Source of the DNA: a virus
IMG/VR virus record: IMGVR_UViG_3300037963_004084
Location: 1 to 61,627 of that record
Length of the DNA: 61,627 bases
Reading direction: 5' to 3' (one strand)
Part shown: positions 1-61,627 of the stretch, in pieces
How the letters are laid out: the number at the start of each line of letters is the position of its first letter
Numbering within the stretch: the first letter of the stretch is position 1
Notes under the pieces: model-generated
What the model saw: only the letters and a program-made list of their open reading frames with translations
The model's database searches: none
What the model was told of the DNA's origin: nothing
Translations under genes and position numbers: made by a program

Positions 1-98
1 TTTTCAGCGGGGGTAGATTTGGGGTCCGTAACTTTCTTGAAAAGATCTGACTGTCTCTCAAAAGAATTCAATAACGGCTCGATGTCGCCCAGAGGAGT
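1..98. repeat. Left copy of the 98-bp terminal direct repeat
   Basis: Bases 1-98 are identical to 61529-61626; the next base differs (a at 99, g at 61627). The repeat lies inside the giant minus-strand gene and both copies are in the same frame, so joining them gives one continuous reading frame. This is what a circular assembly with k-mer overlap looks like. A short physical terminal repeat is less likely because it would cut the giant gene in two. Confidence 0.9.
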
Positions 99-3000
99 AA
101 TTTGGTTGGCGTCTAGACCCCGCTGCTCAGGAATAAAGCCCGCGTCCTCTGGCTTATTGCTATCAAGAGCTTTCAATGCTCCGACAATACGTTGAACTAC
201 CTGTTGGTAGTTTGAGTTCCGCTCCCCACGGAGAGAGGGGCCTAATCTAGCTACAATCTTTGTGAGTTGTCTACTAAGCGCCGTGACGTATGGAGAACTT
301 AGACCGTCAAGGGCATCAGCAAAAACCGATTCAGTTGTAGCCCCCTTCACCACCCGCTGCACATCCATGCGGACCATCTCAGACAATGCGATTGCCATTT
401 CTTTTGGGGACCCCTCTCTAAGAGCCTGTAATTTGGGTTCGGCGTCCGCCTCCGCTTTCTCCCGCGTCTCTGGACGGAGGTAATTAAATCTATCACTTAC
501 CTGTAAGTAGTCTTTGTATGCCTCTACAAGAGCATCAATACCCACCTCTTCAAGTATCGCCTCTCTTTCAGCGTCTGTAACTACTAGTTCGTCTACTACG
601 TGGACAGTCTCTTCTAGTGTCATCAGCTCAAGCTCATTTCTAACTCGCCTCGATGCGAGTCGGAACATCTCTAGAGCTTGGGCTCCACCCTCTTCACTAG
701 CAAGATGGGCAGGGTCGACCGAGCCTACGCTAGACAGATATTGAATGTCACCTAGCAGGTCGGCCTGCGACTGCAAAGCATCGGTGTTAAAGTTAACCTG
801 TGTGATCGTTTTCTGTACCCCACCTTCTTCTATGGTAATCACCTCTTTAAAGGCGGGCGCAAACGCTTTGAAACCCAGACCCCGACTCCTTAAATCCTCT
901 GCATTAGTAAACACTACTCGCACCCCCGTAGGAACTTGCCTACTTACTTCATCTCTGAGGAGCTGCGAAAACAGAACTTGCTCTGCAAGGCTAGCCTCTT
1001 CGTCGCCAGATCGTCCTTCTTCTCTAGCTTTGACAAAATCATCAAGATACGATTTGAACAAATCAATCTCGGGTCCGTCAACGAGTCCCTGAGATAGTCG
1101 TTTATCTAGGTCCGCGCTCAGACCTCTCTTCAACCCAACAAGGTCAACCTGTTGTTGGACCCCCGCAATAATCCTAGCTCGGGTATCCTCGTAAGATTGA
1201 GTAAGATCTCGGGAGCCCCTCAGCTTCGCAAAGTTATAAATAGTATCAACTACTTCGGCTTGCTGTTTCTCAACACCCGTCCGTACACCGAACATGGTCT
1301 TGATCGCATCAATAATTCTACGGAACAGACTCCTGTCACCAACAGCTATCTTGCGGGTAGCCTCTTGGAAATCAGAAGAACTGAGCCAGCTAGTAAAGAA
1401 TTCTTCAAACCCACGGGCGGCAGGGAGAATAACATCCGACCCTGCCGTACCCTCCATCGCTGCTTGGGACGCATCGAGCGTCGTCTCATCAGCCCCTGCA
1501 TAGAATGGAAGATCTCCACTAGCGGCAATAACGCCCGAAGGGCCCACCAGTCTAGCTGTCTGTCTTCCTGTCTCGAATACATAATCGAGATTGCGGTTCG
1601 CTATACCTCTCTTCTTAGAGTTTTCCCACTGCTTGCGAGCGCGATCATAGACCACCTGCATTTGTTTTTTGGCAGCTCTCTGACCAGACGTAAGTTCTGC
1701 GTCAGGGGCGGATATAATCCTCTGGAAAACGGCATGACCTACTTCGTGCAGAATTACAGAGATGACGCCATCCCCATATCTGCCGCTCACATTCACAGTA
1801 ACTTCCCCCGTAGGGCTGAAGCTACCGGCAAAGTGATTGCCAGCCTCAATTATAACTGGAGTTAAGTTTGTTCTTATGTAGTCCTCAAATTGAAGTAGAA
1901 GATCTGCGGCCATACGGTGGTCTGGGCCAGCATTCTTGAGGACATTGATGAGGGATTCTACGTCTCTGTTTTCTAAACCAAGATCGGCGATCTCTTGGAT
2001 GTTCATCTCCTTAATTCTTTCTTGGAACTTCTTATCCAAGAAACTAGGAGCGTAGTCTGCCTCCGACCGTGACCTGTAACCGTTGACCACCTTAACAACA
2101 TCCGTCGCGTCCAATTCTATGCCCGCGCCTTGGACGATTGCGGTTGCCGCTGTCCCACCCGCGAGTCCTCCTCCCATCGCGTTGATCGAATATAAATACA
2201 AGATCGCAGCCCCCGCTCCCTTAGAAGCGCCCAACCGCGTTGAGCCGCCCATCATTGCGGAGCCCAGCGCCGTCACTGTAGACTGCATAGATTCGTTCAC
2301 AGAATCCGGTACAGTGTCGGACCACCCCTTGGGTAGCGCGCGCATAGCCTGTTCAAATCTATCTATCACCTCTAACACAGGCGTATCATTCTCGATACCG
2401 AGATTTATGATGCCCGCCCCTTCCAGAGCTTCGATGTAACTCCTGATTACCCGTGCGTCAGTAGCTAGGAAGTAATCTCCCGCCTTAGCCTGAATTTCCT
2501 TGATAAGTGGATCGACCTCTACTTCTCCAACACCCGCCAGTGTGCTAGTGTCTGGTGCGTCTTCTTTGGGGGCTTCATCTGGGGAACCCGTGTCTGATGG
2601 AGAGGCGAGCTCAGCAGGTTGGACAACCGACCCCGATTCAGCTCGGGCTTTATCAGATATCTGTTTAGTAGATGCTTTATCCAACCTATTATCGATATCC
2701 CCCTTGGCGGCATTATAATTAGGAGTGGGTTTCTCAGAGTTTGCACGGCTTCCTTCCGACGCCGCCCCCTCATGTCTTGTAAGATTTGAAATATGTTCCG
2801 CAACCGCATCAAAAATGCTCTGGCCTTCTCCAGTTGGGATACCCCTCCCCAAGAATTTGCTCAGCACAAACCCAAACAATTCGTTTGCGGTTTCAAAATC
2901 AGCTTCTGTTTTACCCGTCAGCTTAGTCAGATCAGAAAAGTCTTTCTCACCCCTATTGAAGAGAGCCATAATCGCCTCTTCGTTAGTCTGTCCTTCAGAC

Positions 3001-6000
3001 TTGTTCGTCACTGCTTGAAGTATGGCGACCTCTACGGCGAAGCGGGCTCCCTTCGCGTTCAAATCCAAAGTGAACGTATACCTCGCATCTTCTTCACTGT
3101 TAGAGAGGAGTTTCAAGTTCTTTATGCTCCTCGTACTCAGTGGGAGCGGCTGGTCGTATATGTAGACGCCTTTGTCATTGATGCTCCCACTTAGCAGCCC
3201 CTCAACATACGACAGAATTCTTTGAATTGTCTGAGCAATAGTTAGAGACTCTTCCACTCGACCAGACCCTCGGGTGGGGTCTTCCTTGTTTAGAGAAACA
3301 TCTATTCGCGCACTGGTGTTAATAAACTGCAACAGAGTATTGGTTTTTTGTGCCTCTGTAGTGGCCAATTCATCTGCGCTGCTGGTTTTCTTGTGGGTGT
3401 AGTTGCCGCTAGCCCTCACCTCGGAACCACTCCCGTCTCCTACAGGGTAGTACACAGACCTCACCTCCCCCACATCGGCTGCACTCTCCCGCCCATGTGT
3501 ATCCGCTCGGAGAGTCTGGTTGACTTTCTCTCTCGGAAAATCTTTAGGGATGGGGATCGAGTGGACGTTCACTACCTGATCGAGAGCCACCTTCATGGCT
3601 CTGGGATCGTTGTTAAACAGAATCACAATCTCGTTAGTACCACCGTTGCCTTTGCCATCATCGAAGATGCCTCCGGGGGTATCTCTAATCGTGTATATGT
3701 CTGTCTTGCTGAACTGTTGTCTGGTCTTCTGTAAGGTCGCCCATTGTTCGTCGGGAACCTTTGTTCCCATGATAGACTCTAAACTCGCCCTTACTTCCTT
3801 CTCCGTTGTCAGCGGAGAGCCGCTCTCATCAAACTGAACGAGAGGATACCTCGCGTATACGCCTTCAAACTCTCGGTCAGCCGCAGCTTTCTGATCGGTA
3901 GGGTTTACTTTGATGCTTGAGGGGAAACCAAACACGGCGGTCCCCATCCTCCTCAGCGCATTTTTAGCGCCTCCCCTACGAAGGGCACCCGCTTCTACGT
4001 CTTCTTCTACAATAGCGTCGAGTTCGTCCTTGGCCTTCTGTTTAGGGTCGATTTCCAAAAGGACACCTTTGTCCTGTTTCACGGGTCCCTTACCCGCATC
4101 CCTATCAGGCTTCTTCTCACCCTTGGTGGTGACTTTTTCTACATTGGTGGGGTTGCCCTCTTCATCTGTATCAAAGAGATAGATTGGAACTGTATCCACC
4201 AAGTCTCCCAAGTCGTCGCGGAGCTTTTGCTCAGTTGAGCGGTATTTCCTCTCAGTTCCTGTCCTAGGGTCGAGCCCTTCTAATTCTAGAGCCCTGTCGT
4301 AAAACCGATCAGCATCCCTATCTAGTATCTTGGACTCCCTCTCTAGTTCCTCTATCTTCTTTTGCTTGGCTGCAATATGCGGAAGGTCGCGCGCGTACCT
4401 AGCAAGGTATGCGATTGTCTCAGCATCTGAGCCAACCGGAACATTTAGCCTAGTATTTATAGTCAGCGGCCCCCGTCCCGAGCGTGCCAAAGTTCCCGAG
4501 ATGATCTTAAAAGCATCTCGGCCCTCAGACACATTCCCTCGGGGAGCGAATATAATAACAGCTTTTCCCTCGGGGGTTACTAGCTGCCATGTTCCGCCTT
4601 CGTTTTTCTTTACCGCTTCTTTGGAACTCGTTTCTATTTCATCTATTAGTGCCTTAATCTCATCTCTGAGCTCCCCGCTCTGCTCCATTTTTTCTGTAGC
4701 GAGTTTAGCGAGTTTACCTGACTCAGCCTCATCTACGGAAATCTTTTCATCAGCCTCGTAGATATCACGCTCGGCAAGGATCTCAACAAGCTCAGGCTGG
4801 GCCTCTTGTTTTAGTACTCCATCGTTGAAATTATATCCTTTGGTTTCTACAAACTCCCCCAACGCCGGATCAAAAACCAAGACAATGTTATTGAGAGATT
4901 GGTTCGGCTTGGTGCTATCGAGGGTTACGTTGGTTCCGGGCGCAAGGCCCGTAAGCATACTGGGTATATCTGCGGGATCGCGTACACTGTGCAGAACGTG
5001 GGGGGAATTAAAGGCTTTAGCCGTGGTTCCTGATTCCTGACCCGTGGTTCCTGATTCAGGGGCTGGAGGTGTGGGTGCGGGCAAATCCGCTTCGTCCTTC
5101 CCCGCTATATCCCAATCTCGACGATCAACCGAGGTGATCTCCTCTCCTTTGGCGAGCTTAGCTTGAATCTCCTGAACCCGCTTGGCGAAGTATGCGTCAG
5201 ACTTGGCCTGCACCTCGGGAGTGACTCCTGAAGTATCGACCTGCGGCTCCCCGGCTATCTCACGCATATAGTTCTCGATAGTAACTAGGTCTCGCTCGTT
5301 CTCGAATCGCTCACCCCTATCAAAACCTTCAGGAGGATCTTGGAGCTCTGCTCGTAGGCGTTGATGCCTATCACGGAGTTCTTCCAATCTTTCCTGAGGT
5401 CTCGGGTCACCCGCCTCCGCCGCTTCATCTGCCTTTGCTTCAGCACGGGCCTCCAAATCCCGTCGCTCTTTTGGGCTAAGGGGTGTCGGATCAACCGATT
5501 CTTCCTCGGTCTCTGGCTTTGAGACAATACTGTCAATAGCCGTTTCAGAAATGTCGCCCGAGCGTTTGCTCTTGGAGAACATAGCTAGATAGACAGCTCC
5601 TCGTCTATCGTCCTCTTTCCGTTTAAGAATTTCTATGTCCCCCTCACTCTTATAAATATCAGATCGTACAATCGTACCTTTCGGATACTTTTCTGTATCC
5701 CCGTCCACATCCTCGTCCACATCCCCGTCTACCACTGGGTCTGGCTCCAGCTCTTTCCTACGAGTATTAAGCGCCAGAAGATCTTCGAGGGTATCTTTTA
5801 ATCTCCCCAAAAGCTCCAGCTCTGCTGCACGGGTTCCTTTATCAGAGAGATCCCTTCGACGGGCCTTATAGGCAATCCTCTTGTCCAGTGCATCTATCAA
5901 ACCCTGTGTGGGTGTGTCCGTGAAATAATCCTGCCCCACTCCCCCACGGTATGCTCTCGGAGGGCCAGCTTCTGCGCGTTCCTTAAGAGCATCTAGCCCA

Positions 6001-9000
6001 TTTTTGATGCTGCTGATTGTTTGTTTCAGGACGGGCTCATCCCTTTCGATACGGGCCAAGTCCTCTGCCTCTTGTGGGTCTCGCCGAACCTGAGACATCA
6101 ACTCTTCTACCTCTGCTGTGGCATCCTCTTTTGTCATGCCCCTCCCCACAACGAGCGCGTTGATAAGCTCGCTTTTAGCGTCGGGTGTAACAGCAGTCCC
6201 GCCTGTACCCGAAGACTCTTGCGCGGAAGACGACTCTGCTTGAGCTCTGTTAGCCGCCGCGACCGCCTCACTCTGCTGTTCTGCTGTGGAGTTTTCCACA
6301 TTAGCGTCCGCATCACCCTCGGTGATCCCAGTCTGTAGCTGGTGAATAATGTAAGCTACAAGATCCTTCTGTTCTTGAGTAAGGTCTTTATCAGCCGCGA
6401 ATTCTTCAATCTGAGAAATGATCGCCTGCCTTTCAACCAACGAAAAATCATTGGGATTCAAAATGACCGGCAGCATCTCAGCCGACAAAACCTCCAGACC
6501 GATTGATTGTAGAAAGCCTAGGATTCTTTCTTCCTCCGCTAGTGCAGCTTCTTGTGTTAGCTGCGCCTCTGATTCGGCAATTTCAGGTGAAGAACGCTGT
6601 AGAGATGTCCCAAGTTGATCCGCTATTTGCTTTTCAATAGCTTCTCTTTCTTTCTTCGATTTCGCGGCGGCGAGCTTTTCTTGAAGCGGCTTTACTCTCT
6701 CTGCTGCGGCCCTCTCCCGCTGATCTTCGAGCTGTTGCTGGGCTTCGTCTGCGGCTGCTTGCGTGTCCGTGTCCGTGTCCGTAGGGGTGGATGCGTCTGC
6801 GGCTGCGGCTGCGGCTGCGGTTGTGGCTGTGGCTGTGGCTGAGGCTGTGTCTACCTCCGGTTGGGCAGACGCTTCGTCCATCGCAGCGAGAATCTCCTCA
6901 ACTGTGTTGGCAGTTTCTGTGCTTCCGGTAGCCTGTAGCTTAGCGACAGTTTGCTCCCTGATATCGCTGGCTATTTCACGACGGACTCTCGCCTCGGCCC
7001 CCTCTCCCATCGTCCCCCTGTTTGCACGGGACTCAAGAGTTCCTCTGACACCACCACCAAGAGCCCCCAGACCCGCCCCATATGCAGCACCAATGAGCCC
7101 TTCTTTTGCGCGGTCTAAAAATGGGCGATCCCAGTCATCTGCGGAAGTTCCTCTGGCCCCCCATGAGCGGGCGTACGTGTTGAGTAAAGCGTCCGACCCT
7201 TCCTGAAGGGATTCCGCAAGTACTCCGCTGCCCGTTCTCTTTAGAAAGGTATGGCTCATTTTAGCTAAACCCTTCTCTAAGACTTTACTAGTTATGTCTT
7301 TCGTAGCTTCCCCTAAAGAAGCATAGGGTTTCTGCCTTAGTTTCTCTAGTATGGCTTTAAGTCCGCGAGTAGTCCCTCCTCTAGCGGCCCACGTTTCTAA
7401 GCCACCCAATCCCAGTCTCTTCAAAGGTCCCACGCTACCAAGACTGTGGAGACCAAGTACGGTAGCTACCGTAAAAAACCCACCCAAGAAAGCCGCTCCC
7501 GTCGCCCTGTCCTCGATCTCTTCGGCGCTGAGAGGCTTGCCATCAGCGTCGGTAGCCCCCTTCAAAAGCATGTGCATGTCTCCATACGTGTGCCCCGCAG
7601 AGCGCAAAAAAGCGGGAGCCGCCATCGCGGGGAACATCACTCTTTTGGAGCGCATTCCTTTTGCCGCAGCTTCAAAAAGTTTTACCGCCGAGGTTGCCTC
7701 AGCGGTCTTTGCCACCCCCTCGCGTACGAGAGGCAGGGGTTTAACTTTGATAAGCTTCTTCTCTATTGCCTTCTTTACTGTGGCCTCCACAGATTCTTCA
7801 CCGGCTTCTTTCAGGAGTGTCCTCATTCCCCCGCCCACCAGACCAGCAGCATAAGCCTTAGCGGTGCTCCGAACACCGTACTTAGTCCCAGCCGCACTCA
7901 GGTACATAGCGCCCCCCGCGCCCCCCGTTGTCACTGTTAACCCTGTGGTGGCCGTAAGGTCTACAGCTAGCGGGGCGATAAACATCACCCCATCATCCAC
8001 GTATGACGCTTGTTGCCCAAAGATAGAGCTAAGAGCTTTATTCGCCTCACGTTCCGCCGCCCCCTGTTTAAGAATATCCCCACCTAACTTCTCCAAGAAA
8101 ACAGGGTCATCCCCAGAAGTGACTAGGTTTTGAGCCTTACCCGCAATGAGGGAAAGCGCCCCCACCAGATCTCCAGAAGCCTGTAAAATAGATCTGCCAA
8201 CTCGATTATAGAAATTTTTTCCGCTCTCTGTGTCCAGCCATTCTCCTAAAATCTCCCCCCGCGATTTGCTGGATTTAAATTTAGGATCGTATAGATCGGT
8301 CGTTTTAATGTGGTTGAGCCACGAATTTCTTAGATCTGCGGTCCCGTCGAAAATACTATCGACAATCGTTTCATATGAGTCGTCGAGTTTCTTCTTCCTA
8401 AGAGCGCGGAGACGCTCCTCTAGCGTCCTACCCTCCGAGTCTTTGGTTTCTCCCTGTAAGTTTATGAAAACCTTATCTCCATCTTCGTCTACATCTGGGA
8501 AGTAAAGGTCTTTTCGCTTCGAGAGATTATTAAAATCTTCGCTTGCCAGTAGCAACGAGGGATGAATATAAGACTGCTTAGTTACTGGGTCTTGATATAC
8601 ATTTTGCTCAACTCTCTCTAGAGATTGCTTTGCTCTGGTCTTTTTGCCAGTGAAGATAAAACTCTTTTTCTCATGGTATGTTACAGCCCCCGTTTGGACT
8701 GCGACATTCATAGCTACCGATCTAAGAGCGTGAAGTATCTCTTTATCACTTAGGTGCCCTCGTAGTGGGTAAAGTGTTCTAAAGTCTTTTAACGCTTCCC
8801 TGTAGTCTTGTGTGACTACCCTGTTGTACTTGCCAACACCAGCCTTGGTCACGCCGGTAGGAACACCATCCACTTCAATAAACTCATGTACCTCACCCCC
8901 CTGCGGTTTAACGTGAGAAGCCCCTACTTGTTTTATAAGGGCACGTAAACTATCATACAGGTAGCTGTCGGTGGGGACCGACCTGATTAACCTCTCTGCT

Positions 9001-9764
9001 TCGTCTGTATTTCGTGTCGCAGTAGAGCCCTTTGCAGGATTCTTCAGACTATCAATAACTTGCCCTTTAAGCCTTGGGTCTATTGCCCCCGCCTGAATAG
9101 ACTTTGTAACCTCCGCGTCTATATTTTCTTGAGGGATGTCCTTACTAACTATCTGCCCATTTATAATCGCTACACCAAGTCGCCCATCAGACAGCTTGGT
9201 TCTCAACCGGTCTTCTTCTGTGCCCTCTACAAGAAGTTTCAAGGGATCTTCAAACCCCTGTAAGTAGCTCAACTCCTCGTCAGTAAGAGATTCTCTTTCG
9301 CCCTCCATGTTAGGCTCAAGAATATCCGCCCCGACTTGTTTTTCTCTGAGTCGGGCGAACCTAACGGGATTAAAGCCTGACTCTTCGAGGCCATAAAAAA
9401 TATCCCCCACACTAGACCCGTCTTCATTTGTTGACGAGTAGTCTCGTCTCAAACGGAAATAGTTTTCCAGTACCTCGGACTCTTGCTCAGCATAAGGGAC
9501 CTCGGAAACTCTATCGAGAGCTTCGTTGAGTTCTTCTAGGGAGCTAAAGCCCTCAACTAGAAACCTGTCGGCTACTTCGGTCGCCCCCTTTTTTTGCAGG
9601 GGACTTTCGATCTTACTGATAAAACCTTCTATATAATTTCTGAAGGAATTACGCAGAGCAAAATCGTCTTCGGGGTCTATAGGTCTGTTCCTGTGATCAA
9701 CAGGATTAGTCTTCTTCCACTCACTAAATGAGAGTGCGTCTTTAAGCTCATTCAACGATGACAT
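1..9764 (-). CDS. Giant polyvalent virion-associated protein, N-terminal 3,254 codons (continues across the circle junction)
   Basis: Reading the minus strand from ATG 9764-9762 (MSSLNELKDALSF) I met no stop down to base 1. The frame continues at 61528 and ends at 57811, giving 4,493 residues. N-terminal half: charged helical sequence. Hydrophobic glycine/alanine-rich segments fall at about residues 590-680 (nt 8000-7720), 755-790 and 885-905. An Ala/Thr/Asp low-complexity linker at about residues 974-1002 is encoded by gctgcg/tgtccg triplet repeats (nt 6760-6843). A second Gly/Ala hydrophobic stretch is at about 2490-2560. A zincin motif HEVGH at residues 2673-2677 (nt 1734-1748) is followed about 80 residues later by GFEEFF, whose Glu may be the third zinc ligand. 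Large polyvalent proteins of phages are thought to be packaged and injected with the DNA; that role here is inference. It follows TerL and two helical proteins in one minus-strand transcription unit. Confidence 0.88.
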   Translation of the reverse strand, partial: MSSLNELKDALSFSEWKKTNPVDHRNRPIDPEDDFALRNSFRNYIEGFISKIESPLQKKGATEVADRFLVEGFSSLEELNEALDRVSEVPYAEQESEVLENYFRLRRDYSSTNEDGSSVGDIFYGLEESGFNPVRFARLREKQVGADILEPNMEGERESLTDEELSYLQGFEDPLKLLVEGTEEDRLRTKLSDGRLGVAIINGQIVSKDIPQENIDAEVTKSIQAGAIDPRLKGQVIDSLKNPAKGSTATRNTDEAERLIRSVPTDSYLYDSLRALIKQVGASHVKPQGGEVHEFIEVDGVPTGVTKAGVGKYNRVVTQDYREALKDFRTLYPLRGHLSDKEILHALRSVAMNVAVQTGAVTYHEKKSFIFTGKKTRAKQSLERVEQNVYQDPVTKQSYIHPSLLLASEDFNNLSKRKDLYFPDVDEDGDKVFINLQGETKDSEGRTLEERLRALRKKKLDDSYETIVDSIFDGTADLRNSWLNHIKTTDLYDPKFKSSKSRGEILGEWLDTESGKNFYNRVGRSILQASGDLVGALSLIAGKAQNLVTSGDDPVFLEKLGGDILKQGAAEREANKALSSIFGQQASYVDDGVMFIAPLAVDLTATTGLTVTTGGAGGAMYLSAAGTKYGVRSTAKAYAAGLVGGGMRTLLKEAGEESVEATVKKAIEKKLIKVKPLPLVREGVAKTAEATSAVKLFEAAAKGMRSKRVMFPAMAAPAFLRSAGHTYGDMHMLLKGATDADGKPLSAEEIEDRATGAAFLGGFFTVATVLGLHSLGSVGPLKRLGLGGLETWAARGGTTRGLKAILEKLRQKPYASLGEATKDITSKVLEKGLAKMSHTFLKRTGSGVLAESLQEGSDALLNTYARSWGARGTSADDWDRPFLDRAKEGLIGAAYGAGLGALGGGVRGTLESRANRGTMGEGAEARVRREIASDIREQTVAKLQATGSTETANTVEEILAAMDEASAQPEVDTASATATATTAAAAAAADASTPTDTDTDTQAAADEAQQQLEDQRERAAAERVKPLQEKLAAAKSKKEREAIEKQIADQLGTSLQRSSPEIAESEAQLTQEAALAEEERILGFLQSIGLEVLSAEMLPVILNPNDFSLVERQAIISQIEEFAADKDLTQEQKDLVAYIIHQLQTGITEGDADANVENSTAEQQSEAVAAANRAQAESSSAQESSGTGGTAVTPDAKSELINALVVGRGMTKEDATAEVEELMSQVRRDPQEAEDLARIERDEPVLKQTISSIKNGLDALKERAEAGPPRAYRGGVGQDYFTDTPTQGLIDALDKRIAYKARRRDLSDKGTRAAELELLGRLKDTLEDLLALNTRRKELEPDPVVDGDVDEDVDGDTEKYPKGTIVRSDIYKSEGDIEILKRKEDDRRGAVYLAMFSKSKRSGDISETAIDSIVSKPETEEESVDPTPLSPKERRDLEARAEAKADEAAEAGDPRPQERLEELRDRHQRLRAELQDPPEGFDRGERFENERDLVTIENYMREIAGEPQVDTSGVTPEVQAKSDAYFAKRVQEIQAKLAKGEEITSVDRRDWDIAGKDEADLPAPTPPAPESGTTGQESGTTAKAFNSPHVLHSVRDPADIPSMLTGLAPGTNVTLDSTKPNQSLNNIVLVFDPALGEFVETKGYNFNDGVLKQEAQPELVEILAERDIYEADEKISVDEAESGKLAKLATEKMEQSGELRDEIKALIDEIETSSKEAVKKNEGGTWQLVTPEGKAVIIFAPRGNVSEGRDAFKIISGTLARSGRGPLTINTRLNVPVGSDAETIAYLARYARDLPHIAAKQKKIEELERESKILDRDADRFYDRALELEGLDPRTGTERKYRSTEQKLRDDLGDLVDTVPIYLFDTDEEGNPTNVEKVTTKGEKKPDRDAGKGPVKQDKGVLLEIDPKQKAKDELDAIVEEDVEAGALRRGGAKNALRRMGTAVFGFPSSIKVNPTDQKAAADREFEGVYARYPLVQFDESGSPLTTEKEVRASLESIMGTKVPDEQWATLQKTRQQFSKTDIYTIRDTPGGIFDDGKGNGGTNEIVILFNNDPRAMKVALDQVVNVHSIPIPKDFPREKVNQTLRADTHGRESAADVGEVRSVYYPVGDGSGSEVRASGNYTHKKTSSADELATTEAQKTNTLLQFINTSARIDVSLNKEDPTRGSGRVEESLTIAQTIQRILSYVEGLLSGSINDKGVYIYDQPLPLSTRSIKNLKLLSNSEEDARYTFTLDLNAKGARFAVEVAILQAVTNKSEGQTNEEAIMALFNRGEKDFSDLTKLTGKTEADFETANELFGFVLSKFLGRGIPTGEGQSIFDAVAEHISNLTRHEGAASEGSRANSEKPTPNYNAAKGDIDNRLDKASTKQISDKARAESGSVVQPAELASPSDTGSPDEAPKEDAPDTSTLAGVGEVEVDPLIKEIQAKAGDYFLATDARVIRSYIEALEGAGIINLGIENDTPVLEVIDRFEQAMRALPKGWSDTVPDSVNESMQSTVTALGSAMMGGSTRLGASKGAGAAILYLYSINAMGGGLAGGTAATAIVQGAGIELDATDVVKVVNGYRSRSEADYAPSFLDKKFQERIKEMNIQEIADLGLENRDVESLINVLKNAGPDHRMAADLLLQFEDYIRTNLTPVIIEAGNHFAGSFSPTGEVTVNVSGRYGDGVISVILHEVGHAVFQRIISAPDAELTSGQRAAKKQMQVVYDRARKQWENSKKRGIANRNLDYVFETGRQTARLVGPSGVIAASGDLPFYAGADETTLDASQAAMEGTAGSDVILPAARGFEEFFTSWLSSSDFQEATRKIAVGDRSLFRRIIDAIKTMFGVRTGVEKQQAEVVDTIYNFAKLRGSRDLTQSYEDTRARIIAGVQQQVDLVGLKRGLSADLDKRLSQGLVDGPEIDLFKSYLDDFVKAREEGRSGDEEASLAEQVLFSQLLRDEVSRQVPTGVRVVFTNAEDLRSRGLGFKAFAPAFKEVITIEEGGVQKTITQVNFNTDALQSQADLLGDIQYLSSVGSVDPAHLASEEGGAQALEMFRLASRRVRNELELMTLEETVHVVDELVVTDAEREAILEEVGIDALVEAYKDYLQVSDRFNYLRPETREKAEADAEPKLQALREGSPKEMAIALSEMVRMDVQRVVKGATTESVFADALDGLSSPYVTALSRQLTKIVARLGPSLRGERNSNYQQVVQRIVGALKALDSNKPEDAGFIPEQRGLDANQITPLGDIEPLLNSFERQSDLFKKVTDPKSTPAE

Positions 9765-9798
9765 GCTTAATGTATGTGTATGTTATTATTCTCCTACG

Positions 9799-10995
9799 TT
9801 ACTGGAATAAAGGTTTTGCTCCTCCACGCCCCTCGTCTATCTTTTCTTCGTCGGGATTGAGATCTGGATCTATGTCAACCGCTTCCCCTAAACGAGAAGC
9901 TCGTTCACTTAGACTTGTTTCGAGGTCAAGCTGCTGCTCAAATATTTTTGCAATAAGGGCTGCACCAAAATCATCGAGACTTTGTTTCGTTACATCGAAA
10001 TCTTCGCCTTCTGGATTTTGTAACTGTTTGATGATTTTTTTGGTGTTAAATTTAAAATTGCCGTCATCGTCCGTAAACAGTTTGTTTTTGTCGACAGCAG
10101 GAATCAAGTCGCTTAGCTCGTCTGATGCTGGTCTATATAATTTTTTGTAGCGTGTTAATAAACCAACCAAATAAGTTGGGGACAAACCTTCAACAACATC
10201 CTCGTCCGCATAAGGAGGGCCATCCCCCGCGCGTTTCTTTTTGAAACCCTTAGGATTTCCAGCATCTTCTAATAGTTTAGCAACTTGTGATCGTATAGAT
10301 GAGATACTCTTTATTTCAGATTTAACTCTTTTCTCCGCTAGATTAAGTGCGGAGGCCCTAGTCGAAACATCAGGGGGGAGATTGTCTGGAAAGACGAGCA
10401 GCTCTTGAAGGTCTTTAGAAAGATCATCTACAAAGTTTCCGTCTTCATCTTGTTCGATGATACTTAAAAAATTATCATACTTGATGTTCGTGGCGTCCTG
10501 TTTCTCTTGTTCCGCGATTAGGTCGTCTAATATTTTTTGCTGGTTAGTTATAACCTGATCCCGCGAATCACGGGCCTGAGCCCCCATTATTTCGTAACCA
10601 ACAAGAAACTTAGGATCATTAGCCAACCTTCGTGTCTGGGCCATGTATGCTTTCGCAGCAGCGGCCCCACCCTCATTAAACATAGCGCGCAGCTCATCCT
10701 CCCTGCGACGCAGCGAAGTCACATGCCTCGACACATTTTGGGAGGCGGCAGCAGCAGCTTGCCCTTGCTGAGTGTTTTGACGTGCGGTGGCTTCGGCTTC
10801 TCTAAGTTTTACTTGCGTGGTAAGAAGATTGGTCCTGCGCTGGGACATCGCGTCATACGTAGCCGCAATCTTGTTCAATCGGTCGGCTCGTTCAAGCGAA
10901 CGATCCGCTTCACGCTGCCTCCCCTTCGGAGAGAAGTCGGTGCGAAACTTAAACGTATCTCTAAGAGCCGCTGTTCCTAAATCTTCTTCAGCCAT
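9799..10995 (-). CDS. Coiled-coil, putative internal virion protein (398 aa)
   Basis: Not recognised by family. The protein is almost entirely predicted helix: Arg/Glu/Ala/Gln-rich in the first 180 residues (repeated RR..D, QTRR patterns), then acidic segments and a Gly-rich C-terminus. No signal peptide or membrane segment. It lies between the terminase side and the giant gene, 34 nt upstream of the giant start and 1 nt after the preceding gene, so the three probably share a transcript. By position and composition it may be an internal core or ejection protein, or a chaperone for the giant protein; this is inference. Confidence 0.7.
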   Translation of the reverse strand: MAEEDLGTAALRDTFKFRTDFSPKGRQREADRSLERADRLNKIAATYDAMSQRRTNLLTTQVKLREAEATARQNTQQGQAAAAASQNVSRHVTSLRRREDELRAMFNEGGAAAAKAYMAQTRRLANDPKFLVGYEIMGAQARDSRDQVITNQQKILDDLIAEQEKQDATNIKYDNFLSIIEQDEDGNFVDDLSKDLQELLVFPDNLPPDVSTRASALNLAEKRVKSEIKSISSIRSQVAKLLEDAGNPKGFKKKRAGDGPPYADEDVVEGLSPTYLVGLLTRYKKLYRPASDELSDLIPAVDKNKLFTDDDGNFKFNTKKIIKQLQNPEGEDFDVTKQSLDDFGAALIAKIFEQQLDLETSLSERASRLGEAVDIDPDLNPDEEKIDEGRGGAKPLFQ

Positions 10996-10996
10996 T

Positions 10997-11671
10997 TTAA
11001 CGATCCTTGTTCTTACCCTGACCTCTTCTATTCTTCTTCTCTTCTTTTAATTTCCTCAACTCTTTCTTCAACTGCCTAGCAGTTCGTTTCGCACCTCTCT
11101 CATTTTTTCCTGCTGCGTCCTCCGCTCTCTTGGCGTCCTGCTGCTTTTGTATCCCTCTCGCACGATCTACTTGGGCATCATCTTGTGTTCGTGTGCCCCG
11201 ATCCGCCCCCGCAGCGGGGTCGCGGCGAAGAGCAGACGCCCCTGATACATCCCCCGCTCGCTCCGCTTCTCGCACTCTCCGTCGGGCCTGTGCTCCGGGT
11301 GTATCTAGAGATCTCCTATACGGATTGCCGGACTCATCTCTGAGACCAGTAATAACCAGACTTGTTCTCATGGGTTCTCTTCCAGAAACAGCGTCGGGTT
11401 CCCTCGCTTTTTGCATGGCTTCCGCTCTCTGATTACGGCGTGCCCTGTCTTGTCGTCTCAGTCTCTCTACGGGAGTCAGCCCCGGCTCCAGAGGAGTACC
11501 TAGTTTACTGAGGAACTTATTTAGATTTTCATCGGTAATCCCAAGACTGGTTGCGCTATCCTGTAGTTCTTGCGGCAAACCACCTTTCATTTTGAGGGGG
11601 TCCAAAGAACCCGCGCGGTACATATCTTTTAGCTCTTGCGCTAATCTTTTTCGAGGGTCTGACTCGGCCAT
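10997..11671 (-). CDS. Basic, Arg/Lys-rich helical protein of unknown function (224 aa)
   Basis: Begins MAESDPRKRLAQELKDMYR. The middle and C-terminus are very rich in Arg, Asp, Ala and Lys (RRVREAERAGD, KKELRKLKEEKKN), giving a strongly charged, probably disordered or coiled-coil protein. It sits 29 nt after the TerL stop and directly before the 398-aa helical protein. A nucleic-acid-binding internal virion protein is possible, but nothing diagnostic is visible. Confidence 0.7.
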   Translation of the reverse strand: MAESDPRKRLAQELKDMYRAGSLDPLKMKGGLPQELQDSATSLGITDENLNKFLSKLGTPLEPGLTPVERLRRQDRARRNQRAEAMQKAREPDAVSGREPMRTSLVITGLRDESGNPYRRSLDTPGAQARRRVREAERAGDVSGASALRRDPAAGADRGTRTQDDAQVDRARGIQKQQDAKRAEDAAGKNERGAKRTARQLKKELRKLKEEKKNRRGQGKNKDR

Positions 11672-11700
11672 GCTCCATACTATATTTTAGGGCTTATAAG

Positions 11701-13485
11701 TCAATCCAGCAGTACAGCGTCGGGATTGTTCAACGCACCGCTTAGCTGTTTGATGGTAACAGGTGGGCGAACTGGCCCTGAACCCGACTGAGGAGGGTCA
11801 ACTGCCACAAGCCCCAACCGCTGGCGGGCGCAGTCCAAAGCTAAAAATGCTGCGTCAGCTAAGTCAGGGCTCTTTCCAAAACGCCCCTTAAATTCAGGCT
11901 TGGGCTCGATTTTTACTTTGAGCGACCCGCTCTTTACCAGCTCGTAGTTCCGCGCTGTTATTTCCTGCGCCAGATCTGCCTGCACACCAAACATCTGCTT
12001 TGTCCGCATCAATTCTTTTCCCACGAACCACATCTCGGACACCCGATTTGTGTACATTTCAGCGCCTGTCAGCTTACTGCTAAGGCTCACCCGCTTGTCG
12101 CTGGGCTTGCCTCCGAAGCTGACCCGAAGAAAAGTGCCCGCCCACTCCCCCGCCAGAACATCACAGAACGGAGCCCCCGCTCCGGTGGCGTCAACAGCTA
12201 CGTTCTCTGCGGATATGTTTCGCTTCTGGCACTCCTCCTTAATTTGCCTGACAATCTGGTAAGTCCGAGGCACCGCTTTATTTGTAGCGTCATCGTTAAG
12301 ATGTATAGCTTCCCCGAACTCTATTACGTATTGACCGGATTTATCATAGCCAACTGAAGCGGTATACAAAATCGTGCGGTCGCCCCCATTTGTGAATGCG
12401 GGGTCGCACCCTGCAATATTAGTGGGGGTGCCCGCCCATTCCACTTTGTTCATAGCCCCCGAAGTAGTCAGCTCTGATTCGCTGTAGATGCCGGTAGTCT
12501 CATCCGAGTCAAAGAATACGGCACGGACCATTCGCATATAACCCCGAGACTCGACCCCCAGTAAGGCTTTGTCTTCATCAAGTTTTTCCTGTGTGGGTAG
12601 CCACGGGTATACTGTTTCCCCCGCCACAATGTTGGGAGACCTCTCCCCATCTAAGCGTAAATAATGTCCTCCCCACTTCGTCTCCCAGTTATCGTAAGTA
12701 TTTGTATCTACGGAGTCCCACCCGTCTTTGGGCTGAGACCAGATACCAAAAGCATCGAAGCGGCTATTCGGGTTCGACATGCCGATGAGTTGGAACTCAG
12801 GGTTCTTCGACAAGTTCGTTAAACCCGCCTGAAGAATTGCCTCTGAGAGTTCAGATAGCTCATCGCCGATTAAGATCACCCGCTTCTGTTTGATACCAAT
12901 AAATTTACCAACAGCTTCTCTTGTCTTTGATTTCTCTGCTGATATGAGGCTGAGACCCGCTCGTTCGATAAGAGTCTGGTTCTCATCTACGTAAGCTGCG
13001 TTACCTATTGAGTCTCTTATTTTTATCGGAGCCCCTTCAATGACTGTCAGCAAAGACATAACAGAACCCCATATACGTTTCCTCGCTTCCCTTAATGTAG
13101 TAGAGGTCATCAACACCAGAGTATCTTTGGGCTGTGATAACCAATTAACTATTCCCCAAGCGGCCATAGTGTGCGACTTCCCCGAAGAAGCTGACCCACC
13201 AATAGCTAGGTATTTGTGTTCTATGGCAGATCTAATCATCTCCTCTGCCCAAGGATGTTTTACCATCAGCTTTTCCGGCAGATCTTCGTGATTCCACAGC
13301 TCATCACACACCCTCCAAAAGTAATATTCTTTTGCCTTGGCATGTGTGTGGTGTGCGAATCCGTAGAGTAAAGCAGTAATTAAACTTGTAGGGGGTATGA
13401 GCAACCCACCCACATCCATGCGTTTAGTTTTTGGGTCGATGCTAGGTTCTAGTATCTGCTTGTAGGTCTTCTTCTTTGAAGCCAT
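11701..13485 (-). CDS. terL: Terminase large subunit (594 aa)
   Basis: ATP-driven DNA-packaging motor with a headful-cutting nuclease. Walker A GGSASSGKS is at residues 96-104 and Walker B VILIGDEL at 203-210, followed by a long ATPase core. The C-terminal half carries RNase H-like nuclease acidic residues in the contexts GCDPA, VAVDATG and DLADAA, as in TerL nuclease domains. Length is normal for the family. It starts 30 bp from the divergent putative small terminase at 13516 and heads the minus-strand unit leading to the giant protein. Confidence 0.93.
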   Translation of the reverse strand: MASKKKTYKQILEPSIDPKTKRMDVGGLLIPPTSLITALLYGFAHHTHAKAKEYYFWRVCDELWNHEDLPEKLMVKHPWAEEMIRSAIEHKYLAIGGSASSGKSHTMAAWGIVNWLSQPKDTLVLMTSTTLREARKRIWGSVMSLLTVIEGAPIKIRDSIGNAAYVDENQTLIERAGLSLISAEKSKTREAVGKFIGIKQKRVILIGDELSELSEAILQAGLTNLSKNPEFQLIGMSNPNSRFDAFGIWSQPKDGWDSVDTNTYDNWETKWGGHYLRLDGERSPNIVAGETVYPWLPTQEKLDEDKALLGVESRGYMRMVRAVFFDSDETTGIYSESELTTSGAMNKVEWAGTPTNIAGCDPAFTNGGDRTILYTASVGYDKSGQYVIEFGEAIHLNDDATNKAVPRTYQIVRQIKEECQKRNISAENVAVDATGAGAPFCDVLAGEWAGTFLRVSFGGKPSDKRVSLSSKLTGAEMYTNRVSEMWFVGKELMRTKQMFGVQADLAQEITARNYELVKSGSLKVKIEPKPEFKGRFGKSPDLADAAFLALDCARQRLGLVAVDPPQSGSGPVRPPVTIKQLSGALNNPDAVLLD

Positions 13486-13515
13486 AATTAAACCACGAAA
13501 GTAATTTCAGTTCTT

Positions 13516-14109
13516 GTGAGTGACAATCCCAAAGACGAGCTAAAGAAACGAGCTCTAGAAATGCACGAAAAGAATTACAAGATGAACGTGATCGCACGGG
13601 AACTTGGAGTTCACTCAGGAACTGTGCGACGATGGTTCAAGGCTATGGGGCTCCCCCCGAGAAAAGGGGGCAATGTTCCACACGTACCCGTAGTTAGTGA
13701 TGACCCTCCTGCTGATCCATTGGGTGCTGCTATTGACGGAGAGCTGGAAAACATGACGGACGAAGCTATCCTCTGCGCTCAGCACGATGCGAGAAATGAA
13801 GAGGATCAGTCTATGATGGAGATTGCGGAGAGACAATCTACTCCTGCGGATAAGTACCAGCACTACATTGCTGCCGCAGGAATAAAGCTCCTACGAGACA
13901 GTGTGAAAAACCTTCGCGGCCCTAAAACCGTCAGGGAGCTGTCGGAACTAGACCAGCTAATACGTAGAAACTTAGGTCTGAACGCCAAAGGTGGGGGGAG
14001 CAGCTCTATGCAGATAGACATCTCTATTCTCAATAACACCAAAGCGGACAGAGGGGGAGGCGCTATCGCCCCCAAAAAGGTCATAGATATAGACCCAGAC
14101 AATGATTAA
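13516..14109 (+). CDS. Putative terminase small subunit, helix-turn-helix (197 aa)
   Basis: GTG start 13516 (the GTGAGTGACAAT context gives MSDNPK). Residues 1-45 form a helix-turn-helix of the resolvase/transposase-like type (MNVIARELGVHSGTVRRWFKAMG). A helical middle (SELDQLIRRNLGL) could be the oligomerisation core, and the tail is Gly/Lys-rich. The position directly divergent from terL and the HTH-helical-tail layout fit a small terminase that recognises the packaging site. A transcription regulator is the alternative. It opens the plus-strand replication block. Confidence 0.6.
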   Translation: MSDNPKDELKKRALEMHEKNYKMNVIARELGVHSGTVRRWFKAMGLPPRKGGNVPHVPVVSDDPPADPLGAAIDGELENMTDEAILCAQHDARNEEDQSMMEIAERQSTPADKYQHYIAAAGIKLLRDSVKNLRGPKTVRELSELDQLIRRNLGLNAKGGGSSSMQIDISILNNTKADRGGGAIAPKKVIDIDPDND

Positions 14110-14434
14110 CAACTTCGATGACTTCGGCTCTGGGCGTATGGATGATCTGTCTTTTGACAGGGCATCTCACATTAACTGTCCTTCGGACTCCGTTGAGGAA
14201 ACTAAACCCTTCATATTGTTAGCTGAGTTAGAGGACGCACTACTAGGTGTAATCGAAGGCGCAGACACGCACCCTCGGGCGTGTTACAGCATCAATATGG
14301 TAAAACTTATTCTTCAAGAAAAGCACGACTTAAGTGAAGCCCTCGCGCAAGAAGCTATGGATACTCTTGTGAAGACATACCTAGGCCCGTCTACACCATG
14401 CTTTCTAGACACAAGTATCCTTGCAGATGAGTGA
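14102..14434 (+). CDS. Hypothetical acidic protein (110 aa)
   Basis: Starts at ATG 14102, overlapping the end of the preceding gene by 8 nt, and its TGA overlaps the next start. Acidic and helical (LLAELEDALLGVIEGADTHPR), no membrane segment, no recognised motif. The tight packing inside the replication operon supports it as a real gene. Confidence 0.65.
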   Translation: MINNFDDFGSGRMDDLSFDRASHINCPSDSVEETKPFILLAELEDALLGVIEGADTHPRACYSINMVKLILQEKHDLSEALAQEAMDTLVKTYLGPSTPCFLDTSILADE

Positions 14435-14675
14435 GTTGTTTCCAAACAGAGTTGATGAGGCGAAGCCCGTCGCTATCATCAAAGTGGATCTCCCCGACAT
14501 CAACGACTTTAAATTCACGCGGGTAGAACTCGTTGGGGCTTTTTACAGGGTGATACCTAAAACAGGAAAAGAAGTGTATTTCCTGCGTAGTCTACAAAAG
14601 AATATGGATCTTTTCGTTCCCGAATCAGGTAATGGTCTGTTAGTCTCCTCTAAGATAATAGACCAACTTGTATGA
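14427..14675 (+). CDS. Hypothetical small protein (82 aa)
   Basis: The most likely start is ATG 14427 (MSELFPNRV), which overlaps the preceding stop; a TTG two codons upstream is also in frame. Mixed beta/alpha composition, no recognised motif. It ends in an ATGA overlap with the RuvC-like gene, indicating translational coupling. Confidence 0.65.
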   Translation: MSELFPNRVDEAKPVAIIKVDLPDINDFKFTRVELVGAFYRVIPKTGKEVYFLRSLQKNMDLFVPESGNGLLVSSKIIDQLV

Positions 14676-15154
14676 TCGTAGGTGTAGATAACGGATTAGA
14701 CGGGGGACTCTGCGCGATATCTAAGCACGACGGTTCTATAATCGACAAGATCGCCATGCCCTGTCTGCAACGATCTAAGAAGCGGGAAGTAGATGTACGC
14801 AAAGTTCATGACTGGTTGATGGACCTGTGTACCCCCTTCACGCTGGCGATAGAAGAGCCTTTGGCCCACGCAAAAAGCTCGCAGGCCGTCCGCTCTATGG
14901 CGCTAAGCTTCGGTAAGCTTTTGGGTATGGCTGAGTCAAGGGGCTACGATGTGAATCGTATAAGTGTGCATAAATGGCAGAAGCAAATGCTGGGCAACAC
15001 TGCGAAAGGTTTTACTAAAGTTGCGGCTCTGCAAACGGTGGAGCGGCTGGCCCCCCAAGAGAACTGGCTAAAGAACAAGAGATGCCGCACCCCTCATGAC
15101 GGGATGATTGACGCTTATCTTATCGCCCGCTACCTCTTCGAGAAAATAAATTAA
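14672..15154 (+). CDS. RuvC-like Holliday junction resolvase (160 aa)
   Basis: RNase H-fold endonuclease that would resolve branched replication/recombination intermediates before packaging. The first strand carries GVDNG (Asp6), followed by the AIEEP Glu61/62 after the second hydrophobic strand, and HDGMIDA near the C-terminus supplies Asp143 and Asp147. The full acidic set of the RuvC family is present and the length is typical (about 155-175). It overlaps the preceding gene by ATGA; a 43-nt gap separates it from the helicase. Confidence 0.85.
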   Translation: MIVGVDNGLDGGLCAISKHDGSIIDKIAMPCLQRSKKREVDVRKVHDWLMDLCTPFTLAIEEPLAHAKSSQAVRSMALSFGKLLGMAESRGYDVNRISVHKWQKQMLGNTAKGFTKVAALQTVERLAPQENWLKNKRCRTPHDGMIDAYLIARYLFEKIN

Positions 15155-15197
15155 ATAATTTTCTGGTCTTGGTTTCCACCTGTGGTAAAGCACAAGT

Positions 15198-16493
15198 GTG
15201 AAATCACTCTACCCAATGCAACAAGTCGTTGCGGACTCCTTCATAGACTGCCTGTTCCGCAGGCAGAATACTCTGGATAGCTCGCACACAGGCTGCGGTA
15301 AAACTGTAGTAGCCTGTTACATCGCCAAGGTGATGAAATACCCTGTGGCAGTCATTTGCCCCAAAGCGGTAATAACAAGCTGGAAACGAGAGCTAGCGGA
15401 GTTCGGGATTGAGCCTGTCTTTGTTCTTAACTATGAAAAGATACGGACGGGGAACACGAAGTTCATGAGCCGTAAAGGTAAGAAGATCTTCAAGTGGAAA
15501 TTGCCTCGGAACACGATGGTTTTCATGGATGAAATCCATAAAGCCAAGGGACCATTTACTCTTAACGCACAACTACTTATATCCCTAGTTCTACAGAAAT
15601 TTAGAGTTCATGGGATGTCGGCCACCGCGAGCGAAAGCCCCGTAGAAATGCGGGCGTTGGGGTTCTGTCTGGGGCTGCACTCTTTGAACAAAGATGTGTA
15701 TCCTTTGAAAAACTGGTTTCGTTGGATGACAAAGAACGGATGCCGAAAAGATCAGTGGAATAACTGGAGGCTTATGAACCGATCCTGTCTCAGGGGTCTG
15801 CATGGGGAAATGTATGGGGATTACGCTCACCGACTCTCGGTAAAAGACTTCCCCGATTCGTTTAGAGATAACATGGTTTTTGTGGAGCCTGTTGATTTTA
15901 AGGACTCTAAGAAAATAATGGATGCTTACGACGGGCTGGGAATAACGCCCGACATCATCTGCGACTACATAGAGAACGGGACAGTAGCTGACAGTGAGCA
16001 CCTGATTGTCAACCTTGGAAGGGCTAGGCAACTGGCTGAGTCTCTTAAAGTCGTTGAGATGGTAGAGATAGCCAACGATCTCATCCACGAAGGAAAAAGT
16101 GTGGTCCTGTTTGTAAATTACAAAGCAACCGTAGACTCATTGTGTGGGCTACTTAAAGCAGGTCGAATAGAAGGAGGACAATCGGAAGAAGCGCGCCAAA
16201 AAGTTATCGACGACTTCCAAGCAGACAAGACACACTGTGTCGTAGCAAACATAGCCGCAGGGGGGACTGGTATTTCTCTACACGACACGCACGGCAACCG
16301 ACCCCGTGTCTCCTTGATAAGCCCCACATTCGATGCCAAAAGCTACATCCAAACATTGGGGCGCATACATAGAAACGGAGCCAAGAGTGACTCCATCCAA
16401 AAAATCTTAGTCGCTGCGAACACCATCGAAGAATCTGTTATTGCTTCGGTGCAACGCAAAGCAAAGAACATCCAAGAACTACACGGAGAATGA
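15198..16493 (+). CDS. SF2 (SNF2-like) DNA helicase (431 aa)
   Basis: ATP-dependent DNA translocase/helicase of the phage replication set. Motif I TGCGKT is at residues 31-36, Ia region AVICPKAVITSW, motif II DEIH at 111-114, motif III MSATASES near 140. The C-terminal RecA domain has SVVLFVNY, VANIAAGGTGISL and the motif VI region QTLGRIHRNG. GTG start at 15198 (GTGAAATCACTC). The stop overlaps the next gene's ATG (ATGA). Length suits compact phage SF2 helicases. Confidence 0.88.
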   Translation: MKSLYPMQQVVADSFIDCLFRRQNTLDSSHTGCGKTVVACYIAKVMKYPVAVICPKAVITSWKRELAEFGIEPVFVLNYEKIRTGNTKFMSRKGKKIFKWKLPRNTMVFMDEIHKAKGPFTLNAQLLISLVLQKFRVHGMSATASESPVEMRALGFCLGLHSLNKDVYPLKNWFRWMTKNGCRKDQWNNWRLMNRSCLRGLHGEMYGDYAHRLSVKDFPDSFRDNMVFVEPVDFKDSKKIMDAYDGLGITPDIICDYIENGTVADSEHLIVNLGRARQLAESLKVVEMVEIANDLIHEGKSVVLFVNYKATVDSLCGLLKAGRIEGGQSEEARQKVIDDFQADKTHCVVANIAAGGTGISLHDTHGNRPRVSLISPTFDAKSYIQTLGRIHRNGAKSDSIQKILVAANTIEESVIASVQRKAKNIQELHGE

Positions 16494-17602
16494 ATACACC
16501 AGACCACGGCTCACGCGGACACGCGGAGTTCAGCCCATCCAGCCTTAAGTATGTGGCGGGGTGTGCGGGATACCACGGAAGAGACGGCACTAATGCCGCC
16601 GCCGAAATGGGAACCCGCATCCACGAAGCCTTGGAAGTCCACGATCCTTCTGCCCTCCACAATGAGCAAGAGCTACAGATCTACGATCAGATCGTGGAGA
16701 TGGAGGAGGCGTTCATGGGTAACTTCTCTGGGATACAAGAGGAGCACAATGAGATACAGGTAGACGTAGAATTGGATGGGACAGGCACATGGGGAACCTG
16801 TGACCGATTCCTGATTCTTGATTCCGGCACCAAGGCCGTGATGGCTGATTACAAAACAGGGATCAGTATCATTGACCCACCAGAAAAGAACTGGCAAGCC
16901 AAAGCCTACACAGTGGGGGCCTTCCAAAAATTCCCAGATATCGAAGAGATTGTCTTCGTGTTCTACGTCCCACAACACAACGCCAGCCTCCACCATACGT
17001 TTGAGCGTAGTGACGTAGATGGCATTGTCTCAGAGCTTAGTTCCGTAATCAAGAAAGCGGAGAAGATACGCCCCAAGTGGGATCAAGGGACTCCTGCGCT
17101 CGACGACCTTACGCCGAATGTGAACTGTAGGTTCTGTCGCCACGAAGATTCCTGCCCCGCTCTTGGTGGACTCGTCATCGAAGTAGCAAAGAAGATCAAC
17201 CCACAGCTACCCGACGTAGACATCGAAGAAACAGAAGACCCGGAGATTGTAGAGCAGTTGTGGGCTATTGCTAAGATCGTTTCTAACTGGGCTGACCGAT
17301 TTAAAAAGAAAGCCGTGGCCCTCGCCAAAGACGGTACCGAGTATCCTTCCCTCAAACTGAGGAGTATGGGGTCCTCTCGAAAGATAACAGACAACGAAAG
17401 TCTACTGGAAGTTGCGTCTGAGTTCGGGGTAAGTGCCGAAGAGGTGCTCCAACACGCAAATATTCCGCTGGCGAAACTCGCTAAGGCTATAGGAGATACA
17501 GCCGAAAAAGGAGGTAAGAGAAAATTATCTGAAAATTTCGTTGACGCCTGCCAAGATGCGGGCATTATCGAGACATCAGACACACGATACACTTTATCGT
17601 GA
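16490..17602 (+). CDS. Cas4/RecB-like PD-(D/E)XK exonuclease with Cys cluster (370 aa)
   Basis: Single-strand exonuclease of the family that phages use in recombination and DNA degradation. The core motifs are in order: GTRIHE (His), GTCDRF (Asp), ADYKTG (D-x-K) and NWQAKAYT (QxxxY-like). A Cys in GCAGYHGR near residue 22 and the C-terminal cluster NCRFCRHEDSC would bind a [4Fe-4S] cluster as in Cas4/AddB-type nucleases. The C-terminal 130 residues are extra helical sequence. It overlaps the helicase by ATGA. Confidence 0.85.
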   Translation: MNTPDHGSRGHAEFSPSSLKYVAGCAGYHGRDGTNAAAEMGTRIHEALEVHDPSALHNEQELQIYDQIVEMEEAFMGNFSGIQEEHNEIQVDVELDGTGTWGTCDRFLILDSGTKAVMADYKTGISIIDPPEKNWQAKAYTVGAFQKFPDIEEIVFVFYVPQHNASLHHTFERSDVDGIVSELSSVIKKAEKIRPKWDQGTPALDDLTPNVNCRFCRHEDSCPALGGLVIEVAKKINPQLPDVDIEETEDPEIVEQLWAIAKIVSNWADRFKKKAVALAKDGTEYPSLKLRSMGSSRKITDNESLLEVASEFGVSAEEVLQHANIPLAKLAKAIGDTAEKGGKRKLSENFVDACQDAGIIETSDTRYTLS

Positions 17603-17631
17603 GTCGTAACCGGAAACAAGAAACACGAAAC

Positions 17632-18282
17632 ATGAGTGATGACACCACGGCTCTCGCAGCCGCACCTAACGCAGGGATAATCCCTAACGAAGCTGGCTTC
17701 ATTATTGACGCCTCGGATATTGATATCCCCCGTTTGAACATCGTCCAAAAGACGAGTGATATTGACGCCCCCTTTGGGAGTGTCGTTCTAGATAAGAAGC
17801 ACATCGTTGCTGAGCCAGAGGTCTCGACAGAAGTATCTGTTCTGTCGGCTACCAAAGGATGGCGAGAGGATGTGCCTTTCGACGACGATGTGATGCCGCA
17901 GATCGCCTACACAGAGGCTGATCGGGCGCGCATCGCAGAATCTTCGGAATACAATCTGTTGGAGTTCGCAGAGATTACTCTGCTTTTCCAACAGCCCGAG
18001 GACAATAATAATGACAGTGCCTACCCGTTCACCATCGGGGATCACAGTTATGCCCTCGGCAAAATCAACGTCGCAAAGGATGCCTACAGGCAGACCTTCA
18101 AGCGTCTCGCAACTTACGCAGCATTTAACCGAGACAAGAATCTCGGGGAGATCCTGTGGAACTTCGAGTCGTGCCCCATCACAAGGGGTAAATATAGTTG
18201 GTTTGCTCCTATGCTTACCGTATCTCAAAACGCGCCCGCCGAGGCCGTTTCAAAGTGGATATCAGACTTCAACGGTAAGTAA
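17632..18282 (+). CDS. Putative single-strand DNA-binding or recombination accessory protein (216 aa)
   Basis: ATG 17632 (MSDDTTALAAAP) is chosen. An in-frame GTG at 17599 overlapping the preceding TGA as GTGA would add 11 Lys/Arg-rich residues and cannot be excluded. Residues 30-190 look beta-rich (IDIPRLNIVQ, EITLLFQQ, YSWFAPMLTV) with an acidic tail region. Position between a Cas4-like nuclease and DNA polymerase, plus the composition, suggests the phage's SSB-type protein. No decisive motif is visible. Confidence 0.6.
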   Translation: MSDDTTALAAAPNAGIIPNEAGFIIDASDIDIPRLNIVQKTSDIDAPFGSVVLDKKHIVAEPEVSTEVSVLSATKGWREDVPFDDDVMPQIAYTEADRARIAESSEYNLLEFAEITLLFQQPEDNNNDSAYPFTIGDHSYALGKINVAKDAYRQTFKRLATYAAFNRDKNLGEILWNFESCPITRGKYSWFAPMLTVSQNAPAEAVSKWISDFNGK

Positions 18283-18283
18283 G

Positions 18284-18532
18284 ATGCCCGACGCACAAAT
18301 AACTACCGAAATCCTCACTAACGAGGCAAGAATGCTCCAGCAAATGATTATTAAGCTGGATGAGCAACTCGAAGAAATTCAAATGAGTAGGCTCAAGTTA
18401 GTGACGGTCCAAGGTTGTCTTCTAGAAAAGCTCGGCTTAAATGCTGAGCAGCTAGAGCTACCATTCAAAGAATGCGTAGAGGCAGCGAAGGGTCCACTGC
18501 CCGATCAAATCGCGCAGGAGGGGGCTAACTAA
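18284..18532 (+). CDS. Small coiled-coil protein (82 aa)
   Basis: ATG 18284 follows the preceding stop by 1 nt. The N-terminal 55 residues are a leucine-rich coiled coil (LQQMIIKLDEQLEEIQMSRL); the rest is acidic. No family recognised. It is the last gene before the polymerase leader RNA. Confidence 0.7.
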   Translation: MPDAQITTEILTNEARMLQQMIIKLDEQLEEIQMSRLKLVTVQGCLLEKLGLNAEQLELPFKECVEAAKGPLPDQIAQEGAN

Positions 18533-18677
18533 AAATCTGGGTGGATAGGAATTGCGGCGGGGTTGTAAGCTCTGGTTAGTGATTCATCTCCTGTTCAGTA
18601 ATCGCATAAAACTGAACCCGCCCATACTGGCCCCCACTGGTTTTCGTTCAGTTCCAGTGGGGGCCTTTCTTTGAATT
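18533..18677 (+). promoter_or_regulatory. Leader RNA with switch-like helices before DNA polymerase
   Basis: 145 nt without a gene. GTTCAGT (18593-18599) can pair perfectly with ACTGAAC (18611-18617). The same ACTGAAC can pair instead with a second GTTCAGT (18646-18652), which lies in the loop of a strong terminator hairpin. Mutually exclusive pairings next to a terminator are the signature of an attenuator or riboswitch. No ligand class was recognised. Confidence 0.55.
18629..18672 (+). terminator. Rho-independent terminator directly upstream of the polymerase start
   Basis: GGCCCCCACTGG (18629-18640) pairs without mismatch with CCAGTGGGGGCC (18654-18665) over 12 bp, with a 13-nt loop, followed by TTTCTTT (18666-18672). 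The polymerase ATG is at 18678, only 12 nt beyond the stem. The hairpin would therefore both stop transcription and crowd the ribosome binding site. Confidence 0.85.
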
Positions 18678-20450
18678 ATGGAAACCTATGCCCTCGATTA
18701 CGAGACATACTACGATAAAGCCTGTAGTATCAGGACGCTAGGCCCTCTCGGATATTTTTCTCACCCCGACTTCGATGCTTACATGGTGTCCGTGGTTGGC
18801 ACGGATGGCACCTCATTCGTAGGTCACCCCAGAGACTTTCAATGGGACCTCTTAACTGATAACGTAGTAATAAGCCACAACGCATCTTTTGATGAAACCC
18901 TATATCTATATGGAGTTACCCAGTCGTGGTGGCCCGAAGTCAAACCAGCCGAGTGGCATTGTACCGCAGATATGGCGGCGTATATGCACATGCCTCGCGC
19001 CCTTAAAGGTGCTGCGAAATTTGCTCTGGGGATAGAGGTTGATAAAAGCACCCGCGATAATATGAGCGGGAAGAGATGGGAGAAGATGACGGACGAGTTC
19101 CGTAAAGAGGTTAGTGACTACGCGCTAGTAGACTCTCAACTTTGCCTAGATCTTTGGAAAGAGCATGGATGGGCATGGCCGGATAAAGAAAGACAGATAA
19201 GTCGTTTGAACAGAGAGATAGTTCAACGAGGGCTCCCCATCGACGCGGACCTGCTGAGGGCTCAGCTAGAAACAATAAAAGGTAAACTGTTTGAGGCCGA
19301 AGAGAGTATACCGTGGCTTGGGGATAAGCCTCTCCTGAGCCGCGTGGCTTTTGACGACCAGTGTAGGACTGAAGGAATTGAACCGCCCGGTAGTCTAGCT
19401 GCTACAGATGAAGAGGCACAAAAATGGATAGACTACTACGGTAAGAAACACGCATGGATAGATGCCGTTCGTAGCTGGCGTCGTATAAACTCTCTCAAGA
19501 AAAAGCTGGAGAGCTTTGACCACGCGACGATGCCGGATAGCCGATACTACGGTGGCCTCATGTATTATGGGGCTCATACAGGACGCTTCAGTGGGAGTGG
19601 GGGTAATCTGAATCTTCAGAACCTCCCGAGAGAAGAGATGTTCGGAGTAAACTTGAGGAATCTCATCGCTGCCAAACCCGGTAAGAAACTAATCGTGGCC
19701 GACCTTAGTCAAATTGAGGTAAGAACACTTTGCTGGCTGGCTGAGGACAAGAAGATGCTCAAAGAAATTGAGCAGTCGGAAGATATCTACGAAGCGTTCG
19801 CTATCCGGTTCGGTCAATGGGACACCGAAAAAGGATCTCTTAAACAAGACCCTAAACTTCGGCACAAAATAAAAGCGATGGTTCTGGGCTGTGGTTACGG
19901 CGCAGGTAAGAAAAGATTCTCGCAGATGGCGGGGATGACTCAGAAAGAAGCGAACAGTGCTGTGGATCTTTATAGAAACTCAATGCGGAGTATCACCCGA
20001 CTCTGGAGTGACTATAGCTCAGGGATATCTTGCGCCTACAACTTAACAGTGAACGGGGCTGAGACTCCGTTCATAGTAGATCTCCCCAGCGGTAGGCATC
20101 TGAACTACGGTTTTATACGGTCAGACGGGAAGAGTGAGGACAGGCACTATTACGCATATTTAATGCGGCATGGTAAAAATGTAGCCGTCAAGATGTGGGG
20201 TGGGTTCGTGGCAGAGAACGCTTCCCAAGCCTTAGCCCGAGACATTTTCAGTGATATGCTTGTCAGGATAGACGAGGCGGGCTACAAGATCGTGCTTCAT
20301 GTGCATGACGAGGTAGTGATCGAAGCTGATGCAGATAAAGCTGAGGAGTCCTTGGAGCATATTCTGAAAATAATGTCGGAGCCTCCTGATTGGATTCCCG
20401 ATATCCCGTTAGCTGCCGAAGGATCAATCTTATCACGATACACCAAATGA
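18678..20450 (+). CDS. Family A DNA polymerase with 3'-5' exonuclease (590 aa)
   Basis: Replicative polymerase of the phage. The N-terminal DEDD-type proofreading domain has Exo I D7-x-E9 (LDYET), Exo II NASFD (68-72) and Exo III YALVD (148-152). The polymerase domain has motif A ADLSQIEVR with catalytic Asp342, motif B with Lys397/Lys399 and YG at 407-408, and motif C HVHDE (Asp544, Glu545). It lacks a 5'-3' nuclease domain, as expected for a phage enzyme. No clear Shine-Dalgarno precedes the ATG; a terminator hairpin stands in the leader. TGA overlaps the primase-helicase start as ATGA. Confidence 0.93.
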   Translation: METYALDYETYYDKACSIRTLGPLGYFSHPDFDAYMVSVVGTDGTSFVGHPRDFQWDLLTDNVVISHNASFDETLYLYGVTQSWWPEVKPAEWHCTADMAAYMHMPRALKGAAKFALGIEVDKSTRDNMSGKRWEKMTDEFRKEVSDYALVDSQLCLDLWKEHGWAWPDKERQISRLNREIVQRGLPIDADLLRAQLETIKGKLFEAEESIPWLGDKPLLSRVAFDDQCRTEGIEPPGSLAATDEEAQKWIDYYGKKHAWIDAVRSWRRINSLKKKLESFDHATMPDSRYYGGLMYYGAHTGRFSGSGGNLNLQNLPREEMFGVNLRNLIAAKPGKKLIVADLSQIEVRTLCWLAEDKKMLKEIEQSEDIYEAFAIRFGQWDTEKGSLKQDPKLRHKIKAMVLGCGYGAGKKRFSQMAGMTQKEANSAVDLYRNSMRSITRLWSDYSSGISCAYNLTVNGAETPFIVDLPSGRHLNYGFIRSDGKSEDRHYYAYLMRHGKNVAVKMWGGFVAENASQALARDIFSDMLVRIDEAGYKIVLHVHDEVVIEADADKAEESLEHILKIMSEPPDWIPDIPLAAEGSILSRYTK

Positions 20451-22597
20451 ATTACCGTTACATAAAGAACCTAAGAGACACGAAATGCTATAAAACACAG
20501 GACCTATCCACGCTAAACAAATCAAAACCTAAGTTCCCCAATAAGGCCGACTTCAGGTCGTGGTGCGCCGACGCAAAAACTGACCATGTTTTTTACAGCC
20601 TAGTCGAAGGGAGTGCCCCCTCTAAACGAATCTCCACGGACAACCCACCCAATTTGATTCATGGTATCGTTGCCGACTACGACGCGCCCGTGAACTGGGC
20701 CGAGGTAGATGCTATAATCTCTGCAAAATGCTCCAACCATCCCCCCACATGGAGATCTAAAACGCAGTCTGGTTACATACGGCTTGTGTGGGAGTTTGAG
20801 AAGAGCCTACCAATCGCTCCCGAGATGTTTGACACCTTCATCAAATGTCTCAAGAACATAGTAAAGGTAGACCGAGTGTTTGCGGGTTTTGATTCATCCT
20901 CTCTGAGAGCATCTCAATATTTCGAGTTGGGCGAAGACTGGGTAAACATGGGTGGGGTTGTGTCTAACGCAACTATACAAACAGCCCTCACGAAGGCTGC
21001 GAGTATAAAGCCCCCCACGACCAATGACACAGCGATTCCAATCGAAGTGGTCGCCGAAGAGATTGATAAACAGTTCCCTAATCGGTGGATAGGGGATGTA
21101 GAGATAGGTGCCCGAGGTCCTTTGTTTTGGATAGACGATGGTATCCACCGAGAGGGTTGTCAGGTAGCTGAGGATGGGATGATTTGTTATTCAGATCGGG
21201 CTGGTAAGGGCTTCATGAGTTGGCGTGAAATATTTGGTGCTAAGTTTGTAGCCGATTATGAAGAGACCAAGATGGGTAATCTTCTGGATGAGTACTGGTT
21301 CAACGGTAGAAATTTCTTCAAGTTGTTGTACAGCTCTGCGGTAACAATCCCGAAAGAGCAGCTCATACTAGAGCTTAGACAGACAGGATTCTCTATGAAA
21401 CCCAAGAAGGGTCAGGCACTAACTGAGGTGGAGGCGGCTCTTTTAACGATAAGCAACCACAATCGCATAGACGAGATCGCACCAGTCATATTCTCCAAGG
21501 ATCGTGTGGTGTCATACAACAGTCAGAGAATACTGAATAACGCTAACATCACCCCCGTGGAACCCGAAACAGACGGCGACCCCACCAACTGGCCGTTTAT
21601 TCATGACTGGCTGGGGCAGCTTTTCAAGAACTCTACCCCCGTTATCACGGTCAACTACTTCTATGCTTGGCTCAAAAGGTTTTATGAGGCTGTCACTGAG
21701 CGTAAAATGTCGCAGGGGCAGGCGCTCATATTGGTGGGGGCCACCAGCAAGGGTAAGAGTCTCCTATCCAATAGAGTTATTTCAGGACTGGTGGGTGGTT
21801 ATGCTGATGCTAGTGACTACCTATCGGGGCAAACTAAATTCAACAAGGATTTGGGTAGGGTTGCTGCATGGGTGATCGACGACACCACATCAGCCGCCAG
21901 CTTCCAAGACCAACGAAAAGCTACAGAGCTTATCAAGAGGTCCGTGGCCAACCCGCGTGTAGAGTATCAAGCCAAGTATGCGGACGCGTTATCGGTCCCA
22001 TGGGCGGGTAGGGTGATATTATCTTTGAACATGGACGCGAATAGTCTTTCGGTTATACCGGCTCTAGACAGTAGTAATCGAGATAAGCTGATGGCTCTTC
22101 GCGTTCGGGACGACGCTAGGAGTAAGTTTCCGGCGAACAGTGTAGTAGAATCCACCATTAAAAAAGAACTGCCTTATTTAGGTCGGTGGTTATTAGACTG
22201 GGACCCTCCTGAAGAGATAATGGTCGGGGGTAGGTTCGGTGTTGCCAGTTTCATCGACGAATCGGTAGCGTCTGCCGCCTATGATAACTCCAGCAGGTCG
22301 TCTATAGCGGAGCTAGTCGAGTTCTTCTGTAAGAGGTGTCGTGAACAAAACGACACCCTACCAGAATGGCGGGGTACTCTCACAGAATTTCAAGTCCTAC
22401 TCCATGAGTTTAACAATGGTAGGAGTGTTGGTATGAGTCATAACCTAGAGTTTGTGCGGCGAGGCATGGCCTCTCTAGAAGAAGCCGGTAAAAACAACAC
22501 CCATGTTCGCCCGGTAATATCTAAAGGAAAAGGTGGCGGGAAGATGTGGACGATTAACTTAGCGAAAACTTTTGACATCTCCGAAGCCCCGCTTTAA
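20447..22597 (+). CDS. Primase-helicase (716 aa)
   Basis: Start ATG 20447 (MNYRYIKNL) is chosen because it forms an ATGA overlap with the polymerase stop; the frame is open further upstream but there it overlaps polymerase. Residues 70-170 resemble an archaeo-eukaryotic-type primase core (VADYDAP at 75-81, then SGYIRLVWEFE). The C-terminal half is an ATPase of the D5/virulence-E helicase type: Walker A GATSKGKS at 431-438 and Walker B-like WVIDD at 475-479. It would prime and unwind at the fork with the adjacent polymerase. Confidence 0.82.
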   Translation: MNYRYIKNLRDTKCYKTQDLSTLNKSKPKFPNKADFRSWCADAKTDHVFYSLVEGSAPSKRISTDNPPNLIHGIVADYDAPVNWAEVDAIISAKCSNHPPTWRSKTQSGYIRLVWEFEKSLPIAPEMFDTFIKCLKNIVKVDRVFAGFDSSSLRASQYFELGEDWVNMGGVVSNATIQTALTKAASIKPPTTNDTAIPIEVVAEEIDKQFPNRWIGDVEIGARGPLFWIDDGIHREGCQVAEDGMICYSDRAGKGFMSWREIFGAKFVADYEETKMGNLLDEYWFNGRNFFKLLYSSAVTIPKEQLILELRQTGFSMKPKKGQALTEVEAALLTISNHNRIDEIAPVIFSKDRVVSYNSQRILNNANITPVEPETDGDPTNWPFIHDWLGQLFKNSTPVITVNYFYAWLKRFYEAVTERKMSQGQALILVGATSKGKSLLSNRVISGLVGGYADASDYLSGQTKFNKDLGRVAAWVIDDTTSAASFQDQRKATELIKRSVANPRVEYQAKYADALSVPWAGRVILSLNMDANSLSVIPALDSSNRDKLMALRVRDDARSKFPANSVVESTIKKELPYLGRWLLDWDPPEEIMVGGRFGVASFIDESVASAAYDNSSRSSIAELVEFFCKRCREQNDTLPEWRGTLTEFQVLLHEFNNGRSVGMSHNLEFVRRGMASLEEAGKNNTHVRPVISKGKGGGKMWTINLAKTFDISEAPL

Positions 22598-22605
22598 CCA
22601 GAGAT

Positions 22606-22818
22606 ATGCCCGACAGAGAAACGTACGACTACCTTGATGAGTTTTCAGATCTGGAGCAGGTTGAGACCCGAATCCAGTTGCTGCGAGAAGACTACAGGGC
22701 TCTAACGAACCGCCTTGAGCACTACTCTAATGCGCGTAGCAAATTAGAAAGTGATATCAGAAAACTAAAGGGTATCGCCGCTAGAATCAAAGAGAGACGG
22801 GAGAGCGAAGACATTTGA
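22606..22818 (+). CDS. Small coiled-coil protein (70 aa)
   Basis: Charged heptad-like sequence throughout (EQVETRIQLLREDYRALTNRL), no motif. It starts 8 nt after the primase-helicase and is the last gene of the rightward replication block. Its 3' end overlaps the convergent nuclease-like gene by 32 nt (22787-22818). Confidence 0.65.
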   Translation: MPDRETYDYLDEFSDLEQVETRIQLLREDYRALTNRLEHYSNARSKLESDIRKLKGIAARIKERRESEDI

Positions 22819-23323
22819 TAGGGACATGGTAGCCACTTACTTTGTAAGAAAAACCGTCTTTGTCTTTCTCCCCCCGTTTTTTATAGCACCCCTTGCTAAT
22901 CAACTGACTTGTCGGTAGCCAACCGAGAAGCCATACCTTGCTGAGGTCTTTACGAACTCGAACAAAATAATAAAACTCCGCAGCAGGTTCTTTGCTGGCG
23001 GGGCAGTTTACAGAAGCCGTAAAATGGGGTTGGGGTCGGCTGCTACAGGTTTTTGATTTTATATCTATTTTCTTTTCACTGAGACAATAGTCATGTGTAA
23101 AACTACGCCCACCCACATAACGGGCTTCGGGGTAAAGAAGCCCAAAGGCTACCTCCCCCAAGAAACCCGTCATTCGACCCAACCCTCTAGTAAAGGAACT
23201 AGGCGTGATACCCAACGCTTGGCTCCGTTCAAAAGCTTGTTTTACATTCTCTGAAGACGGGGTGAACACAATGTAACGGCACCCCCGTTTCTTAGAGAAC
23301 TGGCGGGGGAGTTTTCGGCTCAT
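22787..23323 (-). CDS. Putative PD-(D/E)XK nuclease-like protein (178 aa)
   Basis: GEVAFG (Glu57), HDYC (Asp78) and IDIKSK (Asp87-x-Lys89) give the E...D...D-x-K pattern of a restriction-type nuclease fold, followed by a beta-rich C-terminus. The function could be host DNA degradation or a phage-specific endonuclease. It is the last gene of the long leftward late block and overlaps the preceding gene's stop region (23323). Confidence 0.6.
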   Translation of the reverse strand: MSRKLPRQFSKKRGCRYIVFTPSSENVKQAFERSQALGITPSSFTRGLGRMTGFLGEVAFGLLYPEARYVGGRSFTHDYCLSEKKIDIKSKTCSSRPQPHFTASVNCPASKEPAAEFYYFVRVRKDLSKVWLLGWLPTSQLISKGCYKKRGEKDKDGFSYKVSGYHVPIKCLRSPVSL

Positions 23324-23616
23324 TACCAGAGATGCTTACATGCCCAATACCTAGCTGTAGTTTTGTCTTTAGCGGTAGCGCAGTTATGGCGAGCACGGAA
23401 GTTGGCTCTTCTTTTGGGATCTTTGTGTTTAGTGAAATCGCTATAGTCCCTATGGCCGTAAGATACTTTCTTCACCTTGTTTCCTTGTTTGGCTAAGACT
23501 ACGAACTTCTTCTTAGATCCTTTGGGGGCTCGTTTAGGTTTATTGATACCCGGAAAAGTCTCACCCATGTAAGATATTCTACCAGATGGTAAGCGTTTGA
23601 ATCGTTGCCGCGTCAT
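23323..23616 (-). CDS. Small basic protein, Lys/Arg-rich (97 aa)
   Basis: Begins MTRQRFKRLPSGRISYMGE. A C-terminal block with SYGHRDYSDFTKHKDPKRR and RHNCATAKDKTTARYWACKHLW-type residues resembles a small conserved protein seen in environmental phages and giant viruses. Probably nucleic-acid binding; function unknown. It overlaps both neighbours by a few nt. Confidence 0.7.
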   Translation of the reverse strand: MTRQRFKRLPSGRISYMGETFPGINKPKRAPKGSKKKFVVLAKQGNKVKKVSYGHRDYSDFTKHKDPKRRANFRARHNCATAKDKTTARYWACKHLW

Positions 23617-23891
23617 GCCATTCTTTTCTTTTGTTTGTTCTTTCTCTTCTTCTCTACAAATCCGTGGGCGCGCCTTTCAGCGTCGGTGTACTTGGCGGTT
23701 TGTTTACCCCTAGCTGTGGCTGCTCGTTTGGCTGCATTTGCAGCCGCCTTTTCGGAAGACGTTAATTTATTCCTGACCGCCTTGGGGCCGTATCTCCCCC
23801 GCTCGGAACGGGGTTTCTTTTCATCTTCCTTGTTATAGTACCCCCATTCATCCTCAGCCCACTGTTTAATGGATAATTGTGGCGCTTTCAT
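23613..23891 (-). CDS. Small basic protein, KPRSERGRYGPK type (92 aa)
   Basis: Acidic N-terminus (LSIKQWAEDEWGYYNKEDE), then a Lys/Ala/Arg-rich C-terminal half ending in KKRKNKQKKRMA. This arrangement recurs in small phage proteins of unknown role that sit beside the basic protein encoded downstream; DNA condensation or head association is possible. The overlap with the next gene is 4 nt. Confidence 0.7.
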   Translation of the reverse strand: MKAPQLSIKQWAEDEWGYYNKEDEKKPRSERGRYGPKAVRNKLTSSEKAAANAAKRAATARGKQTAKYTDAERRAHGFVEKKRKNKQKKRMA

Positions 23892-23894
23892 AGT

Positions 23895-24077
23895 CTAAGA
23901 GGTGTAACCTCCTCCTCTTTTCTTATATTCCATAGCTAAGAACTGCGCTTTCCGCGCCGACCACTGTCCGGGTTTACCGCCCTTGGACCCAGCCATGATC
24001 TTTTTGAAGAGGCGCTTACGCATTCCCGGCTTGGTGTAATTACCAGCTTTGTTGACTGTAGATTTTTTCTTAGCCAT
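23895..24077 (-). CDS. Small basic protein (60 aa)
   Basis: Start ATG 24077 (MAKKKSTVNKAG) is chosen over a longer frame open to 24233, because the upstream part only shadows the neighbouring Lys-rich gene in another frame. Strongly basic with Gly/Lys (KIMAGSKGGKPGQWSARK). Third of four consecutive small basic proteins; the cluster may package or compact DNA. No family recognised. Confidence 0.65.
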   Translation of the reverse strand: MAKKKSTVNKAGNYTKPGMRKRLFKKIMAGSKGGKPGQWSARKAQFLAMEYKKRGGGYTS

Positions 24078-24369
24078 AGTTATTACCCCCACCCATTCTT
24101 TTTGCCACAGCTTGCAAGAAATCCATTTTCTTCTCCTTCTTGGTCGTTTTCTTAGCGGCTTTCTTTGCAGCTTTCTTCGCAGCTTTTTTGGAAGCTCCTT
24201 TGGACTCCTTGGCTTTTTTCTTAGCTGAATCACTCAGCTCTTCAAAATGAAAGAGCTTCTGACTTTTATCGCTGTGTGTCTTACCCGTGTGGACTTCTCC
24301 ATTGGGCATTTTATGTGACCCTCCTTTGTGGATGGTCCCGTCTTTTAAGTAGTGTGGTACACCTTTCAT
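24070..24369 (-). CDS. Histone H1-like Lys/Ala-repeat protein (99 aa)
   Basis: The N-terminal 45 residues contain a repeated H-K/P-N-G pattern (DGTIHKGGSHKMPNGEVHTG). Then a KKAAKKAAKKAAKK repeat at about residues 60-78 resembles the C-terminal tails of H1-like nucleoid proteins. It ends MDFLQAVAKRMGG. Likely DNA-binding; may condense the genome or bind the host nucleoid. It overlaps the start of the next small gene by 8 nt. Confidence 0.7.
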   Translation of the reverse strand: MKGVPHYLKDGTIHKGGSHKMPNGEVHTGKTHSDKSQKLFHFEELSDSAKKKAKESKGASKKAAKKAAKKAAKKTTKKEKKMDFLQAVAKRMGGGNNYG

Positions 24370-24665
24370 TTTTTAGTTAGTCGTTTTGAGGTTCTTTCCC
24401 AAGCGGGGAAGAAAATTTCGTCCATACAGCGCACTATCGCTTCTTCTTCGTACCGCTCACAGTATGCCAAACCAGATATAGCGAACGCTGCGTGTATCAT
24501 TTCATGCCTTAGTGTTTCGTATAGGTCTTTCCCCTTGAGGTTTTTATCTATGGTTATTAGTTTTCTGCGGTGTGAATAAAGACCGTAACAGTCTTCATCC
24601 CCCAAATCTCTGAACTGTATCCGAACTCGGACTCCAGCCATAATTATGCTTTTGGGGGCAGTCAT
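24366..24665 (-). CDS. Small zinc metallopeptidase-like protein, HEMIH (99 aa)
   Basis: SprT/ImmA-type zincin motif LRHEMIHAAF at residues 52-61, with a downstream Glu-rich helix (RYEEEAIVR) that can supply the third ligand. The start ATG 24665 overlaps the amidase stop as ATGA, so it is coupled to lysis gene expression. It could process a virion protein or act on a host protein. Length is short but typical of phage minimal HExxH proteins. Confidence 0.75.
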   Translation of the reverse strand: MTAPKSIIMAGVRVRIQFRDLGDEDCYGLYSHRRKLITIDKNLKGKDLYETLRHEMIHAAFAISGLAYCERYEEEAIVRCMDEIFFPAWERTSKRLTKK

Positions 24666-25219
24666 CCGTCGGCATATTTATTGATGGCTCTTGCGTAAAC
24701 TCCAGCAAGCTTACCGCGATTGTTGTTAATCATTTGCCACTCTTCGCAGTTGCTACCAAAAAAAGGTTCTGCGATAACAGCAACGCATGGAGTTTTCTTT
24801 AGAAAATAACTACCCCTCTGTCGGGACGCTCGGGGCTTCGCCCCCCTAGACTTCATGTCAGGGTAAGCTTCATCCATCTCGTTCTTAAGCACATAAGCAA
24901 GTTCGCTCCCACCCTTACTTGTATGCCAGTATAGCCACTCATGTCCACTGGCAGTGGGGCTGGCAGAGTTGAAATGAAACTCTATAACGGCGTCTACTTT
25001 GTCCTCCCTTAATTTTCTCGCTAGGTAGTCTATGGCCCCGACATAAGTGGGGTCTTTATAATCATCGTAAATTACATAGTCCACTGACAGTCCTTTAATT
25101 ACGCGCCTAACCAAATCAGAATTAAACATATACTCAGATATGCTATACCCCGACTCGCGTGAAGTCATGGCCCCTTCGTCTCCTTTCCTAGAGTGCCCTA
25201 CTGCTAAACCAATCTTCAT
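24662..25219 (-). CDS. N-acetylmuramoyl-L-alanine amidase, endolysin (185 aa)
   Basis: Amidase_3-type zinc hydrolase that cuts the amide bond between MurNAc and the stem peptide at lysis. Zinc ligands and active-site positions are visible: GH9 in LAVGHS, Glu29 region, FHFN (His82) and the catalytic-type Glu151 in VIAEPFF. No signal peptide, so it would need a holin. Its ATG overlaps the stop of the 54-aa membrane peptide upstream (ATGA). Confidence 0.88.
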   Translation of the reverse strand: MKIGLAVGHSRKGDEGAMTSRESGYSISEYMFNSDLVRRVIKGLSVDYVIYDDYKDPTYVGAIDYLARKLREDKVDAVIEFHFNSASPTASGHEWLYWHTSKGGSELAYVLKNEMDEAYPDMKSRGAKPRASRQRGSYFLKKTPCVAVIAEPFFGSNCEEWQMINNNRGKLAGVYARAINKYADG

Positions 25220-25380
25220 TTTTTAAGAATGCGGTAAAGGGATGCTAAACCTACAGCAATACCCACAACAAGAGATCCAACCCGCAGCCAGTATTCAAAT
25301 TGCTCCTGCATACTGGTGATCAGTCCGATGACGGGTGCCGCCATTCCGATCAGGGAATCGAATATTCGGGTGTTGATCAT
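25216..25380 (-). CDS. Small membrane protein, putative holin (54 aa)
   Basis: MINTRIFDSLIGMAAPVIG... with two hydrophobic stretches: residues 8-22, and 34-48 (VGSLVVGIAVGLASL), ending in RILKK. Found by reading the strand directly; it is too short for usual cut-offs. It is linked by ATGA overlaps at both ends, to the 100-aa membrane protein before it and the amidase after it. That is the position expected of a holin. Confidence 0.7.
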   Translation of the reverse strand: MINTRIFDSLIGMAAPVIGLITSMQEQFEYWLRVGSLVVGIAVGLASLYRILKK

Positions 25381-25679
25381 TCGCCTATGTTGCTTAGAGG
25401 ATCACGGTTGTAGAGCTTGGCCATAATCTGGTCTACTTGTTGCTCCAGCTCTCCGATTTTAAGGTTCTGCCTCACATCGTCTGGCAAAGATCCACTCCCC
25501 CACTTTCCAGCGGGCCAATCACGAACAAAGATCGCGTGCTTTTCAACATCCTTAGCGATCATTTGGATCTGGAAGTCGTTGTGCTGGACCTCACTCTGGA
25601 GCTTGCTAGCCCACCAGACGATGCCCGCCGCTTGAACAGCAAGGCCGACACCGAGAGAAACTAGAAACTTTGTGTCCAT
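25377..25679 (-). CDS. Membrane-anchored coiled-coil protein, lysis-associated (100 aa)
   Basis: One N-terminal transmembrane segment (LVSLGVGLAVQAAGIVWWA, residues 6-24) followed by a periplasmic-type coiled coil (LEQQVDQIMAKLYN at the C-terminus). This is the layout of an i-spanin or holin-associated protein. It directly follows the lipoprotein gene and overlaps the 54-aa membrane gene by ATGA. Confidence 0.65.
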   Translation of the reverse strand: MDTKFLVSLGVGLAVQAAGIVWWASKLQSEVQHNDFQIQMIAKDVEKHAIFVRDWPAGKWGSGSLPDDVRQNLKIGELEQQVDQIMAKLYNRDPLSNIGE

Positions 25680-25901
25680 TTACTTCTCCCCAATGATCAC
25701 TGCACGACGATAACTGTAGTCGCTGTGGAATTTATGGTCTTTACGCCCAACAAGAACGCCTTCCTTGAACTGGTAAGACTGCCCTTCAATCAGCGTCACT
25801 GTTGGCGGATCGTATAATGCGCTCGCGTTCGCGCTTGATGCGCTTTGCGACCCGCTCCATGAGCAGCTTACTATGAGGGTCACCAATGGAAGCAAGGCCA
25901 T
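25680..25901 (-). CDS. Putative o-spanin-like lipoprotein (73 aa)
   Basis: Start ATG 25901 (MALLPLVTLIVSC) gives a short lipoprotein signal with lipobox LIVSC; an in-frame ATG at 25961 would add 20 residues that spoil the signal. The mature part is small and Ser/Ala-rich, then beta-rich. It overlaps the 72-aa helical gene in another frame over 116 nt, like the nested Rz/Rz1 arrangement. An outer membrane lipoprotein would imply a Gram-negative host. Confidence 0.6.
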   Translation of the reverse strand: MALLPLVTLIVSCSWSGSQSASSANASALYDPPTVTLIEGQSYQFKEGVLVGRKDHKFHSDYSYRRAVIIGEK

Positions 25902-26004
25902 CAAGCCGATCTTCGAGAGCGTCGAGATGTCTGTCTCGTTGCAGTCGCACATATTCAACATAGGCTTGAAGGGCAGCAGTTATCAGTTGGAAAAATGTCT
26001 TCAC
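25786..26004 (-). CDS. Small amphipathic helical protein, lysis region (72 aa)
   Basis: GTG start 26004 overlaps the preceding stop as GTGA. MKTFFQLITAALQAYVEYV could be a weak N-terminal membrane helix, followed by a charged coiled coil (RHLDALEDRLDGL) and a basic tail. It overlaps the lipoprotein in a second frame, so together they may form a spanin pair; the membrane helix is not strong enough to be certain. Confidence 0.55.
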   Translation of the reverse strand: MKTFFQLITAALQAYVEYVRLQRDRHLDALEDRLDGLASIGDPHSKLLMERVAKRIKRERERIIRSANSDAD

Positions 26005-26180
26005 TTAGACTTAGCCTTACCCACGTTGAGGGCGAGCCAGCTAATGACGCCTGAAATGCGCTGAACCCATTTGTTGTCCGATTCGTTCGGAGTCATGGTT
26101 GCGACAAGCGAGGCCACCGCGATAACGCTGGCTGCAATTTGCAGAAGTTGCTCTGCGTTTTCGGTAATGTATTGGATCAT
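26001..26180 (-). CDS. Small membrane protein of phage lysis/late region (59 aa)
   Basis: MIQYITENAEQLLQIAASV... with a hydrophobic stretch LLQIAASVIAVASLVATM (residues 12-29) and a second weaker one ISGVISWLALNVG. It resembles small holin-like proteins common in tailed phages. Read directly from the strand, since it is below usual length limits. Its stop overlaps the next gene's GTG. Confidence 0.65.
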   Translation of the reverse strand: MIQYITENAEQLLQIAASVIAVASLVATMTPNESDNKWVQRISGVISWLALNVGKAKSK

Positions 26181-26191
26181 TGTTTTGGGGG

Positions 26192-27193
26192 TTACATCAT
26201 GTTGGGAGTATTGCTTCGATCTGCGGCAAAATAAACCGTGGGTTTAGCTGCACCACGGTGGGCGTCTAGCTGTGAATCAAGAACTTGTTGGCAAACGGCC
26301 CAGTGATAGTTAGCTCTTTCTAAGTCCGCGTTAGTTTCGGCGATAGAGCCGAGTAAGGCGTGTTTAATTGCGTTAAGGCTGGACAGATACACAGTATCTG
26401 TGGACGCTAAAAACTGCTTGAACTTACGTTTGAGCAGTAGCCTAATTTGAATGGTCTTGTTATCTTCGTTGGAAATTCTATAGCGTCGGTAGCGGGTTAC
26501 TTGGTTAGCTTGTTGGAGATCATTGGCCGCTACGAGCGAAGTTGAGGAACCTTCTTCTTCCCAAGTGATCTTGACAGGAGCAGACAGTTCAGTCGTTCCA
26601 ACGCGGATCTCACTGATGCTGGTGATGCTCGTAGTGGTGGTTGTAAGGCTGGCCTGTCCTCCACAAGTAAACTGACCCCCCATAGATACTGTATGATCTG
26701 CGGTTGGTGAGGAAATGCCCGTCCCATCAGAAAAAGTTACATGAACTTTTCCTGATGCGGGGATCGTTGTGGCGGGGCTGATTGGTTGCAGCTTCAAGGA
26801 ATAAGTCTTCCCCGCTACAGGCTCTTCGACGGTGGCTGAGTAGCCGTCGTCCACGATCCCATATATAGCTAGCGTATCCCCGTCATCGTCCCTGCCAGAC
26901 AATCTGTAGTCATGAAATTGAGCCCTAATCGGTTGGGGTGTAGAATAATCCACCGAACTAGAATCGTAATCAACGATAGCGTTGATTATGGACTCCGCAG
27001 AATCGGGGATAGTGAAAGTACTTCCTGTAGTGGTTACTACATGCTCATAAAGCAAATCCCGCCACATCCCCATATTGTAAAGGCGGGGGAGGGCCATGTT
27101 AAGTTCTTTTCGGAACTCATCGGGTGTGGCCGCTGGAGATCCAGCGATGCCGATAAGCGCATCTTGCACCCCTTGGACAGTCAATGTGGCCAT
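26192..27193 (-). CDS. Putative virion protein, head-tail or tail component (333 aa)
   Basis: ATG 27193 (MATLTVQGVQDAL) is preferred because a GGGG stretch lies just upstream; two earlier in-frame ATGs exist at up to 27208. Helical N-terminus (DEFRKELNMALPRLYNMGMWRDLL), beta-rich Thr/Ser middle, helical C-terminus. The pattern fits a tail-completion or gp-like structural protein, but no family is recognised. Last structural gene before lysis. Confidence 0.6.
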   Translation of the reverse strand: MATLTVQGVQDALIGIAGSPAATPDEFRKELNMALPRLYNMGMWRDLLYEHVVTTTGSTFTIPDSAESIINAIVDYDSSSVDYSTPQPIRAQFHDYRLSGRDDDGDTLAIYGIVDDGYSATVEEPVAGKTYSLKLQPISPATTIPASGKVHVTFSDGTGISSPTADHTVSMGGQFTCGGQASLTTTTTSITSISEIRVGTTELSAPVKITWEEEGSSTSLVAANDLQQANQVTRYRRYRISNEDNKTIQIRLLLKRKFKQFLASTDTVYLSSLNAIKHALLGSIAETNADLERANYHWAVCQQVLDSQLDAHRGAAKPTVYFAADRSNTPNMM

Positions 27194-27216
27194 ACCCCAC
27201 ATTAACAATATTCGTG

Positions 27217-27633
27217 TTAAGGGTCAAGGGTCAGGGGGTTGGGCAGGGGTATCGTGAAGTCAGGGTCTTTGGTAATGGTAGGGTGGGCATATATTTTTTG
27301 AGGCCATTCTTGTTTAACCCCTTTCCTACTCCCCATCAAAAAAATTACGGGCATATTCTCGTGCCCCGCTAACTCTAAAACCCTCCCCCTATGGCGTCCA
27401 TCGGCCCAACACACAACCGCATCCCCAGAAGAATTAGTGTGAATTACAATAAAAGGTAGCCTAGAAAAGGGTGTCCCTGCGTCAAATAATTCTTGGGCGG
27501 TAGCCCTGTAATACATGTCGACACTAATCGTCCCGACTAAAGAAAAGAATACAGACAAAGGGAGATCTGCTATAAGCCAATTTCTACCCGCAGCTATGCT
27601 CGCGGCATCAGTAAACGCACGCTTAGAAAACAC
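27217..27633 (-). CDS. ParB/sulfiredoxin-like domain protein (138 aa)
   Basis: The motif ADGRHRGRVLELAGHENMPV (residues about 74-93) matches the conserved GRHR...L...G...PV region of ParB/Srx-fold domains, which include nucleases and DNA-modifying enzymes of phages. GTG start at 27633, overlapping the upstream gene's end by 11 nt. What it does in a late operon is unclear. Confidence 0.6.
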   Translation of the reverse strand: MFSKRAFTDAASIAAGRNWLIADLPLSVFFSLVGTISVDMYYRATAQELFDAGTPFSRLPFIVIHTNSSGDAVVCWADGRHRGRVLELAGHENMPVIFLMGSRKGVKQEWPQKIYAHPTITKDPDFTIPLPNPLTLDP

Positions 27634-28438
27634 GGGCCGTATTATATTCCCGCTCCATTATCGTAATAAACCACGGAACGTCACTAGAAATAAGCTGGGT
27701 GACCTCCTCGTCTTCGTTAACAGTTCCTAGCTTAACCTTGTATATACCTGCGTTTCCCCCCTCGGGAGTTCCGGTCCCATCATGCCCCCCGTTCATGGGG
27801 TAGACCGCCGCATCAGAAGTTCTCCTCTTTGTAGACCAATCTCCCGCTGGGTAATGGGAAGGAGGTGGGTCGGGAAAGACCGAAGAGCCGGTTTCGGGCA
27901 TACCGCCACCCGTCTTGATTCTCCCTATATTTCCAACGCTTATGGGGGAGGCGGGGTCTTCTACTTGGACCCAGCATTTTGTAATCTCGCTTTTGTCTTC
28001 GTTATTAGGATCATAGGCGTCGATCTCACCCCCTACCTCTTTCGCGGAGTGTTCTAAATTAACTTTCCAAACCAAATATACATCTCCATACGCGCCTAAT
28101 TCGTGGTATTTTGTTTCGTTGATACCCGCGTCCATCGCCTCCCCATTTTCAGTCTTGAGTTTGGGGATGCGGGAATTTGTCACCGTTATAGACTCTTGGG
28201 ACGAAAAAGAGATGTAGTCGGTTGAGCCTTCCCAAACTAAAGAAAAACAATCAATCCTCCAAAGCAACTGCCCGAAAGCAACCTTCGCCCCACCCTCGCC
28301 ATGCATCAATGCGAAGGCGTGAGGTCTATGTAGAAGTTCTTCTTCTTCCGGTAAAGCAGCTTTCGCGGAAACGTCGCCGTTTCCGTGGTTTGTATCGGGG
28401 AAATTTACATCCCCCGCTCGCTGTAATTCTACGGGCAT
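27623..28438 (-). CDS. Hypothetical virion-region protein (271 aa)
   Basis: Beta-rich sequence with many Gly/Asp/Pro loops (GGMPETGSSVFPDPPPSHYPAG) and no signal peptide; no recognised family. It lies between two structural-type genes in the same direction, so a tail or capsid accessory protein is likely. ATG 28438 starts 4 nt after the upstream stop. Confidence 0.6.
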   Translation of the reverse strand: MPVELQRAGDVNFPDTNHGNGDVSAKAALPEEEELLHRPHAFALMHGEGGAKVAFGQLLWRIDCFSLVWEGSTDYISFSSQESITVTNSRIPKLKTENGEAMDAGINETKYHELGAYGDVYLVWKVNLEHSAKEVGGEIDAYDPNNEDKSEITKCWVQVEDPASPISVGNIGRIKTGGGMPETGSSVFPDPPPSHYPAGDWSTKRRTSDAAVYPMNGGHDGTGTPEGGNAGIYKVKLGTVNEDEEVTQLISSDVPWFITIMEREYNTARVF

Positions 28439-28442
28439 ACAA

Positions 28443-29720
28443 TTAAGGAATCGTTCCAGTTACGGTCTCAACCAAAAACCCTCCCCGAAACTGACGAGAG
28501 GATGCAGCTACTTTTACCGTTGAACCCGACGCAGGTTGCGCGGTGGGGGTGCTACCCTGCTCAAAGAAATTTACCGCATAGGCTCCCGGCTTATACGTGG
28601 GGTGTCCTGTTCCTACAGTATCAATCAAAGTAAACGGTTTGGTAAGGACGTTTGAATAACTAAGACTAAACTGCGCCCCGGAATAACTACCACTCCTAGG
28701 CTTGTAAGTATCCGGCAAAGCCGCTGATACAACAGAATTTGCAGCCCCGGCCGTCTCGTACCACTGTCTAGTTACAGACATCGAAATAGGTCCTGAAAAA
28801 GAATCTTTCTCTAATGCAGTAACGGAATTGTCTGTTGACCCATCTTTACGAGCTATTGATGTAAACCTAAAGCCTATTAGCTCCGCAGGGTATGAATAAT
28901 TTTGTGCTGTCGTATAAGACACCCCATTTAAAAGATTTGATCCCACAATCTGCTGCTCGGTTATTTTCCACCAGTCCGTGGACAAACGCTCAACTTCGTA
29001 ATTATAAACCCCGTCATTGGTTGTGCCGGTGAGGTCGAAAACTTTTATGCCCCAATTATCTCTGGTCGCGGAAGAATCCGCAGCCCATGTTATGTCCCCC
29101 GCTTTGGTGGGCACGTTTGTTTTTCCAACATAGGCGAGAACCTCTGTAGTCTTGAGCTCGTCGTTAAACTCAAGGTCAGTGCTGAAAGTAACTTTGTCCT
29201 CGTATCTTATGTAGATTCTCTGCTCAACCACGAACAAACCATCTAAGGTTTCATCTCCAATCCGTTTTTGTTGCCGCCCCATCAATATATACGAACCAGA
29301 AAAGAACGTGGTGTCGTCAGTTCGTAACGCCGTATTGGGCATAGCGTCCCCCGCTTCATGGGTCGCGGCATCGTCGTCGAAATCCTCGCGCTTTATGACG
29401 TATGTGCGGACAACGGTATCGTATTCGTTACCCCCTAAATCCGCTTGGCTAAACTCAAAGTTGTAGTCGTCCTGAGAGTCCCTATCCGCCGCATAGTAAT
29501 ATAGATAAAACAACCCATTATCATCGGCCTGCTTTACATGGCAGAGTTTATGATTTGGGAAGTTGGTTACGTCGGGATGGGCAGTACCATAAGTGGGGGG
29601 AGTTTTGCCCACTCTCTGGGCGTCTACCGTCTCGAAGAACAGCAGGTCGGCTACCTTCGGGGAAACGAAGGAGAGGACGGACTGCCTCTGGGGGCTGGGC
29701 TGGTTCCTAGATACAGGCAC
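28443..29720 (-). CDS. Hypothetical virion-region protein, beta-rich (425 aa)
   Basis: GTG start at 29720 (MPVSRNQPS). Long beta-rich, Asp/Thr/Tyr-rich protein (YYYAADRDSQDDYNF) without membrane segment or catalytic motif. Composition and position among tail genes suggest a structural protein of the tail or its attachments. A 13-nt gap separates it from the glycosyltransferase gene. Confidence 0.65.
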   Translation of the reverse strand: MPVSRNQPSPQRQSVLSFVSPKVADLLFFETVDAQRVGKTPPTYGTAHPDVTNFPNHKLCHVKQADDNGLFYLYYYAADRDSQDDYNFEFSQADLGGNEYDTVVRTYVIKREDFDDDAATHEAGDAMPNTALRTDDTTFFSGSYILMGRQQKRIGDETLDGLFVVEQRIYIRYEDKVTFSTDLEFNDELKTTEVLAYVGKTNVPTKAGDITWAADSSATRDNWGIKVFDLTGTTNDGVYNYEVERLSTDWWKITEQQIVGSNLLNGVSYTTAQNYSYPAELIGFRFTSIARKDGSTDNSVTALEKDSFSGPISMSVTRQWYETAGAANSVVSAALPDTYKPRSGSYSGAQFSLSYSNVLTKPFTLIDTVGTGHPTYKPGAYAVNFFEQGSTPTAQPASGSTVKVAASSRQFRGGFLVETVTGTIP

Positions 29721-29733
29721 CTGTCGAGTATAT

Positions 29734-30420
29734 TCAAACGAAGCTGGATTTCAAGTGGTTAACCTTGATCCGGGGGACTACTTGTGGGCGTATCCCAGTG
29801 GCCTTGTAGCAGTTTTGGCAAAAGCTGATATCCTCAAAAATAAGGTCTTTTGCGCTGAACTCCCCGTGCTTGTGCCGGTATGAGGTCTCACCAATATCAA
29901 AGCTATTCAGAGTGAAATACGGGTAGTCCATCTGCTCATATACAGAACGGTGAACTTTGGTGAACCCAAAACCACACCAATCCACAGGCAGAACCTTATT
30001 GGGGTCGGTGTTGGCTAATTTAGTAAGCCCCTTAGCGGACAGAAAAGGCATGTGGTGATGTCTGCGGAAATAATCCTCGTTCCAATCACCAACCATAGCG
30101 AAATCATTATCTGAGGCCCGATACCAACCTGTGACAAACTTCTTTTCGGGATCAATGTTAAGTAGATCCTCTACTTGCCTAATCGTGAATTGTATATCCG
30201 AGTCGATCCAGAATAACCACTCCGCTTCCGGTGGCGTAGGTTCCGCGAAGCCACCACCGCCAGAAGCAAGATGGTTACGGGCAAAATTAAGGAACATCCC
30301 ATCAACCGACAGGATCGCAGAGTCGTTCGCATCACACCACTGCTGCAATCGCAGCCATTGATGGAACAACTTGCCCTGAATCCCGCGATGATCTATCGGG
30401 GTCAGGAAGACGCACCTCAT
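29734..30420 (-). CDS. GT-A fold glycosyltransferase-like protein (228 aa)
   Basis: Contains the metal-binding D-x-D motif in WLFWIDSDIQF (residues 68-78), preceded by a strand/helix layout typical of family 2-type nucleotide-sugar transferases. The C-terminal EDISFCQNCYKATGIRP segment has the usual ED acid pair. It would transfer a sugar to a virion protein, host surface or DNA; placement beside tail genes favours decoration of the particle. It overlaps the next gene by 4 nt. Confidence 0.75.
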   Translation of the reverse strand: MRCVFLTPIDHRGIQGKLFHQWLRLQQWCDANDSAILSVDGMFLNFARNHLASGGGGFAEPTPPEAEWLFWIDSDIQFTIRQVEDLLNIDPEKKFVTGWYRASDNDFAMVGDWNEDYFRRHHHMPFLSAKGLTKLANTDPNKVLPVDWCGFGFTKVHRSVYEQMDYPYFTLNSFDIGETSYRHKHGEFSAKDLIFEDISFCQNCYKATGIRPQVVPRIKVNHLKSSFV

Positions 30421-30605
30421 TCCGCATATTCTGTTTCTTGCTCTTCGGAATCCCCACCCTCTTCCGGTTGTGGTTCGTCGACAGCAAACTTAGCGGCCAG
30501 ATGCGCTGCTGCGCCTGCTACATTAAGTCCACCAGATTTAACTGCGATATCAATGAGCTGCACCAACGCGCGGCGTTCGTTGTCGGATACTTCGATGTTA
30601 GCCAT
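30417..30605 (-). CDS. Small acidic-tailed protein (62 aa)
   Basis: Helical N-terminus (NERRALVQLIDIAVKSGGLN) and a Glu/Pro/Gln-rich acidic tail. It overlaps the glycosyltransferase start. Function unknown; the 11-nt spacing and direction make it part of the late operon. Confidence 0.6.
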   Translation of the reverse strand: MANIEVSDNERRALVQLIDIAVKSGGLNVAGAAAHLAAKFAVDEPQPEEGGDSEEQETEYAE

Positions 30606-30639
30606 ACGCGAGGCAACGTAAGGGGTGGGGTGTTCAGAT

Positions 30640-30927
30640 TCAACTATTTTCTTCTAAATCGGACGCGTATTCAACAGGCTGGTGGGTCTGCCGCCACTGC
30701 TGAAAGGAGTCTTCGTTCTCTAACTCGTCGGTCTCAGTGCTGGTGAGTAGTGTGCCCCCATCATGGATGATAAGATAGGAACCCCCGTCGTCGCTTTCAG
30801 CGACCTCCCAAGAATACATGAACTCGGTTGCATCTTCTGGTTTCTTTGGTCGCCCTAAATGGCTTCTCCAAAGCTCTCTGCTCCGCTGTTCGGCACCCCC
30901 AGAACTTTCAAATTTTAAATAGCGCAT
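30640..30927 (-). CDS. Hypothetical protein (95 aa)
   Basis: Mixed composition with an acidic C-terminus (EYASDLEENS); no motif. It starts at 30927, sharing one base with the stop of the lectin-like gene. Possibly a chaperone for tail fibre or spike assembly, by position only. Confidence 0.6.
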   Translation of the reverse strand: MRYLKFESSGGAEQRSRELWRSHLGRPKKPEDATEFMYSWEVAESDDGGSYLIIHDGGTLLTSTETDELENEDSFQQWRQTHQPVEYASDLEENS

Positions 30928-31895
30928 TACAAATCAGCTTCGTTATAGATTGCCATGTTTCTTTCTAGAGAAACTTGCAGTGCGGCGGAAAGTTGGCTTT
31001 CCCAAACAATAACCTCTCTAATAGTTCCATCAAAGGGGCTATTAGTTGCTTTCCTTATGCCAATCCTGAACCTGTCGGATGCGCCAATGTGTTTATCCTC
31101 GTCCGTGTCCTTGGTGCTTTGAGTCCCGTTGATTCTAATTATTTGTGAATTACCATCCCCACCTTGACCACTCGCTCTGGTGCGGTCATATGATGCAAGA
31201 ACCACAATCCTGTCTTCTGGGTCAGAGGACACAGAACCGCTGGTGTCTAAGTCGTGGGAGTCTACAGAAAATCTAAACCCATCAGGTTCTAAAAAGATCA
31301 ACTCTACACCATCGTTGAAATTATCTACATTGCTAACCATCCCCATATGGTTGTCGAAGTTCTGGAACTCCCCTGCCCACGCAAAGGTAAAAGCGTCACC
31401 GGTATTAGCGTTTGGTAGCCTGTAATCATCTACTATTAAAAAATCCCCATGTGTGCTGAAGCCTCCAGAGGTCTCAAATTTTAAAGCGAGCTTCGTTTTG
31501 GTGCCGGATACAACTAAAACAGGCTGTTTGCTAGATGTGCTTTGAACAGCATCTGGGTCGGTGTCAAACCCCGTCCAAGAACCCCCACCTGCCTGTGTGC
31601 TGCTATTGCCGCTCTGGTTATACCACTTGGAAACTGTAACATTACCTCCTCCTGCGAAGGCTCTAAGAGTTGTGCCCCCGCTTGTAAGGCTTTCGTTAGT
31701 TACTTCTTTGCCGTTAGTGAATCCAACATCGACTTCATTTCCACTTGAGTCCCTAGCTCTCAGCGCGTAGCCGGTGTAGCCTGCGCGTAGTTTTCTTAAA
31801 CCAAACGCAAGCCGCGCTTGGGGCATACCGCTTATGTCCAGAGGAGGGGTGACATTTTTTTGAGATAGCCCCCCGAGTGATGGCCTGATTATCAT
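30927..31895 (-). CDS. Lectin/LamG-like tail spike-associated protein (322 aa)
   Basis: The N-terminal third (AFGLRKLRAGYTGYALRARDS ... VSKWYNQSG) matches the AbfB/jelly-roll-like module common in phage tail proteins. The rest is a concanavalin A-type sandwich ending in the family-typical REVIVWESQLSAALQVSLER pattern. It probably binds host-surface sugars. ATG 31895 overlaps the tail fibre stop by 4 nt, so the two are likely made together. Confidence 0.75.
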   Translation of the reverse strand: MIIRPSLGGLSQKNVTPPLDISGMPQARLAFGLRKLRAGYTGYALRARDSSGNEVDVGFTNGKEVTNESLTSGGTTLRAFAGGGNVTVSKWYNQSGNSSTQAGGGSWTGFDTDPDAVQSTSSKQPVLVVSGTKTKLALKFETSGGFSTHGDFLIVDDYRLPNANTGDAFTFAWAGEFQNFDNHMGMVSNVDNFNDGVELIFLEPDGFRFSVDSHDLDTSGSVSSDPEDRIVVLASYDRTRASGQGGDGNSQIIRINGTQSTKDTDEDKHIGASDRFRIGIRKATNSPFDGTIREVIVWESQLSAALQVSLERNMAIYNEADL

Positions 31896-34800
31896 AGCAG
31901 GTTGCCAAATACAGCGTAGGTGTTGGCTGCGATACGTATGATCGTGGCGGGCTGGTAACCTTGAGCAAGTGTAACTGTCCCGTTGGTTGTGCCATTGATT
32001 ACCATGCTATTAGAAGCCGTGATATCAAGATCGGCATTAGGGTTCATTACGGTAACATTAAACCCTGCTCCGAGATCCCCCGTAATTGAAAGGTCATCAA
32101 AGTTAGCGTGAGTCCCGCTGATAAATGTTCCATTATCTGCGGCGACCAGAGTATAATCCGCAGTTTTTTCTGACACGCTAACCCCACCTTTAATCTCCCC
32201 ACTAACGGTTAGCGGCTTAGAGAAGACAACCTCCTCCGCACTACCGTCGAGGGTTATGTAGGGCGTAACCCCACCGCTACCGTCATCCGTCTGGAAGATG
32301 ATGTCCTTGTCGTCAGTGAAATTGGTAACATATATGTGGCCCGTGCTGTTCTCTATCTTAGAATCAAGAGCGTCGTGGAAGATCTGGAAGTCATCGCTAC
32401 TCCCAAGTGCCAGCCGTTTATTGTCAGGGAACTGAGTGTATCCGGTGCTCCCGTCTAGGAAGAAGTAAGTCTCTACGCCACCGCTGCCATCGTCACACCG
32501 GAAAATCATGTCCCCGTCGTCGGTGTTATTGGTGAACTGAAGATCCCCCGTGTAATTCGCAAACGTCGTGTTGGTCCCGTTATGGGCCATAATGAAGTCG
32601 CCCGTGCCATTGCTACCCAGTCCGATGTAGCTGCTGTCTGGGAAGATTGTGAACAGGTTTCCAGAACCGGCTGCTGACCCGTCTAAACGGAAGTATTCAG
32701 CCGTGCCACCGCTGCCGTCGTCCGTTTTAAAGATTATGTCTTCATCATTAGCGTAATTAACGATTTCTATGTCTCCAGTATAGTTCCCTAAGTTCGTGTT
32801 AGAACCATTATGGTTGAGGATAAAATCCCTACCGCTACCAAAAGCTAACAGAGAGTTATCGGGGAAGACCGTGAAAGGGTTCCCGCTAGAAGCGGAACCA
32901 TCTAAAAAGAAGTAAGTCTCAACCCCACCGCTGCCATCGTCACATTTGAATATTAAGTCTTTATCGTTCGTGTGCTGGGTGATGATAAAATCACCACCAT
33001 TGTTCTGGATAATGCTATCGGTCCCGTCGTGCCTTATAAGCAAGTCTTGCGAGTCACCAAACGCTAATTGAGACAGGTCGGGAAATTGTGTCAACGGATT
33101 CCCGCTAGAAGCGGAGCCGTCTAAGAAAAAGTAGGTCTCAAGGCCACCACTACCGTCGTCGCACCGGAAAAGGATGTCCTTGTCGTCGGCGTAGTTTTCG
33201 ATGTGCAAATCCCCCACAAAGTTTTGCACGTAACTGTTTGTCGCGTTATGCCAAATTAACAGATCCTTACTGTCCCCGATAGCAAGGATTGAGTTGTCTG
33301 GGAATATTGTGTAAGGGTTGGACCCTCCGTTAGCGGACCCGTCTAGGAAGAAGTAAGTCTCAGTTCCGCCACTGCCGTCGTCGGATTGGAAGATGATATC
33401 TTTGTCGTCCCCCTCATTTGAAATAGTAAGGTCACCAACTTTGTTCGTTATAAAGCTGTTGGTGGCGTTGTGGTATATCTCAAGATCATCGCCGTCCCCG
33501 CAGAAAAACTTGTGCCCATCCAAGACGCGCACGTCCCCGTCCACATCAAGAGTCTTTGCTGGTGCCGTAGTGCCGATGCCGACGCGGCCCGAGGTATCGA
33601 TCCGCATTGCCTCGCCATTGTTAGAATAGAATGTCGGAAAATAGCTTGAGCTGTTGTAGTGGCGAAATTCCCCGCTGCTCTGGTTGAGTTTGGCGGAGCT
33701 TACTACGGTGCCGTCATAGGTGGCAAATTCTATTCCGTTGAATACACTTCCCGCAACTGACTGTTGAATCCTTATGTTGTTTTCGTCGCCTTTTAGATGA
33801 ATGCCTGCGGCTGGACTCGTCGTCCCGATCCCGACGTTTCCGCTGGAATCAATCCGCAGTCTCTCAGTGTTATTTGTTGCGAATCGTGTGGCGGTATTTT
33901 CGTAGTTCCATATCGTCGCCAAACCTCCGCTATTGATACCAAATAGCAAGCCAGTGCTACCACCCACTCCAGTGGAGTCGTTGGTTAAGTTAAGATATAC
34001 TGCGCCGGAATCGTGAACTGTGAGCCGTCGTGCCGGTGACGCAGTTCCGACGCCGACGTTGCCGGAGGAGTCGATAGCGAGCATCTCCGCACTCCCCGGA
34101 TTTGATCCAGTGTTAATCTTGAACTTATCGCCGTCGCCATTGTCGATTCCCGCCGACCATGATTGACCCGAAACCTGAAATTTCAGAGAGGCGTCTCCAC
34201 CCCCCGCAGATTCAATCTCCATCTTGGCCGCTGACGCTCCGTAAAGGTGAAGCTGTTCCTGTGGCGTGGCGGTCCCGATGCCGACGTTGCCGCTGGGTAT
34301 AACGGTCATGGCTTCCGTAGAACCGTCTACTCTAAATTTCAGATCCCCAGTGGACGACCTGTTGATAAGGTAAAAGTCGTCGCCCGACATCGCTACATCC
34401 GTATTGTAGCTAGCATCTGAAGAATCGGATAAACGAACATTTGCCTGTGTCGCGTGGGATATTTGCAACCCTCCTCCTGACGTAAAGCTGGGGGCTGAAG
34501 TTCCGATACCAACGTCTCCGTCAGAAGAAATTTCCCCTGTAACGCTAAGGTTTCCAGATTCATCAACAGAAGCAACAGTAGTAGCGGAAGCTGCGCTACT
34601 AGTGTGGGTTTTAAAATTAACAGCTTTACCTCCCGCACTCCCTAGCGTGACAAGATTTATTTGGCCACTGTTGTCACTAACAACAAGTTCAAGGTTTGCA
34701 TCTGTTCTCCTCTGGAGACCTGAACTACCCGTCCCAAGTTTAATCTGGTGAGACCCATCTATAGATAGGTCGCCATCAATGTCCACATTGCCCACAATGT

Positions 34801-36316
34801 TTCCACCAGACAACGCAAGGAACCGCGAATCTAAGTTTACCGAACCGATGCCTGTAACGTGGCCATAAGTGTCAACCGTGAGATCTTGAATTACGATCCC
34901 ATCACTAAGGTCAGCGGAACTCACAGACGAAGTATCGTTATGTGCGAAATCTAAAGTGTTATCACTGTCATCATACGTGACGGTAATACCAGACTCAGTA
35001 TTACCACTCACCATCGCACCAACCGTATCTGCGATGGTTTCGGATAGTGTGACTCCATCGACAGTAATCGCGTCCGCTTCTAGTGTGCCGTCGATATCAG
35101 CGTCTCCTGATATGTCGAGAGATGTGGCTTCTACCTCCCCAAAAATTACTTTACCGGCGGACCCACTAAATACTTCACTACTATTACTAGCATCGGGGAT
35201 GAACGTAAAGGCCGACGCGCTGTCATCGTAACCAAAAAACCCTACTTTGGCGGAAGACCCCGTGTGATAACGAAACTCGATCCCCCGATCTTTGTTGTCA
35301 TCAACACCGGGTGCCGTGTCTCCACCCAGTGTGAATATAGGATCGTCTACGGTAACGGTCGTGCTATTTACGGTGACAGTAGAACCGTTAACCACAAGAT
35401 TACCCCCGACTGAAACATCTCCAGTAGACGTTACCGAATCTACGTAAGCGTCTTTCCAACGAACACTTGAAGACCCCAAATCTACATCACTGTCGGACTG
35501 AGGGCCAAAAATGTTATCTGCAAGATACACTTGCTCTACATTAGCGGCGTAAAAGTGAATCTCGTCCGCAGTTTCAAAGTCGATCTTTGTCTCGTCGTCT
35601 TCCCCAATTTTAATATCGGTAGCTAGTAAGGAAGTGATTCCTGTCTGAGCAGCGTCGATAGCAAAGTCGATATTGTCATTAGAAGTGTCGTAAGTAACTG
35701 TAATGCCCGACTCGGTATTACCCGAAAGCATGTTAGTTCCTACAGTGTCTCTAACGAAAGTTGCGAGAGCCACCCCCTCGACAGTAATCGCATCTGCTTC
35801 TAGTGTGCCATCTACGTCTACATCGCCTGAGATATCGAGGGAAGTAGCTTCTATCTCTCCACTTGCCTTAAAGAATATGCTCTCTGTTCCCGCGACTTCA
35901 AAACTTATTTGGTTATCGACTGCAAAGTTTATAAAGTCATCACTGTCTCTCCCGACTGTCAGGCCCGTATTAAGAATAGAGGTAATACTTGTTTGTGAGG
36001 CGGCTAGCTCAAAATCTAAAGTGTTGTCGCTGTCGTCATAAGACACTGCAATACCTGTTTCGGTATTGCTACCCACCATCGCGCCAACCGTATCTGCGAT
36101 GGTTTCGGATAGTGTGACCCCATTGATGGTTAGCGCATCGGTCTCAAGAGTGCCGTCTACATCTACGTTGTTTGTTACGTTGAGGTCCCCCGTAACAGTT
36201 CCACCAGAAGTGAGGCTGGGTAAAGACGCGCTTGAAACAGTTACAGAATCTACATCTTGAGTGGCGGTAACAGTCGCGTTAACCGACTGTGTTACTGTTA
36301 CGGATTCATTAGCCAT
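31892..36316 (-). CDS. Long repeat-rich tail fibre protein (1,474 aa)
   Basis: Receptor-binding fibre. Three repeat classes are visible. The N-terminal third has D(V/I)DGTLE.DA(L/I)T copies and SGNTESGI blocks. The middle has five G(N/R/D)VG(I/V)GT..P copies with LRIDSSGN-type linkers. The C-terminal part (nt about 32220-33520) has six ~70-residue repeats carrying DDGSGG and Y.FLDGS, with variable lengths between. The final 70 residues are a different beta-rich cap. It is the largest late gene and lies between beta-rich virion proteins and the lectin-like gene. No peptidase S74 motif was recognised at the end. Confidence 0.85.
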   Translation of the reverse strand: MANESVTVTQSVNATVTATQDVDSVTVSSASLPSLTSGGTVTGDLNVTNNVDVDGTLETDALTINGVTLSETIADTVGAMVGSNTETGIAVSYDDSDNTLDFELAASQTSITSILNTGLTVGRDSDDFINFAVDNQISFEVAGTESIFFKASGEIEATSLDISGDVDVDGTLEADAITVEGVALATFVRDTVGTNMLSGNTESGITVTYDTSNDNIDFAIDAAQTGITSLLATDIKIGEDDETKIDFETADEIHFYAANVEQVYLADNIFGPQSDSDVDLGSSSVRWKDAYVDSVTSTGDVSVGGNLVVNGSTVTVNSTTVTVDDPIFTLGGDTAPGVDDNKDRGIEFRYHTGSSAKVGFFGYDDSASAFTFIPDASNSSEVFSGSAGKVIFGEVEATSLDISGDADIDGTLEADAITVDGVTLSETIADTVGAMVSGNTESGITVTYDDSDNTLDFAHNDTSSVSSADLSDGIVIQDLTVDTYGHVTGIGSVNLDSRFLALSGGNIVGNVDIDGDLSIDGSHQIKLGTGSSGLQRRTDANLELVVSDNSGQINLVTLGSAGGKAVNFKTHTSSAASATTVASVDESGNLSVTGEISSDGDVGIGTSAPSFTSGGGLQISHATQANVRLSDSSDASYNTDVAMSGDDFYLINRSSTGDLKFRVDGSTEAMTVIPSGNVGIGTATPQEQLHLYGASAAKMEIESAGGGDASLKFQVSGQSWSAGIDNGDGDKFKINTGSNPGSAEMLAIDSSGNVGVGTASPARRLTVHDSGAVYLNLTNDSTGVGGSTGLLFGINSGGLATIWNYENTATRFATNNTERLRIDSSGNVGIGTTSPAAGIHLKGDENNIRIQQSVAGSVFNGIEFATYDGTVVSSAKLNQSSGEFRHYNSSSYFPTFYSNNGEAMRIDTSGRVGIGTTAPAKTLDVDGDVRVLDGHKFFCGDGDDLEIYHNATNSFITNKVGDLTISNEGDDKDIIFQSDDGSGGTETYFFLDGSANGGSNPYTIFPDNSILAIGDSKDLLIWHNATNSYVQNFVGDLHIENYADDKDILFRCDDGSGGLETYFFLDGSASSGNPLTQFPDLSQLAFGDSQDLLIRHDGTDSIIQNNGGDFIITQHTNDKDLIFKCDDGSGGVETYFFLDGSASSGNPFTVFPDNSLLAFGSGRDFILNHNGSNTNLGNYTGDIEIVNYANDEDIIFKTDDGSGGTAEYFRLDGSAAGSGNLFTIFPDSSYIGLGSNGTGDFIMAHNGTNTTFANYTGDLQFTNNTDDGDMIFRCDDGSGGVETYFFLDGSTGYTQFPDNKRLALGSSDDFQIFHDALDSKIENSTGHIYVTNFTDDKDIIFQTDDGSGGVTPYITLDGSAEEVVFSKPLTVSGEIKGGVSVSEKTADYTLVAADNGTFISGTHANFDDLSITGDLGAGFNVTVMNPNADLDITASNSMVINGTTNGTVTLAQGYQPATIIRIAANTYAVFGNLL
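32220..33520 (-). repeat. Six tandem ~205-225-bp coding repeats in the tail fibre
   Basis: The DDGSGG codons recur at about 33375, 33155, 32930, 32715, 32485 and 32280. Copies share a D-K-D-I-I-F strand, the DDGSGG turn and a Y-F-F-L-D-G-S strand. Nucleotide identity is high between adjacent copies, so copy number can change by recombination and alter fibre length. Confidence 0.8.
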
Positions 36317-36741
36317 TACTCCACAATTTCTTCAAGTAAGTCAAAAGACAGGCGGATATGATACAACACTTCCCCACTTGCGAACGTGGAATTATTTGAA
36401 ATCTTCAAATCGCCGTGCACAGTCACGGTCTCGTTAGGTAACTCTTTTGACTGAGCAGTGCTCCATGTGATATTTATGTTCGGGTCGGTAGCACTGGGGT
36501 TGCCCCCTAGAATAATCCGCCCCGAAGCTGATCCTGAAGCAATCGTGCCCGTGAGAGTGTCTATAATCTCGCCTTTAAAACTATCCCCTACTTTTTTTCG
36601 GATGACGAGTTGAGCTGAGTAGTTGCCTGTCCCACCCCCTCCATTCGATGTAACAAAGTTAAGAGCGTTAGTTTGGTCCGCCAACTTGAACGTAACGTCA
36701 ACCTGTTGCTGCTGCCCGCGCTGAAGTTGGATGTTAGCCAT
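36316..36741 (-). CDS. Putative virion protein (141 aa)
   Basis: Beta-rich, with Gln-rich N-terminus (MANIQLQRGQQQQVDVTF) and a Gly turn (SNGGGGTGNYSA). Small Ig-like or fibre-adapter proteins have this look. It abuts the fibre gene's first codon (shared base 36316), so it may attach the fibre to the baseplate; not proven. Confidence 0.6.
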   Translation of the reverse strand: MANIQLQRGQQQQVDVTFKLADQTNALNFVTSNGGGGTGNYSAQLVIRKKVGDSFKGEIIDTLTGTIASGSASGRIILGGNPSATDPNINITWSTAQSKELPNETVTVHGDLKISNNSTFASGEVLYHIRLSFDLLEEIVE

Positions 36742-36781
36742 GGCTCTTTATACTCCTAATCCTAGTCCTAAACCCATGGCG

Positions 36782-37096
36782 TTATGCTGCGTAATATGCG
36801 AGGACTGCCCCGCTGTGGAGTTTAAACTTAGAGATCTGCCCGTAAATAGTAACCCCTGCTGGGACTGTTTGTGGGTCCGTCGTTCCAGTATCTGTTTCAG
36901 CAGCGAGTTTTCTGTCAGCGTGTGCGGCAGACCCTGACTGGGCGATGTCAGTTAGTTCGTCCCACTCAAGGGTGTGAAATTGTGCGTCTGCGATGATGGT
37001 TATCGCACAAAAATCTCCTGATCTTTCTGCGGTCCCGTTTTCAAACTGCGCCCCCGCCTGACCGAAGGATTGTTTTTCAATGTTATTGGTTGCCAT
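36782..37096 (-). CDS. Putative small virion/decoration protein (104 aa)
   Basis: Starts MATNNIEKQSFGQAG; Thr/Ala/Asp-rich, beta-type (VPAGVTIYGQISKFKLHSGAVLAYYA). Small beta proteins in this location are often capsid decoration or head-closure proteins. A 40-nt gap to the next gene holds a 9-codon ORF. Confidence 0.55.
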   Translation of the reverse strand: MATNNIEKQSFGQAGAQFENGTAERSGDFCAITIIADAQFHTLEWDELTDIAQSGSAAHADRKLAAETDTGTTDPQTVPAGVTIYGQISKFKLHSGAVLAYYAA

Positions 37097-37113
37097 GATT
37101 GTCGATTGTTAAA

Positions 37114-37515
37114 TTATGCGTCGATTTGCACCGCCATGTAGGAAAACAAAGCTGTCCCCCCGCTAGATACTATCTTAACATTTTCGAGGTTTGTTATAGT
37201 CAGAAGATTTATTTGCTGCGGTTTTAAGGATAACAAATACTGAGTGTTTGCCTCTAAAGATACTAGTAGGTCTGCGCCCCCAGCATCTGTTTCGTTCTTT
37301 AGAAGCAGCATGACTTTGCCGCCAGACATTTTTACGTCTCCTATAGTTCCGGCAGAGGAGGTCGACCCAGACAAAAATTCCGGCGTCAACCCCACACTCC
37401 CATCTCCCAACGAAAAATTGGTGGGGTTCGCGGCGGATGTTTGAGTATCGCTTAGGGCTAGGGCCACATCCCCTAAAGATAGCGATACTGCGTGAGTTAC
37501 GGATTTAGCGGCCAT
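37114..37515 (-). CDS. Putative virion protein (133 aa)
   Basis: Starts MAAKSVTHAVSLSLGD; beta-rich, Ser/Leu/Gly composition resembling small phage structural proteins (capsid decoration or tube-like). It is the first gene after the capsid terminator at 37570-37609, so it begins a separate transcription segment. Confidence 0.55.
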   Translation of the reverse strand: MAAKSVTHAVSLSLGDVALALSDTQTSAANPTNFSLGDGSVGLTPEFLSGSTSSAGTIGDVKMSGGKVMLLLKNETDAGGADLLVSLEANTQYLLSLKPQQINLLTITNLENVKIVSSGGTALFSYMAVQIDA

Positions 37516-37569
37516 GTCCTACTCTAGTAAAAATGTAGGTGTTCTACAAGGCGGTAAGTTCCTCCTATA

Positions 37570-37609
37570 GAAAATCCCGAACCCCGAAAGGTTCTTCAGG
37601 GCTCGGGAT
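37570..37609 (-). terminator. Rho-independent terminator after the capsid gene cluster
   Basis: AAATCCCGA (37570-37578) pairs with TCGGGATTT (37601-37609); the inner loop can add CCC/GGG pairs. Read on the minus strand, the stem ends ..GGGATTTTC with a short U run. Its place 3' of capsid and a small gene matches the promoter at 39469-39498, so the capsid may be a separately controlled unit. Confidence 0.75.
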
Positions 37610-37633
37610 TTATGGTTAGGGATTAGGGTGTGT

Positions 37634-37843
37634 TTAAGCAGTCCCTGAAGTCACATTAACAGCCGTGTCATTAACACTCTCCATCAGTTCTTTGACGGAA
37701 ATAGTCTTAACTTTCTGTTGGGACATATCGAAAACAAAAATCAAATCCTGCGAAGCAAGTGTGGTTGTAGTTCCAGCATTCGCTGAATCAAGTTCTTGCG
37801 AAAGGAGAGCTTCGAGAGTTGGGGCGTCATCAAGAGTAGGCAT
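37634..37843 (-). CDS. Small helical protein after capsid (69 aa)
   Basis: ATG 37843 (MPTLDDAPTLEALL) is chosen over an upstream in-frame start at 37894. Acidic helix, then VFDMSQQKVKTISVKELME; no motif recognised. Lies 64 nt downstream of the capsid gene and upstream of its terminator, so it is co-expressed with capsid. A head-completion or decoration role is plausible. Confidence 0.6.
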   Translation of the reverse strand: MPTLDDAPTLEALLSQELDSANAGTTTTLASQDLIFVFDMSQQKVKTISVKELMESVNDTAVNVTSGTA

Positions 37844-37907
37844 GATATAAAGTGGTTTAGCGCGGGGCGGCAGTATTAAGCTACCGCCCCGCACAAGTTA
37901 TGATACC

Positions 37908-39281
37908 TTACGCAGCAGGTGTGGTGCTGTCGCGCTTGAAGAGGATGACGTAACCGCAGTCAGTCTTGATAGGCTTGGAAGCACTAGCAAGAATTCCACG
38001 GAAGTATCCGAGCGTCCCGTCTGGATTGGATACGTTGTCCTTGTTGTTGGTCCACGAAAATTTTCCGCGATAATTAACAGGATCGAACGTAACTCCGCTT
38101 GCGCCAGTGAAGGGGTTAGGAATCTGAGACTCCATGACCTCTGGGTGGAGGACGTAGGCAGCTTCGTAACTAGCAGAGTCGTAAGACGCATTGATAGTAG
38201 TCAACTGACTGCCGGAAACAACGTACGGCATAACACGGGTAGCAAGACCTGAGTCTGCAATAGTGAACCGTGGGGCGAGGTCGTCGATCAAGTGGTAGAA
38301 ACCACGGAAGGACTTCTCAACTCCAAGAGGAGCGATCAGGTCAGACACACGGGCGTTGTTGTAACGCACATCGTCGCGGAATCCTGCTTCAGTCTGAAGC
38401 TGGTAGGATGCCTCGGAAGACATAACCGCAGCAAATACTGGCCGACCGTTCTCACGACCGTAAGCATTGTTACCAGCACCTTTGCGAACAAGATTGAAGT
38501 AAATCTTATCCATGATGGCGTTGGAGATGTTAGCCATTGACTCGCTGACGTTGGTGCTCTCGGAAGCGTTTGTCGTGTTCTCCACGTTCAAACCTGCGGT
38601 ACCGGAACCTGCGATGCTGATTCCCTCAAAACTATCGTTTTCGGTGGTGTTGCCCGTATCGGCATCGTCGACGGTATCCTTGATAGTAGTGCCGGTCGTT
38701 TCGCAAAGAACGAGGTTTCCAGCAAGCCGCTCGAACTCGTCACGATAACGGTTTTCCCAAGTGTAGCGGGTAGCCTCGGTCATGCGATCCATGATCGCCC
38801 GAAGCTGCTCGGTACGATGGGCAGCAAAACGGAGGTCTTCCGTTGACAGTTTTGGGGACTCAATGATGGTCCGCTGAATGCTGTACTGCTTGAGCTGCTT
38901 AGCAAATGCGACGTTAGCCCGCTCGTCGGTGGATGCGTGCGTGCCTTGAGCACCACCTACGTTCTCGGCGGAATCCTTGAGGCTCTGTCCGAGAGTGTTG
39001 GTGAATGCGTTGGCACCCAGTTCATTACCCATGTCGCTCCAAGTAACCCCCTCAGCATCGGCTGCGGTGTGGGGAATGGCGCGGTCATAGATAAGGGTAG
39101 TCTGTGTGTAACCCATACCGTCTGCAAAAGCGGTTTGCTTGATGAGGTCCATCCAAGGAGACGTATGGAGGGTGCGAGAGTAGATGTCCTGACCGATGCG
39201 ATTTGCCTCCTCGGTAAGAACCGTATTGATTAGGTCGGTGCCGTCAACGGTACCAGACGAAGTGTTGTTAATGAGAGCCAT
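37908..39281 (-). CDS. Major capsid protein (457 aa)
   Basis: Start ATG 39281 (MALINNTSSG) is chosen; an ATG 10 codons upstream (39311) is possible. Phage capsid-like sequence: N-terminal arm, long helix with DMIYSR-type residues (RIGQDIYSRTLHTSPWM), basic/acidic spine (IMDRMTEATRYTWENRYRDEFE), and a beta-rich C-terminus. Follows the scaffold gene and precedes a terminator. Length suits HK97-type MCPs. A strong promoter (39469-39498) sits in the 200-nt leader. Confidence 0.8.
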   Translation of the reverse strand: MALINNTSSGTVDGTDLINTVLTEEANRIGQDIYSRTLHTSPWMDLIKQTAFADGMGYTQTTLIYDRAIPHTAADAEGVTWSDMGNELGANAFTNTLGQSLKDSAENVGGAQGTHASTDERANVAFAKQLKQYSIQRTIIESPKLSTEDLRFAAHRTEQLRAIMDRMTEATRYTWENRYRDEFERLAGNLVLCETTGTTIKDTVDDADTGNTTENDSFEGISIAGSGTAGLNVENTTNASESTNVSESMANISNAIMDKIYFNLVRKGAGNNAYGRENGRPVFAAVMSSEASYQLQTEAGFRDDVRYNNARVSDLIAPLGVEKSFRGFYHLIDDLAPRFTIADSGLATRVMPYVVSGSQLTTINASYDSASYEAAYVLHPEVMESQIPNPFTGASGVTFDPVNYRGKFSWTNNKDNVSNPDGTLGYFRGILASASKPIKTDCGYVILFKRDSTTPAA

Positions 39282-39351
39282 CGTAAAATGAGAGTTGTGC
39301 CCCCACGACATGTGGGTGCGGAATTAAAAAAGAGTTTCGGGCGAAGACCGG

Positions 39352-39442
39352 GTAGAACTATTTATGGCAGAGCAGCCGGGGCCTATCTATGTGGGTGAGA
39401 CAACGCTCGTTTAACCCCGCAGCTTGTAGAACTATTTATGGC
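39352..39442 (-). repeat. Two 17-bp direct repeats in the capsid leader
   Basis: GTAGAACTATTTATGGC occurs at 39352-39368 and 39426-39442 (plus-strand reading), each followed by (T)AGAGCA-type sequence, so the similarity extends to about 26 nt. They are 74 nt apart and lie between the promoter and the capsid start. Possible protein-binding sites or a leader RNA element. Confidence 0.7.
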
Positions 39443-39468
39443 TAGAGCAACCAGCTACGAAGTGTGCC

Positions 39469-39498
39469 TATATAAACTTATAGGCGCACATATGTCAA
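39469..39498 (-). promoter_or_regulatory. Sigma70-type promoter for the capsid gene
   Basis: Minus strand: perfect -35 TTGACA (39498-39493), 18-bp spacer, -10 TATATA (39474-39469). A dyad TGTG.CCTATA/TATAGG.CGCACA (39463-39490, two-base bulge) covers the spacer and -10, so a regulator could bind here. Located in the only sizeable gap (>150 nt) of the head gene cluster, giving the capsid its own strong expression. Confidence 0.6.
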
Positions 39499-39507
39499 CA
39501 CCCAAGT

Positions 39508-40752
39508 TTAACCAGCGAACGCGGCGTTCACAGCTTCCTCAAAACTCATCTTCCTGTCCTTGTTCGCAGCAGCTCCTTGAGAGGTGAGACTTTCTCCGGT
39601 GGCTGTGGAGTTGGGTTCGGCTTGCTCATACTCGGCCAGACGATCAGTCACAGTGTCCAACTCCTTTCGTAAGGACGCATACTCTTTGACGACGGTGGGT
39701 AGAATCTGAGAAGCTATCGAGTTGTAGGCGTGGTCTACCGGGTGGAGGGTCGTGGGGTCGGACTCAGCCGCCTTCTCTTTTACGGGTTCCATGTCAAAAC
39801 CTTCGATCCCACTTAAGAATGGTAGTTTCTCACTCACCCGAGTGGCGACATCGGCTACCGCGTCTTGTCTTTCTTTGACTCGTTCAGCAATACTCTGGGC
39901 TTCCGCTTTTCTGTCTGCCTCTTGCGCTTCAGCTATTGCCTGTTCTACATTCTCGTACATGTCTTGGCGGGCCTGCATGATTGGCTCTGTAGCCTCAATA
40001 ACACGGAAAATACGTGATTTATCCCTGTCGGAAGCCAAGCTCAGTAGATCTTCTAGCACTTTATCCTGCTCCGTCTCGTCCTCCATCGCTACCGCGTCGA
40101 TGAGAGCTTCCGTGTCTATTCCGTATTTTTCAGCGATCTGCTCTGTTTGATCGAGCAAATCCTTGAGAGGTTCGGTAACGGCTTGTTTATAAGCTTCGGT
40201 CTCCTCAAGGTTATTAAATTTTTGTTCCTGCTCAAACTGCTCTAATTTTTCTTTTAGGGCTGCGGGGTCTTCTGCCTCGTTCATGGCAGTGAGTTCTTTG
40301 ATCTTAGACTCATACTCCTCAGTTTTTTGTCTGAGGGTTTCGATTTCGGATGTAGAACTCTTTAGCTCATCCTTGAGCTGTTTAAATCTTTTTGCCGCCT
40401 TGGGGGTCCAATCATCTCCCACATCTTCGGAGAGTTCGTCTAGGGGCGTTTTCGTGGTGTCGTCCTCTTTTTCTTCTACTTCCTCAGATTCTTCCGTCTC
40501 CTTGGTCTCTTCGGGCTGCTCTTCTGCCTCTTCTGCCTCTTCTGCCTCTTCTGCCTCTTCTGCCTTCTGCGCTGGGGGTTCTTCTTTCTCTTCTTTTTCT
40601 GGCTCCTCAATAGTCTCTGCGGCCTCCCCTACTTGGGCTAAGGCTTGTTCGAGCGCATCAGTGAAGCTGAGTTCTTGTGATGGTTCGGGTAGAGCCTCTA
40701 CTGTATCATTTACGGCTTCTGCTTCGGGGGCGGCTACGGCTTCTTCGCTCAT
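39508..40752 (-). CDS. Capsid scaffolding protein (414 aa)
   Basis: ATG 40752 (MSEEAVAAPEA) overlaps the preceding stop as ATGA, which decides the start. Very acidic N-terminal half with Glu/Ala/Lys repeats (EEAEEAEEAEEAEE, encoded by repeated ctcttctgc), long coiled coil in the middle, and a C-terminal helix KMSFEEAVNAAFAG suited to bind capsid. Composition and position before the capsid gene are diagnostic of a scaffold. Confidence 0.85.
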   Translation of the reverse strand: MSEEAVAAPEAEAVNDTVEALPEPSQELSFTDALEQALAQVGEAAETIEEPEKEEKEEPPAQKAEEAEEAEEAEEAEEQPEETKETEESEEVEEKEDDTTKTPLDELSEDVGDDWTPKAAKRFKQLKDELKSSTSEIETLRQKTEEYESKIKELTAMNEAEDPAALKEKLEQFEQEQKFNNLEETEAYKQAVTEPLKDLLDQTEQIAEKYGIDTEALIDAVAMEDETEQDKVLEDLLSLASDRDKSRIFRVIEATEPIMQARQDMYENVEQAIAEAQEADRKAEAQSIAERVKERQDAVADVATRVSEKLPFLSGIEGFDMEPVKEKAAESDPTTLHPVDHAYNSIASQILPTVVKEYASLRKELDTVTDRLAEYEQAEPNSTATGESLTSQGAAANKDRKMSFEEAVNAAFAG

Positions 40753-41045
40753 TTCTCGATGTGGGTCCACTCATCAGAGTGGGGGTTGGTAGACTTCGTT
40801 GTCTGTAGTTTTGATAACTTGTGTAAGTCATTGAAGGCGTCTCGATACCCGGCGTACCACGCGTGTCTCACACTATTACTATGCTCATCCTGCAAAGTAT
40901 TGAAAGAAGGTCCAGCTATTTCTTTGAGAACCGCCACTGCTTTTTGAAAGCTTGGAGACTTTAGTATTTCTCCCAGCTCGTCTACGGCTGCTTTGTCCCC
41001 ATACCAATGATCTAGGGGGATGGGGGGTATAATTTTTTTAGGCAT
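40749..41045 (-). CDS. Hypothetical protein between MazG-like and scaffold genes (98 aa)
   Basis: Helical, no motif (KAVAVLKEIAGPSFNTLQDEHS). Starts at 41045, overlapping the previous gene's end by 8 nt. Reliable as a gene by its ATGA coupling to scaffold. Function unknown. Confidence 0.65.
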   Translation of the reverse strand: MPKKIIPPIPLDHWYGDKAAVDELGEILKSPSFQKAVAVLKEIAGPSFNTLQDEHSNSVRHAWYAGYRDAFNDLHKLSKLQTTKSTNPHSDEWTHIEK

Positions 41046-41373
41046 CTTTTGAGTTTTCCTCGCGCTCTTCTAGGAGCATCGCTTTCGCCAGAATTGCGTA
41101 GTTTATTATGTCGTGGCAGGCGTCTTCTACACTCTCATCGGGGACCTGTAACTCTTTATCATTAACAAATGATCGGATTCTCTGGATTTTATCCAGAACC
41201 CTCATAAGTAGTCCGTGTACAGGGTGTACTCCTATTACAACACTACTCTTAAAATTGGCGAAAGGATCGGTTGCTCCGCGCCCTCCCGTATAATCGGAAT
41301 TTTTTGTACGCATGATGTCCTTGCACATAGCGCAAGTGTCATCATGGAGCTTAAGAAGTTCTTCAGCGGTCAC
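41038..41373 (-). CDS. MazG/DUF1599-like protein (111 aa)
   Basis: Helical protein with KNSDYTGGRGATDPFANF and a late DKIQRIRSF...EDACHDIINYA segment, the shape of DUF1599/MazG-type nucleotide-handling proteins (E...D..NY). Could hydrolyse or sense nucleotides (or aid base modification). Head of a three-gene overlap series between portal and scaffold; unusual location for a metabolic protein. Confidence 0.65.
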   Translation of the reverse strand: MTAEELLKLHDDTCAMCKDIMRTKNSDYTGGRGATDPFANFKSSVVIGVHPVHGLLMRVLDKIQRIRSFVNDKELQVPDESVEDACHDIINYAILAKAMLLEEREENSKDA

Positions 41374-43573
41374 TATTTTCGCGGAACTCTAGAGCGGCCT
41401 TTGCGTCCCGCAAAGCCATTTCTTGCTCATGTTTCCGCTGTTTGATGGCCATATCAAGCTCTGCTTTCTCTTGAGCGATCTGCATCTTAACTTGATGCTC
41501 CATCATTTTAGCATCTGGTTGTTCAGGCTGTCCCTCGGGGGCACCTTCCTGAGCTTGGTCTCTCTGAATCTTTTGTAGAGCCTTGGATGTATTGTTGATG
41601 GCTTCTTCTGCGAACTGAAGGATTTGTTTTGTCTGTCCGACGATTCCTTCGAGTGCGGGGTCTCCTGCGGCGAGTTGTACCGTCTGGCTGATATGCTCAT
41701 AGAAAGCTTGGAGAACCGGGAAGCTCTGCATGGGGTCGGCTTCCCCGACATTGATTTGCTCAATCAACTGCGACAAGACCGGGACATGAATTTCAAGGTG
41801 GGTACCGTGGAGCTCATTCCCAACGACAGGGACGGACTGACCCTCCATCAACTGCTGATTCTCAAAGTACGCAATCTTAAGATCAACGGTCGGACGCTTC
41901 TCGATATCTGCTGGAACATATCTGTCGGCAAGATCGTGGCCCACTCTGGTAGACACGATGTCGCGTGTCAGGTTTCGTCGGCCCACATCATCAAACTGCC
42001 CGCTGATTGCTTGGAGCTCGCGCAACGCCACCATGCGATTGGCATGGCTCCCGTTCCCGATAGACCGCACAGCTTTGGTTCTATCTACATCTAGAGTTTT
42101 AATAAACTCAGCGGGTACTCCTCTGTCTTCGCACCGTCGATAGAAGTCCATGACGGCGGGGTCTGGTTTTTTAGTGGTTACGACGCGCCGTACAATCTCC
42201 CGAAGGAGCCTGTTCCATGATGCGTAGAACAGGTTCAGGGACGCGCCGGATAGTCTGGTAGTGACATCCATGTCGGCCACCACCTGCATCTGGTTCCTGT
42301 ACGGTGAACTTTGATTCGGTCCATACGTGGATATGGTATCAGTGTTCAACGACAACTGTTGGGTGAGGTCCTGCAAAGCAGGCTGAACAGCAGTGCCAAG
42401 ATTCGGGATCGCTTTCTCAACGATATTTACATTCGGACTAAGTACGGCGTAAGCGCCATAGTAGGTGAATTGCAATTCGTCCAGAGACCTTTGAGTTTCG
42501 GGTTGGATCATCACCGCGGACGCGAGCATAGCTCCATCAATCTGCTGGCAACGCAGTCGGTTACTGGTCTGGACATGGGCGAAGATGCGTTGGCCTAGGC
42601 CACGAATCGAATGGTATGTACCGTTGCTGCCGACACCATAGGTGAACATCACGTAGGCTTGCTCGGCCTTTGCGTAACGAGAAACTTTCTTATATAGGAA
42701 ATCTTTAGGGCTGTTCTCTGCGGCGATGTAATGGCTGATGCTACAGTCCATCTCTTTGACCCAGAAATGCAGGACCCGCACCGAAGGGTTTTGGATACCG
42801 GTGTACAGGTCATTGTTCTTCATCTCGGCCTGCATCTGCTCGTAGTCATAGCTACCGTAGTCTCGACCGTTGGTGGTGGCGTTTTTGGCGATGACGCGCT
42901 TTACCTCTTCCACATTCCAACCCACAGCTTCTGCTGCCTCTGGGTTTTTGATATACGAATAAAGTTCGTGCAGAAGATAGTTCCGCCGCCCTACCGCAAT
43001 GTCCACGGCATCTTCGTTCGCTGAGGTTTGTCTCGGGATCAGAATATCCGTGAACCCGCCCACACGAAACTTCCAATCATCAGGGGAGTCAAAGTAAGCA
43101 ACCGCCACCCCATGTTTAATAAACATGGTGCACAGGCGTAGGTAGGCGCTGTGGAACTCAGGCCAGTTCCGCATGAGGTGGGTCAGTTCTTCCGCGACGA
43201 TTTCTTCCGCCGGTTTGATTTCGCTGGCTTCCCCCTGCGTACCTCGTACCTCGACAAATCTTTCCAGAGAAGAATAAAGGTCAACGTAAGCAGACAGAGC
43301 CACATCCAAGAGTCGTTGGGCATCGCCAAAATTTAGGTTTGTTTTGAGCTGCTGACCGCTCGCGGCAAGCCCCGCGCTACTGTATGGGGCCGCGCCATCA
43401 AACATGGCGTCCACCCTAGCTCGGTTTACCGCAGACCTCTCATCAGCTCTGAGCAAAGTATTGAAGATACCTACCGCGCTTTTGACATCCTTGAGTCTGC
43501 TAGCCACAGGTTTTCCCTCATCCGTAAGGGCACCCAAATCCAACCCATCAATGTCCAGCGGGTATTCGCTCAT
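41363..43573 (-). CDS. Portal protein (736 aa)
   Basis: Large portal/head-tail connector through which DNA is packaged. N-terminal mixed region, a helical core (RRVVTTKKPDPAVMDFYRRCEDRG, AMLASAVMIQP), and a long C-terminal coiled coil rich in Gln/Lys/Glu (KMQIAQEKAELDMAIKQRK), the usual crown/barrel extension of podovirus portals. Length is nearer to podovirus portals (~700) than siphovirus ones (~450). First gene of the head block; ATG 43573. Confidence 0.8.
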   Translation of the reverse strand: MSEYPLDIDGLDLGALTDEGKPVASRLKDVKSAVGIFNTLLRADERSAVNRARVDAMFDGAAPYSSAGLAASGQQLKTNLNFGDAQRLLDVALSAYVDLYSSLERFVEVRGTQGEASEIKPAEEIVAEELTHLMRNWPEFHSAYLRLCTMFIKHGVAVAYFDSPDDWKFRVGGFTDILIPRQTSANEDAVDIAVGRRNYLLHELYSYIKNPEAAEAVGWNVEEVKRVIAKNATTNGRDYGSYDYEQMQAEMKNNDLYTGIQNPSVRVLHFWVKEMDCSISHYIAAENSPKDFLYKKVSRYAKAEQAYVMFTYGVGSNGTYHSIRGLGQRIFAHVQTSNRLRCQQIDGAMLASAVMIQPETQRSLDELQFTYYGAYAVLSPNVNIVEKAIPNLGTAVQPALQDLTQQLSLNTDTISTYGPNQSSPYRNQMQVVADMDVTTRLSGASLNLFYASWNRLLREIVRRVVTTKKPDPAVMDFYRRCEDRGVPAEFIKTLDVDRTKAVRSIGNGSHANRMVALRELQAISGQFDDVGRRNLTRDIVSTRVGHDLADRYVPADIEKRPTVDLKIAYFENQQLMEGQSVPVVGNELHGTHLEIHVPVLSQLIEQINVGEADPMQSFPVLQAFYEHISQTVQLAAGDPALEGIVGQTKQILQFAEEAINNTSKALQKIQRDQAQEGAPEGQPEQPDAKMMEHQVKMQIAQEKAELDMAIKQRKHEQEMALRDAKAALEFRENSDR

Positions 43574-43660
43574 TGTTTAAGTGATATCCTTTTGAAACTT
43601 AATAGTCAATTATGTAAATTTCACTGGACAGGGTAGGAGGGCGTTAATACAAGGGGGGCT
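43574..43660 (-). promoter_or_regulatory. Intergenic with weak promoter-like boxes
   Basis: Minus strand: TTGACT (43609-43604) and TATCAC (43586-43581) with 17 bp between; the start would then be almost leaderless for portal. An alternative -10 is CATAAT just upstream of it. The region must hold divergent promoters for portal (left) and lipoprotein (right), but none is convincing. Confidence 0.3.
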
Positions 43661-43876
43661 ATGAAATGGAACCTCATTGCAGCAAGTGCATCATGCATCC
43701 TGTTTGGTGTATCATGCTCCACGGCTGATCTGGGTGGGCAAGTGCCCCTCCCATTTACGTCGCCATCAACGTCGGCAAAGCTGGACCTCGAACTCCGGCC
43801 TATGCCACCAAAATTCTGTATCGGGCTCGATCTGGTACCGACTGAGCCCGAAGCAGGGACTACAGCAGACAAGTAG
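43661..43876 (+). CDS. Small lipoprotein-like protein (71 aa)
   Basis: MKWNLIAASASCILFGVSC is a signal with lipobox (FGVSC); the mature part is Pro/Thr/Glu-rich. A strong ribosome site (GGGGGG, ending 3 nt before the ATG) is rare in this genome. Could be a superinfection-exclusion or cell-envelope lipoprotein. The region downstream is non-coding structure and a mini-gene. Confidence 0.6.
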   Translation: MKWNLIAASASCILFGVSCSTADLGGQVPLPFTSPSTSAKLDLELRPMPPKFCIGLDLVPTEPEAGTTADK

Positions 43877-43884
43877 GGACCGAT

Positions 43885-43942
43885 TGTGTGGGGGTGGTCC
43901 CGACTTTAACCAACTGGCAGGCAGTCCAGTTACCCCCACACA
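43885..43942 (+). ncRNA. Structured element before the K/P mini-gene
   Basis: TGTGTGGGGGT (43885-43895) pairs exactly with ACCCCCACACA (43932-43942) over 11 bp, enclosing an inner hairpin AACTGG/CCAGTT. It ends 8 nt before the mini-gene start. Not a terminator, since no U run follows. May be a translational control hairpin or a small RNA. Confidence 0.55.
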
Positions 43943-43950
43943 GATGATTT

Positions 43951-44010
43951 ATGGCAAACAAACCAAAACCAAAGGGCACTAAGCCGAAGCCGAAGCCGAA
44001 GCCCTACTAA
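43951..44010 (+). CDS. 19-residue Lys/Pro mini-protein
   Basis: ATG 43951 to TAA 44008-44010 encodes MANKPKPKGTKPKPKPKPY. The (K-P) repeat is unusual and strongly basic, and the gene is flanked 5' by an 11-bp RNA stem and 3' by a terminator, which argues for an expressed unit. Could bind RNA, DNA or membranes. Alternatively the frame is incidental to a structured RNA. Confidence 0.5.
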   Translation: MANKPKPKGTKPKPKPKPY

Positions 44011-44014
44011 GATC

Positions 44015-44049
44015 AAGCCCGCCTTGGAGTAGCTGCCGAGGCGGGCTTT
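44015..44049 (+). terminator. Terminator after the mini-gene
   Basis: AAGCCCGCCT (44015-44024) pairs with AGGCGGGCTT (44039-44048) over 10 bp, followed by T. The U run is short, so efficiency may be moderate. Placed 4 nt after the mini-gene stop. Confidence 0.75.
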
Positions 44050-44134
44050 GTGTCGATTTCATCGACATGTTCTGAAAACGTGTCGATTGCCGTGACTCAA
44101 GGATTTCACGGGGGTGGGTTGGGGGAACCTTTTA

Positions 44135-44150
44135 CGGTTTATATAAACCG
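44135..44150. promoter_or_regulatory. 16-bp perfect palindrome
   Basis: CGGTTTATATAAACCG, perfectly symmetrical, within the 207-bp gap between the mini-gene and the convergent NUMOD-like gene. Looks like an operator or a recognition site; AT-rich centre. The same gap also has TCGATTTCATCGA (44053-44065) and CGACA..TGTCG (44063-44085) repeats. Confidence 0.5.
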
Positions 44151-44216
44151 GAGAAGTGCCTGATTTTTGGGTGTACACCGGCTTACTACCGCAGGTTAAG
44201 GGGGATATACACAATC

Positions 44217-44663
44217 CTACCCCCACACACTCTTGAGGAGCTTGTCCACGGGTACCTGCTTCCTGATTCCTGATTCGTGTTTCAGGGATACGTATCGTGT
44301 ATTGCCGCGCATAAACTCTGAGACCATGGATACACGGCCCGCGGTGCGGCCTCGGGATTCGGGTTTCACGCAGTAAACACAGCCATAGGGGGTGATTGCG
44401 AACCGTGGAAACTCGGGGATCACCTGAGCCCCCTCGAAATCAAAGATATGGGACAAGGATAACTCCGGTGTGGGGGCATCTATGGAATCGTGGGCGAAGT
44501 GGACGCGCTTCCCATCGTCGTTAGTCAGGAGGGTCTTCCAGCGGTCGCCGTTCCACCATCGGCGAAGCCGCTTACAGGTCTTCGTGTTAAATACAAACCC
44601 CGAGGGCAGTAGCACATAATCGCGGGCGTTGGGGATCGGTTGGGTCTGTGGGAGCGTGTCCAT
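44217..44663 (-). CDS. Protein with two NUMOD4-like modules, no HNH (148 aa)
   Basis: Two halves share a pattern seen in NUMOD4/AP2-type DNA-binding modules: residues 14-60 (DYVLLPSGFVFNTKTCKRLRR..) and 80-147 (PRFAITPYGCVYCVK ... GNTRYVSLKHESG). These usually accompany HNH homing endonucleases, but no HNH motif is present. So it may be a DNA-binding remnant or a stand-alone regulator. Isolated on the minus strand in a plus-strand accessory area. Confidence 0.55.
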   Translation of the reverse strand: MDTLPQTQPIPNARDYVLLPSGFVFNTKTCKRLRRWWNGDRWKTLLTNDDGKRVHFAHDSIDAPTPELSLSHIFDFEGAQVIPEFPRFAITPYGCVYCVKPESRGRTAGRVSMVSEFMRGNTRYVSLKHESGIRKQVPVDKLLKSVWG

Positions 44664-44774
44664 TCAAATGTTTTCGTTACCCCCTATATAAAAAGTTTCT
44701 TCTAGATTTAGTCAAACTTAATTTCTAGAAATTTTGTTGGAGTCCCTCTAGAAGAGACTTTATAGGTGGGGGGT

Positions 44775-45062
44775 CTACTCTGAAATAAAGTTTGACCCCT
44801 CCCTCTTCTCCGCTTTCGCCTTACGAAGCTCTTTGAGCCGTGCACGGTTTTTTAAATAATATGCGCGGTTGTATGCACGCTTTTTTTCGGCCAGCTCGGG
44901 GTCTGCCAATAGGTCTAACGCCCTTTGTTTCAGTATCTTAGCCTTGTTCGCAGCGTAGTACTTCCGTTGGTAAGCCTTTCGTGCTTCGTGGTTCTTTAGA
45001 TAGTATTCGTGCTTCTTCTGGTCACGCATACTGCGTTTTATCGTGCATTTGGGGGTAGTCAA
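44775..45062 (-). CDS. Small basic protein with repeated YYLKN motif (95 aa)
   Basis: Lys/Arg/Tyr-rich helix with repeats KKHEYYLKNHEARKAYQRKYY and YNRAYYLKNRARLKE; similar repeats occur next to HNH endonucleases and in DNA-binding phage proteins. A start at M12 (about 45029) is possible. Its promoter would lie in the AT-rich palindrome at 45064-45107. Confidence 0.55.
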   Translation of the reverse strand: MTTPKCTIKRSMRDQKKHEYYLKNHEARKAYQRKYYAANKAKILKQRALDLLADPELAEKKRAYNRAYYLKNRARLKELRKAKAEKREGSNFISE

Positions 45063-45063
45063 A

Positions 45064-45107
45064 TTTTTTCACACAACATACACACACAACACATAGTTGT
45101 GAAAAAA
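45064..45107. repeat. AT-rich inverted repeat at a transcription divergence
   Basis: TTTTTTCACA (45064-45073) and TGTGAAAAAA (45098-45107) pair over 10 bp with a CA-rich loop. It separates a leftward gene from the rightward structured RNA, so it may hold divergent promoters or a binding site. Stems end in A on both strands, so it is not a terminator. Confidence 0.55.
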
Positions 45108-45109
45108 AT

Positions 45110-45790
45110 GAGGCAGGGTGGGGGTGGCGTGGTTCGTGATTCATGGTGCAGGATTCGGGCGCGGGATTCGCGGATTTGGGTCTGGACCCATTGTGGGGTG
45201 ATAGGAGCTTCCCCGAGGTTCAAGTCCTCCCTCTCCCTAGCTGACCAGATGCTGTGTTCTGGTGATCCCCGCCCGGGATCTCAAAGTGCGGGTGTCGTCA
45301 ATAGACGGCTTGTCCATGCGACGAATAGCATGGGGGCTCTACCGGATGGAATCTGCCTGAGTCCTGAGCGCCTGCCATGTAGCGCAATACAAGTAGCATG
45401 TGCTAGCCTGAGAAGTAACAAGCCTTTGCGCTACCGTAGCGCAATAATGCTTCGTCGGATAGGCCGGGATTGACGAAGGTAGCAATACCCCTTGCAAATA
45501 GTGAGGTTCATTCTCAATGTGACTGGATGATTGGTAGACCATTCTCACGCCACCTTGTGGCGTGTATCGTGTGAGAGTAACCCGTGCTAGGACCACGGGG
45601 GAGGAGCAGGCGTGTGGGCTACCGTGGCCAACAGGGGCGCGATTAGATGCGCGTAAAGATTAGACCCCGACAAACCTTGAGTACAAGGTGACGCCCAATA
45701 GCTTATGATGAAATTGGGGTGTTCATATTTCACCACCGTGAATGACTCACGATGGTGATTCGTGAACATCACAATAACATCACAAATATC
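45110..45790 (+). ncRNA. Candidate large structured non-coding RNA (about 0.65-0.7 kb)
   Basis: No plausible gene in 45063-45798. Clear perfect hairpins: ACCAGA/TCTGGT (45244-45263), GATCCC/GGGATC (45264-45280), CCATGC/GCATGG (45314-45333), TTCGTC/GACGAA (45451-45477), CACGCCAC/GTGGCGTG with 3-nt loop (45546-45564), CCCGTG/CACGGG (45581-45599), ACCTTG-AGTA-CAAGGT (45674-45689), CCCAAT/ATTGGG (45694-45718), and a compound hairpin at 45721-45767 (GTTCA + CACCA + CGTGA and partners). A tRNA T-arm-like GAGG-TTCAAGT-CCTC lies at 45215-45229. Size and density resemble phage giant RNAs such as GOLLD or ROOL, but it was not matched to either. Confidence 0.55.
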
Positions 45791-45798
45791 CAAGCAAT

Positions 45799-46242
45799 AT
45801 GACCGTCAAAGAACTGAAAGCCAAATTGACTGCCCTTGACCTGCCAACCAGCGGAAACAAGGAAGCGCTCAAAGCTAGGCTCGCCTCGGCGAACAAGCCT
45901 AAGCCTACCAAGAAGTCGAAGGGTGACCCCGCCGCCGCCGCCGCTGTGGCGAATGTCCGGCAAGGCGTGGAACTCCTTCACTCGGAGTTTGGGGAGGACG
46001 AACTGAAGGGGATTCTCCACTTCAAGCCCTTCTCCAATAACCCGAAGAGCTTCGTGCTGAGGCTTCCCAACATGAAGGAAGCCGCTGCCGCGTTGCCCTT
46101 CACAAACGAGGCGAAGGAGGCGATTGCCCTCCTCCGCAAGTTGCGCGGGTCCGTCGCAGCCGCATTCGGAGATGCGAACCAGTGCTGGGTCCTCCACGCT
46201 AGTGGGGGTGCCGCAGTCTTCTCGCAGCTCCATCTCAAGTAA
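45799..46242 (+). CDS. SAP-domain protein (147 aa)
   Basis: N-terminal SAP motif: MTVKELKAKLTALDLPTSGNKEALKARL has the helix-turn-helix Leu pattern and G-K-A-L that bind DNA or RNA. Residues 40-55 are Lys then Ala-rich; the rest is mixed. It stands alone between two structured non-coding stretches. Suggests it binds the RNAs or the DNA of this region; not shown. No Shine-Dalgarno is visible. Confidence 0.75.
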   Translation: MTVKELKAKLTALDLPTSGNKEALKARLASANKPKPTKKSKGDPAAAAAVANVRQGVELLHSEFGEDELKGILHFKPFSNNPKSFVLRLPNMKEAAAALPFTNEAKEAIALLRKLRGSVAAAFGDANQCWVLHASGGAAVFSQLHLK

Positions 46243-46257
46243 CCCCCACATTCATCC

Positions 46258-46318
46258 CCGCTCTTCGGAGCGGCGGGTGACATGGTTCATGGAACCTGTG
46301 TCCATGAACCCTGTCACC
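46258..46318 (+). ncRNA. UUCG hairpin followed by 17-bp hairpin
   Basis: CCGCTC-TTCG-GAGCGG (46258-46273) is a stable cUUCGg tetraloop hairpin. Two bases later GGTGACA-t-GGTTCATGGA (46276-46293) pairs with TCCATGAACC-c-TGTCACC (46301-46318), 17 bp with one mismatch. No U run follows, so these are structure, not a clear terminator. They immediately follow the SAP gene's stop. Confidence 0.75.
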
Positions 46319-46447
46319 TGATTCCTGATTCCCGATTCATCATACGTGATCCACGGAATCCGGTGAGGTATCACGCTCCCCGATACTCAGGTATTGAGTT
46401 ACCTAGACCAGTTAAGGCACTGGCTGTGAACACAGCTAGGGAGTTTC

Positions 46448-46474
46448 TCCTAGGCATGAGGCTAAACTGCCTAC
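46448..46474 (+). repeat. R hairpin repeat, copy 1
   Basis: TCCTAGGCATGAGGCTAAAC followed by TGCCTAC. TAGGCA (46451-46456) pairs with TGCCTA (46468-46473); the loop is tgaggctaaac. Confidence 0.85.
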
Positions 46475-46698
46475 GACTTTATGTGGACTGATATATTAAC
46501 CTTAACCAAGGAGGGTTCTACCATGAACTAAACACAGCCCACTGCGGGAAGCAGACGACCCTGCACCCACCCGTTCCGCGCCCACACCTGTGGGACTGCC
46601 CTTGCGGCGAGAACGTGGGGTGTAGGATAGTCATATACCCAACCACCCGAGTTCTGGAGCGGTGGTTGGGGTGTATGCACCCACACTTTCACTTTATC

Positions 46699-46730
46699 AC
46701 TCTGTTTGCCTGACGAGCGGTAGGGCAAAC
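46699..46730 (+). repeat. S hairpin repeat, copy 1
   Basis: ACTCT then GTTTGCC (46704-46710) pairs with GGCAAAC (46724-46730); loop tgacgagcggtag. Repeated 295 nt downstream. Confidence 0.8.
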
Positions 46731-46753
46731 CAACATGATAAGGCCGCGACCCC

Positions 46754-46780
46754 TCCTAGGCATGAGGCTAAACTGCCTAC
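46754..46780 (+). repeat. R hairpin repeat, copy 2
   Basis: Same 27 bases as copy 1 (46448-46474), 306 nt downstream. Stem TAGGCA/TGCCTA conserved with identical 11-nt loop. Confidence 0.85.
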
Positions 46781-46965
46781 CAACCCTAACCTTCTCCTCT
46801 AGCACTCTGGCATTGGAGTCGTATACCACATGAGTCTTCCCGCGGTGGGAGAATGACAAATCCGCAACGGTTGTGGACCGCCGAATTGGTCCTAGGCTCG
46901 CCTCTCCGTGCCTCTCATAATACAGAAAACGGAGACACGCTGGGTGTCGTGTGAACCACGCCCGC

Positions 46966-46992
46966 TCCTAGGCATGAGGCTAAACTGCCTAC
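46966..46992 (+). repeat. R hairpin repeat, copy 3
   Basis: Same 27 bases, 212 nt after copy 2. It ends directly before the second S hairpin, giving an R-S unit. Confidence 0.85.
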
Positions 46993-46993
46993 G

Positions 46994-47025
46994 ACTCTGT
47001 TTGCCTGACGAGCGGTAGGGCAAAC
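46994..47025 (+). repeat. S hairpin repeat, copy 2
   Basis: Same 32 bases as the copy at 46699-46730; GTTTGCC (46999-47005) pairs with GGCAAAC (47019-47025). Confidence 0.8.
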
Positions 47026-47112
47026 ACAATAGCACCGCTAAGGGTTGTCCCTTCCGCAGCCCATTAAACAGGAAGGCCGAGCGGTCGCACTTAGAAAGGC
47101 TCAGCGACTCCC

Positions 47113-47139
47113 TCCTAGGCATGAGGTTAAACTGCCTGT
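47113..47139 (+). repeat. R hairpin repeat, copy 4 (variant)
   Basis: Differs from the others at GGCTAA to GGTTAA in the loop and TGCCTA to TGCCTG at the stem end. The latter changes an A-U pair into a U-G wobble that still pairs if the plus strand is the RNA, but would be a C-A mismatch on the minus strand. Confidence 0.8.
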
Positions 47140-47247
47140 GTCTGATCAGCCACCTGTCAGACCACTAGCGGTATACCGCACCAAGACGCTGAAGCGATAA
47201 GTCCTACGGACGCGCAGGCCCGCCGAGTCTAGGGTGGTTCTCTTTCC

Positions 47248-47269
47248 AAGGGTAAACCCGAACCCTTTT
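47248..47269 (+). terminator. Terminator-like hairpin at the end of the repeat RNA region
   Basis: AAGGGT (47248-47253), loop AAACCCGA, ACCCTT (47262-47267), then TT. Weak but oriented for the plus strand, which fits transcription of the repeat region on that strand. Confidence 0.45.
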
Positions 47270-47306
47270 CAATCGGGCAAGTAGTATAACTAACCAAACC
47301 AAAACA

Positions 47307-47555
47307 ATGGCTACATACAGAGTAGTACCCACCCACCGCATCATGGCGGACCCTGTGCGTCGCAGACGCGCACACCTACCCAAACTATCGGAGGAATCCC
47401 TCCGGTGTAACACGCTGGTCAAGTTCGCTGACCAGACAACGGCGGGCCTCAGTGCCCAATCAGACCCCCGCGCTGGGGTCGTGTCAGTAGACCACGCACT
47501 CGGACAGAATGTCTGGGAAGAGGTGGTTCAAAAGATTGCCCGTAGAAACAAGTAG
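47307..47555 (+). CDS. Hypothetical basic protein (82 aa)
   Basis: Begins MATYRVVPTHRIM; Arg-rich first half (RRRRAHLPKL), no motif. First gene of a rightward small-gene block; its 3' end is 2 nt from the next ATG. No clear Shine-Dalgarno. Confidence 0.55.
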   Translation: MATYRVVPTHRIMADPVRRRRAHLPKLSEESLRCNTLVKFADQTTAGLSAQSDPRAGVVSVDHALGQNVWEEVVQKIARRNK

Positions 47556-47557
47556 AT

Positions 47558-47860
47558 ATGAAGTATGCAATCCCAATCGGACTCGCCCTCGGCGGTGTCC
47601 TGTCCATGCTGTGCGGAACTTACTGCATAGCCGCAGACCTTGAGCTTCAACAGCTCGGGGTAGACGTTGACTCAACGTGGAGTTACCTCTACACATGGGT
47701 CAGTTGTAGTATGGCCCTTACCGCCATTGTCACCCTTGAAGTAGTCCACCAGCGGGAGTGCCGCAGGTGGGATGAAGAGATGAGCAGACTGCAATCATGC
47801 AGTGAGCGAATACTGATTCCTGAACCCTTTACCCGGAATTATTATGAGAAAAGAAATTGA
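47558..47860 (+). CDS. Two-helix membrane protein (100 aa)
   Basis: Hydrophobic segments at residues 4-26 (AIPIGLALGGVLSMLCGTYCI) and about 45-65 (LYTWVSCSMALTAIVTLEV), then a charged cytoplasmic-type tail. Possibly superinfection exclusion or host-membrane modification. Overlaps the next gene by 17 nt. Confidence 0.6.
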   Translation: MKYAIPIGLALGGVLSMLCGTYCIAADLELQQLGVDVDSTWSYLYTWVSCSMALTAIVTLEVVHQRECRRWDEEMSRLQSCSERILIPEPFTRNYYEKRN

Positions 47861-48032
47861 ATCCCTAATTGACAAGCACGATGAATCGTGCGAGAAACGG
47901 GGCATCGACCCCAAGACTGGGGAGCCTAAGCCCACACCCCAAGACCTTCTGGAGCAGGAGGCGTTTGGTTACCCGATATCCCTTGGTCGGCCCGTCCTCC
48001 CTGCTAACTTCCCAACCCCACGAACCCCATGA
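47844..48032 (+). CDS. Hypothetical small protein (62 aa)
   Basis: Charged N-terminus (MRKEIESLIDKHDES) and a Pro-rich C-terminus; no motif. Stop overlaps the next ATG (ATGA), which supports it as a gene. Confidence 0.55.
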   Translation: MRKEIESLIDKHDESCEKRGIDPKTGEPKPTPQDLLEQEAFGYPISLGRPVLPANFPTPRTP

Positions 48033-48421
48033 GTGAGAGACTATATATAACCTACTTCGATGCTGCCACATCACGGGATGTAGGGCATGTCACCCTCATG
48101 TCTCCCTTTGATGGGGATAATGCACCCATGCCTGACAGGGTAGCCCGAGATAACATGCCCGACCATGTGGCTGTCCTGATGGACAGCACCACCATACACT
48201 GGGACCTGCGGGTCAAGAGTGTGCGGGATGCCAACCGTGAGCTACTCTGTAGTGGAGTTCGTCGGGGGTGGATATCCCCCGAGACGGGGGAGTGGTTGGA
48301 GCTAGGGGCGAAACACCCATTCCGCCCCCGAAACCGCCGCAAGCGTACCCGACTCAGGAAAACCCTGACAGGTGTAGCTGTAGCTGGAGCAGTGATAGGA
48401 ATCCTGATCCTAATCTTTTAA
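48029..48421 (+). CDS. Tail-anchored membrane protein (130 aa)
   Basis: Soluble N-terminal 100 residues, then basic RNRRKRTRLRKTL and a C-terminal hydrophobic anchor (GVAVAGAVIGILILIF). The C-tail anchor with a positive flank would sit in the inner membrane. Function unknown. Confidence 0.6.
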   Translation: MSERLYITYFDAATSRDVGHVTLMSPFDGDNAPMPDRVARDNMPDHVAVLMDSTTIHWDLRVKSVRDANRELLCSGVRRGWISPETGEWLELGAKHPFRPRNRRKRTRLRKTLTGVAVAGAVIGILILIF

Positions 48422-48632
48422 CCAATTTCGGGGTAGCTCCCCGAACGTGAGTGACTGAATAATCTTTCTACAACAGAGATAAGGTATCTGTATCTTGAGC
48501 AGGGGTCAACCGACTGAGCAGAGAGAGCGGAGTGCGAGTAGGCAAACGATGCTATGTTGGAGCCGAAAGTTGAGGGTAAAAAATAAATCCCTCCTCACAT
48601 CTTATATTTATTATGACACCATATGTAAAATT
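48422..48632 (+). other. 211-nt leader with hairpins and a duplicated start site
   Basis: Starts with TTCGGGG-tagct-CCCCGAA (48427-48445), a 7-bp hairpin without U run, and ends with GAGGG/CCCTC around 48571-48597. A 20-nt tandem duplication (48611-48630, 48631-48650) contains two ATGs. No gene is seen in between. Confidence 0.5.
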
Positions 48633-48650
48633 ATGACACCATATGTAAAC
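48611..48650 (+). repeat. Tandem duplication of the translation start
   Basis: ttatgacaccatatgtaaa occurs twice, 20 nt apart (first ATG 48613, second ATG 48633). The first ATG gives MTPYVKL and stops at TGA (48634-48636), overlapping the second ATG as ATGA. A 7-codon leader peptide would therefore be translationally coupled to the real gene. Confidence 0.75.
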
Positions 48651-49067
48651 ACCCATGCCGTCTCACGGCACAACTCCGAGGCGAAGACCCTCGACACAAC
48701 CACTTACCGGATCGGTAAGTGGAGAATAAACCTTGAGGGGTTTATTGATTACTACGGAACCTACAACTACAGGTTTGGAGTTAATGGAGGCACCCCGACC
48801 TACAGTGGAGAGATCTACTGGAGCGCGGACACCAATGGGGTGGGTTACAGGAATCACCTGAAGAAAGCCGACGCTTTCCTCGATAAGATGAGGACTGAGC
48901 ACCCCCTCCACGGCCCCCCGAACATCAACCCCTTCGGGTACCTCATCCCCTTGGATGGACAACCCAAGGGCTGCATTGGGACTCATGTCTCCGATCCGGG
49001 GGAATTCGCAATGAACCGCGAAATCGCAGAGGAGAATCCCGATTACCCCGCGTGGATCTTTGAGTGA
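48633..49067 (+). CDS. Hypothetical protein (144 aa)
   Basis: Start ATG 48633 in the second duplicated copy. Beta-rich start (YRIGKWRINLEGFIDYYGTYNYR) and acidic C-terminus; no family. Part of the rightward accessory block; the GTG of the next possible ORF overlaps its stop. Confidence 0.6.
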   Translation: MTPYVNTHAVSRHNSEAKTLDTTTYRIGKWRINLEGFIDYYGTYNYRFGVNGGTPTYSGEIYWSADTNGVGYRNHLKKADAFLDKMRTEHPLHGPPNINPFGYLIPLDGQPKGCIGTHVSDPGEFAMNREIAEENPDYPAWIFE

Positions 49068-49279
49068 ACCCACTTTCTGGCCCCTCGCCACGCAAGTCGC
49101 TTGGGGCCTATAGTAGGCCGAACGGCATGGGTAAAGTGGCCCATGTCATCCCCCATAATGGCCCGTTGTTGGAGGGGGAACCCAGTCGGGGGATAATACC
49201 GACACTGGTTGATGTAGCTCAGGCCAGAATAAAGAACCGTGCTGCGAGGAGATGCCCCCGCCTCTCCCATGTAGGATAA
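49064..49279 (+). other. Ambiguous small ORF or structured RNA
   Basis: A GTG-initiated 71-codon frame (GTGA overlap with the preceding stop) is open, Pro/Arg/Gly-rich. But the DNA also carries hairpins GGCCTA/TAGGCC (49107-49121) and CATGGG/CCCATG (49126-49145). Either a small basic protein or a leader RNA for the next gene. Confidence 0.35.
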
Positions 49280-49286
49280 ACCCCGC

Positions 49287-49721
49287 ATGTATAACCAACC
49301 CGGAAAAAAGGGGGGCAAATTACTTTGCGAATCCATGATACAACATCACATTGACAAAGACGGGGAGTGGGGGCTGTACCCCGACGCCCCCTTGAGTAGG
49401 CTGCTTAAGCGGAGCTTTAGGGATGTCTCCATCATAAGACTGCCTACAGTTTGGCTGTCACCTGTAGGGTATGGTAAACCTGTTACCGACGGAGTGCACG
49501 TTAAGATCCCTCCTCCACCGCCACCCCCTCCCATGACAGAGTTTGAAAAGTCTCTGGCATGGATGAAAGAGTTCATCGACGATGTTGAGGACGAGGCTCA
49601 GTCAGTCTGTGAGGACGAGTCAGAGCATTGGCTCGGGGCGTGGGGTAACCCCACTAAGGAAGACTTCCTCAAGCACCTTGCCGTTGTGAGCAAGGGCGAA
49701 TCATCTCCCGACGTCGGCTGA
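49287..49721 (+). CDS. Hypothetical protein with polyproline linker (144 aa)
   Basis: Basic N-terminal part, an eight-Pro stretch (PPPPPPPP, about residues 75-82), then an acidic helical C-terminus (MTEFEKSLAWMKEFIDD). The Pro run would need EF-P for translation. No family. Confidence 0.55.
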   Translation: MYNQPGKKGGKLLCESMIQHHIDKDGEWGLYPDAPLSRLLKRSFRDVSIIRLPTVWLSPVGYGKPVTDGVHVKIPPPPPPPPMTEFEKSLAWMKEFIDDVEDEAQSVCEDESEHWLGAWGNPTKEDFLKHLAVVSKGESSPDVG

Positions 49722-49810
49722 CGTCACAATGCAACCCAACCCTGCATCCTGTATCCTGATTCCTGTAGGTTGTAGGGTTAACCACAAATAAGGAATCAAA
49801 GTATAAGCAA

Positions 49811-50734
49811 ATGAGTAGTAAATCCCCCTCCACTAGCGAGGGAATCAAAGTAAGGCTGACTGTATGCCACTTCAACCCACAGGTTCAAGACAAGCAAGCA
49901 GCAGCAGAGCAGGCTAAAAAGAAAGATGCCAATGCGAAACAGCACAAGCATCAGATTCACTTAGTCGATGCCGATGACATCAAGGCACTGAAAGAGGTTG
50001 AGGACGATGGGCGAGCCGCATTCCATCGGTTGGTATCCGCACCGTGGCTTGACTACAAGCCCGACCCCGACGAGCAGGTCAAGCTGTCCACCAAGGGATG
50101 CTGGTACTTCCTGTCCACTGAATACCTGTCTGAGTATCTGGATACAATGTCCAAGTACAGGCAGCGGTTTGAGATGGCCAAGCAGGACTTCATCCGACGG
50201 TACCCTGACCTTCTCCGTAAGGCCGCGACTAGCCGAGGTATCGGGAACGACTTCATCAGGTTCAGACACCGGTTCCCTTCCCAAGATGCAGTTGGGGATC
50301 GTATCTCCTTCACTACGTTTGAGGACCCGATTGTCACCAGCTTCATGCCGGATGTATTCGACGAGCGGCTCCGTCATGAGATGGAGAAACTCGACGAGCG
50401 TAAGAAGGAACAGGTGGAGTATGGACTTCAGGCTGTAACCCTCGACGTCACGAAGGAAGTGATTAAGTCCGCAGCCCATGTGGGCCAGCAGTGCGAGGCT
50501 AAGAACAAGTCCAGCCGCAGCCCTATCACGGAGTCTGTAGTAGAGCGACTCGTAGAGAAGCTGGAGATGGCGGAACGCAAGGCCCCCCGACCCAGCACTG
50601 ATCTGGACGAAGCTATCCTTATCGGCAAGAGCCTCCTTGAGGATCTCGATGCTGACATTTTGAAAGCCAATGAACACTCCCGCAACAAGGTCATTGCAGG
50701 AGCTAACCGAATGAAAGACCTGATCCAACTGTAA
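49811..50734 (+). CDS. Protein preceding the MoxR/VWA pair (307 aa)
   Basis: Helical, charged protein with Lys/Gln-rich N-terminus (QDKQAAAEQAKKKDANAK) and a C-terminal coiled coil (LVEKLEMAERKA). Resembles the uncharacterised (DUF3150-like) proteins that often stand before MoxR ATPase and VWA genes in phages. 11 nt before the ATPase gene. Confidence 0.55.
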   Translation: MSSKSPSTSEGIKVRLTVCHFNPQVQDKQAAAEQAKKKDANAKQHKHQIHLVDADDIKALKEVEDDGRAAFHRLVSAPWLDYKPDPDEQVKLSTKGCWYFLSTEYLSEYLDTMSKYRQRFEMAKQDFIRRYPDLLRKAATSRGIGNDFIRFRHRFPSQDAVGDRISFTTFEDPIVTSFMPDVFDERLRHEMEKLDERKKEQVEYGLQAVTLDVTKEVIKSAAHVGQQCEAKNKSSRSPITESVVERLVEKLEMAERKAPRPSTDLDEAILIGKSLLEDLDADILKANEHSRNKVIAGANRMKDLIQL

Positions 50735-50745
50735 AACATACACAT

Positions 50746-51888
50746 ATGAGTACAAACAATGAAGAGGTAGTCCCTCTTACGCCCATCTATCCCACCGATA
50801 TCACCCCTATCCTCCACCGGGTCCGTAAAGCGGACAACCCCACAGAGGATAATGCTGGGGAGTTCAAGGTCCCACTGTTTCTGGGGATGCCCGGTCTTGG
50901 TAAGACCGAGATCATGAAGGCATTCGCTAAAGCGATGGGGATGATATACATCGACTTCAGGCTCGCCTACCGCACATTCAATGATGTGCGGGGCTACGCC
51001 ATTCCTGACAAGGTGGAGGAGATTATGAAGTGGTTCAAGGACCAAGCCCTACCTCCATCCGACTGTGACAAGCATTACTTGTTTCACTGGGAGGAGCTGC
51101 TCAACGCCAACCCCAATGTTCTCAAGGTAGCACAAGAAGCCATCTTGGATCGACGGATTGGTGACTACGAGTTCCCCCGCAACTGTATGATGGTAGCCTC
51201 AGCCAACGGTCTGAAGCACCACTGTCAGGCAGCGAGGACCACGGCGTCCATCATGGACCGCTTCCAAGTGTTCGATGTAGCGCCGTCTATCAGCGGCACC
51301 AACAAGTGGTTGATGGAGAACGCAAAGACTGAGTATGTCCTTGGGTTTCTCAGGGCACACAACGAAGCACTGTATTGTGACAACATGGCTCTGTGGGATG
51401 GTGAGCAACCGATCTCCTCTTCCCGATCCTATGCCAAGTTAGACAGGTATCTAACCACCTACAAGGACCCGCTTGAGATGACCTCTCCCGAGAACCTGCG
51501 GATCTTCAAGGCTGAGGTGGGTGGATGTGTTGGCGGCAAAGCCGCTCAGATGTTCACCACATTCATTCAGCTTTACGCCACCTGTGGAAGCGTGGAGAAG
51601 ATGTTGGAAGATGCCCGTCATTGTGACTTGAGCCGAGTCAAGACTAAGCCCGACATGAAGTACATCATCGCCAGCAAGCTCGTCACTCTGGCTGAGAAAG
51701 ACAACGTGGCAGATGTTCTTCTGCTAGCTCGTCGCCTCACCGACCCTGACCTGACCAGCAACCCCGATGTTCTTCAGTCAATGGAGTCCATGGTGGGCAA
51801 CCGTTTGCGTCGAACCCGTGCGGAGCTGGTGAACACCCCACCTATGATCAAGTGGTGTCTGAAGAATAAAGATGAGCTCCTCGCCTAG
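50746..51888 (+). CDS. MoxR-type AAA+ ATPase (380 aa)
   Basis: Walker A GMPGLGKT at residues 47-54; Walker B-like HYLFHWEELL about residue 115-124; sensor-like VASANGLKHH. MoxR ATPases act as chaperone-like remodelers together with a VWA partner. Here the VWA protein is encoded 270 nt downstream, with one small gene between. Could remodel a host complex or phage assembly intermediate. Overlaps the next gene by 17 nt. Confidence 0.85.
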   Translation: MSTNNEEVVPLTPIYPTDITPILHRVRKADNPTEDNAGEFKVPLFLGMPGLGKTEIMKAFAKAMGMIYIDFRLAYRTFNDVRGYAIPDKVEEIMKWFKDQALPPSDCDKHYLFHWEELLNANPNVLKVAQEAILDRRIGDYEFPRNCMMVASANGLKHHCQAARTTASIMDRFQVFDVAPSISGTNKWLMENAKTEYVLGFLRAHNEALYCDNMALWDGEQPISSSRSYAKLDRYLTTYKDPLEMTSPENLRIFKAEVGGCVGGKAAQMFTTFIQLYATCGSVEKMLEDARHCDLSRVKTKPDMKYIIASKLVTLAEKDNVADVLLLARRLTDPDLTSNPDVLQSMESMVGNRLRRTRAELVNTPPMIKWCLKNKDELLA

Positions 51889-52177
51889 TCTTGAACTGAT
51901 AGCAGAGATACTCAAAGACGACTGCGCGTTCGCAGACTACCCAGTAGTACCCGCTTGCCATGGAGAACCAGACGAGTCTTCGGTCTTGTTCTGGTTCGGT
52001 AAGTGGCTGGGGTCCCAAGATCGTTCGGGCCACCTGTGGTGGGAAGGCAAGGCAGCAGGCACGGTTTACTTGTCTCGCCCTGCTTTCCGTCTTTGGGAAA
52101 ACCATAGAGAAGAATTAACAGCGTTAGCTATGTTACATAAAGAGAATCATTATCATGAGCACGGAATTAAAAGATAA
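51872..52177 (+). CDS. Hypothetical protein between MoxR and VWA genes (101 aa)
   Basis: Trp/Phe-rich (LFWFGKWLGSQDRSGHLWWEGK), no motif. ATG 51872 overlaps the end of the ATPase gene, and its 3' end overlaps the VWA gene start by 23 nt. Probably an adaptor of the pair. Confidence 0.6.
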   Translation: MSSSPSLELIAEILKDDCAFADYPVVPACHGEPDESSVLFWFGKWLGSQDRSGHLWWEGKAAGTVYLSRPAFRLWENHREELTALAMLHKENHYHEHGIKR

Positions 52178-53513
52178 GAAGGAGCTGGGGAGAATCCAGC
52201 TTGTGAAGAACAAGATCATGAAAGATCACCCGTTCTTCGCACCCGGATTGGAGGCACTACCCATCATCATTGATCGTCGGGTACCCACTGCTTGCACGGA
52301 TGGGAACGTCATACGAATCAACCCTGATTACACCGAGACCCAGAACATGTACGAACTGGAGGGCCTCCTGATCCATGAGGTATGCCACCCCCTGTTCGGA
52401 CACTTCGTTCGGTTCTTCGAGCCAATGCAGAATGGTGAGGGGGCGCTCGTCAATAAAGCCACCGATGTGGAGATCAACAATCTTCTCACCGAGTACAGCT
52501 CCGAAGCTGCCCGACCTATTGTCCTGCCATCTGGTGGGTATGTAGATCTGGACAGGTTCGGGACAGAAGCTGCCGAGCATGTGCTCAAGGTTCTGCGGGA
52601 GGAAGAGCAGGAATCCCCTGATACACCCCCCGACAATCCCGGCGATGACGAAGGCGAAAGCGGAGGTGATAGCACTGGCGACAGTGAGGGCGATGGTTCC
52701 AGTGAACCCGAGGACCAAGATGGTGAGCAGGGTGAATCCGAGTCAACGTCTGGTTCCTCACCCGGTGATGGTCAAAGTGAAGGTACGGGTGGAGGTGCGG
52801 GGCAAGAACCCGTCTCCCCCGGTGAGTTCGAGCTACCTCAAGGGGCAACCCAAGAGGAGCTACGGGATCAGGAAGAGAAGTGGAAAGACATCCTATCTAC
52901 GTCCATCCATGCTTCCAAGTTGCGTGGTGATACACCCGGCAAGTTCTTGGAGAGATTGGAGAAGTTACAGAAGTCCCCCCTCCGTATGCAGGATCTTCTT
53001 CAGAAGTATGCGGACGAGTTCTGCATGGATGAAGGCTCGACCCGATTTGATCGCCGATACATGGCCGATTGGGGAGTGGGTATCGTTGGCATGGAGGATG
53101 AGAGGATAGGCTCCTTGGTGTTCGTCGTGGATTCCAGTGGTTCTATCCCATCACGTATCGCTGAAGTTGCTTGTGCCGTAGTGCAGGAAGCAGTCAACAC
53201 TCTGAACGCTGAGCGTATCATCCACTTGGATGTAGATTGCAGAGTATGCAAGGTCCGTGAGTATCAGCCCTACGAGACTGTAGACACACAGATCCACGGT
53301 CGAGGTGGTACGGACTTCGTACCCGCCTTCGACTGGGTGCGAGACAATGCAGAAGATGCGCGTGTCATCGTGTATCTGACCGATGGGTGGGGTTACTTCC
53401 CCGAACAAGAGCCACGTACCCCCGTGCTGTGGTTGTCTTGGGACGCAGACTCCCGCCACTACCCCTTTGGAGATGTAGTACCTCTCCAAAACTTAGATCA
53501 TATGACAACCTAA
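52155..53513 (+). CDS. Metallopeptidase-like/VWA protein, MoxR partner (452 aa)
   Basis: N-terminal DUF2201-type metallopeptidase module with HEVCH at residues 74-78 and an upstream Tyr/Glu (MYELEGLL). A Gly/Asp/Glu/Ser-rich linker at about 150-235. The C-terminal VWA domain has the MIDAS motif DSSGS (326-330), GRGGTD and YLTDGWG. Typical partner of MoxR ATPases in bacterial and phage gene pairs. Confidence 0.85.
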   Translation: MSTELKDKKELGRIQLVKNKIMKDHPFFAPGLEALPIIIDRRVPTACTDGNVIRINPDYTETQNMYELEGLLIHEVCHPLFGHFVRFFEPMQNGEGALVNKATDVEINNLLTEYSSEAARPIVLPSGGYVDLDRFGTEAAEHVLKVLREEEQESPDTPPDNPGDDEGESGGDSTGDSEGDGSSEPEDQDGEQGESESTSGSSPGDGQSEGTGGGAGQEPVSPGEFELPQGATQEELRDQEEKWKDILSTSIHASKLRGDTPGKFLERLEKLQKSPLRMQDLLQKYADEFCMDEGSTRFDRRYMADWGVGIVGMEDERIGSLVFVVDSSGSIPSRIAEVACAVVQEAVNTLNAERIIHLDVDCRVCKVREYQPYETVDTQIHGRGGTDFVPAFDWVRDNAEDARVIVYLTDGWGYFPEQEPRTPVLWLSWDADSRHYPFGDVVPLQNLDHMTT

Positions 53514-53515
53514 TT

Positions 53516-53812
53516 ATGAGAATATACCACCTAACCTTCCAAGAAAAGGCGGGCCAAGAAGTCCGGTCTGTTTGGTTTCCTACAAAGAAAGCAGCACAAA
53601 CATTCCACGACGATTTAGTAAATCATGTCGTGGATATAACGTGGGAATCAGTGGACATCCCCACATACAACCGGATAACCATGACCAACTTCTTGAACCA
53701 GCAGTTCAACTCCCACCGTTCTCCTCGTCTTGCATTGGACGATTGGAGATTAGAGGCACACATAAATGCAAAGACGGTTCACTTGTTGCCCGTCAACCCT
53801 AGCAGCGAGTAA
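53516..53812 (+). CDS. Hypothetical protein (98 aa)
   Basis: ATG 53516 (MRIYHLTFQEKAG), 2 nt after the VWA stop. Alternating strands and helices, no motif. Possibly a small regulator within the MoxR-VWA operon. Confidence 0.6.
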   Translation: MRIYHLTFQEKAGQEVRSVWFPTKKAAQTFHDDLVNHVVDITWESVDIPTYNRITMTNFLNQQFNSHRSPRLALDDWRLEAHINAKTVHLLPVNPSSE

Positions 53813-53822
53813 GCATACAGAT

Positions 53823-55166
53823 ATGAAAACACAAGAGATACTAGATCAATTCCGCTTGGACCCCTTCAATACGAAGGCGCAGACCACACTCGTCAGAGCT
53901 CAGGGGGGTGTGCTGATGGCACGACAGAGAGAGTGTGCCGGGGCATCCATCTACCCGAAGAATGAAACGGGTGCCCCAGACACAGGTAGAGCTGCGTGGG
54001 CAAAAAATAAAGCTCAATACAAGGAGGACTTACAAAGAGAAGACGGTACCGAGGCAAGACTCCGTGACCCAGCTACTTTCTTTTGCGACCCCGACCTAAC
54101 CCGCAACGACTGGGTTCCCTTGGTGGTGGCCCTAGACACTGGCGTGGTGGGAGAGCACACCGACGGCTACGGTAATCCCGTAAAGCATATCTTTATGGGG
54201 TGCCGCCAACCCGGATACCGAGGGGGAATCTTTGACTCCAAGCGTTTGTTTGGACGAAGGGCCGCATCTTGGGCGTATGACCAGATAGAGCGTCAATTTA
54301 CTTTTATGCTCTCCGATGCTGTAATGCACGGCATCCGTATTCCCAGCCGCTCTCGAATAGTTGACTCCAACAACATTGCCATGAGGGCTTTGCAAAAGTC
54401 TTTTGCACTTCCTCACGGTGGGGTGGGAGAGAAGGCTGACTTCTATTGGCAGCTCGCTTGGTCTGTGTATCTGTCCAGTAATCTGGAATACGAACACAAA
54501 CTCAACAACACCTTCGGTGTGGGCGCTACTAAGTATCTACAGAACCAGTTTGTCACACGCCTAGTTGAGCATATCAAAGAACTCAAAGAGGATGTCGTGG
54601 AGAAACAACCACGGCAGTATCTTGATAAGTACCGCGCTTTCCAAGAGCTAATGTATACAGCCTACAATGGGGAGAATGTAAGCACCCAGTTTTCAGGGAG
54701 TGGGATGAAATATGTAATGGGTCACCTGAGTGATGATCAGATACCGTTGCGTGAGGATTCAGGTTGGAGGAATATTAACCACACTATTTTTAGAATCGTG
54801 GATGGCTATGGTAAATCAATCTGTCCTTTCGTGAACGATAGTAACGCAACTAAAATGTGGGAGGATAGATGGAATACCTTGCGAAAAGATCCCAACTCTG
54901 CCACTAGTCCCGCCGCCCTTGATTACGTTGGCTTGGCTGTCATGGATTTTGACATACTGCGAGACAACTGGCAGTCACTGGTTGAGTTCTTCAGTGGGTG
55001 TGGGTTTCCTGAACCCAAGCCCTTTGGCTTCGCCTTCAACAAGGAGAACGAGTCTTCCATCGCAGTACTGGCTGATACAGCTTGGTCTAATTTCCTGAAC
55101 CCCTCGGCCCTTCTTAGTCAAGAGTCCGAGGAAACAATAAAGAATACTACAATACTACTTGGATAA
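53823..55166 (+). CDS. Hypothetical protein (447 aa)
   Basis: ATG 53823 (MKTQEILDQFRLD) chosen; an in-frame start at 53766 overlaps the upstream gene. No recognised catalytic motif. Features: SSNLEYEHKLNN, FTFMLSDAVMHGIRIPSRSRIVDSNNIAM region. Cytosolic-looking. One of the larger accessory proteins, adjacent to an alpha-CTD-like gene. Confidence 0.65.
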   Translation: MKTQEILDQFRLDPFNTKAQTTLVRAQGGVLMARQRECAGASIYPKNETGAPDTGRAAWAKNKAQYKEDLQREDGTEARLRDPATFFCDPDLTRNDWVPLVVALDTGVVGEHTDGYGNPVKHIFMGCRQPGYRGGIFDSKRLFGRRAASWAYDQIERQFTFMLSDAVMHGIRIPSRSRIVDSNNIAMRALQKSFALPHGGVGEKADFYWQLAWSVYLSSNLEYEHKLNNTFGVGATKYLQNQFVTRLVEHIKELKEDVVEKQPRQYLDKYRAFQELMYTAYNGENVSTQFSGSGMKYVMGHLSDDQIPLREDSGWRNINHTIFRIVDGYGKSICPFVNDSNATKMWEDRWNTLRKDPNSATSPAALDYVGLAVMDFDILRDNWQSLVEFFSGCGFPEPKPFGFAFNKENESSIAVLADTAWSNFLNPSALLSQESEETIKNTTILLG

Positions 55167-55168
55167 TT

Positions 55169-55633
55169 ATGATAGCGCCAACCGTGTTAAAGAATCCCGT
55201 GGTAGCTGAGCTACCCTTTGAAAAGCAATCCGTGCTTTCCCTCAACATAAGTAATCGGGCTAGACGAGCACTGAATTATGCGGGCATAAAAACTGTAGGG
55301 GATATCCTCGGCAAGTCCGCATCCGAGATCATGCGGGTGAGGGGCGTGGGGAATTCAGCCCTACTAGACATCCTCCACTGCATGATCGACAGAGCAGTGG
55401 TCTTGCCGGATGACTTGGATCAGGAGCTCACTCCTTGCGTGGACTGGTACCCTGAAACCCAACGCCTTCTTTGGTCTCAAAAGAATGCGGTGGGTGGTTA
55501 CTGGTCACGCCCCAGACCTAACTACTTCTTCACCGCAGAGGTGGAGCATAGCTTAGATCTATACGAATACAGGCGTGAGGTAGCTGCGGTATACGCGGGC
55601 CGTCATTTTATGAAACACCTAGTTAATAAATAA
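55169..55633 (+). CDS. RNA polymerase alpha-CTD-like protein (154 aa)
   Basis: Residues 21-70 (SVLSLNISNRARRALNYAG then IKTVGDILGKSASEIMRV) follow the pattern of the bacterial RNA polymerase alpha C-terminal domain: L..L..S.RA.N.L...I.TVGDL....E.EL....G.G..SL.E. This fold is a helix-hairpin-helix DNA-binding domain and the usual activator/UP-element contact. No alpha-NTD is present. Could modify host transcription. Alternative: unrelated HhH protein. Confidence 0.75.
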   Translation: MIAPTVLKNPVVAELPFEKQSVLSLNISNRARRALNYAGIKTVGDILGKSASEIMRVRGVGNSALLDILHCMIDRAVVLPDDLDQELTPCVDWYPETQRLLWSQKNAVGGYWSRPRPNYFFTAEVEHSLDLYEYRREVAAVYAGRHFMKHLVNK

Positions 55634-55635
55634 AC

Positions 55636-56043
55636 ATGAAGATATACGAAGTTACAGACGATGGGAACCGCCAATGGTTCGATAAGAAAGCAGAGGCGCA
55701 AGCCGCGTCCAAGAAAGCGAAGTCCCCTATGGTTACCTACGAGGTGGGCAGCACCCGCGCTGGATATGTTGAGTTCCTCAATGAAGTAGCCAACACACCC
55801 CCCACTGTATCCCGTACCGTGGTTCGTGTAACCGCAAGCAAGCCCCCGGTATCAGACCACACGAATGAGTCGGGTGCGTTAATGAACTATATGTTTGATT
55901 GCGCGGCGTCCATCGAGTCGAAGAAATCTTTCGGGGACATAACAGTCCCTGAGTTTTGCGCGGCAATGCGCTTACGGTTAGACCGCGTTGAACAATCCGA
56001 TGAGATCGAATCCTTTGGGTTCTGTGATGAATACGAAGTCTGA
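55636..56043 (+). CDS. Hypothetical protein (135 aa)
   Basis: Starts MKIYEVTDDGNRQ. Middle Lys/Ala-rich, C-terminus acidic; no motif. 2 nt after the alpha-CTD-like gene's stop, so co-translated. Confidence 0.6.
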   Translation: MKIYEVTDDGNRQWFDKKAEAQAASKKAKSPMVTYEVGSTRAGYVEFLNEVANTPPTVSRTVVRVTASKPPVSDHTNESGALMNYMFDCAASIESKKSFGDITVPEFCAAMRLRLDRVEQSDEIESFGFCDEYEV

Positions 56044-56053
56044 ATCCTGACGC

Positions 56054-56527
56054 ATGAATATATTTGTCGTAGATAAAGATCCGACCACCGCAGCACAACA
56101 ACTGTGTGACAAGCATGTGGTCAAGATGATCCTTGAGTCAGCGCAGATGTTGTGTGCGGCCTACCCCAAGGGTGATGCCCCATACAAGCGCGCCTTCTAC
56201 AATCACCCATGCACCATCTGGGCTAGGGAATCGAAGGACAACTATGATTGGCTACTCACCCACGCCGATGAGATGTGCCGCGAGTACACCTACCGTTATG
56301 GCAAGACGCACAAGTCAACTGATGTCATACACTGGTGTGCAGCTAACTACTCAAAGCTAGGCTTGAGCAAGCAGGGTCTCACCCCCTTCGCTCAGGCCAT
56401 GCCGGAAGAATACAAACGAGTATTCGCAGTGACTGCTTACCGTGCCTACTACAACGGTGAGAAGAGTTACTTCGCCAAGTGGTCGGGGCGTGATACCCCT
56501 GACTGGTTCCTGAATCCCGATTCCTGA
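56054..56527 (+). CDS. Possible pyrimidine-dimer glycosylase-like protein (157 aa)
   Basis: Begins MNIFVVDKDPTTAAQQLCDKHV, then VKMILESAQML, residues that recur in phage proteins often annotated as pyrimidine dimer DNA glycosylase-like. Ends YFAKWSGRDTPDWFL. If correct it would repair UV damage in phage DNA; the annotation of the family itself is uncertain. Confidence 0.6.
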   Translation: MNIFVVDKDPTTAAQQLCDKHVVKMILESAQMLCAAYPKGDAPYKRAFYNHPCTIWARESKDNYDWLLTHADEMCREYTYRYGKTHKSTDVIHWCAANYSKLGLSKQGLTPFAQAMPEEYKRVFAVTAYRAYYNGEKSYFAKWSGRDTPDWFLNPDS

Positions 56528-56530
56528 ATC

Positions 56531-56695
56531 ATGAGTCACCCATACATACCCTACGTCACGTTAGATGGAGAGGATATCCGTCTGGATAATGTCGAGTTCC
56601 TTAACATAGAGGAAGACTTTTACGGACGAGATCTCGTTACGTTTAACTACGAAGGCGAAAGACACCAATCATATATCATCCACAAACCATACTGA
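56531..56695 (+). CDS. Small acidic protein (54 aa)
   Basis: MSHPYIPYVTLDGEDIRLDN...; ends YIIHKPY. Below usual cut-off, read directly. Beta-rich, no motif. Starts 3 nt after the preceding stop. Confidence 0.5.
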   Translation: MSHPYIPYVTLDGEDIRLDNVEFLNIEEDFYGRDLVTFNYEGERHQSYIIHKPY

Positions 56696-56701
56696 ATAAC
56701 C

Positions 56702-56797
56702 ATGAATGAACTATTGTTCCCAACCCTCGTTGCCCTAATCTTGCTTCTCGTTCTGCGGCGCAAGCGTGTACCCAACGAAGACCATAGACATGAGTAA
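56702..56797 (+). CDS. Membrane micropeptide (31 aa)
   Basis: MNELLFPTLVALILLLVLRRKR then VPNEDHRHE: single transmembrane helix with a positive cytoplasmic flank. Overlaps the next gene's start by 8 nt. Lengths and layout are typical of phage membrane micropeptides. Confidence 0.55.
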   Translation: MNELLFPTLVALILLLVLRRKRVPNEDHRHE

Positions 56798-57023
56798 AAT
56801 TATAGACGTACGAAAATGGATGCCCGCCATACGGCAACTAGCTAAGAGAAAGTTGCCCATGATTGAGTTGCGGGATCAGCTTCGCAGGGAGCGGGAACGT
56901 ACCTCCCAACTCATAGACAAACTTAAGGCGGTAAAAAACACAACAGTGCAAAAACTAATAAAGGAATATGAAAACAAAGAAACCAAACCCCTTCTCGGGG
57001 AAAGCGGCGACCACAGTAATTGA
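56790..57023 (+). CDS. Small basic helical protein (77 aa)
   Basis: ATG 56790 (MSKIIDVRKWMPAI) chosen because the longer frame from 56766 overlaps the micropeptide. Arg/Lys-rich helix (ELRDQLRRERERTSQL), no motif. Confidence 0.6.
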   Translation: MSKIIDVRKWMPAIRQLAKRKLPMIELRDQLRRERERTSQLIDKLKAVKNTTVQKLIKEYENKETKPLLGESGDHSN

Positions 57024-57288
57024 TCTCTCTGATAAGACGGGTCTCAAAACTGCCGTCCGCTATCACGACACAAACGTGGTGGAGTTCACCCCCAACTCCG
57101 TCACCTTGAACTCTGGTGGGTGGCGCACCCCCACCACAAAGCGTAGAATGAATGAGGTCTCTGACCACTATGGTTTGAACTTCCATGTCTATCAGGAAGA
57201 CCATGAGTGGTGGGTCGTCCTAAACACCCCTCAATATGTAAGTAAAACTATGCCCTTCAGTGAAGGCATGAAATTCCCAAGAACATGA
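56968..57288 (+). CDS. Hypothetical protein (106 aa)
   Basis: ATG 56968 overlaps the previous gene. Basic N-terminus (MKTKKPNPFSGKA), then a beta-strand-rich body. Unknown family. ATGA overlap with the next gene at 57285. Confidence 0.55.
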   Translation: MKTKKPNPFSGKAATTVIDLSDKTGLKTAVRYHDTNVVEFTPNSVTLNSGGWRTPTTKRRMNEVSDHYGLNFHVYQEDHEWWVVLNTPQYVSKTMPFSEGMKFPRT

Positions 57289-57584
57289 AACCAAAAATAA
57301 ATACAGAGGTGGTCGAAGTAAATGAAGTCACCGTCAAACTACAGTCGAAGCCCGACAACGAAGCCGTCAACGGGTGGTCCGTAATCGCCTACCTACCCGA
57401 CGTCTCGATAAGATCCAAGGCTCTGCACAACGGAGTAAAGCTGGACAGATTTATGATGGCGATAGCTATATCTGCGGGCTATCACGTTCATGAGTTGGCA
57501 GATGATGGTCGGGTTGCTGCGCAAGCGGAGCGGGATGGCGATGAACTGTATGCCGCGTGTAAAAGATTGATGCCCACACTATGA
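57285..57584 (+). CDS. Hypothetical protein (99 aa)
   Basis: Beta-alpha composition (VEVNEVTVKLQSKPDNEAVNG), no motif. Coupled at both ends by ATGA overlaps. Confidence 0.55.
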   Translation: MKPKINTEVVEVNEVTVKLQSKPDNEAVNGWSVIAYLPDVSIRSKALHNGVKLDRFMMAIAISAGYHVHELADDGRVAAQAERDGDELYAACKRLMPTL

Positions 57585-57814
57585 TCCATATAGTTCGTGA
57601 GTTCTTGCCCAACGGTATTCCCATCATGATCGACGGGGTATTAGACGGGGAACGTGTGGCCCCCGCTTCTACCCGCATCTTCCCCCTTAGTGTGGGGGAA
57701 GATGCGCCGTCTGTGATTGGCACTCCCTACTATTGCCACCACGACCCCGACGGCCTTGGTAAGAAGATAGCCACCCGCCTCACCAAGGTTTATGTAGACT
57801 CAATCCCCGACTAA
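57581..57814 (+). CDS. Hypothetical protein ending convergently to the giant gene (77 aa)
   Basis: MIHIVREFLPNGIPIMIDGV...; small beta-rich protein, unknown. Its last codon overlaps the giant gene's stop by 4 nt, so no terminator space exists between them. Confidence 0.55.
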   Translation: MIHIVREFLPNGIPIMIDGVLDGERVAPASTRIFPLSVGEDAPSVIGTPYYCHHDPDGLGKKIATRLTKVYVDSIPD

Positions 57815-60800
57815 GGGGTGTCGGACCCTTGACCCGTGTAGACATCCTCGTATTGTTTCTCTTGAGAGATTCTTCTTACCGCCGCGTCATAAATACGGGC
57901 TCGTTTGTCGGGCCATTCACCGTCGGGGTCGGCTTTCAAGAGATCTATATACCAAGCCTTTGAAGGGAGGTAACGCTCGGTCTTACTTCTCATTACCGCC
58001 TTAGCTCGGTTCTTCCCAACACCCGCTTTGGTAAGCGCGTTGTATATCTGCTCATCCGTGAGCCGAAGTGCGGGCTCTTCAAAGTTTCTCGATGTTTCAA
58101 TCATGGAGATCAGTTTCCGATCAGTTTCCACCGTGTTCTTAACGGCTCTTCTTGCTAGGTCTTCGATCTCTTTGTCGGTGTACGACACACTACCGTCCTT
58201 GAGTTTATCTTTAATAAGGGTTCTTACCCCCTCCCTTTCTCGGTTTATCTCATAAGCTACTGTCCGCATACCTTGAGATGGATCTACCACCCTCACTTTG
58301 AGTGGTGCCATAACGGAGGAGAGAGTTTGCTCCGCTCTTTTCTGAACGTCTGGATCGTCGGCGTCTCTTTCCTTGTAGTACCTCTTAAGCTTCTCAAGAT
58401 TAGAAGGCAGCACAGTATCCAGCACAACCCTGTCAAAGACAGCCGAAAGCCTTTCGGTATTGTCCATCCCTTCTTTCAAGAGAGGTCTACCATCTGGGTC
58501 TTCACCTTTAATAAAGAGCTTCGCCAGTGTATCTGGTACTTGGCCGAAAGGAATCGCGTCAACTGGGTCGAATTCTAGTTTACCCGTTGTACGGTTGGTC
58601 GAAAATGTCTGCCCCAAGAATCTCTCAAGGTACGTCATGTACATTGTAGCGGCAGCTTCCTTGAACCCTGTACCTGCTTCCCCTTCCTTCATCCCTGCGA
58701 GGGCTTTTATGAGAGCTTGTTGTGATCCATCAAGCACGGGAGACATCCCGTTGATGTAAGTGATATCAACCGAGTAAAGCTTGTTCGGATCAATCTCAGA
58801 GGGTAGCCCCGAGAACATATCAATAATCTGGGGCACGGAGGTCAGCCCCAAGTCAATCAGGGTTTCACCCTTAACGTGAAAGTATGAGTTGTTCCGTGCG
58901 TAAGATGGTCTATTCGCTTCCAACAATTCTTCTTCCTCTCTATCAAGTATGACCTTGAGAGCAAGGAACGTGGAGCCCGTGACAACTCCAGCAAAAGAAC
59001 CATGTGTCAGCATGGACCCCAGCCGCCGCTTCCTTCCATTACTCTCAATGATGGGATTCCTGTCCTTGGTCTCTCGATGAGAAGTACCCGTCAATATTTG
59101 GTTGTAGAAAATCCTAAATTGATCCACAAAGAAACCACTGAATGCATCGAAGAAAAATGGGTTTATTCTCCTAATAACCCTCTGCAACAGCGTATGTTCA
59201 GAGTACGTGGGGGCAACTGACACAGTTTTCTGGGCCGCAAGTTGTTGTTGCGCCTCTTCAGACATGTTCAGGTAACCCAAGTCTACCCCGTTATCTTTCT
59301 CGTACTTCTGCGCTTTGTTGAGGACGCGCATTTCTTTTTTGTATATAGCAACTTTGGTAGCCGTATCAATGGCTTGAGCTATAGATGCTACGATATCATA
59401 AGATATTTTGAATGGGGCTTTAGCTACGTCTTTTACTTTACCCAGTCTGGATTTCTTTGATGCCTCAAAGACATCCCCCAAAGACTCGAAGAAAAGTTCA
59501 CTTATGTCCCCCGACCTTCCTCCCGCAAGTTGTTGGTTAATCAAGGTTAGTTCTAAGGTCCTCTGATCAATACCAAGCATCCTGTATTCTGTGGCGCTTA
59601 GCTCCGTTTCACTACCGGGCCTACGTTCGGGAGATATTACAGACCCAGCTCTGAAAGGTTGGCGCAATCTGGATAAAAACAGGATAGCCAATTCTTTCGC
59701 AACATGGTGGGGACCCACCCCATTAGCAGACCCGTATGTAGTCACTGCTGTAATCATATTACGCAGCGGGTAAGCGGGGATATTGTAAGCAGTCTTAGCC
59801 ATGAGGAATATACCATTCACAATCTCGGTAGATCTAAATAGCATTCTCGTCGCTGCTTTTACCGGCTCTCTATCTTTGATAAGCCGAAGCACTGTCCGAC
59901 CCTCGAACATAGATGTACCTTTAGTGGTGCGGCTCACCTTTTGGTAATCACGAAGTGCTTTAAACCCTTCGGTAGGGATAAACATATCGTAAGTGAAATC
60001 GAACACCTCCCGACCCCTCTTTACAGTTTGGGATTCGTCTTCATCTGTAGTTACCCTGTCCTTGGAGTCTATGTAATCAGATAGCAACCTTCCGGTGCGT
60101 ACATTGGTGTATTCATTACCATCTAGGCCAGCGTCTATCGCTTCCTGTAGGGTGAACACGAAAGCCTTTTCAAAGTCACCATCTACCACACCACCGATAC
60201 GTTTAAGCTGACTAAAGAAGGACGACTGCTCTACCATTCTGGTCAAGGCATTGAAGGTTTGCTCGAACGCGATTAAACCTTTCTCTTCAAACGTCCCATC
60301 TTCATTGAATTCCAAACCGTATTGACCCAAAAGATACCTCACCCTTGGATCAAGATCCGTTTTCTTCTTGAGAGCGTCTGTATCTAGCTTTAGTAGCCGC
60401 CTAAGTTGTGGATGCTTCTTACTCAAGATGCTCGCCACATTTTGCGCCTCAACATCTCCGCGAGCCCTCTCCTCAATCGCCTTGAGTAGAGTGTTCATTT
60501 CCGCAATAGTTTCATTGCGCGAATCTTTAACCCTTAATTCAGCTCTTATCTTGGCTTCCTCAGCCATCTCGGTTTTGGAAAGCGCGGTTACCCGCTTCGC
60601 CTCCGCTTCTTCTTCAGGGGTTTTGAATTCTACTTCCTGCCCTAGTTTAGCTCGCAGCCCCTGCATCCTAGCTAATTCTTCTTTTATCTCTACATCTACC
60701 CGCAGCTCTTCAAAGTAACTCACGGCCACATCCCTGCGCGCTGCGAACTTTCCATTGGGTTTTTGAATTTCCTCTAAGTATGCAAAATCATCGTAACCTT

Positions 60801-61627
60801 TGTATCTACGAGTGAGATACACACCGCTCTGCCTGTCGATAACCATGTTGAGCCTACCTCCCCGAACTTCGCCCAATCCGTAATTCTTGGAGACTATCTT
60901 GCTCATGGCATCCAAAGAAGCTCTGATGGACTTCATCTTGAGGACAATCTCTGGGCCTAGCTTCGTGTCGTCATTGATGGTTTGATACGCAATCTTTTGT
61001 TTCTCTTTGTATGCTTTGACTCTCTCAACGCGAGCGTCCTCCAGAGGAATTCTAACCAATACACGCTTTATACTTGCAAGGGCCTCGGGTTCAGCATCTG
61101 TATCGGGGCGCTTACCGGCCTTTACTTCTTTCTTAATCCGCTTCTTTACCGCTCTGTAGGTTGCCTTCAAATTTTCTTTAAACTCTGGTTCTACGTCTAG
61201 GTTATCAGTTGTCCCCGCCGCCGTGTTCAAAGCTACCAGTATGTCATTAGGAATATCGTTCTTGTAGGCCCTCTTCAATAGCTTGATAAGAACTGTAAAG
61301 TCGGAAGTCTTCTGGCCTTCCATTGCTGTCGCCCACAACTGTAGCTTCTTTATAATCTCTTGCACCCGTGGGTCCTGATCCCCGATCTTAAGCTGTTGGG
61401 TAATCTTCTTGATGCCCTTTAACGAACTAGCCCCAGACCATTTTCCATTATTAAGTTCCAGCACTAGTTCCGGCTGCAATTCCGACTGAGCTACTTGCCT
61501 CTCCCTCACGGCTTTTATAGCTTCTAATTTTTCAGCGGGGGTAGATTTGGGGTCCGTAACTTTCTTGAAAAGATCTGACTGTCTCTCAAAAGAATTCAAT
61601 AACGGCTCGATGTCGCCCAGAGGAGTG
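57811..61627 (-). CDS. Giant polyvalent virion-associated protein, C-terminal part
   Basis: This is the C-terminal ~1,240 codons of the protein that begins at 9764. The residues encoded at 61529-61599 are the same as those encoded at 1-71, so the apparent Met start at 61599 is only an internal Met. The sequence is helical and charged, with a hydrophobic segment at about nt 58990-58930 (GVVTGSTFLALKV). It ends in a conserved-looking tail with PLRNMIT and NPFFFDAFSGFF motifs, like the C-terminal domains of large polyvalent phage proteins. The stop at 57811-57813 overlaps the last codons of the convergent plus-strand gene ending at 57814. No RNA polymerase motifs were found, so it is not obviously an N4-type virion RNA polymerase despite the similar size. 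Confidence 0.88.
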   Translation of the reverse strand, partial: TPLGDIEPLLNSFERQSDLFKKVTDPKSTPAEKLEAIKAVRERQVAQSELQPELVLELNNGKWSGASSLKGIKKITQQLKIGDQDPRVQEIIKKLQLWATAMEGQKTSDFTVLIKLLKRAYKNDIPNDILVALNTAAGTTDNLDVEPEFKENLKATYRAVKKRIKKEVKAGKRPDTDAEPEALASIKRVLVRIPLEDARVERVKAYKEKQKIAYQTINDDTKLGPEIVLKMKSIRASLDAMSKIVSKNYGLGEVRGGRLNMVIDRQSGVYLTRRYKGYDDFAYLEEIQKPNGKFAARRDVAVSYFEELRVDVEIKEELARMQGLRAKLGQEVEFKTPEEEAEAKRVTALSKTEMAEEAKIRAELRVKDSRNETIAEMNTLLKAIEERARGDVEAQNVASILSKKHPQLRRLLKLDTDALKKKTDLDPRVRYLLGQYGLEFNEDGTFEEKGLIAFEQTFNALTRMVEQSSFFSQLKRIGGVVDGDFEKAFVFTLQEAIDAGLDGNEYTNVRTGRLLSDYIDSKDRVTTDEDESQTVKRGREVFDFTYDMFIPTEGFKALRDYQKVSRTTKGTSMFEGRTVLRLIKDREPVKAATRMLFRSTEIVNGIFLMAKTAYNIPAYPLRNMITAVTTYGSANGVGPHHVAKELAILFLSRLRQPFRAGSVISPERRPGSETELSATEYRMLGIDQRTLELTLINQQLAGGRSGDISELFFESLGDVFEASKKSRLGKVKDVAKAPFKISYDIVASIAQAIDTATKVAIYKKEMRVLNKAQKYEKDNGVDLGYLNMSEEAQQQLAAQKTVSVAPTYSEHTLLQRVIRRINPFFFDAFSGFFVDQFRIFYNQILTGTSHRETKDRNPIIESNGRKRRLGSMLTHGSFAGVVTGSTFLALKVILDREEEELLEANRPSYARNNSYFHVKGETLIDLGLTSVPQIIDMFSGLPSEIDPNKLYSVDITYINGMSPVLDGSQQALIKALAGMKEGEAGTGFKEAAATMYMTYLERFLGQTFSTNRTTGKLEFDPVDAIPFGQVPDTLAKLFIKGEDPDGRPLLKEGMDNTERLSAVFDRVVLDTVLPSNLEKLKRYYKERDADDPDVQKRAEQTLSSVMAPLKVRVVDPSQGMRTVAYEINREREGVRTLIKDKLKDGSVSYTDKEIEDLARRAVKNTVETDRKLISMIETSRNFEEPALRLTDEQIYNALTKAGVGKNRAKAVMRSKTERYLPSKAWYIDLLKADPDGEWPDKRARIYDAAVRRISQEKQYEDVYTGQGSDTP
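61529..61626. repeat. Right copy of the 98-bp terminal direct repeat
   Basis: Exact copy of bases 1-98. If one copy is removed, the genome is about 61,528 bp and closes into a circle. The single mismatching last base (61627) is most simply an assembly-edge or variant base. Confidence 0.9.

Follow-up and report, generated by a model that had tools for sequence, protein, structure and literature searches.

What is encoded in the roughly 0.7 kb that part two divergent genes of an uncultivated virus of microbes, given that the stretch seemed to hold a large, ornate RNA and no protein? We analysed the record IMGVR_UViG_3300037963_004084 over its full 61,627 bases (hereafter the window), which carries 98-bp repeats at its ends. 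Positions 45110–45790 sit between a small minus-strand gene (44775–45062, 95 amino acids) and a plus-strand gene for a SAP-domain protein (45799–46242, 147 amino acids). The longest plus-strand open reading frame over this interval (45009–45473) is broken by single-base indels in L002, the single relative that has the whole element (91% identity). The frameshifts leave no conserved reading frame, and the description of about 0.7 kb without a gene upstream of the SAP-domain gene holds.

The plus strand of 45110–45790, whose candidate RNA we call RNA1, is more stable than its shuffles overall (z of −3 to −5). For 45110–45800 the minimum free energy is −272.6 kcal/mol, whereas shuffles give −244.7 ± 9.0, and the 662 nt that start at 45136 reach a z of −5.2. 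Because the minus strand likewise beats its shuffles (z roughly −3 to −4), folding of one sequence does not settle the strand. At least nine clear hairpins had been claimed in the preliminary description; a consensus fold with L002 in which the base-pair span is limited to 130 nt contains more, with 203 pairs in 27 helices. A tRNA T-arm-like element had also been proposed at 45215–45229. A hairpin, GAGG-UUCAAGU-CCUC, lies exactly there, and its A45216–U45228 pair is a compensatory U–A in L002, but ARAGORN found no tRNA or tmRNA in the 61.6-kb window: there is no complete cloverleaf or tmRNA, and the T-loop hairpin stands alone.

Covariation with L002 shows that the plus strand is the RNA. The two-sequence RNAalifold consensus has 220 pairs, ten of them with two-sided changes and none broken. 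As a null, substitutions of the same kinds were put randomly on the window sequence. Across folds, 10–11 two-sided changes are observed against null means of 1.5–1.7 (maxima 5–6), again with no broken pair: 11 against 1.7 (maximum 5) in the refolded consensus, and 10 against 1.5 (maximum 6) under the 130-nt span limit. When only the window sequence is used to predict the structure, six are seen against a null mean of 0.8, a count that 0 of 5,000 trials reach. The consensus energy falls 3–4 s.d. under that of simulated substitutions (−231.4 versus −203.2 ± 7.5 with the span limit, 0 of 200 as low) and is better on the plus strand (−248.8) than on the minus strand (−205.0); 11–13 one-sided changes are accommodated as G–U pairs on the plus strand. 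The covariation that the preliminary description expected of homologues is therefore present, in two sequences only, a number that cannot fix every helix or reveal pseudoknots. The unlimited and span-limited consensus folds disagree on long-range pairs and around the T-loop hairpin.

Folding, alignment with L002 and covariation together delineate a body with many helices at 45110–45690 (plus strand). Helices with two-sided changes include the T-loop hairpin, the adjacent hairpins 45244–45263 and 45264–45280 (three compensatory changes within 45244–45280), hairpin 45294–45309 (one two-sided and one G–U-compatible change) in a branched domain at 45288–45375, and, at 45407–45458, the stem 45407–45417/45448–45458 around hairpin 45426–45444 (three two-sided changes). 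They continue into the 3′ domain (45524–45690) with 45532–45624 and hairpin 45546–45564, the latter with two such changes; here hairpin 45578–45602 has two G–U changes and a GGGG/CCCC stem (45634–45668) is invariant between the window and L002. The 3′ domain is the basis of covariance model R1, and model R2 spans 45288–45405.

By sequence and by model, RNA1 occurs in two genomes (the window and L002), a count that is a lower bound. Patterns from its invariant stretches matched only L002 in IMG/VR, bacterial and archaeal contigs gave no match, and neither the whole element nor these patterns were found in named phages. R1 and R2 recovered only the window and L002 from 1.28 Mb of relatives, and R1 over 50 whole records gave L002 plus one 11.7-bit trace. 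The L053 record has a 28-nt match that lies inside an apparent small reading frame and was taken as chance.

The place that RNA1 occupies is kept more widely. A portal gene search yielded 80 relatives, in about 50 of which the slot is readable and tblastn finds the small gene beside it as a fixed left border. Next to this gene lies a promoter-like block (45063–45135, strand unassigned), ATTTTTTC..(TATATA)..AAAAA..GTGGCGTG, seen when the first 110 nt of every locus were aligned and shared by about 50 divergent relatives; over the first 75 bases of the slot it reads ATTTTTTC...TATATA...AAAAA...GTGGCGT. Because sigma-70-like matches in the block are weak ones only, we infer its promoter activity. 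Conservation among relatives is confined to the first 75–140 nt of the slot, and behind the block lie genes in some relatives and 0.5–1.4 kb without a large open reading frame in others.

Several of these relatives carry structured RNAs of their own in or near the slot. Two-sided changes number 21 pairs in L076/L078/L037 (null mean 3.8), 21 in L018/L019 (7.6) and 15 in L026/L031 (4.6). L013, L003 and L053, which have no alignable partner and are therefore judged by folding without covariation, fold better than shuffles (z of −3.3, −3.6 and −4.5, respectively). None of the relatives’ slot RNAs could be aligned with RNA1, and structural homology to those of L013 and L003 was rejected with R1 and R2 (best score 6.6 bits, filters off). 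In L013 the two borders persist, with the 5′ block on one side and the CAAGCAATATG leader on the other, around a different RNA, and a search of fourteen relatives with Rfam returned zero matches. Lineages differ in the structured RNA that fills the slot; the preliminary description did not recognize that this slot is variable, with RNA1 as one of its occupants. In L026 and L031, the covarying non-coding stretch follows the first gene of the slot, about 0.6–1.3 kb from the small gene, and contains repeats of CAATGATCTGTCAGGGC.

With roughly even confidence, we propose that the phage makes, from 45110 to about 45700, a new large structured RNA (RNA1), which fills the variable first-gene slot, shares a transcript with the SAP gene and is probably released at 45706–45782. 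RNA1 would be the first element of a rightward transcription unit adjoining the promoter-like block, and one transcript probably carries it together with the SAP gene, because no convincing plus-strand terminator separates the two. The long hairpin at 45706–45782 is nearly perfect, has symmetric internal loops and lies in a segment (45702–45786) that is invariant between the window and L002. Judged by its shape, it is a probable processing site, at which an RNase III-type cut would yield a free folded RNA and a SAP mRNA with a short leader (45783–45798); this leader lacks a Shine–Dalgarno sequence and includes CAAGCAATATG, common to L002 and L013. RNase III processing hairpins in the early mRNA of phage T7 are likewise long and placed between genes of one transcript, an analogy in which cleavage of the RNA1–SAP transcript is a prediction. 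A long hairpin lies 0–62 nt before the next start codon in most slot RNAs (the window, L002, L013, L003, L053, L076/78/37/51 and L018/19); these rank first or close to first among the hairpins of their 5-kb regions, and L028 has none before its next gene. Once freed, the RNA could act during infection as a folded RNA or a ribonucleoprotein, perhaps together with the SAP protein, which diverges along with it.

Divergence from L002 varies along the locus. Identity is 96–98% in the flanking genes, 91.4% over RNA1, 61% (DNA) in the SAP gene and 97% in the next 258 bases, and the RNA1 body and the SAP protein both diverge around the fixed hairpin, a pattern that would fit an arms race or local replacement. 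Three further patches (46501–46700, 47558–47860 and 49067–49286) differ strongly from L002 (39–53% identity or partly missing) in a backbone that is largely 92–98% identical, and are local hypervariable modules like RNA1–SAP. The SAP domain match is solid (E = 7e-10), and residues 48–116 give a sub-threshold Rpp14/Pop5-like Pfam match that falls in the same register in the two homologues (E = 0.0037 and 0.00019). An RNase P protein was rejected as the identity of this product, for which Foldseek finds nothing beyond the SAP domain and no Pop5 fold match. Neither the SAP protein nor the portal was found in named phages.

The same arrangement could instead reflect a cis-acting leader, in which the SAP mRNA would begin with some 0.65 kb of structured untranslated sequence that governs its translation or its stability. 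RNA1 is contiguous with the SAP gene on the same strand, with only 16 nt from hairpin to ATG and no convincing terminator between them, and we regard this explanation as somewhat unlikely but deserving of real weight. Its size would be far above that of known cis elements, the gene that follows the slot RNA differs among relatives, and the RNA body and the SAP gene diverge, yet the hairpin between them is invariant.

A third explanation, that the hairpins work as DNA, in a replication origin, a packaging site or a promoter site, has in its favour a divergent intergenic region that adjoins a conserved block. It is nonetheless improbable: the tolerance of one-sided changes as plus-strand G–U pairs and the clear advantage of the plus over the minus strand are as expected of RNA, and conservation among relatives stops after the first part of the slot.

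Descent from a known family (GOLLD, ROOL, OLE, HEARO, RNase P RNA, or group I or II introns), with strong divergence, would account for the similar size, the T-loop, the phage setting and the Rpp14/Pop5-like trace in the neighbouring protein, but is very improbable. At the gathering threshold, Rfam 15 matched manA alone (48427–48603) in the whole window and nothing in RNA1; at E ≤ 10, 44900–45900 gave only miRNA, snoRNA and tRNA-Sec traces far under the cut-offs, the tRNA-Sec trace (18 bits, E = 1.1) being the sole tRNA-like one. RNA1 is unmatched by the GOLLD and ROOL models even at E ≤ 10, and by those for OLE, HEARO, RNase P RNA and group I and II introns, although the same search tool did detect manA and tRNAs. 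For lack of an Rfam or ARAGORN match, GOLLD, ROOL, OLE, RNase P, introns and tmRNA were rejected as the identity of RNA1, and neither a tRNA island nor a Pop5 fold accompanies it. The preliminary description had placed RNA1 in neither GOLLD nor ROOL and suggested a large structured non-coding RNA of perhaps a new class; the Infernal searches (GOLLD, ROOL, HEARO and OLE among the models) agree and covariation bears this out, but the T-loop hairpin does not make RNA1 tRNA-like. Chance folding of a functionless G+C-rich stretch is scarcely credible: the minus strand also beats its shuffles, yet compensatory changes far exceed the null and RNA1 retains 91% identity next to a gene that retains 61%.

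GOLLD, which lies usually but not universally near a tRNA island, forms a closed 14-mer RNA cage, and ROOL assembles an octameric nanocage through kissing loops. Both are phage-encoded RNAs of about 0.6–0.9 kb with elaborate secondary structure, and in size, setting and structure RNA1 resembles them (PMC12286853). In contrast, RNA1 matches neither model, the window has zero tRNAs, and GOLLD and ROOL are families recognizable by sequence, whereas the RNA1 slot carries unrelated RNAs in close relatives. Vibrio phage ICP1, which lacks tRNAs, makes an orf-less transcript of about 800 nt from a gene-free gap, likened by its authors to GOLLD and ROOL on the basis of length (PMC7567579). RNA1 is likewise large, from a gene-free gap and in a phage without tRNAs, but the ICP1 transcript, which was seen by RNA-seq, opens the lysis cluster (PMC7567579), whereas RNA1 is predicted from sequence and adjoins a divergent promoter-like block. 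RNA1 has a new sequence and a new fold, and it is unusual for the conservation of its position rather than its sequence; its general kind, the large structured phage RNA, is already known.

Beyond the reading of RNA1 as a free phage RNA, the slot as a whole could be a hypervariable RNA cassette. Its first transcribed element would often be a large folded RNA, swapped or rebuilt from one close relative to the next (RNA1 in two genomes, others with unrelated RNAs). Such an RNA would diverge in step with a small protein and work, free or as a ribonucleoprotein, in an arms race over host takeover or counter-defence. We advance this tentatively and think it unlikely, but if true it would define large RNAs whose class is held together by position and promoter rather than by sequence. 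Few large ornate phage RNAs are known, and they have no assigned functions. One block-marked locus with several sequence-unrelated, covarying large RNAs in one phage clade offers a position-based way of finding such RNAs, and the slot allows one to ask which properties of fold or transcript persist while sequence turns over.

The next non-coding stretch, 46243–47306 (plus strand), which the preliminary description had passed over, is also rich in RNA structure. It contains four copies (46447–46472, 46753–46778, 46965–46990 and 47112–47137) of a compact RNA motif, NNCCU-[4-bp stem]-AUGNN-N2-3-UAAACU-[stem′], for which Rfam gave no match even at E ≤ 5. Among the IMG/VR matches listed, 110 of 122 have a complementary stem and represent at least 104 distinct places; nine copies lie 4–13 nt upstream of diverse tRNAs, and an open reading frame starts within 150 nt downstream in 65 of 104 places. 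With the first stem left free, cases other than CTC/GAG were, with a single exception, complementary (GAC/GTC 6, GTC/GAC 5, ATC/GAT 2, CAC/GTG 1 and one wobble). These complementary variants show that the motif is an H-type pseudoknot. Similar copies occur in cultured phages, marine ones among them (Lentibacter ICBM1-3, Synechococcus S-EIVl, Vibrio and Erwinia), and one form of the motif was absent from GTDB genome contigs. Being short and recurrent in many phages, including cultured ones, the pseudoknot is directly testable.

The copies are spaced 147–306 nt start to start by gene-free sequence with hairpins, and a 32-nt hairpin is repeated exactly at 46699–46730 and 46994–47025; 46243–47306 may encode several separate small RNAs in a row, each one preceded by a pseudoknot. 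The manA RNA (RF01745, 48427–48603, plus strand, 58.8 bits), another structured phage RNA of the same region, belongs to a separate known family and lies 2.6 kb downstream of RNA1. Another manA lies in L097, within an array of phage tRNAs where the pseudoknot occurs as well. At the two ends of the window, the long minus-strand frames 1–9764 (3,254 amino acids) and 57811–61599 (1,262 amino acids) have no Pfam or PHROG match; because the record ends repeat 98 bp, both may belong to one protein of about 4,500 residues.
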